Assembly: GCA_021732525.1 (NCBI GenBank) | Contig: JAKFUU010000007.1 | Location: forward strand, 1 to 41,327 | From: Sphingomonadaceae bacterium | GTDB lineage: Bacteria; Pseudomonadota; Alphaproteobacteria; Sphingomonadales; Sphingomonadaceae | Length of the DNA stretch: 41,327 nucleotides | Reading direction: 5' to 3' | Part shown: positions 1-41,327 of the stretch, one piece after another | Position numbering within the stretch: position 1 is the stretch's first letter | Layout of the letters: every line of letters starts with the position of its first letter | The notes under the pieces: generated by a model | What the model was told of the DNA's origin: nothing | The model's input: the letters and a program-made list of their open reading frames with translations, nothing else | Database searches by the model: none | Made by a program: the position numbers and the translations under genes

Positions 1-461
1 TGGCCGCTGACCCGCAAGGCGCGCCCTTTTACATCATGAAGGATGCATCGAACGAAGCAAGCCACGCCTTTGCCGCAACCGAGCCCAAAATGGGCCATTG
101 CGGATGGAACGAGCTATCCTCATCCGATCCGGAGGCCGCGAAGAATTTTTACGGCGCGCTGTTTGGCTGGATGAAAGATGGCGATATGGATATGGGACCA
201 ATAGGCAAATATGAATTTTGGAAACCCGGCGACGGACGCGAATTTATGCTCGGCGCGGTCATGCCGCTGATGCCCGGAATGCCGGCATCTGCCTGGACCT
301 ATTATTTCCGTGTGGCCGATATCGACAGAGCGGTTGCGGCGATCAAAGCGGGCGGCGGCAAGATGTTGCAAGAGCCAACTGAAATCCCCGGCGGCGATTT
401 TTCCATCACCGCGGCGGACCCGCATGGCGCAGCATTCGGACTGGTCGGGCCGCGGGTTTGA
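1..461 (+). CDS. Two-domain VOC (glyoxalase/bleomycin-resistance fold) protein, 5' end outside the window
   Basis: The frame is open from the first bases, so the gene begins upstream and only the end of the N-terminal domain plus the complete C-terminal domain is visible. The first residues (AADPQGAPFYIMK) repeat the protein's own C-terminal end (AADPHGAAFGLVG), which shows two tandem VOC domains. The C-terminal domain has the usual pattern: an N-terminal strand (GHCGWNELSSSDPEAAKNFY), then FYGALFGW, and a closing strand with ADPHG. Family knowledge: tandem VOC proteins of this type are usually annotated as glyoxalase-like, often with unknown substrate. The stop overlaps the next gene's TTG start by four bases, which suggests co-translation. 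An ATG at 36 lies inside the first domain and is unlikely to be the true start. Substrate and reaction cannot be told from the sequence. Confidence 0.85.
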   Translation, partial: AADPQGAPFYIMKDASNEASHAFAATEPKMGHCGWNELSSSDPEAAKNFYGALFGWMKDGDMDMGPIGKYEFWKPGDGREFMLGAVMPLMPGMPASAWTYYFRVADIDRAVAAIKAGGGKMLQEPTEIPGGDFSITAADPHGAAFGLVGPRV

Positions 462-931
462 GCCAGCCTGGGCAGATCGCTCCCGAACTGATGGTCAGCC
501 AATGGTTCAACACGCCGGAGCCATTAACGCTCGAAGGATTGCGCGGCAGCGTCTTGCTGCTTCACGCTTTCCAGATGCTCTGCCCCGGCTGCGTCGCCCA
601 TGGCACGCCGCAAGCCGAAAAGGCGCACCGGTTGTTTAAGGGCGCGGGCCTGAAGGTTATCGGCCTTCACACCGTATTCGAACATCATGCGGCCATGACA
701 CCTATTGCGCTCGATGCTTATATCCACGAATATCGGCTGACGATGCCGATCGGCGTTGATCAAGCCGGGGAAAATACCCTGCTGCCCGTGACCATGGGCA
801 GATATCATATGCGCGGCACGCCCACCCATATATTGATTGGCCGCGATGGCCGGATCCTGCATCACGGATTTGGCCAGGAGGAGGATATGGCGCTGGGCGC
901 GCGGATTGCAGCGGCGTTGGAAAGGAAATGA
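458..931 (+). CDS. Redoxin / thioredoxin-fold protein (AhpC/TSA-TlpA type)
   Basis: A 157-residue protein with a thioredoxin-like layout: an N-terminal extension, the strand LRGSVLLLHAF, and an active-site motif CPGC at about residues 42-45. Further along are GLHTVFEHH, a cis-Pro-type loop (RGTPTHILIGRDGRI) and a C-terminal helix. The CxxC pair suggests a dithiol oxidoreductase rather than a one-Cys peroxiredoxin. No signal peptide is visible, so a cytoplasmic location is likely. The chosen start is a TTG that overlaps the previous stop (TTGA). An ATG at 491 is an alternative that would remove 11 residues but leave the fold intact. The gene sits between two VOC-family genes in a compact operon. 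Its partner and substrate are unknown. Confidence 0.8.
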   Translation: MSQPGQIAPELMVSQWFNTPEPLTLEGLRGSVLLLHAFQMLCPGCVAHGTPQAEKAHRLFKGAGLKVIGLHTVFEHHAAMTPIALDAYIHEYRLTMPIGVDQAGENTLLPVTMGRYHMRGTPTHILIGRDGRILHHGFGQEEDMALGARIAAALERK

Positions 932-932
932 A

Positions 933-1406
933 ATGAACAAAAATACGATCTGCCTCTGGTATGATGGCAGCGCGGAAGAAGCGGCAAATTTTTACGCAGC
1001 AACCTTCCCCGACAGCCATGTCGGCCCCGTAACCCGCGCACCTGCCGACAATCCATCGGCCAAAGCTGGCGAGGTCTTGACGGTTGAATTTACCGTTTGC
1101 GGCGTCTCCTGCATTGGCCTCAATGGCGGTGACATGTTCAAGCATAGCGAGGCCTTCTCCTTCCAGGTCCACACCGACACACAGGAAGAAACCGACCGCT
1201 ATTGGAGCGCGATTGTCAAGAATGGCGGCAGCGAAAGTCGCTGCGGCTGGTGCAAGGATAAATGGGGCATCAGTTGGCAAATCACCCCCCGCGTGCTGAC
1301 ACAGGCCATGTCGCAAGGCGGCAACAGCGCCAAGCGCGCCTGTGAGGCGATGATGACCATGGGCAAGATCGATCATGCCGCGATTGAAGCGGCGGCGGGC
1401 GGCTAG
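933..1406 (+). CDS. PhnB-like VOC family protein
   Basis: A 157-residue protein starting at the ATG one base after the redoxin stop, with a purine-rich AAAGGAAA just upstream. It opens with ICLWYDGSAEEAANFYAATF, followed by GEVLTVEFTVCGVSCIGLNGG and a C-terminal GWCKDKWGISWQITP. These are typical of the PhnB / '3-demethylubiquinone-9 3-methyltransferase'-named branch of the VOC superfamily. That methyltransferase name is historical; proteins of this family generally lack a SAM-binding site, and none is seen here. The frame remains open upstream to 837, but that extension overlaps the redoxin gene and has no family similarity. The gene probably ends the short operon. Substrate is not predictable. 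Confidence 0.82.
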   Translation: MNKNTICLWYDGSAEEAANFYAATFPDSHVGPVTRAPADNPSAKAGEVLTVEFTVCGVSCIGLNGGDMFKHSEAFSFQVHTDTQEETDRYWSAIVKNGGSESRCGWCKDKWGISWQITPRVLTQAMSQGGNSAKRACEAMMTMGKIDHAAIEAAAGG

Positions 1407-1484
1407 AACGTGAATATATTAGAGTGACACGCGTTTCTTCGCGGCTGTTCTTGTTTAGCGGCAAAGGCCACCCACATTGAAAGC

Positions 1485-1826
1485 ATGACGCAACCACCAA
1501 CGCCGCAACGGAAAAAGCTTTCAGAAAATCGGGCTTTCCAATGGACGATGATTATCATCGGCTGGGCTTTTGTTGTTCTGGCCCCGATCGTCAGCCCGCT
1601 GCCCGGGCCGCTCGGCCTTGCCTTCTTTGTTATTGGCGGCGCGCTGATCCTGAAAAATTCGCTCTGGGCAAAACGCAAATATGCGCTGCACAGTAAACGC
1701 CATCCCGAATATGCCCTTTGGTTGAACTGGGCGATGCGGCGCAAGCGTTTCAAAGCGCGGCCGCCTTTCCCGCCGTTAAGGCGCGATCTTGCCAATCTTC
1801 TGCGGTCGCTGAAAAAGCGCTCTTAA
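1485..1826 (+). CDS. Small PGPGW-type transmembrane protein
   Basis: A 113-residue protein with a hydrophilic N-terminus, two hydrophobic stretches around residues 20-37 and 42-58, and a very basic C-terminal tail rich in Arg and Lys. The turn between the helices reads SPLPGPLGL, the hallmark of the 'putative transmembrane protein PGPGW' family of small inner-membrane proteins of unknown function. The positive-inside rule suggests the basic tail faces the cytoplasm. A terminator follows at 1887-1922, so this gene is the last of its unit. It starts 78 bases after the PhnB-like gene. No function can be assigned. Confidence 0.75.
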   Translation: MTQPPTPQRKKLSENRAFQWTMIIIGWAFVVLAPIVSPLPGPLGLAFFVIGGALILKNSLWAKRKYALHSKRHPEYALWLNWAMRRKRFKARPPFPPLRRDLANLLRSLKKRS

Positions 1827-1886
1827 TCGCGCTGAGTTATGTTGACTTTTGCCGCACGCCGACATATTGCGCCATTCAACAACAGC

Positions 1887-1922
1887 GGTCGCCGTTTGGA
1901 TTCGGCGGCCTTTCGCTTTTTT
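1887..1922 (+). terminator. Rho-independent terminator after the PGPGW gene
   Basis: An eight-pair stem (GGTCGCCG at 1887-1894 with CGGCGGCC at 1903-1910, including one G-T pair) has an eight-base loop. It is followed directly by the T-rich run TTTCGCTTTTTT. It lies between the PGPGW gene and rpmH and would separate the two transcription units. Confidence 0.75.
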
Positions 1923-1950
1923 GACATAGATAGATTTAGGGAATACCGCG

Positions 1951-2085
1951 ATGAAGCGCACCTTTCAACCAAGCAACCTCGTGCGGGCACGCCGCCATGG
2001 TTTCCGCCACCGGATGGCAACCGCCGCTGGCCGCAACATCCTGAATGCGCGCCGCGCGCGTGGCCGCAAAAAGCTATCTGCCTGA
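1951..2085 (+). CDS. rpmH: 50S ribosomal protein L34
   Basis: A 44-residue, strongly basic protein, the normal length for L34. It begins [18 protein letters not shown] and ends with GRKKLSA, matching the family from end to end. L34 belongs to the large ribosomal subunit. The next gene is rnpA, 25 bases downstream, which is the near-universal bacterial order. No other start is plausible because the first six residues are invariant in the family. Confidence 0.97.
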
Positions 2086-2110
2086 TCACTGAAGCGGCGA
2101 GGGCGTGTTG

Positions 2111-2446
2111 ATGACGCCTTACAAAATCATAACCAAACGCGCTGATTTTTTGAGCGCCAACCGGGGCAGGCGCTATGCACGTCCCGGTTTTGTATTGTTG
2201 GTTTCCGATCGCGGCGATGATGATCCTGCGATTCGGCTGGGCATTACCATTACCAAGAAAGTCGGCAACGCGGTGATCCGCAACCGGATGCGTCGGCGGT
2301 TTCGCAGCCTGATGCGTGAGATGCTCGCGGATAAAGGAAAGCCCGGCGCGGATCATATCCTGATCGGGCGCGAAGGTGGGATTGAGATGGATTTTGGCCG
2401 GTTGCGCAGCGATCTGCATGCCGCGTTTAACCGGGTGGCGGTATGA
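2111..2446 (+). CDS. rnpA: Ribonuclease P protein component
   Basis: The protein subunit of RNase P, which binds the catalytic RNA and helps cleave 5' leaders from precursor tRNAs. The signature basic helix KKVGNAVIRNRMRRRFR, with the conserved RNR, lies at about residues 57-73. The preceding RLGITITKKVG strand is also typical. The ATG at 2111 is preferred, with GAGG eight bases upstream; in-frame GTG (2105) and TTG (2108) are alternatives. The stop overlaps the yidD start (ATGA), so the two are probably co-translated. Confidence 0.95.
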   Translation: MTPYKIITKRADFLSANRGRRYARPGFVLLVSDRGDDDPAIRLGITITKKVGNAVIRNRMRRRFRSLMREMLADKGKPGADHILIGREGGIEMDFGRLRSDLHAAFNRVAV

Positions 2447-2655
2447 TGGCTAAGCTGCTGATCCTGATTGCGCGGGGCTGGCAGCTTGGCCCGTCGCGGA
2501 TTTTACCGCCGACCTGCCGTTATAGCCCCAGCTGTTCGCAATATGCGATTATCGCGCTGCGCAAATATGGCGCAATTAAGGGTAGCTGGCTGGCGGCGAA
2601 GCGGCTATTGCGCTGCCAACCATGGGGCGGGCACGGGCATGATCCGGTGCCATAA
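2443..2655 (+). CDS. yidD: Membrane protein insertion efficiency factor YidD
   Basis: A 70-residue protein with the family core CRYSPSCSQYAIIALRKYG and a second block LLRCQPWGGHGHDPVP that closes the protein. YidD is a small inner-membrane-associated protein that aids YidC-dependent insertion. Its position between rnpA and yidC is the conserved one. The start overlaps the rnpA stop by four bases; a second ATG follows immediately at 2446. Confidence 0.95.
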   Translation: MMAKLLILIARGWQLGPSRILPPTCRYSPSCSQYAIIALRKYGAIKGSWLAAKRLLRCQPWGGHGHDPVP

Positions 2656-2691
2656 TACCCAATTGATATACTGAACAGGGATTTTTGAAAA

Positions 2692-4461
2692 TTGGAAGAT
2701 AAGCGTAACATCATCATCGCCATGCTGCTTGCGGGGCTGATCCTGTTTGGATGGCCGTTCATCACGGCGCCGTTTTTTCCGCCCGCACCGCCCGCAGCAA
2801 AAGAAGCGCCAGCCGCCGCCAGCGCGAATGGCCCGGTGGCGGACGCCACTGGAGGCGCCGAAACCGCTATTGGCGGCGATGTTACCGCGGCACCTGCATC
2901 GGGTAAGCGTTTGCCGCTTGCCGCCGCGCTGAAATCCTCACCGCGCGTGATTATCGAAACGCCCAAGCTGAAAGGGTCGATCAACCTGCAGGGTGCAAAA
3001 ATCGACGATCTGCTGCTGCTTGCGCACCGCGAAAAATTACCAAAGGATTCGCCGCCGGTGCGGTTGTTTGCGCCGCAATCGGCCGCAAAAAGCTATTTCG
3101 CGCGCTTTGGCTGGGTCGGCACCGGCGTGGTTTTGCCCGATGCCAATACGCTGTGGACCGCGGCCGGTGCAAAGTTAACGCCCAAAACGCCCGTCACGCT
3201 AAGCTGGACCAATCCGGCGGGTCAAAAATTTGAGATCATCTTTAGCATCGATGAAAATTATCTGATCACCGCAAAACAAAATTTTACCAACGGGGCCAAA
3301 GCCGCTGCGCAAATTACACCCTTTGGCCTCATTAGCCGCGACGGCAAATCCGCCGATATCGATAGCTGGAATATTCATGCCGGGCCGATGGGTGTGTTTA
3401 ACGATGCCGCCAATTATGACTGGGATTATGACGATTTAGATGAAGCGCCCAATAAGGAGGCTGCCTTCAAAAGCACCGGCGGCTGGATCGGCTTTACCGA
3501 CATCTATTGGCTCGCTGCGATGATCCCCGACCAAAAATCGGCGTTTGACGCAAAATTGCGCGCGGGCGGGGGTAGCTATCAAGCGCAGACCGTGTCCGCC
3601 AAGCAAAATCTGGTCGCGCCCGGCCAAAGCTTTAGCCAAATATCGCGTTTGTTTGCCGGCGCCAAAGAAGTGGAAGTGCTCGATGATTATACCAAGCGGC
3701 TGGGCATAACCCAGCTCGATTATTCGATCGATTGGGGCTGGTTCTGGTTTATCGCCATTCCGTTTTTCTGGATCCTGCATTGGTTGTTCGGGGTCTTTGG
3801 CAATTTCGGCGTCGCGATCATTGGCCTGACCATAATCGTCCGCTTGTTTATGTTCCCGGTCGCGCAGCGCCAATTTAGTTCCATGGCCGCGATGCGCGTG
3901 GTGCAGCCCAAGATGAAGGCGTTGCAGGAACGATATAAGGACGACAAGCCGAAGCTGCAGCAGGAGATGATGAAGCTCTATAAGGACGAGAAGGTCAATC
4001 CGCTCGCGGGTTGTTTGCCGATCCTACTGCAAATGCCGATCCTTTTTGCGCTATATAAGTTGCTGGTGTTAACCATCGAGATGCGGCATCAACCTTTTGC
4101 GCTGTGGATTAAGGATCTGTCTGCGCCCGATCCATCGGCTCAGATTGTTTTTGATTTGCTCGGCACCGGCATCATGCTACCTGCGTTTCTCGCCATCGGT
4201 GTGCTGCCGATCTTGCTCGGGGTTACCATGTGGCTGATGCAGAAACTCAATCCGCAACCGATGGACGAAATCCAGAAGCAAGTCTTTGCCATCATGCCCT
4301 GGTTCTTAATGTTCATCATGGCGCCATTTGCGGCAGGATTACAGCTTTATTGGGTGGTATCCAACTGTATCTCGATCTTGCAGCAAAAATGGCTTTATTC
4401 GCGCCATCCGATCTTGAAACAACAAGCGGCCAAAGAAGCCGAAGAAAAGGCCGCGACGTAG
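2692..4461 (+). CDS. yidC: Membrane protein insertase YidC
   Basis: A 589-residue insertase, in the usual range for Gram-negative YidC. An N-terminal anchor (NIIIAMLLAGLILFGWPF, about residues 5-22) is followed by an Ala/Pro-rich linker and a large periplasmic beta domain to about residue 340. The C-terminal transmembrane core has the conserved Arg in TIIVRLFMFPVAQRQF, the amphipathic cytoplasmic hairpin, NPLAGCLPILLQMPILFALY, and three further membrane helices. It inserts inner-membrane proteins alone or with SecYEG. The start is a TTG at 2692, required because no ATG or GTG precedes the anchor helix. engB follows three bases after the stop. Confidence 0.97.
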   Translation: MEDKRNIIIAMLLAGLILFGWPFITAPFFPPAPPAAKEAPAAASANGPVADATGGAETAIGGDVTAAPASGKRLPLAAALKSSPRVIIETPKLKGSINLQGAKIDDLLLLAHREKLPKDSPPVRLFAPQSAAKSYFARFGWVGTGVVLPDANTLWTAAGAKLTPKTPVTLSWTNPAGQKFEIIFSIDENYLITAKQNFTNGAKAAAQITPFGLISRDGKSADIDSWNIHAGPMGVFNDAANYDWDYDDLDEAPNKEAAFKSTGGWIGFTDIYWLAAMIPDQKSAFDAKLRAGGGSYQAQTVSAKQNLVAPGQSFSQISRLFAGAKEVEVLDDYTKRLGITQLDYSIDWGWFWFIAIPFFWILHWLFGVFGNFGVAIIGLTIIVRLFMFPVAQRQFSSMAAMRVVQPKMKALQERYKDDKPKLQQEMMKLYKDEKVNPLAGCLPILLQMPILFALYKLLVLTIEMRHQPFALWIKDLSAPDPSAQIVFDLLGTGIMLPAFLAIGVLPILLGVTMWLMQKLNPQPMDEIQKQVFAIMPWFLMFIMAPFAAGLQLYWVVSNCISILQQKWLYSRHPILKQQAAKEAEEKAAT

Positions 4462-4464
4462 GAC

Positions 4465-5079
4465 GTGGCCGATATTAAAATCTTTTCCGGTCCGGTTTCT
4501 TTCCTGAAAAGTGCGCCGAGCCTGGAGCATTTGCCCGATCCCACCGCGCCCGAAATCGCCTTTGCCGGGCGCAGTAATGTGGGTAAATCATCGCTGATCA
4601 ACGCGCTGGTGAACCGAAACGGCCTCGCGCGGGCATCGAACACGCCGGGGCGCACGCAGGAGTTGAATTTCTTCGATGTTGGCACGCCGCCTTTGTTCCG
4701 CATCGTCGATATGCCGGGATACGGCTATGCCAAAGCGCCGGTGGCAACGGTAAAAAAATGGCGTTTCCTGATCAATGATTACTTGCGCGGGCGGACGGTG
4801 CTAAAGCGCGTATTCGTCCTGATCGATAGCCGCCACGGGATCAAGGATGCCGATAAGGAAATTCTCGACATGCTCGACGCGGCGGCCACCAGCTACCGCA
4901 TTGTCCTCACCAAAACCGACAAAATCAAAGCAAGCGAGCTGGAACAGGTTCGCGCCGACACCATGGCCGCGATTGGAAAGCGCGCGGCGGCTTTCCCCGA
5001 AATGTCGGTAACGTCGGCGGAAAAAAAAGGCGGTATTGATGAATTGCGAGCCGCCGTGTTAGAGGCGGTGTCATCATGA
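4465..5079 (+). CDS. engB: Ribosome biogenesis GTP-binding protein EngB (YihA/YsxC)
   Basis: A 204-residue GTPase with all nucleotide-binding motifs: G1 GRSNVGKS at residues 35-42, G2-type TPGRTQ near 60, G3 DMPGYG at 82-87, G4 TKTD at 149-152 and a G5-like TSAEKKGG near the C-terminus. EngB assists late assembly of the 50S subunit. It starts with GTG only three bases after yidC, an order common in alphaproteobacteria. Its stop overlaps the start of the next gene by four bases (ATGA). Confidence 0.95.
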
Positions 5080-5744
5080 CACTCAAACTCATCATTGGCA
5101 ACAAAGCCTATTCCAGCTGGTCCATGCGCGGCTGGCTCGCGGTGAAACAATCGGGGTTGAGCTTCGAAGAAATCATCTTACCGCTCTATAATGAAGGCTG
5201 GGACGAGCGCAAAGGGGAAGAAGACCTCGCCCCATCCGCCGGCAAAGTCCCGATCTTATGGGATGGCGACGCGGTGGTCTGGGACAGCATGGCGATCATC
5301 GATTATCTGGCCGACAAGGTGGGCCGCGAGCGTTTTTGGCCCAAGGACGAAGCGGCGCGCGCGATGGCGCGGTCGGTGGCGGCGGAAATGCATAGCGGCT
5401 TCTTGTCGCTGCGCGGCGAATATCCGATGAATATCCGCAAAATCTTCGAAGGCGTGAGCATCAGCGCGGCGGCCCGCCACGACGCGCTGCGCATCTTGCA
5501 ATTATGGGCCGAGGCGCGATCGCGCTTTGGCGGCGAGGGGCCATATCTGTTCGGCACATTCAGCGCAGCCGACATCATGTTTGCCCCCGTCGTCACTCGC
5601 TTTATCACTTACCGATTCCCCTTGCCCGGCTTTGCCGCCGCCTATGCCGAGGTGATGATGGGGCATGGCTGGATGACGCAGTGGCGAGAAGCCGCCGCCG
5701 CCGAGGAATGGACAATTGCAAAATTTGAGGAAGTAACGAAGTAA
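5076..5744 (+). CDS. Glutathione S-transferase family protein
   Basis: A 222-residue cytosolic GST-like protein. The N-terminal thioredoxin-fold domain starts [20 protein letters not shown], where the Ser residues near 14-16 occupy the catalytic region. It contains the conserved cis-Pro/strand segment [20 protein letters not shown], whose VWDS matches the family's glutathione-contacting (E/D)S pair. A helical C-terminal domain follows with the [19 protein letters not shown] block, carrying the usual N-cap/Asp of GST helix 6. The gene is coupled to engB by an ATGA overlap. The natural substrate is unknown. Confidence 0.9.
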
Positions 5745-5753
5745 ACGGCGCCC

Positions 5754-6218
5754 TCAAGCCAATCTTTGGGTCGGATAGCGCGTGCCATCCTTGCGATAGT
5801 AACCATCGGCGTCAAATGTCATGTCGATGTCGGAATAAGCGCCGCTTGCCGAGCTTTTGCCCGCGCCAATCGCGACGAATACGGCGTCTTCTTCGCTGCG
5901 GTTAATCAAATGATGGCCGTCCGCCACCCCGGCTGGCCAGGCCGCGATATCGCCGGCGCGCAGGATCGTTTCGCCGCTATCTTCGACCAGCACCGCCTCG
6001 CCCGATAGCATGATCACCATTTCATCCTCATCATCATGCCAATGACGCTGCGATGACCAAGCGCCGGGTTTCAACGTGACATGGCTTGCGCCCATTTTGG
6101 TGAGGCCCGATGGCGGCGCGAGCCGGCGATACCAGCGGCCTTGCACCGCAGCATCAAAGGGCGGCGGATAACCGGTGGCGTTGGTTTGGGGAATATCGCT
6201 GAGATTGATTTTTGGCAT
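5754..6218 (-). CDS. Cupin domain protein
   Basis: A 154-residue single-domain cupin. Motif 1 is present as HWHDDEDEMVIMLSGEAVLV: two His and one Glu as metal ligands followed by the conserved Gly. A motif-2 region follows (GDIAAWPAGVADGHHLINRS), with a His in the expected place. Small proteins of this kind are metal-binding sensors, isomerases or dioxygenases, and the sequence alone does not decide. The gene is convergent with the GST gene, nine bases apart, and divergent from dapE across 59 bases that must hold both promoters. Confidence 0.85.
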   Translation of the reverse strand: MPKINLSDIPQTNATGYPPPFDAAVQGRWYRRLAPPSGLTKMGASHVTLKPGAWSSQRHWHDDEDEMVIMLSGEAVLVEDSGETILRAGDIAAWPAGVADGHHLINRSEEDAVFVAIGAGKSSASGAYSDIDMTFDADGYYRKDGTRYPTQRLA

Positions 6219-6277
6219 GGAGCGCTCCTTACATAATCATGGACAAAACATAGCAGGCTTGGCATTCCGGCAAAAGC

Positions 6278-7420
6278 ATGCATGATCACACACCCCTGTC
6301 CATCGCCAAAGCTTTGATGTCCTGCGAAAGCGTGACGCCGGCCATGGGCAGCGTTTTTGACAGCGCGCAAGCGATATTGGAGCCGCTGGGCTTTCGTGTC
6401 GAGCGGTTCCTGTCGGGCGAAGATGATCCGAACGCGGATCACGGCGCGCCGGTCGAAAATCTCTTTGCCATCCGGGGCAGCGGCGGGCGCCATTTTGCCT
6501 TTGCCGGGCATTTGGACGTGGTGCCGCCGGGTGAAGGCTGGCGCAGCGAGGCCTTTGCGCCCGAAATACGCGGTGACATGCTCTATGGGCGCGGCGCGGT
6601 CGATATGAAGGGCGCGATTGCGGCCTTCATCGCAGCGGCGAAAGATATTCCGGCGGATGCGGGCATAATCAGCCTCATCCTGACGGGCGATGAAGAAGGC
6701 CCCGCCATCCACGGCACCCGCGCGCTGATCGACCATATGCGCGCGCGCGGCAGCGTCCCCGATCTGTGCCTTGTCGGCGAACCCACCAGCGTGGGCCGGC
6801 TCGGCGATATGATGAAGGTCGGGCGGCGCGGCAGTGTGAATATGTGGATCACGGTGGAAGGCCGCGAGGGCCATGTCGCCTATCCGCATCTGGCCGATAA
6901 TCCGCTCCCCGTGCTAGTGGGTATACTCGCCGAAATTGACGCTATTATTCTGGATGACGGCACCGAATTTTTCCAGCCCAGCAATATCGAAATCACCGAT
7001 ATTACCGTGGGTAACAAAGCCACCAATGTCATCCCGGCGCAGGCGAGCGCGCGCATTTCGGTCCGTTTCAATGATCTGCACACCGGCGAACAGCTTGTCG
7101 AGCGTATTCGCGCCATCGCCGAACCGCGCGGGCGGGTGAAGGCGATGATCTCGGGTGAGGCCTTCTTCACCCCGCCGGGCGAGCTATCTGCGGTGATTGC
7201 CGATGTGGTGCGCGAAATAACCGGCATCACCCCCGAAGCCTCCACCACCGGCGGCACATCCGATGCGCGGTTCCTGTCTAAAATTTGCCCAGTCGTCGAA
7301 TTTGGCCTGTGCAACGCAACCATGCATAAGCGCGACGAAGCCGTGGCGGTGGCGGATCTTGAGACATTGGCGCAGATTTACGCGGGCGTGATGCGGAAAA
7401 TATTTAGCGTTTCAAGATAA
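6278..7420 (+). CDS. dapE: Succinyl-diaminopimelate desuccinylase
   Basis: DapE hydrolyses N-succinyl-LL-diaminopimelate in the succinylase branch of lysine and meso-DAP synthesis. The 380 residues match the family length. Zinc-ligand and catalytic residues are visible: H78 and D80 in FAGHLDVVPPGEGW, D109 in GRGAVDMKGA, E139/E140 in TGDEEGPA, E168 in LVGEPT, and a C-terminal His in ATMHKRDE. The lid/dimerisation domain lies between about residues 185 and 295. The last 17 bases overlap the convergent Smr gene. Confidence 0.95.
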   Translation: MHDHTPLSIAKALMSCESVTPAMGSVFDSAQAILEPLGFRVERFLSGEDDPNADHGAPVENLFAIRGSGGRHFAFAGHLDVVPPGEGWRSEAFAPEIRGDMLYGRGAVDMKGAIAAFIAAAKDIPADAGIISLILTGDEEGPAIHGTRALIDHMRARGSVPDLCLVGEPTSVGRLGDMMKVGRRGSVNMWITVEGREGHVAYPHLADNPLPVLVGILAEIDAIILDDGTEFFQPSNIEITDITVGNKATNVIPAQASARISVRFNDLHTGEQLVERIRAIAEPRGRVKAMISGEAFFTPPGELSAVIADVVREITGITPEASTTGGTSDARFLSKICPVVEFGLCNATMHKRDEAVAVADLETLAQIYAGVMRKIFSVSR

Positions 7421-7991
7421 TATAAAGCGCGCCCGCTCCGCCATGGCGGGGATGCGCGGTGCGAACCGCCGCGATGGACGCGCCATGGCGCGATGCGGCG
7501 AGCCAATCGCGCATAACGCTGGCAATCGCGCCGCGCCCTTCGCCGCTATGCCGGTCATGATTGCGCGCGCGGCCCGTGACCAGCAAGACCACCCGCATTC
7601 GCTGCGCAATCGCTTGCTCCAGTGCGCCGTCCAGACGGTTGTAGGCGCCCGATAGACCCATGTCATGCAGATCAACGCTAACATCGGGGATGACGGACCC
7701 GCTGCTCAGCCGCCGATTCCAATGGCCGTCAAGATTGCCTGTGGGGGATGCGCCCGCAGCCTTGGCGGTAACGGCTTTTGCAGCCGCGCTTTTGGTGGCC
7801 GATTGGGTTTCCCGCGCGGGTGCAATATGGGCGGCAACACGCTTTGCTTGTGAAGGCATTTTCGCGGGCGGCGGGGGCGCTATGGTCGCCTTTTTAACCG
7901 CAGTCTTCTTGGCTGTATGGATTGGCTTTACCGTTGCGATGACGCGCGCCCACAGGGTCTTTTCGTCATGATCAAGCGGCCGCGCCATCAT
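7404..7991 (-). CDS. Smr (MutS2 C-terminal-like) domain protein
   Basis: A 195-residue protein with a low-complexity Ala/Lys/Pro-rich N-terminal half and an Smr domain from about residue 100. The domain motifs are visible: SVDLHDMGLSGAYNRL with the DLH, VLLVTGRAR, and a GRGAIASVMRDWLAA block. Smr domains bind or nick branched nucleic acids or RNA; the stand-alone bacterial versions are poorly characterised. It begins 21 bases after mltA and probably shares its transcript. Two Met codons at the start leave a one-residue uncertainty. Confidence 0.88.
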   Translation of the reverse strand: MMARPLDHDEKTLWARVIATVKPIHTAKKTAVKKATIAPPPPAKMPSQAKRVAAHIAPARETQSATKSAAAKAVTAKAAGASPTGNLDGHWNRRLSSGSVIPDVSVDLHDMGLSGAYNRLDGALEQAIAQRMRVVLLVTGRARNHDRHSGEGRGAIASVMRDWLAASRHGASIAAVRTAHPRHGGAGALYIILKR

Positions 7992-8012
7992 CCCACCCTT
8001 GCGGCTTTGGCC

Positions 8013-9290
8013 TTACAGCCCGAGCCGCTGAACCGACGCTTTGGGAAGGAAAATCAGCGCCGAACCGCGCGCCGCCATGCCGCCCGCAATCGCCTTGGCG
8101 CGCTCGCCCGCGCCCCAGAAAGTGTCAAAACGGTTGCTGCCCTTGATCGCGCCGCCGGTATCTTGCGCCACCCAGATGCCGTTCGGTTCCGCGCGGTCCA
8201 TCGACAAAAATACCGGCGCGCCCAAAGGCACGAATTTCACATCGGCCGCCACGCTGGTTTCGCCGATCACCGGATAACCCATCGCGCCCAGCGGGCCCAA
8301 AGCAGCCGACGGCCCGGTCAATTCGCGAAAGAAGATAAAGCTCTTATTCTCCTGCATGATCTTGCGGCCTTCCTCCGGATTGCGCCGCAGCCAGGCGGTG
8401 ATTCCCTGCAACGATGTCTCGCCGGGGCCAAGCAAACCGCGTTCGCGCATCAATTTGCCGATGCCGGTGTAATCGCGGCCATTTTGGCTGTCATAACCGA
8501 TCCGCATAATTTCACCGTCCGGCAACCGCAACCGGCCCGACCCTTGAATTTGCAGGAAGAAAAAATCAACCGGATCGGCGGCATAGGCAATTTCCAAACC
8601 GCGCCCGGCAAGCGATCCGGCTTCGATCTGGGCGCGGTCATCATACAGCTTGAAATTGCTGCCCCGCACCTTGCCGCGGATGGTTCGGCCCTTTAGACTA
8701 TCAGAAAATTCACCCAGATTAACGTCGATCAAATCCGGCGGCCGTTTATAAACCGGCACATTATATCCCGGCTGCTTGGTTCGCGATCCAGCAATTTCGG
8801 GTTCGAAATAACCGGTGGCAAAGGCTTTGCCGTCGCCCACTTGCACGGCGTCCATATGCGCGGCGAAGAAGGATATCCCATCCCCCGACCATGATTTCAC
8901 CGCATCGCAGGCCGCTTGCCATTCGCCGCTCTGCGTCAGGCCCGATTGATCCTCGCGCCGCAAAAGGCCGGGGCAACTGGTCTTAAAAGCCGCCATTGCC
9001 GCGTCGGATTTTTGCCGCTCCGCGTTCAGCGTCGTAATTTGCGGGCCGCGCACGAGGCCCAGGCTGGCAGCATTGCTGCCATCACCGCTTTGCGCCGGGG
9101 CGGGCAAGGTTGCTGCTGGCGTCGATGGAATCGGCGTTGCCGCCCGCTGCGAAACATTGCCCGATGATGGTAATGATGCCGATCGGGGCCCACCATTGGG
9201 GATAACCCCGCCCGCACAGGCCGCAACCAGCAGGCTGACCGCCAACACAGCAAGCAAACGGCGGGGCACCGCCCCAGGCTTACGCGACAT
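8013..9290 (-). CDS. mltA: Membrane-bound lytic murein transglycosylase A
   Basis: A 425-residue outer-membrane lipoprotein that cleaves peptidoglycan glycan strands to 1,6-anhydro ends. The N-terminus has a basic start, a hydrophobic stretch and the lipobox LVAAC, so a lipidated Cys at about residue 25 is likely. The central MltA barrel domain is followed by the C-terminal 3D domain, with its three characteristic Asp residues in VAQDTGGAIKGSNRFDTFWG. The ATG at 9290 is chosen because it places a short basic n-region before the signal helix; an upstream in-frame start at 9320 lies deeper in the preceding gene. It overlaps the Tim44-like gene by 11 bases. Confidence 0.93.
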   Translation of the reverse strand: MSRKPGAVPRRLLAVLAVSLLVAACAGGVIPNGGPRSASLPSSGNVSQRAATPIPSTPAATLPAPAQSGDGSNAASLGLVRGPQITTLNAERQKSDAAMAAFKTSCPGLLRREDQSGLTQSGEWQAACDAVKSWSGDGISFFAAHMDAVQVGDGKAFATGYFEPEIAGSRTKQPGYNVPVYKRPPDLIDVNLGEFSDSLKGRTIRGKVRGSNFKLYDDRAQIEAGSLAGRGLEIAYAADPVDFFFLQIQGSGRLRLPDGEIMRIGYDSQNGRDYTGIGKLMRERGLLGPGETSLQGITAWLRRNPEEGRKIMQENKSFIFFRELTGPSAALGPLGAMGYPVIGETSVAADVKFVPLGAPVFLSMDRAEPNGIWVAQDTGGAIKGSNRFDTFWGAGERAKAIAGGMAARGSALIFLPKASVQRLGL

Positions 9291-9939
9291 CGGTTTCGTC
9301 AAGTTTCCAGTTTTTGTCACCGCTTTTCACATCACGGGTAAAGGTCCATATATCATGCGCTTCAACCGCGTCGGATAAGGATCCGCCGATTATATTGCCG
9401 TCCAAATCTTTAACCACACCGGCGATATCTGCATCAAATTGCACCGAAATGCGCGCAATCGGATGATCATAAACCGCCGCAACGATCCGGGCGGTTTCGA
9501 TACGAATCAACCGATTTTCAAGCATTTCGCCGCGCTCTTCCCGTTCGGCAATAACCTCAACAAACTCGTCAAAAACATCATTGTCGCACAAAAAAGTGAG
9601 CGTTTCACGGTCACCTTGCCAAAAAGCTTCGAGCGTCATCCGGTAAGCCGATTTTGCGCCTTCGATGAATAAATGCGCATCAAACTGCCGGTCGGCATTG
9701 ATAATTGAGCGCAGCCCGCTTTCGGCGGCTTGATCCATTGCTACGTCAGCGGGTTGCGCATTGCGGTTCGCGGGGCGCAAATCCGGCACAGACGGCTGAG
9801 TGAGCGGCGGATGTATCTCCTCGGCCGGTTGGCGCGCCATCGGCTCTTGTTCATGGCCGGTTCGCTTGCCAAGCACCGAATAGAGCCGCAGCCCCAGAAA
9901 TGCGGCGACCATTGCCAGCAAGATAATGGATAGTGTCAC
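9280..9939 (-). CDS. Tim44-like domain membrane protein (TimA type)
   Basis: A 219-residue protein with an N-terminal membrane anchor (TLSIILLAMVAAFLGLRLYS), a proline-rich linker and a Tim44-like domain from about residue 75 (FIEGAKSAYRMTLEAFWQGD onward) to the end. Family knowledge: alphaproteobacterial Tim44-like proteins are related to the mitochondrial import-motor subunit, and their role in bacteria is not settled. The start is a GTG at 9939 with GGAGG four bases upstream; no better start is seen. It heads a leftward operon with mltA and the Smr gene, and faces secB across 276 bases. That suits a cell-envelope or protein-traffic role. Confidence 0.88.
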   Translation of the reverse strand: MTLSIILLAMVAAFLGLRLYSVLGKRTGHEQEPMARQPAEEIHPPLTQPSVPDLRPANRNAQPADVAMDQAAESGLRSIINADRQFDAHLFIEGAKSAYRMTLEAFWQGDRETLTFLCDNDVFDEFVEVIAEREERGEMLENRLIRIETARIVAAVYDHPIARISVQFDADIAGVVKDLDGNIIGGSLSDAVEAHDIWTFTRDVKSGDKNWKLDETDVA

Positions 9940-10215
9940 AATGCCTCCGCCCCGACCGGGGTCCAATTAAACCGCATAAGCCAAAGAAGGAATGGTGTTG
10001 GATACCATTCCATCGCAGCCTCACATAGTCGTTCCTGCGCGCAGTTTCAAACAGCTTTACAAATTTGATTGCGAAACCCGCGCCCGCACCGACCAAATCG
10101 GTATAAAACGGCCTATTGCACAAAAGATTGCCCTTTGCTTAACCCCCTGCTACGCGCGGCATTATTTGAAATTAGGGCTTGTCCCTATCATTGCAACATA
10201 TGGGAAAGCGAGAAA

Positions 10216-10734
10216 ATGGCCGACGAAGAAGGCAATGTCACATCGGAAAATCTATCGGCGGGCGGGGCAAACGGCGCCGATACCGGACCGCAAATTGGAA
10301 TGTTGAACCAATATATCAAGGATATGTCGGTTGAAAATCCCAATGCGCCGCATGGTTTTAACTGGACCAGCCAACCACAAGTTGATGTCCAAGTGAACAT
10401 TCAGGTTAATGGCATCAACGAAGAGGTCAGCGAAGTGATCATGACGTTGAGCGTGAAAGCAGCCACCGACGACGGTGTGCAATTTAATGTTGAGCTGGAC
10501 TATGCGACACTGTTTGGCCTGCGCAATGTCGAGCCAGACCAAGCCCACGCATTCCTTTTTGGGGAGGCACCGCGCCTGATGTTTCCCTTTGCGCGGCGGG
10601 TGATTGCCGATGCGATTCGGGACACTGGCTTCCCGCCCTTCGTGCTTGAGCCCATTGATTTTAATCAGCTTTATCTTCAACAACGGGCGCAAGCGGCCGA
10701 GTTGGCGGCGCAACAACCCGCTGGCGAAGCGTAA
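10216..10734 (+). CDS. secB: Protein-export chaperone SecB
   Basis: A 172-residue cytoplasmic chaperone that keeps preproteins unfolded and hands them to SecA. The family core is clear from IGMLNQYIKDMSVENPNAP onward: a beta-sheet region QVDVQVNIQVNG, an LDYATLFGL segment and the LFPFARRVIADAIRD-type block (here MFPFARR). An Ala/Gln-rich tail follows. The first 25 residues form an acidic, probably flexible, N-terminal extension. The ATG at 10216 follows GAGAAA. The frame is open upstream to 10069 but that stretch has no SecB similarity. The preceding 276-base spacer contains a short hairpin (GAATGGT/ACCATTC near 9990) and no gene. Confidence 0.95.
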   Translation: MADEEGNVTSENLSAGGANGADTGPQIGMLNQYIKDMSVENPNAPHGFNWTSQPQVDVQVNIQVNGINEEVSEVIMTLSVKAATDDGVQFNVELDYATLFGLRNVEPDQAHAFLFGEAPRLMFPFARRVIADAIRDTGFPPFVLEPIDFNQLYLQQRAQAAELAAQQPAGEA

Positions 10735-10758
10735 ATATTCTATGACCGAGCGGGCGAG

Positions 10759-12324
10759 ATGAACCTGCTTAAATCCACTGGAATAATCGGCGGCATGACA
10801 TTGATCAGCCGCCTTTTCGGTTTCATCCGCGACGCTATGATTGCGCGGTTGCTGGGCGCGGGCATAGTGGCCGACGCGTGGCAACTGGCCTTTCAAATGC
10901 CCAACATCTTCCGCCGTCTTTTTGCCGAGGGGGCCTTTTCGGCAGCCTTTGTGCCTTTGTTTAACCGCAAGATGGCCGAGGAAAACGGCCATAGCGCCGC
11001 GCAAAAATTCGCCCTTGAGATTCTATCGGTTTTCGTGCCGATCTTACTGGTTTTTTCCGCTATTATGGCAATCATCATGCCCGGCGCAATCTGGTTGCTC
11101 GATGATTTTGGGGCGGGTGGGCGCAGCAATAATTTTACGATCAATCTGGCGCGCATCACCTTTCCCTATCTCGCGCTGATCAGCATTGCGACGGTTTTTG
11201 CTGCAATCCTAAATTCAATCAGCAAATTTACTGCCGCTGCCGCTGCGCCGATATTGATGAATCTTTTCATGATTTCCGCAATGCTGATCATCTTATATCA
11301 AGATGGCGGCAATGATGCGGTGAAGGCGGCCTATTATCTTGCATTTTCGGTATCGATTGCGGGGATTTTTCAAATGCTCTGGCTCTATTACTGGGCGCGC
11401 AAATCCGGTTTTTATTTTGCCTTGCGAAGACCCCGCTTGACCGGTGATGTGCGCGCGCTGGGCGTGTTGATTGTGCCTGCGGTTTTTGGCGCAGGAATTT
11501 ATCAAATTAGCCGTTTTATCGATCTATTTTTTCTGGGGCAGCTGGAACAAGGATCCTTCACCTTTCTGGCCTTGGCCGACCGGTTGAATCAGCTTCCGCT
11601 GGGCATTATCGGTATCGCGCTCGGCACCGCCATTTTACCCGCGCTGTCGCGTTTCATCGCGCATGATGATGCCGGCGGGGCGCAGCGGGTGCAAAGCAAT
11701 GCGATCGAGCTGGGCTTATTGCTGACCGTGCCGGCGGCGGTTGGTCTATATTTCGCCGCAACACCTTTGGTCGGTGCCATTTATCTTGGCGGTCGGTTTG
11801 ATCTGGCTGCGGTCGCCAATACCGCCGCGGTGCTATCGATGCTGGTGCTGGGCTTGCCGGCCTATGTGCTTGTCAAGGTGCTCACGCCCGGATTTTTCGC
11901 GCGAAAAGACACGCGCACGCCGGTTTATACCGCCGCCTGCTGCCTGCTGATCAACATTGCGCTCAATATTCTGCTCATCCCTAAAATGGGCGTCGCTGGA
12001 CTGGCTTTGGCGGGGGCAATTGCGGCCTGGGCAAATTGTGCGATGTTGTATTTCATGCTCAAAAAACGCGGTCATTTTGCGGTGGAACCTGACCTGCTTT
12101 TTCGCATCAGCCGTATCATCCTTTCGGCGGGGCTGATGGGGGCGGTATTATATGTCATCGAACCTTATGGCGCGGCCTATTATAGCGGCAATGCAGGGGA
12201 ACGGGCGGTGTCGATTGCCATTTTATGCGGCTGCGGCGGCGGCGTCTATTTCGGCCTTGCCTGGGTCACGGGGGCTATCGACAGAAGCAAGATTGCCATG
12301 TTACGGCGCAGATCGGCCGAATAG
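10759..12324 (+). CDS. murJ: Lipid II flippase MurJ (MviN)
   Basis: A 521-residue polytopic membrane protein of the MurJ/MviN family, which flips lipid II across the inner membrane for peptidoglycan synthesis. The N-terminal signature is intact: STGIIGGMTLISRLFGFIRD followed by FQMPNIFRRLFAEGAFSAAF, with the conserved Arg residues that line the cavity. About 14 hydrophobic segments can be counted, including GVAGLALAGAIAAWANCAML near the C-terminus. The start ATG is preceded by GGGCGAG. It lies between secB and trpS, all rightward, and probably forms one transcription unit with them. Confidence 0.95.
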   Translation: MNLLKSTGIIGGMTLISRLFGFIRDAMIARLLGAGIVADAWQLAFQMPNIFRRLFAEGAFSAAFVPLFNRKMAEENGHSAAQKFALEILSVFVPILLVFSAIMAIIMPGAIWLLDDFGAGGRSNNFTINLARITFPYLALISIATVFAAILNSISKFTAAAAAPILMNLFMISAMLIILYQDGGNDAVKAAYYLAFSVSIAGIFQMLWLYYWARKSGFYFALRRPRLTGDVRALGVLIVPAVFGAGIYQISRFIDLFFLGQLEQGSFTFLALADRLNQLPLGIIGIALGTAILPALSRFIAHDDAGGAQRVQSNAIELGLLLTVPAAVGLYFAATPLVGAIYLGGRFDLAAVANTAAVLSMLVLGLPAYVLVKVLTPGFFARKDTRTPVYTAACCLLINIALNILLIPKMGVAGLALAGAIAAWANCAMLYFMLKKRGHFAVEPDLLFRISRIILSAGLMGAVLYVIEPYGAAYYSGNAGERAVSIAILCGCGGGVYFGLAWVTGAIDRSKIAMLRRRSAE

Positions 12325-12371
12325 CGAGCCAATTTTACAGCCATCAACAACATTATCAGCGAGAAAATATC

Positions 12372-13364
12372 ATGCGCGTCTTATCGGGTATACAGCCAAC
12401 CGGAAATTTGCATTTGGGCAATTATCTGGGGGCAATCAAAAATTGGGTGCGGATGCAGGATGAATGCGAATGCTTATTTTTCCTCGCCGACCTGCACGCG
12501 CTTTCCATGCCGCATAATCCCGCGCAGCTTACCCAATCCACCCGCGAGATGGCAGCAGCCTTAATTGCCGCAGGCATTGATCCCGGTAAATCAACGCTGT
12601 TTAATCAGGCCCGCGTTCCCGCACATGCCGAGCTGCAATGGCTGCTGAACGGTACGGCGCGGATGGGATGGCTGGGCCGGATGACGCAATTTAAGGATAA
12701 ATCGGGCAAAAACCGCGAAGGGGCCAGCATCGCACTATTCGCCTACCCCGTGCTGCAAGCCGCCGATGTTTTGCTCTATCGCGCTACCCATGTGCCGGTG
12801 GGCGAGGATCAGAAACAACATTTGGAGCTGGCGCGCGATATCGCCGCCAAATTCAACAATGATTACGGCGTTGACCTTTTCCCGCTGCCCGAACCCTATA
12901 TTACCGGGGCTGCAACCCGCGTGATGAGCCTGCGCGATGGCAATGCCAAAATGTCCAAATCCGATCCCAGCGATGGCAGCCGGATCAATATGACCGATGC
13001 GGATGATGTCATCGTGCAAAAAATCCGCAAGGCAAAATCGGATGCCGATGCGCTTCCATCCGAACTTGCCGGGCTTGGCGGGCGGGCAGAGGCGCATAAT
13101 CTGGTCAATATTTATGCCGCCGCCGCCGATATCGAACCGCAAGCCGTGCTCGATCAATTTGCGGGACAAGGTTTTGGCGCGTTCAAACCCGCACTTGCCG
13201 AACTGTTGGTTGAAAGGCTCCGCCCGATCAGGGACCGTTTTATCGCCTTGAAGCAGGACAGCGCCGCGATTGACCAATTGCTGCGCAGCGGCGCAGAAAA
13301 GGCAGCAAATATGGCCAAACCGACGCTGGATGCCGCCTATCGCGCACTCGGTTTACTGCGATAG
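12372..13364 (+). CDS. trpS: Tryptophanyl-tRNA synthetase
   Basis: A 330-residue class I synthetase that charges tRNA-Trp. The HIGH-type motif is HLGN at residues 14-17 (within GIQPTGNLHLGNYLGA) and the KMSKS loop is at 193-197 (NAKMSKSDPS). The tryptophan pocket segment and the VPVGEDQKQHLEL helix are also typical. Length matches the bacterial enzyme. The ATG at 12372 begins right before the invariant first strand; the frame is open upstream through the end of murJ but without similarity. Confidence 0.96.
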   Translation: MRVLSGIQPTGNLHLGNYLGAIKNWVRMQDECECLFFLADLHALSMPHNPAQLTQSTREMAAALIAAGIDPGKSTLFNQARVPAHAELQWLLNGTARMGWLGRMTQFKDKSGKNREGASIALFAYPVLQAADVLLYRATHVPVGEDQKQHLELARDIAAKFNNDYGVDLFPLPEPYITGAATRVMSLRDGNAKMSKSDPSDGSRINMTDADDVIVQKIRKAKSDADALPSELAGLGGRAEAHNLVNIYAAAADIEPQAVLDQFAGQGFGAFKPALAELLVERLRPIRDRFIALKQDSAAIDQLLRSGAEKAANMAKPTLDAAYRALGLLR

Positions 13365-13486
13365 CTTTTGGAATGACCGGATTGTTCCCATTGGGATCGC
13401 CGCCGTTTATTCAATTGCGGTTCAGTTTGGCGGGTTTATGATCACGGGTGAGTCGGGGAAGACCAATTATCGCGAGAGGAAGCATA

Positions 13487-14242
13487 ATGGCAAAGAAACA
13501 GGATATTCGGTCGCCGCAAATGGAAACCGGGAGCGCGGTGCGTTCGAAAATTTTTCGTAAGGCGGCATTATTCGCCGCACCTGTGAGCCTGTTGCTACTG
13601 TCCGGCTGCGCCACATCCTTCCGCGCGGAGGTTGCCCGGTTTCAGCAGCTGCCCGCGACACAAGGGCAAAGTTTTGCGATCGCGGCGCTTGATCCGAAAA
13701 ATCAGGGCGGCTTAGAATTTGAACAATATGCATCATTGGTCGCAGCAAAATTGGGCCAGTTGGGATATGTTCCCGCAGCCGACGCAAAGAATGCGGATTT
13801 GACCATCAGTTTAGATTACGGGGTCGATGGCGGTAGAGAAAGGATCATATCCAACGGCGGTTTTGGCCATGGCGGATTTGGTTTCGGCCATGGCTTTGGC
13901 TTCGGTCGTAGCAGCTTTGGTTTCCACCGTTCGCGGGGTTTCCACGGTGGATTTAACCGCCGGTTCATTCACGGATTTCACGATCCCTTCTTATTCGGTG
14001 GTTTTGGGAGCGGATTTGGCGCGAGCAGCTTTACCATCTATACCGGCGGTATAAATTTGAACATCACCCGCAACAATGACGGAAAACGACTGTTTGAAGG
14101 CAAGGCAGAGGCGCAATCGCGATCCAACAAGCTGCCTTATCTGGTGCCGAATTTGATCGAAGCAATGTTTACCGATTTCCCCGGCAACAACGGTGAAGTG
14201 GTGAAAATTTCGGTCGCGCCCGAACCAAAAGACAAAAAATAA
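13487..14242 (+). CDS. DUF4136-type lipoprotein with Gly/Phe/His-rich insert
   Basis: A 251-residue exported protein. The start at 13487 has GAGAGGAAGCATA just upstream. The signal region ends in the lipobox LLSGC, so lipidation is expected. The body resembles DUF4136 lipoproteins: an early FRAEVARFQQLP, then EFEQYASLVAAKLGQLGY and a C-terminal beta region ending in LPYLVPNLIEAMFTDFPG. The odd part is a low-complexity insert at about residues 120-190 made of Gly, Phe, His and Arg, with repeated GFG and HG units. This resembles a flexible or metal-binding surface segment. Function is unknown. It is convergent with dnaA. Confidence 0.78.
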   Translation: MAKKQDIRSPQMETGSAVRSKIFRKAALFAAPVSLLLLSGCATSFRAEVARFQQLPATQGQSFAIAALDPKNQGGLEFEQYASLVAAKLGQLGYVPAADAKNADLTISLDYGVDGGRERIISNGGFGHGGFGFGHGFGFGRSSFGFHRSRGFHGGFNRRFIHGFHDPFLFGGFGSGFGASSFTIYTGGINLNITRNNDGKRLFEGKAEAQSRSNKLPYLVPNLIEAMFTDFPGNNGEVVKISVAPEPKDKK

Positions 14243-14243
14243 G

Positions 14244-14273
14244 GGCGGGTCTGAAGCTAAGAACGGGCCCGCC
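14244..14273 (+). terminator. Hairpin between the lipoprotein gene and dnaA
   Basis: GGCGGGTC (14244-14251) pairs with GGCCCGCC (14266-14273), an eight-pair stem with one G-T pair, two bases after the lipoprotein stop. No T-run follows, so it is at best a weak intrinsic terminator. The remaining spacer to 14428 shows no gene. Confidence 0.4.
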
Positions 14274-14428
14274 GCCGTCGGCTCCGCGCACCGTTTGTGG
14301 TCACACCCATTTTAATGCCCATTATGGGCATACCGGTCGCTATCGCTCAAAATGATTCGATTTTCTCGTAAAGATCAATCAAAATAATGTCATCATAACC
14401 CAAAATTGCGGCATCAAAATTGGAAGCC

Positions 14429-15799
14429 TTATGCCTCCAGCTGCCGCAGCAAGGTGCGCACGTCATTGTCCATTTCGCTATCCTGACCGCGCAGGCTTTC
14501 GACCAGCCGAACGGCGTGGATCACCGTGCTATGGTCGCGCCCGCCGAATTTGCGGCCAATTTCGGGGTAGCTGCGCGGTGTCATTACCTTCGCGAGATAC
14601 ATGGCCACCTGCCGCGGGCGAACAACCGCGCGGGCTCGGCGTTTGGAGGACATTTCGCTGCGATCAATCCGGTAATATTCGCAAACCGCGCGCTGAATTT
14701 CATCGATGGTAATGCGGCGGCGGCAAGCGCTCAATATATCCTTCAATTGCTCTTCGGCAAGCGCGCGGGTGATCGGCCGGCCGGTCAATTGCGCATAGGC
14801 CAGCAGCTTATTGAGCCCGCCTTCCAGCTCGCGGACATTGCGGCTGATCGTGCGGGCCAGAAATTCGGTCACATCCTCCCCAACCTCGGTGCCCGGCATT
14901 TGCGCCAGCCGTTGCCCCAATATCGCCCGGCGCAGATCGAGGTCGGCCGGTTGAATATCGGCCACTAATCCCATCGACAATCGCGATAATATCCGTTGAT
15001 CCACCCCGTCCAAAGCCTGCGGTGCGCGGTCCGCCGCCACGACCAGCCGTTTGCCGGCACCGATGATCGCATCAATGGTATGCAGAAACTCCTCCTGCGT
15101 GGACACTTTGCCGATGATAAATTGGATATCGTCGATCAATAAAATATCGGCCGCGCGCAGCCGGGCCTTAAAATCCATCACCTGTTTGGCGCGCATCGCG
15201 TTGACAAATTCCATCATGAATTTTTCGGCGGACATGTATAAAATCTGCGCATCGGGATCGATTTCGGCATAAGCATGGCCGATGGCATGCATCAAATGGG
15301 TTTTGCCCTGCCCGGTGGCGGCTTGTAAATAAAGCGGGTTAAACAGCGGCTTGTCGGTGGCGGCGACGCGCTGCGCCGCGCTCAACGCCAAAATATTGGT
15401 CGACCCGCGAACGAAATTGGCAAAGGTCATCCGCGGATCGAGCGACAAGCGCATATTGGCCGGTTGCACCGCCGCCGGAACCACCTCTTCCAAATGCAAT
15501 TTTTCCAGCCGGCCCGCGCCGGAACGCGCGCGAATTTTCAACTGCCGCACCGACCGATTGGTGCTGCTCCAGGCAAGCCGCAGACGATCCGCATAATGAT
15601 CCGAAACCCAGCTGGCGGAAAATTCAGACGGTAGCAGCAATTCGAGCGTTCCGGTCAGATCGCAAAAATCACCCAGATTTATCGACCTTATCCATTGGCC
15701 GTAAATTTGCGCGCCCAGATCGCGGCGAAGGCCCGACGAAATCGCCTGCCAATCGGATTCGAGATCCGCAGCCGAAACTCCGGCCCTATTTTGCGCCAT
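14429..15799 (-). CDS. dnaA: Chromosomal replication initiator protein DnaA
   Basis: DnaA binds DnaA boxes, opens the origin and loads the helicase. From the ATG at 15799 the protein has 456 residues. Domain I begins at DLESDWQAISSGLRRDLGAQ; the AAA+ Walker A is ATGQGKTH at about 161-168 and Walker B is LLIDD at about 220-224. A sensor region follows (VVAADRAP...RILSRLSMGL). Domain IV has the DNA-binding signature GGRDHSTVIHAVRLVE near the C-terminus. Starts are uncertain: in-frame GTG at 15901 and a start at 15967 would add 34 or 56 residues. The chosen ATG best matches the usual N-terminus but has a weak ribosome-binding site. Transcribed leftward, convergent with the lipoprotein gene. Confidence 0.93.
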   Translation of the reverse strand: MAQNRAGVSAADLESDWQAISSGLRRDLGAQIYGQWIRSINLGDFCDLTGTLELLLPSEFSASWVSDHYADRLRLAWSSTNRSVRQLKIRARSGAGRLEKLHLEEVVPAAVQPANMRLSLDPRMTFANFVRGSTNILALSAAQRVAATDKPLFNPLYLQAATGQGKTHLMHAIGHAYAEIDPDAQILYMSAEKFMMEFVNAMRAKQVMDFKARLRAADILLIDDIQFIIGKVSTQEEFLHTIDAIIGAGKRLVVAADRAPQALDGVDQRILSRLSMGLVADIQPADLDLRRAILGQRLAQMPGTEVGEDVTEFLARTISRNVRELEGGLNKLLAYAQLTGRPITRALAEEQLKDILSACRRRITIDEIQRAVCEYYRIDRSEMSSKRRARAVVRPRQVAMYLAKVMTPRSYPEIGRKFGGRDHSTVIHAVRLVESLRGQDSEMDNDVRTLLRQLEA

Positions 15800-16380
15800 T
15801 TTCGCGTCCGGCAAAATTGTCTGGCTGCTCTCATAATCGAATTTTTGCTCGATGGTGCTCAAGGCGGCATTTTTTGTTTTTATTTCATTATCGATATTCA
15901 CGTTCGGCCTACCCCTTTTACTCCTCTCCAGCAGCCGGATGTCCCGGATCACGCGGTTCCGCCTCATCCTGCAGGCAAAATCTTTGGCCCGCCCGCCTTA
16001 TCCAAATAAGGGGCCGATTTTGATCTCATCATGCATATAAGGCGGCGAATGACGAACATCGTTCCGCTGGAAATTTCTTATTAGGCAGCCACGAACGAGT
16101 CGAGCAAGAGCGGAGCCGTAAAAAAAATGAAATAAATGCCATTGACTCGGCCCAAGCCGAGCATTTGCGTTGAATTAATTTATAACAAACTGAAACTTAA
16201 TTATATTTTATCCAGAAGCGGTAAGGCAGCACTCCGAATCGCCGGAAATCCGCACTTTTGCTGACGTGAACGAAGCGCATGCCGACGCTTCTATTTAAAA
16301 TAGCGAGCGGTCTTGCTGATGGTATTGGCCGGGCGTTATCATGCGCGCTGGCACCGGGGCATGGGAAGCCACATTTCTGG
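15800..16380 (-). promoter_or_regulatory. Upstream region of dnaA with near-consensus DnaA boxes
   Basis: About 580 bases with no convincing gene. It holds two sites one mismatch from the DnaA box TTATNCACA: TTATCCAAA at 15998-16006 and TTATCCAGA at 16208-16216. It also has an AT-rich stretch at about 16170-16215 and a perfect six-pair hairpin (CTCGGC 16146-16151, GCCGAG 16156-16161). On the minus strand the hairpin is followed by a T-rich run. The most economical reading is the dnaA promoter with possible autoregulation. An origin is not excluded but two imperfect boxes are weak support. Confidence 0.35.
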
Positions 16381-16410
16381 AACAAAAAACCCGCCGAATG
16401 AAGGCGGGTT
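16381..16410 (-). terminator. Rho-independent terminator of rpsT
   Basis: Read on the minus strand, AACCCGCC and GGCGGGTT (plus-strand positions 16403-16410 and 16388-16395) form an eight-pair stem with a seven-base loop. It is followed by TTTTTTGTT. It lies 33 bases beyond the rpsT stop. Confidence 0.85.
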
Positions 16411-16442
16411 GCTTGATTTTGACAATTTGGACCGGCCGGTAA

Positions 16443-16706
16443 TTAATCCAGCGCGACCACCCGCTTGTTCAGGCGGCTAAATTTGCGCGATGCGGTGTTT
16501 TTATCAAGCACACCCTTCGAAACGCCGCGCATAATTTCGGGTTGCGCCGCTTTTAATGCCGCAGCCGCCACATCCTTGTCGCCCAATTCAATTGCCGATT
16601 CGACCTTCTTAATGAAAGTCCGGATGCGGCTGACCCGCGCTGTATTCACATCGGTGCGGCGTTCGTTGCGACGGATACGCTTTTTTGCTTGCGGCGTATT
16701 TGCCAT
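16443..16706 (-). CDS. rpsT: 30S ribosomal protein S20
   Basis: An 87-residue basic protein beginning [17 protein letters not shown], the invariant S20 start, and ending with the [17 protein letters not shown] helix. S20 binds 16S rRNA early in 30S assembly. The gene is monocistronic in appearance: its own promoter-like site lies at 16776-16804 and a terminator at 16381-16410. Its place between dnaA and mutM is common in alphaproteobacteria. Confidence 0.96.
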
Positions 16707-16775
16707 AATAAAACCTCAAAAATCTGAATATTGGTAGCCGCGCCAGAATCGCAGGAGCAGGCTTGGAAGACGCGG

Positions 16776-16804
16776 CCATTAGCCAGCCTGACGGCTAACG
16801 TCAA
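16776..16804 (-). promoter_or_regulatory. Candidate sigma-70-type promoter of rpsT
   Basis: On the minus strand TTGACG (plus-strand 16799-16804) and TAATGG (16776-16781) are separated by exactly 17 bases. They sit about 70 bases upstream of the rpsT start. The spacer contains a small TTAGCC/GGCTAA inverted repeat that might bind a regulator. Prediction from sequence only. Confidence 0.45.
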
Positions 16805-16830
16805 CGACAAACTGCCAAAATACGATGTTT

Positions 16831-17643
16831 TTAGCTTTGGCACCGTGCACAATAAAAAGTCGACCGCCCCGAATCGACGCGCCGCATAACCACCCGTCCG
16901 CAGCGGCAATCCTCGCCCTCACGCCCGTAAACCAGCCATTCTTTGGCAAAATAGCCAAGCTCGCCGCCGGGTGCGGCAAAATCGCGCAGCGTGGAGCCGC
17001 CCGCTAATATCGCCGAGGCCAGAACCCCTTTGATCGCGGCCACCAGCTTTTGCAGCTTGGCCTTGCTGATTTGCCCGGCGGGCTTCATCGGCGCGATTCC
17101 GGCGAGGAACAGGGCCTCGCAAACGTAAATATTGCCCAGCCCCGCGACGATAGTTTGATTGAGCAGCATCGCCTTGATCGGCGCAGTGCGGCCCGCGATG
17201 GCGGCTTGCAAGGCGGCGGTGTCAAAGGCATCGGACAAAGGCTCCGGCCCCATGGCGATGAAGGCCTTATATTGCCCGACCTGCGATACGGGCACGATAT
17301 CGAGCGAGCCGAAACGGCGCGGATCATTCAGCGCCGCGATCCGCCCCGATTCGGTTTCGATGACAAAATGATCGTGCTTTTCGATTTTAGCCGGATCCAC
17401 GCGCCAGCGGCCCGACATGCCGAGATGGAAAATCAGCGCATCATCGCGGTCGGTATGGATCAGGCCATATTTCGCCCGCCGCGACAGGCCGGTGATCCGC
17501 GCGCCCGTCAACCGTTGGCGCAAATCGGGCGGCATCGGCCAACGCAGATCGGCGCGGCGCGGTTCGGCGCGCAAAATACGTTCCCCTTCGAGCACGGCGC
17601 GAAGGCCAGCAACGGTCGTTTCCACTTCGGGTAATTCGGGCAT
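16831..17643 (-). CDS. mutM: Formamidopyrimidine-DNA glycosylase (Fpg)
   Basis: A 270-residue bifunctional base-excision repair enzyme that removes 8-oxoguanine and formamidopyrimidines and nicks the abasic site. The N-terminus MPELPEVETT provides the catalytic Pro2 and Glu3; Lys58 (RRAKYG) is the conserved active-site lysine. The helix-two-turn-helix region includes NQTIVAGLGNIYVCEALF. A C-terminal zinc finger is complete: CRC near 246-248 and YCARC at the end. It lies upstream of rpsT in the same direction and divergent from ubiE. Confidence 0.96.
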   Translation of the reverse strand: MPELPEVETTVAGLRAVLEGERILRAEPRRADLRWPMPPDLRQRLTGARITGLSRRAKYGLIHTDRDDALIFHLGMSGRWRVDPAKIEKHDHFVIETESGRIAALNDPRRFGSLDIVPVSQVGQYKAFIAMGPEPLSDAFDTAALQAAIAGRTAPIKAMLLNQTIVAGLGNIYVCEALFLAGIAPMKPAGQISKAKLQKLVAAIKGVLASAILAGGSTLRDFAAPGGELGYFAKEWLVYGREGEDCRCGRVVMRRVDSGRSTFYCARCQS

Positions 17644-17717
17644 AATGGAGCTCCCACTTGGTGAAATTCCCCTATCACCCTTTGCGGCCCACGCAACTAT
17701 CGGCTAGGGGGTGCCTT

Positions 17718-18449
17718 ATGAGCGAAAAAGTATCCTTTGGTTATGAAGATGTGCCCCCCGAAGAAAAAACCGCGCGCGTCGGCCAGGTGTTCTCTAGCGT
17801 TGCACGCAAATATGATATTATGAATGACGCGATGTCGGGCGGGATGCACCGAATGTGGAAGGATAAATTCGTCCGCCGCGTTTCCCCGCGCGCAGGCGAG
17901 GATATTTTGGATATGGCGGGCGGCACCGGCGATATTGCCTTTCGCATGGAAAAGTCGGGCGCGGCGATCACCGTCGCCGATATCAACGCCGATATGCTTG
18001 CCGTGGGGATGGAGCGCGCGGTCCAGCGCGGTGTTAGCTCGATGGTGTGGAGCGAGCAAAATGCCGAGACGCTCAGCTTCCCGGCGCGGCATTTCGATTC
18101 CTATACAATCGCCTTTGGCATCCGCAATGTCACCGATATTCCAAAGGCGCTCGGCGAAGCGCACCGGGTTTTGCGCTATGGCGGCCGCTTTTTCTGCCTC
18201 GAATTTTCGACGGTCGAATGGCCGGGGCTGGCCGAAGCCTATGATCTCTATTCGCATAAGCTGCTGCCCAAATTGGGCAAGGTGATTGCCGGCGACGAAG
18301 ATAGTTACCGGTATCTTGCCGAATCGATCCGCCGCTTTCCCAATATGGAAACGTTTGGGAGCATGATTGCCGATGCCGGATTTGTGCAAACCAAGGTCGA
18401 GCCGATCCTGGGCGGGTTGGTCGCCATCCACAGCGGTTGGAAGGTTTGA
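17718..18449 (+). CDS. ubiE: Ubiquinone/menaquinone C-methyltransferase UbiE
   Basis: A 243-residue class I SAM-dependent methyltransferase. The SAM-binding motif ILDMAGGTGDIAFRM spans residues 63-77 and the UbiE-specific segments are clear: SVARKYDIMNDAMSGGMHRMWK and AFGIRNVTDIPKAL. It performs the C-methylation step of ubiquinone synthesis at the cytoplasmic membrane. The ATG at 17718 is the family start; an upstream open frame to 17658 overlaps the mutM promoter side and is not conserved. ubiB follows 124 bases downstream. Confidence 0.95.
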   Translation: MSEKVSFGYEDVPPEEKTARVGQVFSSVARKYDIMNDAMSGGMHRMWKDKFVRRVSPRAGEDILDMAGGTGDIAFRMEKSGAAITVADINADMLAVGMERAVQRGVSSMVWSEQNAETLSFPARHFDSYTIAFGIRNVTDIPKALGEAHRVLRYGGRFFCLEFSTVEWPGLAEAYDLYSHKLLPKLGKVIAGDEDSYRYLAESIRRFPNMETFGSMIADAGFVQTKVEPILGGLVAIHSGWKV

Positions 18450-18467
18450 AGATGGGCCACGAAAATA

Positions 18468-18566
18468 AGCCCCTCCCCTTCAGGGGAGGGGACGGGGGTG
18501 GGGGTTCTCAGCCTTGCGCTGTGCTGATAAGCCCCACCCCAACCCCTCCGCTAAAGAGGAGGGGCT
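18468..18566. repeat. Palindromic GC-rich intergenic repeat between ubiE and ubiB
   Basis: Three nested inverted repeats are seen. CCCCTCCCC/GGGGAGGGG forms a perfect nine-pair hairpin (18470-18478 with 18483-18491, loop TTCA). GGGGTGGGG (18495-18503) pairs with CCCCACCCC (18532-18540). An outer AGCCCCTCC/GGAGGGGCT pair (18468-18476, 18558-18566) closes the unit. This layout is that of a REP-like palindromic element. A degraded similar stretch (GGGAGGGGGTGG) is seen near 36470. The right arm supplies the ribosome-binding site of ubiB. Confidence 0.75.
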
Positions 18567-18573
18567 ACCTATT

Positions 18574-20124
18574 ATGACACGCCCGATCACGCATATCTTC
18601 CGGCTGCTCAAATGGGGCCGTATCTTGGCCCGTCATGGCGCATTGCGGGCCATTGAGGCCGACCGCAACACGCCGGCCCAAGTCAAACGGCTATGCCGGA
18701 TTGCGCGGCTGGGCACGATACAGCCCAAAGCGCCAGATTATGCCGGCGCCTTTACCGCGATTGGCCCGGCAGCGATCAAGCTCGGTCAAACGCTGGCCAC
18801 CCGCCCCGATATTATCGGTGTTGATGCGGCGCGCAATCTGCTGACTTTACAGGACCAATTGCCGCCCGCGCCCTTTGACGGCGTTTACCGCGAAATTGAC
18901 ATGTCGCTGAACAAGCCCGCCGCCGAATTATTCGCATCGATTGATCCGGTCGCGGTCGGTTCCGCCTCGATTGCGCAGGTCCATAAGGCGGTTACCAGCG
19001 ACGGCAAATTGGTCGCGGTTAAAGTCTTGCGCCCCGGCATCCGCGAGCAGTTCGCACGCGATATCGAGACCTATGAATGGGCCGCAGCGCATTTGGAGGC
19101 GCTGGGCGGCGAAGCGGCAAGGCTGCGGCCGCAGTTGGTCATTGCCAATCTGAAACGCTGGACCTTGCGCGAGCTTGATCTGCGCCGCGAGGCCGCCAGC
19201 GCGTCGGAGCTTAAAGAAGCGATGGTTGCGGTTGACGGCTATGAGATACCCGCGATCGACTGGGACCGGACATCGGGCCGGGTGTTGACGCTCGACTGGG
19301 TGGATGGCATCAAGATTGCGGATATTGATGCGCTGAAGGCCGCGGGGCATGATTTGGGTAAGCTTGCCGAAAAGCTCGTGCTTACCTTTCTGCGCCAAGC
19401 GATCGCCGAGGGTTTTTTCCACGCCGATATGCATCAGGGCAACCTGTTCGTTAAAGCCGATGGTGCCATCGTGGCGATCGATTTTGGCATCATGGGCCGG
19501 ATCAACCGGCAGGCGCGTTTTTGGCTCGCAGAGATCCTCTATGGGCTAACGACGGGCAATTACAGCCGCGTTGCCGAGATCCATTTTGAGGCGCAATATG
19601 TGCCCAGCTATCACAATGTCGATGAATTTGCGACCGCGCTGCGCGCCGTGGGCGAACCGACACGCGGCAAGCCGGTAAGCGAGCTTTCGGTCGGGCAAAT
19701 GCTCGACAGCTTATTTGCGATCACCCGCGATTTCGACATGGCGACGCAGCCGCATCTGTTGCTGCTGCAAAAAACCATGGTGATGGTCGAAGGCATCGCG
19801 ACCAGCCTCAATCCCGATATCAACATGTGGGATATATCCGCGCCCTATGTGCGCGAATGGATTCGCGGCGAATTGGGCCCCGAAGCGATGGTGGCGGACG
19901 GCCTGCGCAAACAGGCCGACACGGTGAAGCTGATCCCCGACCTGATCCGCCGATTGGACGACCAGCTACCCAAAAAAGGCGGCGCGCCCGAACCACCGCC
20001 CTTGCCGCAAATCAAACTGATGTGGGACAAAAAGGACCGATCAGGCGGCGGATTTTGGCGCGGCTTGGTCATGGTGATACTGGCCGCAGCCGCAGGCGCA
20101 GCGGCAATGCGGGCTTGGGGATAG
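18574..20124 (+). CDS. ubiB: UbiB, atypical ABC1/ADCK-type kinase for ubiquinone synthesis
   Basis: A 516-residue protein of the ABC1 kinase-like family needed for ubiquinone biosynthesis (older literature: 2-octaprenylphenol 6-hydroxylase component). Diagnostic motifs are present: the KxGQ motif at 69-72 (IKLGQTLATRPDI), an Ala-rich loop GSASIAQVHKA at 129-139 in place of a Gly loop, Lys150, HADMHQGN at 283-290 and the DFG at 303-305. A C-terminal hydrophobic segment (GLVMVILAAAAGAAAMRA) anchors it in the membrane. The start ATG has GAGGAGGGG nine bases upstream, contributed by the preceding repeat. A longer open frame to 18514 lies inside that repeat and is rejected. Confidence 0.94.
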   Translation: MTRPITHIFRLLKWGRILARHGALRAIEADRNTPAQVKRLCRIARLGTIQPKAPDYAGAFTAIGPAAIKLGQTLATRPDIIGVDAARNLLTLQDQLPPAPFDGVYREIDMSLNKPAAELFASIDPVAVGSASIAQVHKAVTSDGKLVAVKVLRPGIREQFARDIETYEWAAAHLEALGGEAARLRPQLVIANLKRWTLRELDLRREAASASELKEAMVAVDGYEIPAIDWDRTSGRVLTLDWVDGIKIADIDALKAAGHDLGKLAEKLVLTFLRQAIAEGFFHADMHQGNLFVKADGAIVAIDFGIMGRINRQARFWLAEILYGLTTGNYSRVAEIHFEAQYVPSYHNVDEFATALRAVGEPTRGKPVSELSVGQMLDSLFAITRDFDMATQPHLLLLQKTMVMVEGIATSLNPDINMWDISAPYVREWIRGELGPEAMVADGLRKQADTVKLIPDLIRRLDDQLPKKGGAPEPPPLPQIKLMWDKKDRSGGGFWRGLVMVILAAAAGAAAMRAWG

Positions 20125-20163
20125 CGGTGATGTAAGGGGGCCTAGGTTGTATCGACATTCAGC

Positions 20164-21633
20164 TCAGGCTACGCCCAAAGTTTTTGCAACCGCATCGGAC
20201 CAGCCGGTTAACCGCGCGGCGCGCACGGCTGGGTTGATCGTTGGCGAAAATTTTTCAACCGGCCCGCGCATCGCGGCGGCATCGGCCAGCGAGTCATATA
20301 GCCCCGCGCCCACGCCCGCCAGCATCGCCGCGCCCAGCGCCGTGGTTTCGATGAAGGCCGGGCGCTCGACGGTGATGTCCAAAATATCGGCCAAATCCTG
20401 CGCCATCCAATCATTGGCCACCATACCGCCGTCAATCCGCAATTCCTGCCAATCGCAACCATCGGCGCCATAGGCGGTTTTCAAGTCATGCGCCTGATGC
20501 GCCATAGCCTCCAGCGCGGCGCGGGCAATATGCGCTTTGGTCGCCGAAAAACTCAGCCCGCTGATCATGCCGCGCGCATCGGGCCGCCAATAAGGCGCGC
20601 CCAGCCCCGATAAAGCCGGCACGAAATAGACACCGCCATTATCCGCAACGCTGCGCGCCAGCGGCTCGGTTTCGGGGGCCTTGCCGATCAAGCCCAGATC
20701 ATCGCGCAGCCATTGGATCAGCGATCCGGCAACAAAAACCGATCCTTCGAGCGCATAATTACGCTCCCCATTCAATTGCCACACGATAGTGGACAGCAGC
20801 TTATTTTTCGATTGCGGCAAGCGCCGCCCGGTTTGCGTCAGGATGAAGGCACCGGTGCCGAAGGTCGCTTTGGTCTGGCCCGGCTCCAAACACCCCTGGC
20901 CGATGGTCGCCGCTTGCTGATCGCCCGCCATGCCGGTGATCTTTATCGGCCTGCCAAAAAGCGCGGGCAGCGTGGTGCCCATATCGCCCGCGCAATCGGT
21001 GATTTCGGGCAATATACCGCGCGGCACATCAAACAGGCTGAGCAGACCGTCGTCCCAGCCGCTGCTGCCGATCGCCATTAACGCGGTGCGCGATGCGTTG
21101 GTGGCATCGGACATATGCGCGCCGCCCGTCAGGCGGTGAACAAGATAGCTCTCAATCGTGCCCACCGCCAGATTATTGCCCGCTTCCATCAATTGCGGCC
21201 AATTTTTGAGCGCCCAGCCGATTTTGCTGCCGCTAAAATAAGGATCGAGCAGCAATCCAGTCTTGGCCTGCACCATATCCTCATGCCCGGCATTTTTCAG
21301 CGCGGCGCAAATATCCGCTGTCCGCCGATCTTGCCAGACGATTGCGGGAGCCAAAGGCTCACCGCTCCGCCGGTCCCAAAATACGACCGTTTCGCGCTGA
21401 TTGGTGATGCCGATGCAGGCAATCCGGTCGGTGCCGCCCGCCTGCGTCACCATCGCCTGCGCACAGGCGAGCGTCTTGGTCCATATTTCGGCGGCGTCAT
21501 GTTCGACCAAACCCGGCGCAGGATAATATTGTGTAAGCGCCTCCTGCGCGCTGCTCATCAGCTTGCCATCCGCCGCGAATAGCATCGCGCGGGTCGAGGT
21601 GGTGCCTTCATCGATGACCAAGATATATCTCAT
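20164..21633 (-). CDS. glpK: Glycerol kinase
   Basis: A 489-residue FGGY-family kinase converting glycerol to glycerol-3-phosphate. The N-terminus MRYILVIDEGTTSTRAMLF carries the phosphate-binding DEGTTSTR at 8-15. GITNQRETVVFWD and PAIVWQDRRT form the glycerol-binding region, and the FGGY C-terminal block is DGGMVANDWMAQDLADIL. The ATG at 21633 has GGGGAGG about ten bases upstream. The frame stays open to 21915 through a large inverted repeat, but that extension has no kinase similarity. It lies convergent with ubiB and divergent from the symporter gene. No glpF or glpD is in the window. Confidence 0.95.
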   Translation of the reverse strand: MRYILVIDEGTTSTRAMLFAADGKLMSSAQEALTQYYPAPGLVEHDAAEIWTKTLACAQAMVTQAGGTDRIACIGITNQRETVVFWDRRSGEPLAPAIVWQDRRTADICAALKNAGHEDMVQAKTGLLLDPYFSGSKIGWALKNWPQLMEAGNNLAVGTIESYLVHRLTGGAHMSDATNASRTALMAIGSSGWDDGLLSLFDVPRGILPEITDCAGDMGTTLPALFGRPIKITGMAGDQQAATIGQGCLEPGQTKATFGTGAFILTQTGRRLPQSKNKLLSTIVWQLNGERNYALEGSVFVAGSLIQWLRDDLGLIGKAPETEPLARSVADNGGVYFVPALSGLGAPYWRPDARGMISGLSFSATKAHIARAALEAMAHQAHDLKTAYGADGCDWQELRIDGGMVANDWMAQDLADILDITVERPAFIETTALGAAMLAGVGAGLYDSLADAAAMRGPVEKFSPTINPAVRAARLTGWSDAVAKTLGVA

Positions 21634-21746
21634 ATTGCGCTGACCTCCCCCTGCTCCCCATGCAGTAACAAATCCATTGTAAGCAACGATAGCGGCATTT
21701 GCGCAGCAGGCAAAGCATCCACGCCGTTCGCCCGCATCTTTTCCTA

Positions 21747-21884
21747 TAGAGTCTGTTTCAGTTACACTGAAACATTGACGGCACCAGCCCACTCCCCCAC
21801 CCGGCCACCCATAGCATATCCTGACTGGGTGGCCGGGTGGGGGAGTGGGCTGGTGCCGCTTCCACATAAGTGGAAAAAACTCTA
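21747..21884. repeat. Nested inverted-repeat element with a 33-bp perfect palindrome
   Basis: Between glpK and the symporter gene, bases 21779-21811 are the exact reverse complement of 21826-21858 (33 pairs, 14-base loop). It is flanked by an eight-pair hairpin on the left (GTTTCAGT 21755-21762, ACTGAAAC 21766-21773) and a six-pair hairpin on the right (TTCCAC 21860-21865, GTGGAA 21870-21875). All are enclosed by TAGAGT (21747-21752) and ACTCTA (21879-21884). The rest of the 458-base gap (21634-22091) shows no gene. The layout suggests a small mobile palindromic element or a very strong bidirectional terminator. Confidence 0.85.
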
Positions 21885-22091
21885 GGCCATAAGCGGCGGC
21901 ATTCCGGCGGCGCAAAGCGGGATTAACTTTGGCGTCATTTTTGCCGCGCGGAAACGGTTGGTTTCATTAAAGTCAGATCAAAACAGGATACAGTTGTTAT
22001 TGGGATGCGAATATTCCATAGTCCGCGCAGAGAATAGGAAAGCGGCACATATAACGGCGCGATGCGGCCGCCGCATGAGGGAGAGAAGGAC

Positions 22092-23633
22092 ATGTTTCAA
22101 GAAAGCGGTTCCGCGCTGCAGATCGCGATATTTTTCGGCCTTACTGCCCTCATCGCGCTGCTGACCTATTGGAAAGTGCATGGCAAGGGCGCGGGCCGCA
22201 ACAGCGATGCCAAGGATGTTTTCCTGGCAGGCGGGGGGCTAAGCTGGCTATTTGTCGCCGGTTCGATCACGCTCACCAACCTATCAACCGAACAATTGGT
22301 GGGGATGAATGGCAATCAGATGCTGCTGCTCGCCTGGTGGGAGATATCGGGCTTTGTCGGCCTGATGATCCTGGCGTTCGTTTTTGTGCCTATCTATTAT
22401 CGCAACAAATGCACCACCGTCACGGAGCTTTTGGAGCGCCGGTATAACGGCGGCAGCATCCGCACGGTCATTTCGGCCTTGTTCCTGATTGGCAATGTGC
22501 TGATTTACCTGCCCGCCGCCCTATATAGCGGTAGCTTGTTTCTGCAATCGTTGTTTGGCACCGACTATTCGCTGCTGGTCTATGCCATTCCGATGACGAT
22601 CATTGCTGCGGCTTATACGATCACCGGGGGGCTACGTGCGGTGGCGGTGATGGATACTTATTCGGGCATCGGTATGCTTGCTATTGCCCTGCTGGTCGTG
22701 ATTCTCGCTTTGGCGGCAGTCAATTTTGATATTTGGACGGGCGTTCCCGAATTTCGCACCAGCATGGTTGGTGCGCTCGATTCGCCCATTCCGTTCCATA
22801 CATTGTTTACCGGCATGATTTTCATTCAGATATTCTATTGGTCAACGAACCAGAATATCACCCAAAAGGCAATGGCCGCGCCCACGGTGAAAGAGGCGCA
22901 GAAGGGCGTTTTTGCCGCCGCCGCCGTGCGGATTTTGGTGATCCCGGCAATCGTGGTGATTCCCGGCGTCGTTGCTTACAAGCTGTTCGGCGATGTTAAC
23001 GATGCCGCTTACGGCATGTTGGTGGCGCAGGTATTGCCCGGATGGATGTCGGGCGCTTTTGCCGCGCTGATGGCGGCGGCGGTGATCGCGCATACCAGCG
23101 CCATTCTGAATAGTTCGGTGGCGCTTTATACGATCGATTTTCACGATAAATTTATCCGTCCGGTGGAAAAACCGTGGATGATTTCGGCGGTGGCATCGGT
23201 GGTGCTAACGATCACGACGATCCTGATGATCCCGGTTTTCGATAATCCGGAGGCCAGCATCATCAATCTGTTGCAAGAGTTGAACGGGCTGTTTTCGATG
23301 CCGATCCTGTCGGCCTTTATCGCTGGCCTGTTATTTCGCAATGTCGATGCCCGCGCCGCAATCGCCGGGCTGTTATGGGGCTTTGGCAGCTATGCCTTTC
23401 ACAATTTCATCCTTTACAAACCGCAAGAGGCCTTTGGCGGTCAAACCTATTATCAACATTGGGGCATGACCGGGCTGCATTATATTGATGTGATGGTCAT
23501 TGTGCTGGTAACATCGGTGCTGATGGCCTTGCTCGTCAACCGAGTGATATTTGGCAACCGGGCGGTGTTCGTTCTGAGCGCCGAAGGCAAAAGGCTGCGC
23601 GGTGCCGAAAATGCGCGGCTGGAAAGCCTATAG
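22092..23633 (+). CDS. Sodium:solute symporter family transporter (SSS, SGLT-like)
   Basis: A 513-residue polytopic membrane protein with about 14 hydrophobic segments. The family signature is near the N-terminus: AGGGLSWLFVAGSITLTNLS followed by TEQLVGMNGNQM, closely resembling the sugar-transporting vSGLT branch. Later segments include IFYWSTNQNITQKAMAA, also SGLT-like. It should couple Na+ entry to uptake of a small organic solute, perhaps a sugar or polyol; the neighbouring glpK invites but does not prove a glycerol-related substrate. The ATG at 22092 has GAGAGAAGGA immediately upstream. Confidence 0.9.
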   Translation: MFQESGSALQIAIFFGLTALIALLTYWKVHGKGAGRNSDAKDVFLAGGGLSWLFVAGSITLTNLSTEQLVGMNGNQMLLLAWWEISGFVGLMILAFVFVPIYYRNKCTTVTELLERRYNGGSIRTVISALFLIGNVLIYLPAALYSGSLFLQSLFGTDYSLLVYAIPMTIIAAAYTITGGLRAVAVMDTYSGIGMLAIALLVVILALAAVNFDIWTGVPEFRTSMVGALDSPIPFHTLFTGMIFIQIFYWSTNQNITQKAMAAPTVKEAQKGVFAAAAVRILVIPAIVVIPGVVAYKLFGDVNDAAYGMLVAQVLPGWMSGAFAALMAAAVIAHTSAILNSSVALYTIDFHDKFIRPVEKPWMISAVASVVLTITTILMIPVFDNPEASIINLLQELNGLFSMPILSAFIAGLLFRNVDARAAIAGLLWGFGSYAFHNFILYKPQEAFGGQTYYQHWGMTGLHYIDVMVIVLVTSVLMALLVNRVIFGNRAVFVLSAEGKRLRGAENARLESL

Positions 23634-23652
23634 ACGCCGATTGCGGGCGGGA

Positions 23653-24786
23653 TTACGCCAGCAGCAAATCGGCGAGCTTGGCCCGGTGCCACGCGGCATC
23701 GCCATGTTGTGATGCGTGAAATATCGCGGCACGGCGGTGCAAGCCGGCATCACAATCATGCGTAAAGCCAAAGCCGCCGTGAAATTGGATCGCCCGGTCG
23801 GCGGCGTAGCTATAGGCACGATCCGCCGCGGCTTTCGCCATATGCACCGCAACCTTCCCCGCGCCTTGATCGGCAAAATTATACGCCGCGCTATAGAGGA
23901 GCGAGCGCGCCTTTTCATATTCGATATAGGCGTTCACGGTTGGATGTTTTAGCGCTTGATAACCGCCGATCACAGCGCCAAATTGCTTGCGCGTTTGCAG
24001 ATAATCGGCGGTGGTGTCGATAACTCGCTGCGCGCCGCCGCACATTTCCGCCGATTGCAACAACAAAGCGGCCCGGTCAATATGCGAAAGCGCAGCGGCG
24101 GCCTTATCCTGATCAAGCAAAGCTGTGCGCGGCAAGGTGACACCGTCCAGCGTTATGGCCGCGCTGCGTTTGGTTTCATCCACAATCGCCTCGCGGCGCA
24201 GCGCCCCAGCGGGCAAATCGCCGGGGGTTAGGAGCAGCAGCGCGGGGGAACCCTCCCACAGAACGCTGGCGATCATCAGCTGCGCGGCTTCGCCCCATTG
24301 GACAAATTGCTTCTCGCCCGAAAGACGGATTTGTTCACCGCCACCGTCCACATCGGCCTTTGCGGTGGCGGTGATATGCGCCAAATCCCAATCACCATGC
24401 GGTTCAAACAGCGCGATGCTGGCGGGCATTCCTTGCGCCAATTGCGGCAGCCAAGCGGCTTTTTGCGCGCCATTCCCGCCCGCAATCAACGCCTGCGCCA
24501 CCAGCGCCGATGCGATAAAAGGGGAGGCCAACATCCGGCGGCCCATTTGTTCTGCAACCGGAACCACTTCGGCCAGCGACAGGCCAGCCCCGCCAAACTC
24601 CTGCGGAATGGCGATCGCGGTCCAGCCCAGCGCGGCCATTTCGGACCAGAGCGCTTCGTCAAAACCGGCCGGGCTATCCATCAGCTTGCGGACGCGCTCC
24701 ATCGGCGATTTATCCCGGCAAAAATTGGCCGCAATATCAAGCAGGTCAATCTGCGCCTCGCTATATCCCAATCCGGCAAAATCCAT
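23653..24786 (-). CDS. Acyl-CoA dehydrogenase family protein
   Basis: A 377-residue FAD-dependent dehydrogenase. The N-terminal helical domain has the IPQEFGGAGLSLAEVVPVAE block, the central beta domain is shorter and divergent, and the C-terminal domain carries TRKQFGAVIGGYQALKHP and AIQFHGGFGFTHDCD. A catalytic Glu is not obvious in the usual place. The layout is closest to the small ACAD subunits found in steroid or branched-substrate catabolism, some of which work as heteromers, but no partner subunit lies nearby. It is convergent with the symporter gene and follows the PhoD gene at 76 bases. Substrate unknown. Confidence 0.88.
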   Translation of the reverse strand: MDFAGLGYSEAQIDLLDIAANFCRDKSPMERVRKLMDSPAGFDEALWSEMAALGWTAIAIPQEFGGAGLSLAEVVPVAEQMGRRMLASPFIASALVAQALIAGGNGAQKAAWLPQLAQGMPASIALFEPHGDWDLAHITATAKADVDGGGEQIRLSGEKQFVQWGEAAQLMIASVLWEGSPALLLLTPGDLPAGALRREAIVDETKRSAAITLDGVTLPRTALLDQDKAAAALSHIDRAALLLQSAEMCGGAQRVIDTTADYLQTRKQFGAVIGGYQALKHPTVNAYIEYEKARSLLYSAAYNFADQGAGKVAVHMAKAAADRAYSYAADRAIQFHGGFGFTHDCDAGLHRRAAIFHASQHGDAAWHRAKLADLLLA

Positions 24787-24862
24787 GGCGTTGCTCCGCT
24801 TAACCTGATCTGCATGGTGCGCAGCTTAATAGCTGAAATCAAGCGAAGATTTAACTGCTCGT

Positions 24863-26488
24863 TTAAATGGCTTCCAACTTGTTGCGTCCGGCGCGAACGG
24901 TCATCCGGTGGGGCGGTTTGGTGGCCAGCGATTTGGCCTTTACCGTATCCATGAATATCCATTCGTTGGTGGCGCTCTGCGGTGTGAGCGACAATAGCAT
25001 ATAACCGCGGTTCGATGCATCCATCCAGCGCATTTCATCCGGGCTTGCCGCAACCATCTCGCGCGCCACTTTTTGGGGATCGGTGCGCCCGGTGGCCTGT
25101 TCAAAACCCGGCGATGTCACGCTATGCCCGCCAAATTCGACGCCCGCAAAGCCGCGTTCGCCGGGCAAGTCAAACGCCCATCCATTATGGCTGTCGCCGG
25201 TTAGAACGATTAAATTGCTTTGCGCCCGCTGTGCCGCGGCCAGCAACCTTGCCCGCGCCTTGGGATAGCCGCCCCAATTATCCATGTTAAACGGTAATTT
25301 CGCCTTGGTCGCAGCAATGCCCCGGCTGACATAGGCGACCGCACGTTTATCCGCATCGGGCGAAATCCAGCTTATTGCGGATTCCGGCGTAAAACCATAA
25401 CCCATATTGGTGCCAACGCCCAATAATGTCCAAACCGCCTGATCGCGGGCGAAACCGCGATAGAGCCAATTTTCCTGCTCGCTGCCCAGCATCGTTGCGG
25501 CATTATCCATCCATGCCCCATCGCGAAATTCGGCCAATGCTTTTGCAATATCGCTGCTGCTTAATGCGCCGGTCAACTCGGGCGGCTGTGACCGTGCGAT
25601 CGTGCGCGTATCGGTGCGATAATAAGTCGCCAGATCGCCAATGGGATAAGATTGCCAGGGCGCTTCGCCAATCGGCATCCATTCGCGCCATACCTGTAAT
25701 GCGGCATTTTTGCGGACCGACCAATCGCCTTCATTATTCTGATGATTCTGCGCGCCGCCTTCCCAAGCGTCATTGGTGCTTTCATGATCATCCTGAATAA
25801 CAATCATCGGCGCGCTGGCGTGCAAGGCTTGTAAATCGGGATCGGCGCGGTAGCTGGCATAGCGCAGCCGGTAATCAGCCAGACTGATGATCTCGCTTTC
25901 AGGGCGGATCTTTTTTGAAAATTCCGGCCCGGCATCATATCCGCCGGGCGCATATTCATAAATATAATCGCCCATATGCAGCGCCAGATCCAGATCATCG
26001 CGCGCCGCCGCATGGGCATAAGCATTGAAAAAACCAAAGCCTAGGTTGGAGCAGGAAAAAATCGCAATGTTGAATTTGGCAACCTTGCCCGCCGGCAAAG
26101 TCTTGGTCTTGCCGGCCGGGGAGATGGTGCCATCGGGCGCGATGAAACGGTAGTAATAGCGGCTGCCCGGCGTCAGGCCGCCGAGGGTGATTTTGGCGGT
26201 ATAATCGCGCCAAGGCCCGGTAACCATTTCCCCGCCCGAAATAATTTTGGTGAATTCGGTGTCGCTGGCAATTTCCGCGCGCAGCTTCACCGCACCGCCG
26301 CTCGCCGGCACAAAGCGCGTCCACAGCAGCATCGAATCGGGTGCAGGCTCGCCGCTCGCCACATTATGCGTAAAACCGGTCAACCCGCCGATGGCCTGCG
26401 CCGCGAGCGCTCCGCCGGGCAGCATAAGCCCGCCGAGACCAAAAGCAGCGGTGGCCAACAAGGCGCGGCGATCAATGATCAATGTCAT
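24863..26488 (-). CDS. phoD: PhoD-type alkaline phosphatase / phosphodiesterase
   Basis: A 541-residue exported metallophosphatase. The N-terminus has a twin Arg (DRRALLATAAFG) before a hydrophobic stretch ending near ALAAQA, typical of Tat export. A PhoD N-terminal domain (FTHNVASGEPAPDSMLLWTR) is followed by the catalytic domain with metal-binding motifs HMGDYIYEYAPGGYD, VIQDDHESTNDAW and LTGDSHNGWAFDL. Such enzymes release phosphate from phosphomono- or diesters, usually under phosphate starvation and with calcium/iron. The ATG at 26488 follows AGAGGA. No Pho box was identified with confidence in the 320 bases upstream. Confidence 0.92.
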   Translation of the reverse strand: MTLIIDRRALLATAAFGLGGLMLPGGALAAQAIGGLTGFTHNVASGEPAPDSMLLWTRFVPASGGAVKLRAEIASDTEFTKIISGGEMVTGPWRDYTAKITLGGLTPGSRYYYRFIAPDGTISPAGKTKTLPAGKVAKFNIAIFSCSNLGFGFFNAYAHAAARDDLDLALHMGDYIYEYAPGGYDAGPEFSKKIRPESEIISLADYRLRYASYRADPDLQALHASAPMIVIQDDHESTNDAWEGGAQNHQNNEGDWSVRKNAALQVWREWMPIGEAPWQSYPIGDLATYYRTDTRTIARSQPPELTGALSSSDIAKALAEFRDGAWMDNAATMLGSEQENWLYRGFARDQAVWTLLGVGTNMGYGFTPESAISWISPDADKRAVAYVSRGIAATKAKLPFNMDNWGGYPKARARLLAAAQRAQSNLIVLTGDSHNGWAFDLPGERGFAGVEFGGHSVTSPGFEQATGRTDPQKVAREMVAASPDEMRWMDASNRGYMLLSLTPQSATNEWIFMDTVKAKSLATKPPHRMTVRAGRNKLEAI

Positions 26489-26503
26489 CAAATTTCCTCT
26501 CAA

Positions 26504-26825
26504 AATCGGTGTGATAGGCCATCACGGTGCCAGGTTAAGCTCACACCGCCTCAATCATGCCCGTTGTCGTAGCCGCAAATTATGTCAATTTGCGAACAAT
26601 CGCGAAAAGACCAAATTGCCAGAACCCCCGGCTGAATGAAGGTAGGCTGCGCGATCAAGAACACAGTAAACTCGTGAAAACACGCGCAGCGGCAGCCTAT
26701 TTTAGCTTGGACCGAGAATAAATTTCTACCGCAAATTCGCATATCGCAAAAAGGGTGAATTTGCTTAAATGATCAAAAACCGATGGAAAATCCGCACCCC
26801 AAAATATTCCCACCGAATGAAATAA
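26504..26825. other. Intergenic stretch without a recognisable gene
   Basis: The 320 bases between phoD and tRNA-Arg contain only short open frames with no ribosome-binding site or family resemblance. A loose inverted repeat (TAGGCTGC/GCAGCCTA, about 26642-26700) is seen. The region probably contains the phoD promoter. Confidence 0.5.
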
Positions 26826-26902
<77 letters not shown>

Positions 26903-27017
26903 ATAGGCCGATTGGCTTGGCCGCTTTGCCGTTAGCAAAGTCGCTGCGGAGGCGCCAGCGTCTTTTTTATCCGGTTGATCAAGGGGAGGGTATTCGGAGC
27001 TGCGAGCAGCCCAACCG

Positions 27018-28031
27018 TTACAATAGCCGCGCGATCAACCAATAGCTTGCGGTAATGCCGATGCCATAAGCCGCGGTAACAATCGCGGGCCGCATCAAAC
27101 CTTCGGCAAATCGCTTGATTGCGGTAAGTAGGGCCAGGCAGAGTAAAACAACCGCAATCTGCCCTGCTTCAACGCCCAGATTAAAGGTTAGCAGCGCCGC
27201 CGCCACATCATCTTGGGGAAGGCCAATGTCTTGCAAGGCCGCCGCAAAGCCGAAGCCGTGCAAAAGACCAAAAATAAACGCCACCAGCCACGGCCGCCGT
27301 TCGGACAGGCGCGGGCGGGAGGGATCATGTTTGATAATTTCCGATGCCAAAAATAATATCGATAGCGCAATCACCGCCTCAACGGGCTGGGCCGGCAGGC
27401 GAAACAAACCAAGGATAGTAGCAATGAGCGTAACCGAATGTGCAATGGTAAAGGCGGTCACCGCCCCGATTACCCGCCAGCGGCCGCGGATCAACAACAC
27501 CAAGGCGATAACGAACAGCAGATGGTCGTAGCCTTGGATAATATGTTCCATACCAATGACAAAATAATTTTTGGCCAGTTGCCAAGCATCGGTTTTTGCC
27601 GTGATGGTTATGGTGGGAGCCGCAGCGGTTATCCGCGCCGCTTGAACCGGGCGGTTTAATGGTGCGATACGGACCAGAATGTCGGTCTGCGCGCCGTCCA
27701 TATTCGATAAGCCGATGGACTTTCCGCTCACCTTGTCGCGGCAGAGCGCGGTAAAATACGATGTTGCTGTGCCGCCATAAATACGGCGGTTTGGTTTGCC
27801 ATTTGCGGTGCAGCCTTCGGGCAATATCGGCTGCGTCGCCGGGGTTAAGCCGCCCCTGATCGGCGCTTTCCAGGTTAGCGCCCATTGCCGCGCGTCTTGC
27901 TGCGTAAATTCCAGATAGCCGGGGCGCAATTCATCCGCATGCGCGGCAGGTGCGGCCAAAGCCAGCAGAAAAAGAGCGGCCAGCCAAAGCCAAGGCTTCA
28001 CCGCAAACCGGCCATCCCGCCATCCGGTCAC
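27018..28031 (-). CDS. HupE/UreJ-like membrane protein with exported N-terminal domain
   Basis: A 337-residue protein. A signal peptide (LWLAALFLLALAAPAAHA) is followed by a periplasmic segment to about residue 165. Six or seven transmembrane helices then carry the family motifs GYDHLLFVIALVLL, FTIAHSVTLIATI, FGLLHGFGFAAAL and FNLGVEAGQIAVV. HupE/UreJ family members are proposed nickel or cobalt permeases; this long form, with a periplasmic domain, is found outside hydrogenase and urease operons and its substrate is unproven. The start overlaps the upstream PPIase gene by four bases (ATGA). No hydrogenase or urease gene is in the window. Confidence 0.85.
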   Translation of the reverse strand: MTGWRDGRFAVKPWLWLAALFLLALAAPAAHADELRPGYLEFTQQDARQWALTWKAPIRGGLTPATQPILPEGCTANGKPNRRIYGGTATSYFTALCRDKVSGKSIGLSNMDGAQTDILVRIAPLNRPVQAARITAAAPTITITAKTDAWQLAKNYFVIGMEHIIQGYDHLLFVIALVLLIRGRWRVIGAVTAFTIAHSVTLIATILGLFRLPAQPVEAVIALSILFLASEIIKHDPSRPRLSERRPWLVAFIFGLLHGFGFAAALQDIGLPQDDVAAALLTFNLGVEAGQIAVVLLCLALLTAIKRFAEGLMRPAIVTAAYGIGITASYWLIARLL

Positions 28032-28876
28032 GGCTTGGTGATCTTTACATCATACCCATCGAGCAACGTTTGATAGGCCTTGGCCTCACGCGCTTCCAAG
28101 GTTGCGGCGCGCCAATCATTCTCCACCATTTGCCGCACATCGGATAGCTTGGGCTTGGCAGCGGCGGTAACCTTGCGGATACGCAGCAAATGTATGCCAA
28201 AACCGGAGCCAATGGGGCCCAGCCATTGATCCTTTGGCGCATCGGACAGCTGGGTCAATTCATCGGCAAATTGCTGCCCAAAAATTTTGGCAAGGTCGCC
28301 GCGCGGCGTATCATCGAGCCGCGAGGGAACCGACAAAGGCTCGCTCAACGATTGCCAGTCCGAGGTATTTTTCAGCTTCGCCAGCACCGCCTCGGCTTTG
28401 GCTCCGGCAATTTCAGGATCAAAAGCGCTCAAATAGACCTGATCAAAGCTATAGCGGCTATCGGATGCGTATTTGCCGGGGTTTCTATCGAGCAGCTCCT
28501 GCAAGGCCTTATCATCTGGCTTTGCGCTTTCTGCCTTGGCGCGCGCGAGAAATTCCATCTTGCTGCGCATCCGGCGGCGGATCACCGGATCATCGCTATC
28601 AAGGCCCAAGCGAAGGGCCTCGCGATAGTAAATCTCCTCCTTGATATAGTCGCGGATCAACCCGTCCAATTCACGCGCCGTGGGGCGGCGCTGAAAATTA
28701 TTTTCAAAGCCTTTGCCCAAACGGCTAACCTGCGCCTCATCGATGATGATCCTCCGGCTGGCGGGATCGATATCATAGCCGCGCCAGGCGAAAAACAGGA
28801 AAACCGCCAGCCCCGCGACCAAAAAATGCAGCAATGGCTCGCGCATCCATCCGCTTATCCGATCCTTCATTGTCAT
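28028..28876 (-). CDS. Membrane-anchored parvulin-type peptidyl-prolyl isomerase
   Basis: A 282-residue protein with an N-terminal membrane helix (LLHFLVAGLAVFLFFAW) and a periplasmic remainder. A SurA/PpiD-like helical region (ARELDGLIRDYIKEEIYYREALRLGLD) precedes a parvulin-like domain ending QWLGPIGSGFGIHLLRIRKV. The classical parvulin active-site His pattern is only partly recognisable, so chaperone rather than isomerase activity is possible. It is the middle gene of a tight leftward operon: it starts eight bases after the DUF3604 stop and overlaps the HupE-like gene. This suggests it helps fold one of those two exported proteins. Confidence 0.85.
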   Translation of the reverse strand: MTMKDRISGWMREPLLHFLVAGLAVFLFFAWRGYDIDPASRRIIIDEAQVSRLGKGFENNFQRRPTARELDGLIRDYIKEEIYYREALRLGLDSDDPVIRRRMRSKMEFLARAKAESAKPDDKALQELLDRNPGKYASDSRYSFDQVYLSAFDPEIAGAKAEAVLAKLKNTSDWQSLSEPLSVPSRLDDTPRGDLAKIFGQQFADELTQLSDAPKDQWLGPIGSGFGIHLLRIRKVTAAAKPKLSDVRQMVENDWRAATLEAREAKAYQTLLDGYDVKITKP

Positions 28877-28884
28877 GTCACCCG

Positions 28885-30780
28885 CTACGCTTTCGGATTA
28901 TACCAGATTGGCGATGTATAGGCCCGTTCCTGCGCGATCAGCTCGATATCACGGGTCAATTTTGCACCATAGCGCAAAGCATCGAACAAAACCCAGCGCG
29001 GCGTTGGGATTTCCAATATGCGCACATAATAAAAGGCTCTTAAATCGGGGTTAAATTCCGGGTCACGCCACACGGTTCGAAGCTCCGCTGCGCCGATGCT
29101 GTTTGTATAGCTTGCCTTGGCGATATTGACCGTATTGCCCACGGCGGCAAGCTTTCCATCGCGGCCCAACTTGCGGGTTTCGGGGCTGCTCCAAGCGATG
29201 TTGAAAATCTTTTCCTGTGTCTTTCCATTGCGGTCCGTCCAACCCTTCACAATCTGCACCCGGTCCAGATTGGCGCCCAGCGGATCTTTAAGCGCGGTGA
29301 CAATAAAGCTCGGTGCGCCTTTGCCAGTCTGGCGCAAATCGCCGCCCATCGGCACGCCGCGCGCATAGCCCGCCTTCACATAATCCCCCTTCAAATCGGC
29401 ATCGGCAAAATCCCATCCGCCAAACAGCCGCACTTTCATACGCGGCCCGGTGGTGGCGTAAACCTCCCGGCGTATCATCGCATCGAAAATCGCCGCGCGG
29501 GTATTGGCCGTGGCCCAAACGGCGGCATAGCCACCGGCGAGATATTGCCAGCCAAACCGCCCCTCACGCGTGCCCAGATTTTGCGCGGCAATAGCGCGTT
29601 TGCCATTTGGCTCATTGCCGGTATGTTTGCCAAAAAAGTTATTTTCATCGGCGGTGGCCAGCGCGGTGTGGCTGTCGGTCGAACCGATCATGCCCAGCTT
29701 ATAGGGATTAACCCCCGTTTTCGCCTCGATCGCCAAACCGCGCTTCAATGCTTCGCGCACATATTCGCCGGCAAAATCGCTGTCTTTCTTGGCAATCGCC
29801 ATGGTCAAATTGCCAAGTTCCCACCCGGCATCGCCAAAGCCCGCAAATTCATCATTGCGCGACAGAAACGGGTGGCTCTCGCTATCGCCCTTAATTTGGG
29901 TGACCTCAACAATCGGCTCATGCCGGGCGCGTTTGCGCGCATATGCGGCGGACATCGGCCCGCCATCCGGGCCGGTTAATTCAAACATCAATCCGTTGGA
30001 AACATTGGAATTATGTGGGATCGCCAGCATCTTGCCGCCGGTTTTCTTCGCATAAGCCTCCATATAGTCCCATAATTGCTCCACCTTGCCATCATCATCG
30101 CCCAATGCCGAAAAGGGCAATATTTGATCGGCGCGATCCTTGCCATCGCGCGTCATCACCACCCGGTGCAGATTGTTGCCGCCAGGCATCAATGTATATT
30201 CAAAGCCCATAAAGGCGGTGAATTTACCCGGCTGGTTATAACGTTCGACAATTGCGGTATGCGATGTCCATATTTTCTGCGAATTTTCCTTTTGATTTTC
30301 GGGGTTGCGCATGGCGGGCGGCAATGTGCCTTTCGCCGCCCGGTCGATCAACTCGGCGGTCACGCGCTGCGATCCTTCGGGGCTTTCATGCATCATATCA
30401 TGCCACCGGCGCAGCAACGGATCGCGCAGCAACAGCCGCGGCGCATCATAAATCCGCTTAGTAACGCCAAGCCCGTCGCTATGATCGGCAATCACCAGAA
30501 AATCGAGCGGCCGGTCCAATTTCGCGGGCACTCCCGTCGTTGACATAACCTTTTCGCCCGATGCAAAACGCAGCGCTTCTTCGGGCCCCAGCCGTACGCC
30601 AAAGCCAAAAGCATCAACCGAATTGGCGGTGTGCAAATGCGTATCCCCAAAATAGACATTTTCGGGATAAGCGGTTTCTTTCACTGCAACGCCGCTGCTC
30701 TTGCCGCCGGTGCCGCCGCCCTCCTTGCTGCATCCAGTGGCGGTAAGCGCCATCAGGCTTATGACTATTGAAATTCGCAT
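28885..30780 (-). CDS. DUF3604 lipoprotein (PHP-like metal-binding fold)
   Basis: A 631-residue exported protein. The N-terminus is a lipoprotein signal (SIVISLMALTATGC), followed by a Gly/Ser/Lys linker. The DUF3604 domain opens with NVYFGDTHLHTANSVDAFGF, where DTHLH resembles the first metal-binding motif of PHP-type phosphoesterases. Further His/Asp/Glu clusters are FLVIADHSDGLGV, LAIPHNSN and GSTDSHTALA. A hydrolytic role is likely from the fold, but no substrate is known for the family. The start has AGAGGGG seven bases upstream. It heads the operon with the PPIase and HupE-like genes. Confidence 0.88.
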   Translation of the reverse strand: MRISIVISLMALTATGCSKEGGGTGGKSSGVAVKETAYPENVYFGDTHLHTANSVDAFGFGVRLGPEEALRFASGEKVMSTTGVPAKLDRPLDFLVIADHSDGLGVTKRIYDAPRLLLRDPLLRRWHDMMHESPEGSQRVTAELIDRAAKGTLPPAMRNPENQKENSQKIWTSHTAIVERYNQPGKFTAFMGFEYTLMPGGNNLHRVVMTRDGKDRADQILPFSALGDDDGKVEQLWDYMEAYAKKTGGKMLAIPHNSNVSNGLMFELTGPDGGPMSAAYARKRARHEPIVEVTQIKGDSESHPFLSRNDEFAGFGDAGWELGNLTMAIAKKDSDFAGEYVREALKRGLAIEAKTGVNPYKLGMIGSTDSHTALATADENNFFGKHTGNEPNGKRAIAAQNLGTREGRFGWQYLAGGYAAVWATANTRAAIFDAMIRREVYATTGPRMKVRLFGGWDFADADLKGDYVKAGYARGVPMGGDLRQTGKGAPSFIVTALKDPLGANLDRVQIVKGWTDRNGKTQEKIFNIAWSSPETRKLGRDGKLAAVGNTVNIAKASYTNSIGAAELRTVWRDPEFNPDLRAFYYVRILEIPTPRWVLFDALRYGAKLTRDIELIAQERAYTSPIWYNPKA

Positions 30781-30943
30781 AACTCCGCCCCTCTGTTTCT
30801 CTCAGCATCAGGTTGCAACGGCAAGCCGCGCTTTGCAATCATGTTTCTGAGCATCGCTGGTGTAAAAATAACGGGCGCCCCGCAGCGAAGCTTGAATAAC
30901 CCCATCAACCGCGATATGGGTGCGGCCGCGTAATATGCGCAAA

Positions 30944-30982
30944 GCCGCCTTAGCTCAGTTGGTAGAGCACTTCATTCGTAAT
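30944..30982 (+). pseudogene. Truncated duplicate of tRNA-Thr (5' half only)
   Basis: The first 26 bases are identical to the 5' end of the intact tRNA-Thr at 31112. After a changed CTT the anticodon-loop sequence CATTCGTAAT is again identical. The anticodon stem cannot pair and the 3' half is missing, so it cannot be functional. It lies 168 bases upstream of the intact copy in the same orientation. Confidence 0.8.
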
Positions 30983-31111
30983 TAGCAGGTCTGATTGCGG
31001 AAGTCGTGAAAAGCCAAGGGGTTGCAGCGGCCCTGTAAAATTTAGTAGGCAATTAGTTGCCAGTTCGGGTAAGCCCTTGCGAAGGGGAAATCCCGCAAAA
31101 AACATGGCTAG

Positions 31112-31187
31112 GCCGCCTTAGCTCAGTTGGTAGAGCATCGCATTCGTAATGCGGGGGCCGTAGGTTCGAATCCTATAGGCGGCACCA
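31112..31187 (+). tRNA. tRNA-Thr (anticodon CGT)
   Basis: A complete 76-base tRNA with encoded CCA. The acceptor GCCGCCT pairs with AGGCGGC, the D-arm is GCTC-AGTTGGTA-GAGC, the anticodon loop TTCGTAA gives anticodon CGT, and the T-arm is GTAGG-TTCGAAT-CCTAT. It reads ACG codons. The accessory genes begin 37 bases beyond its 3' end, which makes it a plausible integration target. Confidence 0.95.
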
Positions 31188-31224
31188 TGTTGTTGATTTT
31201 ACATGATATTGTTGAAGCATTGGC

Positions 31225-31419
31225 CTAGCCACCAAACATCCACCGCACAAACTGCCATGCACTGAGTGCGAGCGGGACGATGGTTAGCACTCCAATCACT
31301 GTTGCCTCTATCGTTAAGCGCGTATCGCAGCGATTATCTGCGACACGATCATCCCAGTGGACGCCGCGCCACCCATGCTTGCGTAATGCTTCTAATAATT
31401 CGGTATGATCGTTATCCAA
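31225..31419 (-). CDS. Small membrane protein of the integrated element
   Basis: A 64-residue protein with a hydrophilic N-terminal half (DNDHTELLEALRKHGW) and one C-terminal hydrophobic helix (ATVIGVLTIVPLALSAW). The start is a TTG, chosen because AAGGAGG lies seven bases upstream, a strong ribosome-binding site. No family is recognised. One-helix proteins of this size in phage-related elements can be holin- or regulator-like, but nothing here decides. It reads in the same direction as the integrase and primase genes, at the tRNA end of the element. Confidence 0.6.
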   Translation of the reverse strand: MDNDHTELLEALRKHGWRGVHWDDRVADNRCDTRLTIEATVIGVLTIVPLALSAWQFVRWMFGG

Positions 31420-31439
31420 ATGCCTGCCTCCTTTTCAAA

Positions 31440-31800
31440 GAGGCAAACCGGACCGATGAGCCGGGTGTTAGTAACCTGGACTCGCGCACAGGCGCTGCCG
31501 CCTTTGGGCAAAGCCTTGGACATACGCGACAGCCACCCGGCCGAAACATTGTTCAACCGGACGCGAAATCGAGGTTACTAAGCCTCACACCGAGAATTTT
31601 GCTCAGCGCAAAGCAGCATTAGCGCGAATGTGGGATAGCGGCAACGATATTGGTGGTTGCACTGGCAAAGTGCTGCCAAATGCCACTCAGGACGTCCGCA
31701 AACGTCCGCTGAGGGGTATTGCTTGCCCATCCCGCCAGTGCCAACAATAAGCCCACCGGAGGCTTGTGTGCTCCAATGGGCTTTGTAACTTGTAACCGTA
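31440..31800. ncRNA. Gene-free gap with several nested stem-loops; candidate structured RNA
   Basis: No convincing protein gene lies between 31420 and 31900. Inverted repeats include TTAGTAACCT (31468-31477) with AGGTTACTAA (31572-31581), and GCCGGGTG (31460-31467) with CACCCGGC (31534-31541). GCACTGGC (31659-31666) pairs with GCCAGTGC (31734-31741), enclosing a stem of CTCAGGACGT (31686-31695) with ACGTC-CG-CTGAG (31702-31713). AAGCCCA (31749-31755) pairs with TGGGCTT (31777-31783), enclosing GGAG/CTCC. The first two pairs interleave, so they are alternative structures or a pseudoknot. Strand and promoter are unknown. Confidence 0.35.
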
Positions 31801-31900
31801 ACTTATATCAAAAAACTACTTGGATAAGGCAATAGCGGGTTAGGCGATGGCAGGTAAAGTTTGCGGAGGGCAAAGTTACGTTACCAGCGCCCTTATTCTA

Positions 31901-34183
31901 TCAAAACGGCGTGTGTTCATCCGCTACCCACTTGCCCGAAGTAGCGCGCCATTCTCCAGCTACGCATTCCGCTTTCCATTCAATCTTATTGGCATTTCCT
32001 TCACCCCGAATATAGCCCTTTGCAGGGTTGAGATCGTTGACGAAACGATGGACTCCCTCTCGCCAACCCAACTCGGTCATAATTGCTAAAATGCGTTTTG
32101 GATGATCGTTTCTACGATCTTTGGGATCAAGTTTTAGAATGCGATAAATTGTTTCCCGACGAACACGCCCGTCTTTCCCTTCAAAGTTTCTTCGCAATAT
32201 ATCCTCAAAAGGATCACCTATCATGCGCTCGCCTTGGATGACCGCTGCTTCAAACCATAAATGCTGAGGGAGTGTAGCCATTTCGCCATTGCGATGCCGT
32301 TGCATGGCTTCTGCCCACAATTGATCGCGATTGGCGACAAATGCTTCAACGTCCACTTTGCCAACGGTGACAGGCCAAAACCGTCTGTTGCCGCTGTAAT
32401 CGGTCAGATAGGTTTCATCGTTAGTTGTCCCGATGATGACACAGTGCCGTTTGAACTGTTGTGCTTTACGCGCATAAGCAGGGCGGAATGTATCAGCGGT
32501 TTTTGATAGAAAACTCTTGAGTGCCTGAATTGTCGTTTTGGTCATGCCATCAAGTTCGGCCAATTCCACAATCCAAGCGCGCAACAAAGTTTCTGCCTTG
32601 GTTTTGTCGTCACTCCGAAGACTTAGCCCCTCATTGACCCACTCAGGATTTGGTGACAGCGCAAAGACAATACGAGATTTCCCAACCCCTTGCAGCCCTT
32701 CCAAAATTAGGATGGTATCAAATTTCGACCCCGGCTGCATTATCCGCTTAACCGCGCCGATAAGTGTCCTTGCGCCAAATTCTCGATGGAGTTCGCTGTC
32801 TTCTGCTTGGCAATAATCAATCAGCCAACGGTCTAGCCGCTGGACACCATCCCAGCTAAGTTCAGTCAGATAGTCCTTGATAGGGTGGTATTGATTTTCG
32901 TGTGCCAAGGCGGTTAGCTCGCGGCATATGGCTTCCGTTCCAGCCCAAAAATCATATTCACGTTGGAAACGGCTACATAGAATATCCGCGATTTCTTTTA
33001 TGTCCCGATTTTCAAAATTCGGGCCGTCAATTTCATCTTCATGACTAAACTGATTATGCCGTGCGGAGACGCCTTGAAGCAAAAATCCATGCCGGATATT
33101 ATCTGGCCAATTTTTTACTGGCTTCTGGTTATCATCAACTTTTGGCCAGCCAAGGTTGTTTGCTGCGACATATTGCATCGCACGTTCTATCTGCCGTGTT
33201 GCATAAGCCAGCGGCTGCGGATTTTCGAGAATATGGGCGCTAATACCCAATTGCGGATCAAGCAAAATGGATAGAATGATTTCAGGACGCACCTTATGAG
33301 ACAATAACCAGACAATGAGCGCATGAACCCGTTCGGAACGGCTGGAGTAACTTTTGTGCGCTGGATCATTTCCTGTTGCGATTACAAGTGCCCAATTTGC
33401 ATCAGGCGGCACAATTTCTGACAAATCGGCTGGAAGCGGCTCAGGCGCTCCTATTCTAGAAGTTTGATTCACCGCTCCTACTTTCGCAAGCTGTTTGCCC
33501 TCAACCTTATATCGCTTCAGATCAAAATCATTTGCTGCAATCCCCGAATGGATGTCAAGAGAAGGGGCATAATCCAACGCCTTTGCTGACGCTGGCACTC
33601 GCCCCGATTTCCGCTTTTTATCGTTCAGCCAGTTTATCGTTCCGGGCAGTCGCAGCAAACGGCTAACGTCATGTGTTCCCATGCCGCCGTTCATTGCATG
33701 CAATACCTGTTGATTTAAGACTGCGGCCTCATCGGCTAGCATTGGTTCTGCCAGCCGCCATACGGCTTGCGCTCCGCCGCCTGTAAGCCAAACAGCGGAC
33801 GGACGCGGAACACCCTTTGGGCGCAACTTATCATCCAGCAATAATCCGGTGATCTTATCCAATTGCTCGTCAGGTGTTCCGTTGTAATCTTTGCAATCCA
33901 AATCCACATGCAAAAAGTTTGCATGGGAGATGTTGGCTTTGCCGCGATTGCCTACAAGGAATTCATAATTGGCCAAGAAATAGACGTTCTTCGCGCCCGC
34001 CTCAGAATTACACTCATTTATGAAAGCAACAAATTCGGCTTTATCATTGGGGTTAAAGATTCGGGAATAGGGGGCTGCATTGCCTTCGCTATTCATCACT
34101 TCCACATAGCGCGACTGGTTAGGGAATAGCTTGTCAAAGAATGACCAAGCATGTTCCGCATTGGGGGCGAGAATATCAGTCAT
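31901..34183 (-). CDS. Primase-helicase fusion: RepB/AEP-type primase with VapE-type ATPase
   Basis: A 760-residue replication protein. The N-terminal third resembles archaeo-eukaryotic-type (RepB/PrimPol) primases: FLHVDLDCKDYNG has the catalytic DxD, followed by AVWLTGGGAQAVWRL and HDVSRLLRLPGTINW. The C-terminal half is a virulence-associated-E (VapE) family ATPase with Walker A LEGLQGVGKS, an acidic WIVELAELDGM and an asparagine sensor IIGTTNDETYLTDYSGNRRFWP. Such fusions replicate phages, plasmids and satellite islands. The ATG at 34183 has GGGGAG eight bases upstream and overlaps the regulator gene by eight bases. It is the main gene of the element. Confidence 0.88.
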   Translation of the reverse strand: MTDILAPNAEHAWSFFDKLFPNQSRYVEVMNSEGNAAPYSRIFNPNDKAEFVAFINECNSEAGAKNVYFLANYEFLVGNRGKANISHANFLHVDLDCKDYNGTPDEQLDKITGLLLDDKLRPKGVPRPSAVWLTGGGAQAVWRLAEPMLADEAAVLNQQVLHAMNGGMGTHDVSRLLRLPGTINWLNDKKRKSGRVPASAKALDYAPSLDIHSGIAANDFDLKRYKVEGKQLAKVGAVNQTSRIGAPEPLPADLSEIVPPDANWALVIATGNDPAHKSYSSRSERVHALIVWLLSHKVRPEIILSILLDPQLGISAHILENPQPLAYATRQIERAMQYVAANNLGWPKVDDNQKPVKNWPDNIRHGFLLQGVSARHNQFSHEDEIDGPNFENRDIKEIADILCSRFQREYDFWAGTEAICRELTALAHENQYHPIKDYLTELSWDGVQRLDRWLIDYCQAEDSELHREFGARTLIGAVKRIMQPGSKFDTILILEGLQGVGKSRIVFALSPNPEWVNEGLSLRSDDKTKAETLLRAWIVELAELDGMTKTTIQALKSFLSKTADTFRPAYARKAQQFKRHCVIIGTTNDETYLTDYSGNRRFWPVTVGKVDVEAFVANRDQLWAEAMQRHRNGEMATLPQHLWFEAAVIQGERMIGDPFEDILRRNFEGKDGRVRRETIYRILKLDPKDRRNDHPKRILAIMTELGWREGVHRFVNDLNPAKGYIRGEGNANKIEWKAECVAGEWRATSGKWVADEHTPF

Positions 34184-34397
34184 TAGACATGCTCCCCGGA
34201 TTGCGTTGCTGCGATTCCAGCCAGCTTTCGACGTCTGAACGGCGGTAGAGAATTTTGCCTGACCGCTTGCCCGATTTGATGCCGATATATTGGGGGCCGT
34301 AGCCATACAGGCGGCCCTTCTCGAAATACGAGGCACTTAGCCCTGTCAGTTCGGGTAGTTCCTTTGTGGTCAGGATTTTTCTTTGATTTAGTGACAT
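34176..34397 (-). CDS. AlpA/MerR-type helix-turn-helix regulator or excisionase
   Basis: A 73-residue DNA-binding protein. The core LTTKELPELTGLSASYFEKG is a winged helix-turn-helix start, and GKILYRRSDVESWLESQQ is the characteristic 'wing plus RRSDVEAWL' end of AlpA/excisionase-like proteins. Such proteins activate the integrase gene or direct excision. The ATG at 34397 has AAAGGAG seven bases upstream; the longer open frame to 34694 overlaps the next gene and is rejected. It is translationally coupled to the primase-helicase gene. Confidence 0.85.
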   Translation of the reverse strand: MSLNQRKILTTKELPELTGLSASYFEKGRLYGYGPQYIGIKSGKRSGKILYRRSDVESWLESQQRNPGSMSND

Positions 34398-34483
34398 TTC
34401 AAACTCCTTTGTTTGCCGTAATTGGCCAAAGGAGGATCTGATTTTATCCGGTATCAGAGGTATCGCCTGTAACTTAGGTTCAG

Positions 34484-35176
34484 TTACGACTGATAAGCTG
34501 GGATACTTCGGGCTACGCCATGCAGCACTGAGATAGGGTCGTTCATCCCCATCGCTCGAGTCAATTTCATAAACACGGCTTCCACCCAAGGAGTGATAAT
34601 TGTTTTGCGTTCCGAGTTGAACATTATGCGCGTTCCCGTGCCTTTTTGCTCTTTCCAGAATTTCTGACAATGCACGCAAAATGCTGCAACCCATTTAGCC
34701 GTTATTGGTTTGCCCGTGCGGCCTTCGAGTTCATCGACTTTGGCAAAAACCCGCATGAGTTCGACGGAAGCGAGATTGAATTTCCGAACAGCATTTTCCG
34801 CGTCCAAATGCTTCAACAACATATCCATCAACGCATCACGCCGTGCTGCAAAAATCAATTCTGCTAGGTCGTCAACTTTATCGGCAATCCGGTTCAGTTT
34901 GGCCTTGGCTTCGCTAAAATGGGTCAGGTCGGCTGGAACATCCACCTTATTTGTTTGAATTGTAACGTCTGAGAAACTGCGAATAATCTCTACCGCATCA
35001 TATAGAAAGTTCAGATGTGCCAACCCATCACTGAAACCAAACTCAGTCATCAGCTCAGCATTGATAGCACGCAAATCTAGGTCAGGTTCGTCACTAGCTG
35101 GCAGGTCGGCAACGCCGTGAACAATATCATATTTCAAGACAGCGCCTTTAGATTTATCGATCTTACTTTTCGCCAT
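34484..35176 (-). CDS. Hypothetical protein of the integrated element
   Basis: A 230-residue, mainly helical, soluble protein. No family is recognised. The N-terminus is Lys-rich (MAKSKIDKSKGAVLKYD), the middle is rich in charged heptad-like helices (LTHFSEAKAKLNRIADKVDDLAELIF), and it contains a CVHCQKFW segment with two Cys. The ATG at 35176 overlaps the integrase end by 14 bases, so it is probably co-transcribed with it. Its position between integrase and regulator is where satellite elements often keep regulatory or anti-phage genes, but nothing in the sequence identifies one. Confidence 0.7.
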   Translation of the reverse strand: MAKSKIDKSKGAVLKYDIVHGVADLPASDEPDLDLRAINAELMTEFGFSDGLAHLNFLYDAVEIIRSFSDVTIQTNKVDVPADLTHFSEAKAKLNRIADKVDDLAELIFAARRDALMDMLLKHLDAENAVRKFNLASVELMRVFAKVDELEGRTGKPITAKWVAAFCVHCQKFWKEQKGTGTRIMFNSERKTIITPWVEAVFMKLTRAMGMNDPISVLHGVARSIPAYQS

Positions 35177-36332
35177 GCCCCACCAACTCCAATATCTTTG
35201 CTGCCACTTGTTCCACAGGGCCGCGCAATCGTTCAACATTTATCACAATATAGCCGCCCGTCACATCGCCATCCGCACGGTGATTGAGCAGCCGCTTGAG
35301 CGCATAATGTGGAATATCGAGGCTTTCGGCTATAGTGATAAACGTGCGGCGCAAATCGTGGATGGTGAATTTGATGGCACTCGCCGCGCAAACGCGGGTG
35401 AGGAAGCGTTTGGTTTCTACCAAATGCCCCGTTTCGCCGGGACCGGGAAACACCCAAGGCGACGCGCCCGTTTGCACTTTGCGGCTGGCAAAGACGCTCA
35501 TCAAGAATGCGGATAAAGGCAAATCCAACGGATCGCCATTTTTGGTTTTTGAAATATGCAAACTGGCCAAAACAAAGTCGATATTCTCCCACCGCAATTT
35601 CATCACTTCGCCGCGCCGCATTCCGGTGAACAATGTGATGATCAGAAAATCTCGCGATAGGCTTGGTTCGGCTTGCACCGCCTTCCACCAATCGGGCAAA
35701 GCATGGGCGGCAATCAATGTCCGCCGCCGTGTCTCCCTATGCCAGCTTCGCGTTTTGCTCAATATGTCCACCGGATTGGGCGGGAAATCATCTTGCGTTG
35801 CCGATATGCAATTATAAACTGAGCGCAAATGTCGCATGGCGTTGTTGCCCGTCACGTCGCCATATTGCTTGCTGATTTTCTTGTGCCGCTCCATCACCAT
35901 TGAACGGGTCAGTTCGCATAAAGGCTTGTTCCCCCAATCCTTCAGATAACGCCTTGCCGTTCGGCCATAGCCTTCCACCGTATGCGCGGACAGATTAGGA
36001 CGGATTTCAAAGAATGTGGCAAAGGCCTTAGCCAGTGTCACCTTGCGGCTGGCAACCGCCTTGGCTTCTTCGACCGGATCAACCCCGTCCGCCATTTCGG
36101 CCAGCAAGGCCAACGCCTTCCCTCGTGCAATATCCACCGGGATATAGTCGGCGCGCCCAACGGTGATACGCCGCTTGGTTCCATTGACGCGGCCATCGAC
36201 ATAATAGCTTTTCTGGTTCGTCCCCACCCGCAAGCCAAATCCGGTTAGCAAGGTATCTCCATAAAAGTCCTGTCTCTTTTCAGCGAAGGGTATGGCCTCT
36301 ATGTTGGTTTTCGTAAATTTCAATTTCTGCAT
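35163..36332 (-). CDS. int: Tyrosine-type site-specific integrase with Arm-binding (DUF4102) domain
   Basis: A 389-residue tyrosine recombinase. The N-terminal DUF4102-like domain (FYGDTLLTGFGLRVGTNQKS) binds arm-type sites, and the middle SAM-like domain is KAFATFFEIRPNLSAHTVEG. The catalytic residues are visible: Arg in FTGMRRGEVMKLRW, HxxR in IHDLRRTF, a second His in LLNHRADGD, and the nucleophile Tyr in VTGGYI. All are present, so the enzyme looks intact. It is the outermost gene on the right of the element and reads toward tRNA-Thr about 4 kb away. That is unusual if that tRNA is the attachment site, because integrase genes normally adjoin the att site. Confidence 0.92.
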   Translation of the reverse strand: MQKLKFTKTNIEAIPFAEKRQDFYGDTLLTGFGLRVGTNQKSYYVDGRVNGTKRRITVGRADYIPVDIARGKALALLAEMADGVDPVEEAKAVASRKVTLAKAFATFFEIRPNLSAHTVEGYGRTARRYLKDWGNKPLCELTRSMVMERHKKISKQYGDVTGNNAMRHLRSVYNCISATQDDFPPNPVDILSKTRSWHRETRRRTLIAAHALPDWWKAVQAEPSLSRDFLIITLFTGMRRGEVMKLRWENIDFVLASLHISKTKNGDPLDLPLSAFLMSVFASRKVQTGASPWVFPGPGETGHLVETKRFLTRVCAASAIKFTIHDLRRTFITIAESLDIPHYALKRLLNHRADGDVTGGYIVINVERLRGPVEQVAAKILELVGHGEK

Positions 36333-36647
36333 GGTGGCCTCCTTACGCCACGCACCAGCATAGGAATCGAAATTGAAAAAGCTCGAACAATCATCACGTT
36401 ATCGGGTCACGTCCAACGATGTGCGAAACAAAGATACAGCGTGATAAGCGCCGCCCTCACCCGCGCACGCGGGAGGGGGTGGCAAGGATGAATGTCGGTA
36501 TTGGTTTCCGAATTGGAGCGTTATCGGATGACTGATTCCCTAATCCGCTGATTTGGCGTTTGTATTTATCTAAAATCACTATTTGTCAGGGTCGCATAAA
36601 ATTGAAATTTTGACAGTATGGGTTCCATAAAATTATCAGCTGCTAAG
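36333..36647. other. Intergenic boundary between the integrase and the cassette array
   Basis: No gene is seen. The stretch holds the integrase promoter region, a GC-rich remnant (CCCGCGCACGCGGGAGGGGG, about 36460-36480) similar to the repeat upstream of ubiB, and AT-rich DNA. The attachment site of the integrase may lie here, but no direct repeat of the tRNA-Thr 3' end was found. Confidence 0.4.
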
Positions 36648-36950
36648 TTAAAACTTCTGCTCAAACAACTTGCCACCTGCCATCACCAAGATACGAGAAG
36701 CCGCGGCGATGGTTTCTTGCCTGTGAGCGATGATTATGCGAGTGATGCCCATCCCACCGATTGCTGCATTGACCGCTTGCTCATGCGCTGTATCGAGATG
36801 AGCTGTGCCTTCATCAAGGATTAGTAATGCCGGCTTGTGGTAAATCGCACGGGCGATGCACACCCGCTGTTTCTGGCCGCCGGACAATGTCGATCCCATA
36901 TCGCCGACCAGCGATTCATATTGCATGCGCATCGCCATGCGCATGCCAGT
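36648..36950 (-). pseudogene. 3' fragment of a bacteriocin-type ABC exporter ATPase (copy 1)
   Basis: Only the last 98 residues of the ATPase domain remain: MQYESLVGDMGSTLSGGQKQ is the ABC signature region, LLILDEGTAHLD is Walker B plus D-loop, and ITRIIIAHRQETIAAASR contains the H-loop. The tail matches the usual C-terminus of CvaB/peptidase-type exporters. Walker A, the membrane domain and any peptidase domain are absent. Its first part is almost base-for-base the same as copies 2 and 3, but after Walker B it is different. It joins AT-rich unrelated sequence at about 36950. No leader precursor follows it. Confidence 0.85.
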
Positions 36951-37165
36951 ATTAAATTAAATAAATATAGAATATAATAAATTATTTTTTTTGTCCACAA
37001 AAATATATCTATCATCAATGCTGAAAAAAACATATATCCAACAATATATCCAACTGTAATAAAGTTAATGTAATCTTTAACAATAATATTTAAAAATAAC
37101 GATGAAACCATAAACATAAAAAGCATCATAGATATATGACGAGTATATTTGAAATGTATTTTCAT
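36821..37165 (-). CDS. AT-rich membrane protein, immunity candidate, truncated by ABC copy 1
   Basis: From the ATG at 37165 (TAGGTGA upstream) about 73 residues are lysine-poor and strongly hydrophobic. There are three membrane segments: ISMMLFMFMVSSLFLNIIV, FITVGYIVGYMFFSALMIDI and IIYYILYLFNLIL. Past about 36947 the frame runs into ABC copy 1 in the wrong frame, so the last 40 residues (ACAWRCACNMNR and on) are not original. The natural C-terminus was therefore lost by recombination. It follows a secreted-precursor gene and a hairpin, the usual place for an immunity gene. No family recognised; immunity is inference from position. Confidence 0.6.
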   Translation of the reverse strand: MKIHFKYTRHISMMLFMFMVSSLFLNIIVKDYINFITVGYIVGYMFFSALMIDIFLWTKKIIYYILYLFNLILACAWRCACNMNRWSAIWDRHCPAARNSGCASPVRFTTSRHY

Positions 37166-37189
37166 AAATCACCTAAATTCTATTAAAAA

Positions 37190-37224
37190 CTAAACCACTC
37201 GGCAACACGTGCCGAGTGGTTTAG
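37190..37224 (-). terminator. Hairpin/terminator after the 199-residue precursor
   Basis: A perfect 15-pair stem (37190-37204 with 37210-37224, loop ACACG) is followed by T-runs on both strands, so it may work in both directions. It lies eight bases past the stop of the precursor gene. Confidence 0.85.
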
Positions 37225-37231
37225 GTTTTTA

Positions 37232-37831
37232 TTAATAAGGGAGGAACGTGCGTGGGTACGATCCGGGATTTTGTATTTGATCAAGCTGTTGATTAAAGGT
37301 AGAATCGTACAGTTCCTGTGTAAGGAGATTTGTCAAAGGCGCCCCAACGGCTGCGCCCGCCAAGTTCAATGCCACCTGCTGCCCTAATGTAAGGCCCGCA
37401 GTAGCTTGGGCTCCAACAATTGTTATAACTGGAGAAGCAATCACGCCAGACACATAAAGACTTAATTGAGCTGACAAATGAGCAGCCTGTATTTGACCAT
37501 GGGTTGCAGAAGCTGTCACTACAATCGGAGGCGTCTCCCTGATGCCATCGCCGTCATTGTCGGTCCCATCTGGATAGTGCGTCGGTCCGCCGCCACCGCT
37601 GGAGCCTTCGCCGCCGTAAATAAGCGTAGCGTACGGGCTATATCCTGCAGTTTCATGTGAATTGCCTCCGCCAAAGCCGCCGCCCCCAAAGCCAAAGTGA
37701 CCAGAGCCCGAATTAATGTCGTATCCAATTACAAGAATGTCGTCAAATCCCCCGCTGACCATCATAATTTCATCGCTGGTGAGTTCGCGGAACCCACCCG
37801 ATGGTTTGCTGTTTATCACTTGCATATTCAT
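37232..37831 (-). CDS. Double-glycine-leader secreted protein (cassette 2 precursor)
   Basis: A 199-residue protein with a bacteriocin-type leader of about 28 residues ending FRELTSDEIMMVSGG, the cleavage context used by peptidase-containing ABC exporters. The cargo is about 170 residues: a Gly-rich stretch (FGFGGGGFGGGN), a DGTDNDGDGI segment that could bind calcium, PPIVVTAS, and a Gly/Ala-rich hydrophobic region (VITIVGAQATAGL, LNLAGAAVGAPL) that could enter membranes. It is long for a microcin and recalls glycine-zipper bacteriocins. The ATG overlaps the stop of ABC copy 2 (ATGA) with AAGGAG upstream. The leader is almost the same as in the 146-residue precursor; the cargo is unrelated. 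Confidence 0.82.
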   Translation of the reverse strand: MNMQVINSKPSGGFRELTSDEIMMVSGGFDDILVIGYDINSGSGHFGFGGGGFGGGNSHETAGYSPYATLIYGGEGSSGGGGPTHYPDGTDNDGDGIRETPPIVVTASATHGQIQAAHLSAQLSLYVSGVIASPVITIVGAQATAGLTLGQQVALNLAGAAVGAPLTNLLTQELYDSTFNQQLDQIQNPGSYPRTFLPY

Positions 37832-38385
37832 GTTACTTCTCCTTGGTTGATGTTAGCCTCATGGCTATGCTCCCGCAAGTAGCCGCCGATTAACGCCGTG
37901 AAGCGCGTCGCATTGGCCATGGCGGAAGGTTGGTGGGAGCAGATCAGGATCGCGATATTCAGCTCGGTGAGCGATGTCATCAGCGATTGCTCCATCATCG
38001 GGTCGATGTTGGCGGTGCCTTCATCTAAGATCAAAAGGGACGGTTTGTGGTAGATCGCGCGGGCAATGCATACCCGCTGCTTCTGGCCGCCATCTAAGAT
38101 CAAAAGGGACGGTTTGTGGTAGATCGCGCGGGCAATGCATACCCGCTGCTTCTGGCCGCCCGACAGCGTCGATCCCATATCGCCGACAAGCGATTCATAT
38201 TGCATCGGCATCGCCATGATATCGTCGTGGACATGAGCCACCTTGGCCGCCGCGATGATATCGTCCATTTCGGCATAGGGATCAAAGAAGGCGATATTCT
38301 CCGCCATCGTTCCGGCATAGAGCGCATCATCCCGCGCCACATAGCCGATCAGCTGGCTGAGCTTTGTGCAATTACGCAACGTCAC
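37828..38385 (-). pseudogene. ABC exporter ATPase remnant with internal duplication (copy 2)
   Basis: About 180 residues of a nucleotide-binding domain. It begins at TKLSQLIGYVARDDALYAGT, so Walker A and everything before it are missing. The signature LSGGQKQR and Walker B LLILDEG are present, but a 69-bp exact tandem duplication inserts a second GGQKQRVCIARAIYHKP unit between them. The C-terminal tail (ICSHQPSAMANATRF to NQGEVT) is shared with copy 3 and differs from copy 1. A membrane exporter cannot be made from it. Its stop overlaps the ATG of the 199-residue precursor, so it may only serve now as a leader for translation of that gene. Confidence 0.85.
38022..38159. repeat. 69-bp perfect tandem duplication inside ABC copy 2
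   Basis: Bases 38022-38090 are repeated exactly as 38091-38159. The unit is a multiple of three, so the frame is kept and 23 residues covering part of the ABC signature and Walker B are doubled. No such duplication is present in copies 1 or 3. Confidence 0.95.
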
Positions 38386-38401
38386 CGTAATTCACATTGC
38401 A

Positions 38402-38421
38402 GAAGATTGGTGGGAGCAGAT
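38402..38421 (-). repeat. Vestige of a further ABC-tail copy
   Basis: Twenty bases differ at one position from the segment GAAGGTTGGTGGGAGCAGAT that codes for part of the shared ATPase tail in copies 2 and 3. It lies between the ClpP-like gene and copy 2, and looks like the trace of an earlier recombination or deletion. Confidence 0.55.
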
Positions 38422-38449
38422 AAAGCTACTATTAATACTATTCAAAACG

Positions 38450-39285
38450 TCAACGCCCCTGCGTTCCTTTTGAAATGCATCCATAACCAGGAGGACCTAT
38501 AGAAAATATTTCTTCTCCAAAAGTTCCGTAAATAATATATGAGTCCGGAAATATCTCATTGACATCTTCAATGCTATCGTGCGATTCTGTATTACTGCCC
38601 CAATAATCTATTTTTATACCGTAATACTTGATGTTTTCTTTCGAAAGCACCCAGAGCATATCTTTATAATTTCTACAAATTAGATTTAATTTAAAATCAA
38701 TTCGCCTAACTAAATCTTTATATTGATTCAGATAAGATTTATCTCTCATTATATCATCAAAAAAATTAGTTTCTTTTTTTAAGAGAGTGTCTCTATATAA
38801 TGAATAATCTTTCTTTAGTTTTTCTTGATGATGTTCGTATTTTCTATTTAAAGAAAATTCAATAATATTCGAAGGAATAGATCCATGACTTATTATGAAC
38901 GAATCTTTCATTAAAGAAATCGATTTTGCAGCAGGAACAATATAATTAGCGCAAGAAGATACGCAATATCCATCAACTACTACTTTTATTTTATTTTATT
39001 TTTAAATATAAAATAGCCTAATTGAATTGCAGAATTTACATCACCCCCTTTGCTTTTTATAATTATGTAATCTATTTTTGACTTTTTATTTTTAATGAAT
39101 TTTATTGATTCACTATCAATTTTATCGTATAAACATAGAATTGTTGCATTATTGGCCTTTATTGTTATGTTTCTTTCTAAGCAGATATCTCTAAAAGATT
39201 CATAGGAAGTCAATTTTTCAACTTTAATATAATTTGTCTTAATTCCCAACACTATGAAAGTAAAAAATAGAAAAATTTTTGTCAT
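38450..39285 (-). pseudogene. ClpP/crotonase-fold secreted protein, split by a five-base repeat
   Basis: Two open frames (39285-38986 and 38911-38450, the latter open from just after 38998) join into one protein of about 276 residues if one five-base unit is removed. The N-terminus is a signal peptide (KIFLFFTFIVLG). The conserved core is IIIKSKGGDVNSAIQLGYFI, then after the break VVVDGYCVSSCANYIVPAAK and IISHGSIPS. This matches the GG-loop and Ser-containing turn of ClpP-like periplasmic proteins (COG3904 type). The last 150 residues are charged and helical. It occupies the slot after the 146-residue precursor. It could be an immunity or processing factor, and is AT-rich unlike the backbone. 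Confidence 0.7.
38984..39003. repeat. Pentanucleotide tract (TTTTA)3 inside the ClpP-like gene
   Basis: On the plus strand TTTTA is repeated three times and followed by TTTTT. With three units the minus-strand frame stops right after the tract; with two units it reads through into the rest of the domain. This is the pattern of slipped-strand mispairing. Confidence 0.85.
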
Positions 39286-39307
39286 AATCTCATTACCTTA
39301 AAGCTTA

Positions 39308-39339
39308 CATCGAGACCGATTTCAAAATCGGTCTCGATG
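39308..39339 (-). terminator. Hairpin after the 146-residue precursor
   Basis: A perfect 15-pair stem (39308-39322 with 39325-39339, two central bases) begins 24 bases past the precursor stop. No strong T-run follows on the minus strand. It occupies the same position as the hairpin at 37190-37224 but has a different sequence. Confidence 0.65.
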
Positions 39340-39363
39340 CCATTAATTGTTCAATATATTATT

Positions 39364-39804
39364 CTAAAATATATCGGAATTATCTGCAATCGCTCGCTCC
39401 ACCGCTCCCTGCAACTGATAGATGCGTATCCTATCATACACTAGATCAGCCTGCTCAGCCCCGCTGAGATGCCCAAATTCGCTCTCAACTCCTAGAATTA
39501 TAGCCTCCTCCCTGCTTGGTTCTGAAACTGGGAAGCAATTAAATCCGCTTGAGGTTGCATTACAGTGGGAATTTGGAAGTCGTGTTAAGTTGAGTGGCGA
39601 CATCTCTTGAAGAACCTGCTCAATTGTGTGAGACGTATTTGGATGAGGTACGTCATCAACAGTTAAGTCTATGTGGATGTTTATTACGATTCCTGGATGG
39701 CGTCTTGGTTCTCCGAATCCCCCACTCACCGCCGCAATTTCATCGCTGGTGAGTTCGCGAAAGCCGCCGGTAGGTTTGCTACGGTTTATCACTTGCATAT
39801 TCAT
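39364..39804 (-). CDS. Double-glycine-leader secreted protein (cassette 3 precursor)
   Basis: A 146-residue protein whose leader of about 29 residues ends FRELTSDEIAAVSGG and differs from the other precursor at only a few positions. The cargo of about 117 residues is unrelated to it: it is soluble and acidic, starts FGEPRRHPGIVINIHIDLTV, contains two Cys (NSHCNATSSGFNCF) that may form a disulfide, and ends in a helical part (LSGAEQADLVYDRIRIYQLQ). No toxin domain is recognised. The ATG overlaps the ABC copy 3 stop by four bases with AAGGAG upstream. A hairpin and the ClpP-like gene follow. Export by a peptidase-type ABC transporter is inferred from the leader. Confidence 0.82.
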   Translation of the reverse strand: MNMQVINRSKPTGGFRELTSDEIAAVSGGFGEPRRHPGIVINIHIDLTVDDVPHPNTSHTIEQVLQEMSPLNLTRLPNSHCNATSSGFNCFPVSEPSREEAIILGVESEFGHLSGAEQADLVYDRIRIYQLQGAVERAIADNSDIF

Positions 39805-40500
39805 GTTACTTCTCCTTGGTTAAGTTTAGCCTCATGGCTATGCTCCCGCAAGTGGCCGCCGAGCAGCGCGGTGAAGCGCGTCGCATTGGCCATGGCGGAA
39901 GGTTGGTGGGAGCAAATTAGGATCGCGATATTCAGCGCGGATAAGGCGCGCATCAGCGATTGCTCCATCATCGGGTCGATATTGGCGGTGCCTTCATCAA
40001 GGATTAGTAATGCCGGTTTGTGGTAAATCGCGCGGGCGATGCACACCCGCTGCTTCTGTCCGCCGGACAAAGTCGATCCCATATCGCCGACCAGCGACTC
40101 ATATTGCATGGGCATCGCCATGATATCGTCGTGCACATGCGCGGTTTTGGCCGCCGCGATGATATCATCCATCTCAGCATAAGGATCAAAGAAGGCGATA
40201 TTCTCCGCCATCGTTCCGGCATAAAGCGCATCATCCTGCGCCACATAGCCGATCAACTCGGCAAGCTTGGTGGGGTCATAGACAGACAGCGGACGGCCAT
40301 TGAGCAGCAGTTGGCCCGCCGTGGGATCAATCAAGCCCTTGATGATCTTAATCAGCGTCGTCTTGCCGCCACCCGATGGCCCCGCCATGCCGATAATCTC
40401 GCCGGGTTTGATGACAAGATTGACCCCGCGCAATATTTCCGGTTCCGACGGCGCATAGCGGAACCAGATATTGCGCAGTTCCAGCCCGCTGCCGAATCGA
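39801..40500 (-). pseudogene. ABC exporter ATPase domain without membrane part (copy 3)
   Basis: A complete nucleotide-binding domain of about 230 residues: it opens GLELRNIWFRYAPSEPEILR, has Walker A GPSGGGKTT, Q-loop GYVAQDDALY, signature LSGGQKQR, Walker B LLILDEG and an H-loop ICSHQP. At 40500 homology ends abruptly and AT-rich unrelated DNA begins, so the transmembrane and peptidase domains are absent. No good start codon or ribosome-binding site is present; the nearest in-frame start is a TTG at 40433 inside the domain, before Walker A. It is best read as the 3' remnant of an exporter gene. Its stop is coupled to the next precursor. Confidence 0.85.
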
Positions 40501-40504
40501 TTTT

Positions 40505-40825
40505 TTATAGATCAGGATTATTTTTCGTAATTTTAGAATTTGGGTATTTTTTTAAAAAATCGGATAGAGTTATTGGGGTATTTTTATATATGTATAAATA
40601 TATAGCATAAATAAATATGCATGTAAAGATAATATAAGATAGATAACTATCTGATAAGCGTAAATTTATTATTGAAACTAAAACAATTAAAACCAGTGTC
40701 TTCTTGTTATTGTTTTCAATTAAAATTTCAGATTTACATTTGTTACAATGAAATGGGTGGCCTAGACCGATTAAACATTGCTCAATGGGTATTCCGTCGT
40801 CGCAAGCAGGGCATTTTTTTAACAT
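40505..40825 (-). CDS. Zinc-ribbon membrane protein, immunity candidate
   Basis: A 106-residue, AT-rich gene product. The N-terminus has two Cys pairs (KKCPACDDGI and FHCNKCKSEI), a zinc ribbon. Two hydrophobic stretches follow (TLVLIVLVSIINLRL and YIIFTCIFIYAIYLYI) and then a basic, polar tail. The start has AGAGGATC upstream. It ends five bases before ABC copy 3. Zinc-ribbon plus two-helix proteins next to toxin genes often turn out to be immunity proteins, but here this is inference from position and build. Base composition is clearly unlike the chromosome backbone. Confidence 0.65.
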   Translation of the reverse strand: MLKKCPACDDGIPIEQCLIGLGHPFHCNKCKSEILIENNNKKTLVLIVLVSIINLRLSDSYLSYIIFTCIFIYAIYLYIYKNTPITLSDFLKKYPNSKITKNNPDL

Positions 40826-40932
40826 AATTGATCCTCTTTTTTTGTTATCATTTAATGATCAATATTTAAAATTATAATAAAAGAGAATTAATCATCGATT
40901 AGTATATATTATTTAAATTAAAAACATTTATT

Positions 40933-41226
40933 TTATCTTTGACTAAAAATATCTTCATAAAAGGGAATAAAGGGGTTAGGATTAATTGCATCAAAAAAAT
41001 CACCAATATTCCTAAATTGGTCAAAATTTGTAGTGTCAGGAAAATCAATTTGAGCAATAATGTCGTCTGCAAGCTGTTGCGCTGATCCATCGACAAGTGC
41101 AGTTATTCCTCGTTCAGCAAGTAAAACTGCAACAATGGAAAAGAGTGCGGGTGCAGATGCAGATGTAAGTGCCGCACCCACCGCCAATCCGCCTAGAAAA
41201 TGACGTGCACCCCAACTTGTTACCAT
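40933..41226 (-). CDS. Hypothetical small protein with Gly/Ala-rich hydrophobic helix
   Basis: A 97-residue protein. The N-terminal half is a Gly/Ala-rich hydrophobic stretch (HFLGGLAVGAALTSASAPAL and FSIVAVLLAERG) and the C-terminal half is acidic (DFPDTTNFDQFRNIGDFFDA). The ATG directly follows an in-frame TGA, with GGAGG 13 bases upstream. No double-glycine leader is present. It stands between a palindrome (41273-41308) and the zinc-ribbon gene, so by analogy with the neighbouring cassettes it is a downstream gene of a precursor lying outside the window. Alternatively it is itself a membrane-active effector. No family recognised. Confidence 0.55.
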   Translation of the reverse strand: MVTSWGARHFLGGLAVGAALTSASAPALFSIVAVLLAERGITALVDGSAQQLADDIIAQIDFPDTTNFDQFRNIGDFFDAINPNPFIPFYEDIFSQR

Positions 41227-41272
41227 TCAGAGATAGAGTCCTCCTGTTAAATGCTTGATGGTTGAAGGGATG

Positions 41273-41308
41273 ACAAGCTCTATCGGGGCATGCCCCGATA
41301 GAGCTTGT
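41273..41308. terminator. 36-base perfect palindrome at the right edge
   Basis: Bases 41273-41290 are the exact reverse complement of 41291-41308 with no loop. On the plus strand TTTT overlaps its end. In the minus-strand reading it stands where hairpins follow the two known precursor genes, which suggests that another precursor ends just beyond the window. Confidence 0.6.
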
Positions 41309-41327
41309 TTTGCGGCCTCTGCGGGGG

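Follow-up and report, generated by a model that had tools for sequence, protein, structure and literature searches.

A probable decayed array of orphan double-glycine-leader cassettes joined by exporter gene remnants in a Sphingorhabdus genome

Orphan cassette arrays have so far been known for large contact-dependent toxins. The pneumococcal blp system, which is Gram-positive and quorum-regulated, combines variable double-glycine peptide and immunity genes with a peptidase-type ABC exporter, and to our knowledge no joints made of transporter stubs are known from it. As a set of exporter-served peptide and immunity genes, this bacteriocin-immunity region (see PMC4860687) may be likened to the locus described here. 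Orphan rhs-CT and cdiA-CT arrays, likewise a chain of cargo-plus-partner genes behind remnants of a shared carrier, are thought to feed recombinational replacement (PMC3150448, PMC3967940). The T6SS auxiliary clusters of Vibrio cholerae possess arrays of orphan immunity genes downstream of the secretion machinery, which are ascribed to serial replacement by effector-immunity modules from outside, through homologous or homology-facilitated recombination (PMC5361080). In Escherichia coli, the small islands for the siderophore-microcins H47, M and I47 hold several immunity-activity pairs served by one common MFP/ABC exporter, along with truncated microcin and export genes and reported traces of recombination (PMC7472721, PMC3191183). 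Precursor arrays linked by exporter stubs are not described in the titles and abstract openings of the top-ranked open-licence papers searched, nor is there anything on them in the available portions of PMC10233263, PMC9746304 and PMC3482391.

The window, meaning the whole stretch of 41,327 nucleotides analysed, is from a Sphingorhabdus genome and has on its minus strand, at 36648-41200, four remnants of the ATPase end of a peptidase-type exporter gene, three of them large and one tiny. From right to left, its features are as follows.

41201-41327, no strand: end of a multi-copy element and assembly break, cutting the right-hand cassette; this 127-bp sequence matches 9 other contig ends of the same assembly, the sequence beyond differing in each
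40933-41200, minus: gene truncated by the repeated element, of which the 3' part remains, with a hydrophobic Gly/Ala-rich stretch (ORF 40933-41226 begins inside the repeat)
40505-40825, minus: AT-rich gene (106 aa, 26.5% G+C) with two CxxC pairs and hydrophobic stretches, a candidate partner gene for the cut cassette
39801-40490, minus: exporter remnant 1, an open frame reaching from near the start of the nucleotide-binding domain to the stop codon (PF00005, E-value 7.8e-32)
39364-39804, minus: precursor 1 (146 aa), from leader motif and protein search, leader end ELTSDEIAAVSGG
39308-39339, minus: hairpin separating precursor 1 from the AT-rich gene next to it (inverted self-match, 94%)
38450-39285, minus: AT-rich gene of a ClpP-like secreted-protein family (26.8% G+C, two frames), from the family model and a relative at L084:13632-14501
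38376-38449 (about), minus: tiny exporter remnant (CTGCTCCCACCAA...GCAATG block), an unscored by-eye reading against remnant 2
37828-38375, minus: exporter remnant 2, an open frame with an exact in-frame 69-bp tandem duplication (38092-38160 / 38023-38091)
37232-37831, minus: precursor 2 (199 aa), leader end ELTSDEIMMVSGG, with a variant (P0002) of the same leader type
37182-37232, minus: hairpin 3' of precursor 2, then a T-run (inverted self-match, 82%)
36947-37165, minus: AT-rich membrane-protein gene (19.2% G+C; ORF 36821-37165), without its own stop, its frame continuing into remnant 3
36648-36946, minus: exporter remnant 3, a chimeric open frame with a parent switch at 36804-36816
35163-36332, minus: tyrosine integrase with Arm-DNA-bind_3 (PF13356, PF00589), a neighbour outside the array

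The locus is probably a decayed orphan array of exporter-linked cassettes, which would have turned over by recombination and deletion inside exporter operons. A sequence-only reading of this DNA had described a repeated order of exporter 3' end, ATGA-coupled precursor, hairpin and AT-rich gene. This order occurs twice in the window, at remnants 1 and 2, and breaks down at remnant 3, where no precursor follows and an integrase gene lies beyond. The details of the two units stand as described: remnants 1 and 2 overlap their own precursors by ATGA, the precursors also having their own AAGGAG ribosome site, and behind each precursor there is a hairpin and then an AT-rich gene of 19-27% G+C. Two cassettes are found, each behind a partial copy of a common carrier gene, as in orphan arrays of the Rhs/CDI kind, the carrier here being the pump gene. 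The window has only nucleotide-binding-domain remnants and no peptidase-containing ABC exporter with an HlyD-type adaptor. Complete operons of this kind occur in relatives and, from a different lineage, on contig C41, which also has a 115-aa precursor.

The leaders of precursors 1 and 2 are of the double-glycine type and 87% identical over 30 residues. Both have a motif for cleavage of the GG type (ELTSDEI..VSGG) with a predicted cleavage site, the motif used being crude, as it misses three precursors seen by eye (L084:6320-6766, L107:2599-2940 and L121:6247-6510). When either precursor is compared with the window by tblastn, the other is matched in the leader only and the cargos are unrelated, as had been proposed. 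A protein search with precursor 1 gave three matches, these being itself and two which cover 21-22% of it, corresponding to the leader. Precursor 1 had no match to curated precursor families, while precursor 2 reached 16.2 bits against the MccV model, below the cut-off of 27. Judging by the leader and by the Gly/Ala-rich, membrane-active-looking C-terminus of precursor 2, the precursors may be bacteriocin- or microcin-like, and the cut gene at 40933-41200 is possibly a third. P0002, on a 1,144-bp contig, differs from precursor 2 in its middle part and is identical to it over the last 112 aa; it and P0003 are mosaic precursors. Among the IMG/VR viral contigs, neither precursor 2 nor remnant 1 had a relative.

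Comparison of the window with itself gives a direct repeat in three copies (36774-36939, 38053-38218 and 39957-40122) and two-copy blocks of 281 nt at 89% and 283 nt at 87% identity. The large remnants score as pieces of an ABC ATPase and, as the earlier reading had it, no membrane domain is among the domain matches. That reading also called them near-identical, which is too strong, remnants 1 and 2 sharing 88% nucleotide identity and remnant 3 being clearly of their lineage in its first half only. This first half matches remnant 1, while the second half is 50% identical to remnant 1 and 81% identical to a full exporter on contig C41 at the nucleotide level. The change of parent falls at the Walker B codons. 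Over 109 informative sites, remnant 1-type and C41-type sites stand at 29:3 before the switch and 18:59 after it, with 0 of 2000 shuffles as extreme. The final 10 informative sites return to remnant 1 by 8 to 2, which is either a second switch or a misalignment past a gap. Remnant 3 preserves a switch of parents within the 3' part of exporter genes.

Synonymous changes prevail between remnants 1 and 2 (dS 0.46, dN/dS 0.12, 156 codons), so most of their divergence is older than the truncation. The remnant at locus L088 compared with its own full exporter is similar (dS 0.59, dN/dS 0.12). Among seven further remnant comparisons, those for L129 and L084 spanning 30-44 codons only, five have a finite dN/dS, at 0.06-0.46, and dS is saturated in two. 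As a stub copied after truncation should have a ratio tending to 1, the low ratios observed place the divergence mostly before truncation, the parent exporters having diverged mostly under selection. The identical ratio would also be expected from two functional operons that coexisted for a long time before one exporter was deleted. These data bear on the view that one operon was tandemly duplicated and then subjected to 5' deletions and drift, no cassettes having been imported. The shared direction of the units and their repeats fit such a duplication, and a scar between hlyD and exporter inside locus L084 shows that deletion does occur. However, the cargos and partners are unrelated, yet identity is 82-89% in the transporter and leader DNA around them; wherever dS is finite, be it between remnants or with a full copy, dN/dS stays below 1; and remnant 3 has two different parents. 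We regard tandem duplication as unlikely.

Some phages bring a replacement 3' end when they integrate in icd. Islands integrated site-specifically in the exporter 3' end, each with such a replacement end, could have left the remnants as displaced ends at island borders, and integrase genes do adjoin remnant 3 and lie near the L088 operon, with the chimera of remnant 3 having the look of a replaced 3' end. Against this, the remnant starts are scattered along the exporter gene, at the start of the nucleotide-binding domain and then about 70, 95, 120 and 170 codons later; there is hence no common core site, and a fixed exporter site for array integration was ruled out. In the window no second copy of the tRNA-Thr end was seen, and hlyD 5' remnants described below do not fit such islands, so that we give this origin little chance. 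It is more improbable still that the remnants work as short ABC proteins, or as devices for leader coupling, maintained because the precursors need them for translation. The three large window remnants are all open frames, two have the ATGA overlap, and dN/dS is low; but remnants 2 and 3 begin past the Walker A region, remnant 2 has the 69-bp duplication, the precursors have a ribosome site of their own, and the stub in genome G037 has an internal stop.

The decayed array with turnover by recombination and deletion is matched by loci elsewhere, as exporter stubs adjoin precursors in other species. Full hlyD-exporter operons of the remnant 1-2 lineage were found in two genomes of the same genus, S. 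contaminans (L084) and G013 (L085), with 79% and 78% amino acid identity to remnant 1 respectively; remnant 1 corresponds to residues 501-720 of the S. contaminans exporter. The precursor of L085 overlaps with the end of the exporter gene. S. contaminans also has a 3' exporter stub with a precursor and then a membrane gene behind it. In its scar, hlyD residues 1-30 are fused to exporter residues 670-705, and a further precursor and a ClpP-like gene come next. Both L084 and L088 have a full carrier gene in the same locus as the remnant. In G042 the order is full exporter, precursor, peptidase gene and a 130-residue stub, and in G037 the stub is accompanied by a precursor, no full exporter of the same family being detected there. 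At L107 and L129 precursors lie upstream of the transport genes and are adjoined by hlyD 5' stubs.

In a survey of 48 exporter loci, which rests on short matches, a full exporter was present at 46. Five of these 46 also showed a remnant derived from the transport genes of the same locus, one of the five being weak (L121, 42% over 64 aa); two of the five remnants are hlyD 5' ends. L090 (G026:C23), 27% identical to the exporters, was left out. No precursor adjoins remnant 3, the L088 stub (next to an aspartyl-protease gene), L121 (with a LysR-like gene in between), a decayed fifth remnant outside the window (C7:113484-113744) or a hlyD-exporter deletion scar in Erwinia (L100). The last, with an aspartyl-protease gene upstream, was not counted as it had no precursor by the leader motif, and neither was L146 (G050), an ABC frame of 220-232 aa for which neither a full exporter nor a precursor was seen. 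No remnant was found beside the Xenorhabdus exporters L094-L096 with the queries used. A scan of named genomes with remnant 1 gave 16 loci, three of them in Sphingorhabdus. Among plasmid records, 3,466 match remnant 1 at an E-value of 1e-20, but none reaches 60% identity and none is therefore a close carrier. Type-1 and type-2 operons occupy a common chromosomal site, which in L085, L089 and L107 has lepA on one side and an ABC-F gene on the other; L108 lies beside the same ABC-F gene. With one genome per species compared, P0002 was the only sign of turnover within a species.

In the proposed mechanism the cassette would be a double-glycine-leader precursor with its AT-rich partner gene, at the edge of a hlyD-exporter operon. 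Related bacteria would be the source of operons or their pieces, which either recombine with the exporter operon already present or insert next to it. Homology would be provided by the common transport genes and leader, so that the cargo and partner are exchanged and the leader and transporter remain similar. Surplus transporter copies would then be deleted, often sparing the end that adjoins the retained cassette, this being the exporter 3' end where precursors lie downstream and the hlyD 5' end where they lie upstream. We infer homologous recombination with incoming DNA as the driver. Recombination through the exporter 3' end, as first proposed, agrees with the switch in remnant 3, the stubs by precursors elsewhere and P0002, and is too narrow for the hlyD 5' ends at two loci. 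Arrival of a whole operon followed by deletion fits as well as a crossover in the exporter 3' end. The orphan precursors may be exported by the type-2 exporter on contig C41.

The AT-rich partners are presumably self-protection genes and would protect against precursors acting as bacteriocins. Partner gene 1 (38450-39285) is split over two frames near 38990, its pieces scoring 76.8 and 31.5 bits against the ClpP-like family model, and has 32% amino acid identity to L084:13632-14501 in two adjoining frames. This split, together with the run-on of partner gene 2 into remnant 3, argues against a maintained weapon store. The gene at 40505-40825 scores 24.6 bits against TIGR04104, under the cut-off of 45. 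The ClpP-like protein is rare and recurs immediately behind precursors. S110 and H134 are invariant in all three L084 relatives, visible also in the window copy, L132 and L139, and may be catalytic. With CLP_protease (cut-off 20.2), one of the three L084 relatives reached 15.3 bits and the other two had no match, nor had L132 or L139. The AlphaFold model of L084:13632-14501, made from 3 sequences, has a mean pLDDT of 62.9 (82-97 for residues 41-130), and its best PDB matches are ClpP (E-value about 1e-6, TM 0.37 by query and 0.54 by target, rmsd about 9), so that a ClpP/SppA fold is likely, if not secure.

At the right edge, since the last 127 bp are repeated, the ORF start at 41226 lies within the repeated element and the cassette is cut. 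Precursors 1 and 2 were found on 4 and 5 contigs respectively, the longest being 611,138 bases for both, which argues against an assembly artefact; the equal figure suggests that both lie on one contig. The sequence-only reading had made its case depend on a full exporter with the same ATPase tail in the genome, and here it holds by half: this assembly contains a full relative for the tail of remnant 3 only, and no full exporter of the remnant 1-2 lineage was found in it. A search for RNA elements with Rfam gave two sub-threshold matches only.

A chain of pump-gene stubs is what would be expected to remain if peptide genes had been exchanged by recombination again and again. If orphan arrays do occur at small-peptide export operons, microcin-type weapons diversify in like manner with the pump gene as anchor. 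A transporter stub next to a leader gene would then also be a searchable mark for precursors missed by ordinary searches because their cargos have few relatives, and the recurrent ClpP-like partner is a candidate for an unusual form of self-protection. It is conceivable, if doubtful, that peptidase-type exporter operons are a general platform for exchange of polymorphic weapons, with cassettes anchored by transport genes and leader, a partner, in many cases a peptidase of the secreted or membrane kind (ClpP-like, aspartyl, S9 or PrsW-like), which shields the producer by breaking down its own peptide, and stubs of transporter ends marking past exchanges.

By analogy, the array would work like orphan Rhs/CDI tips and T6SS immunity arrays in another setting. 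For the H47/M/I47 islands, likened here by description and not by sequence, exporter stubs are not described as repeated cassette joints in the available portions of PMC7472721 and PMC3191183. T6SS arrays accumulate immunity genes, whereas here precursor, partner and transporter stub stand together, with stubs also upstream as hlyD 5' ends. In the Rhs and CDI systems the remnant comes from the very gene that carries the toxin, while at this locus it belongs to a separate export pump gene and is joined by a leader peptide.

The array lies on the minus strand of contig C23 of a 68-contig assembly, and its features are, in order:

41327-41201, right edge of the window: end of a repeated element
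down to 40933, minus strand: 3' part of a cut gene
40825-40505, minus strand: AT-rich gene, 106 aa
40490-39801, minus strand: exporter remnant 1
39804-39364, minus strand: precursor 1, then a hairpin
39285-38450, minus strand: AT-rich gene in two frames, then a tiny remnant
38375-37828, minus strand: exporter remnant 2
37831-37232, minus strand: precursor 2, then a hairpin
37165-36947, minus strand: AT-rich membrane gene
36946-36648, minus strand: exporter remnant 3, then a tyrosine integrase

G+C content is uneven along the array, at 54-57% in the large remnants, 47-51% in the precursors and 19-27% in the AT-rich genes (window, 54%). Ten contig ends of the assembly, that of the window among them, consist of the 127-bp repeat at 41201-41327. 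It contains a perfect 36-nt palindrome and is probably an insertion-element end.

The repeated order of exporter remnant and double-glycine-leader precursor described in the sequence-only reading is genuine and is also seen in other species. The large remnants (3/3) are C-terminal portions of the exporter nucleotide-binding domain. In the same assembly (G000) the closest full-length exporter (703 aa, contig C41) is 50% identical to remnant 1 and lies downstream of hlyD, a precursor gene and a gene for a small membrane protein, while the remaining full-length ABC proteins listed have at most 34% identity to remnant 1. Two genomes of the same genus, Sphingorhabdus, encode complete exporters from the lineage to which remnants 1 and 2 belong (type 1): G003 (Sphingorhabdus contaminans; 79% amino acid identity to remnant 1) and G013 (78%). 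The G013 locus (L085) has the order hlyD, exporter and a precursor overlapping the exporter, and the G003 locus (L084) has hlyD, exporter, an ORF with an exporter stub at its end, and a precursor. The 3' operon end being as in these loci, the window therefore retains two natural 3' ends without the remaining operon. The 11.6-kb contig C41 (L041) carries a full exporter locus of a second lineage (type 2) together with a resolvase; a ParA-like ATPase and a partial IS3-like element were recognised there by eye, and this exporter locus may therefore be plasmid-borne.

Precursors 1 and 2 have 87% identity over 30 leader residues, with no tblastn match between them beyond the leader. A database of 5.8 billion proteins was searched by shared words. 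Precursor 1 gave three matches from 51 candidates, these being itself and two through the leader alone, and precursor 2 gave two from 1,941 candidates, itself and a variant (P0002) that shares the leader type and the last 112 residues exactly but differs in the middle, a mosaic inside the cargo.

Remnants 1 and 2 differ at 36.8 of 106 synonymous and 19.2 of 362 non-synonymous sites (dS 0.46, dN/dS 0.12), and the G042 stub differs from its resident full exporter with a dS of 0.59 and dN/dS of 0.12. Seven further comparisons were made, five with ratios and two with saturated dS; dN/dS was 0.19 at L107, 0.46 at L129, 0.24 and 0.31 at L084, and 0.06 between the stub of L109 (G037) and the exporter of another species (L088, G042). 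Such low ratios indicate that most differences date from the stage of a working exporter, before truncation, which argues against a stub having been copied inside the locus and for separate exporter operons having met there. These ratios would fit imported operons and old paralogues alike. Remnant 3 is a chimera. At 109 informative sites the best split lies between 36816 and 36804, at the conserved Walker B codons, with sites favouring remnant 1 over the C41 exporter by 29:3 before it and 18:59 after it; an equally extreme value occurred in 0 of 2000 shuffles, in which only every fourth split point was tried and sites were taken as independent. The final 10 informative sites favour remnant 1 by 8 to 2, which points to a second switch or to misalignment beyond a gap.

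A genus search of 45 genomes gave matches at 49% identity or more in nine (G000, G003, G006, G013, G017, G026, G037, G042, G044), with short-frame remnants in G000, G042 and G037, and tblastn comparison of loci added two remnant places in G003. No full exporter of the family was detected in G037 by this search; its locus L109 has a stub immediately 5' of a precursor, adjoining an integrase-like fragment judged by eye (no Pfam match). Besides its full hlyD-exporter, L084 has a 3' stub and, after it, a precursor, membrane gene and ClpP-like gene, and an upstream scar in which hlyD 1-30 is fused to exporter 670-705, then another precursor and ClpP-like gene. L088 has a full exporter, precursor, S9 peptidase gene, 230-aa gene, 130-residue stub and aspartyl-protease/PDZ/TPR gene. 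A wider search of 397 family genomes scored 12 candidates per genome at E 1e-22, under which short remnants may escape. Of 87 listed matches, those scoring at least 97 bits were taken (46, with the 41 weaker ones excluded), eight being in the window or known loci and 38 in new loci, which with 10 known loci gave 48, the window and a decayed fragment on C7 of G000 standing outside the count. A full exporter is present in 46 of the 48, and five of these 46 (L084, L088, L107, L121, L129; L121 being weak) additionally carry an incomplete second version of the locus's own exporter or hlyD (identity 40% or above). In L107 and L129 the precursors lie upstream of hlyD and the partial copy is the hlyD 5' end (73 and 39 residues respectively). 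Seven remnants (window remnants 1 and 2, the two of L084, and those of L109, L107 and L129) represent the end of the transport gene next to a precursor. No precursor adjoins remnant 3, the L088 stub, L121, the C7 fragment or a similar Erwinia scar in L100. The last (L100:6905-8309, Erwinia piriflorinigrans), far beyond Sphingomonadaceae, is an hlyD-exporter operon internally deleted to hlyD pieces and an exporter tail, beside an aspartyl-protease gene. The exchange through the exporter gene proposed from the sequence alone is supported by the remnant 3 chimera and the dN/dS values. As a mechanism it is too narrow, and a wider wording fits better, with recombination and deletion at any point of the transport genes.

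Downstream of precursor 1, the AT-rich gene is a member of a ClpP-like secreted-protein family, for which a ClpP fold is predicted with modest confidence (mean pLDDT 62.9; TM to ClpP 0.37 by query, 0.54 by target). Its reading frame shifts at window 38986-39010, where AAAAT units are repeated; decay, a phase-variable tract and an indel error are all conceivable reasons. A profile seeded with three S. contaminans copies matched, in the 48 loci, the seeds, L132, L139 and, weakly, L146, and also recovered the window gene as two pieces. The copies are:

L132:6839-7696
L139:7421-8110
L084, three copies
window 38450-39285

Five of these six, over four loci, directly follow a precursor; the exception is L084:4921-5643, where a membrane gene intervenes. 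Among 149 family genomes the family occurs at four places in three genomes, the window being one, and the other three have no match to exporter, hlyD or precursor queries within 3.2-3.6 kb. A real association with exporter loci is suggested, since two non-seed matches lie in 0.76 Mb of exporter loci (excluding L084, L109, L146) against three in 149 genomes outside, the E-value bases of the two scans differing and bit scores (38-67) being comparable. L088, L139 and L100 carry aspartyl-protease genes, and L107 has a PrsW-like gene that scores below cut-off. The S9-family peptidase gene at L088:6833-8788, directly after a double-glycine precursor, may resemble the lasso-peptide isopeptidases of sphingomonads. 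Such peptidase partners may give self-protection; a precedent for a peptidase acting on a bacteriocin is NSR, the nisin resistance protein.

The gap between lepA and one particular ABC-F gene houses L085 (type 1) as well as L089 and L107 (both type 2), and L108 (type 2) adjoins that ABC-F gene at a contig end, its sequence covering the ABC-F side only. Both exporter types therefore use one site, and the lepA/ABC-F gap is a recurrent site for two exporter lineages in Sphingorhabdus. In G000 lepA is on C2 and the ABC-F gene on C4. Beside the array, window 31901-36332 encodes an integrase (Arm-DNA-bind_3) and a VapE-domain protein, a module which we take to resemble a P4-like satellite; its attachment sites were looked for and not found. 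A 44-nt direct repeat (89%) at 30939-30982 and 31107-31150 spans, in one copy, the 5' half of a tRNA-Thr gene (31112-31187), the other lying just upstream.

No description of stub-linked precursor arrays was found in the open-licence literature searched (titles and abstract starts). The array works like orphan Rhs/CDI tips and like T6SS immunity arrays (PMC5361080). It is not filed with either because its carrier is a pump gene rather than a toxin and the toxicity of the cargo is putative. E. coli microcin islands, which hold several pairs together with truncated genes (PMC7472721, PMC3191183), are the nearest small-peptide precedent for the array.
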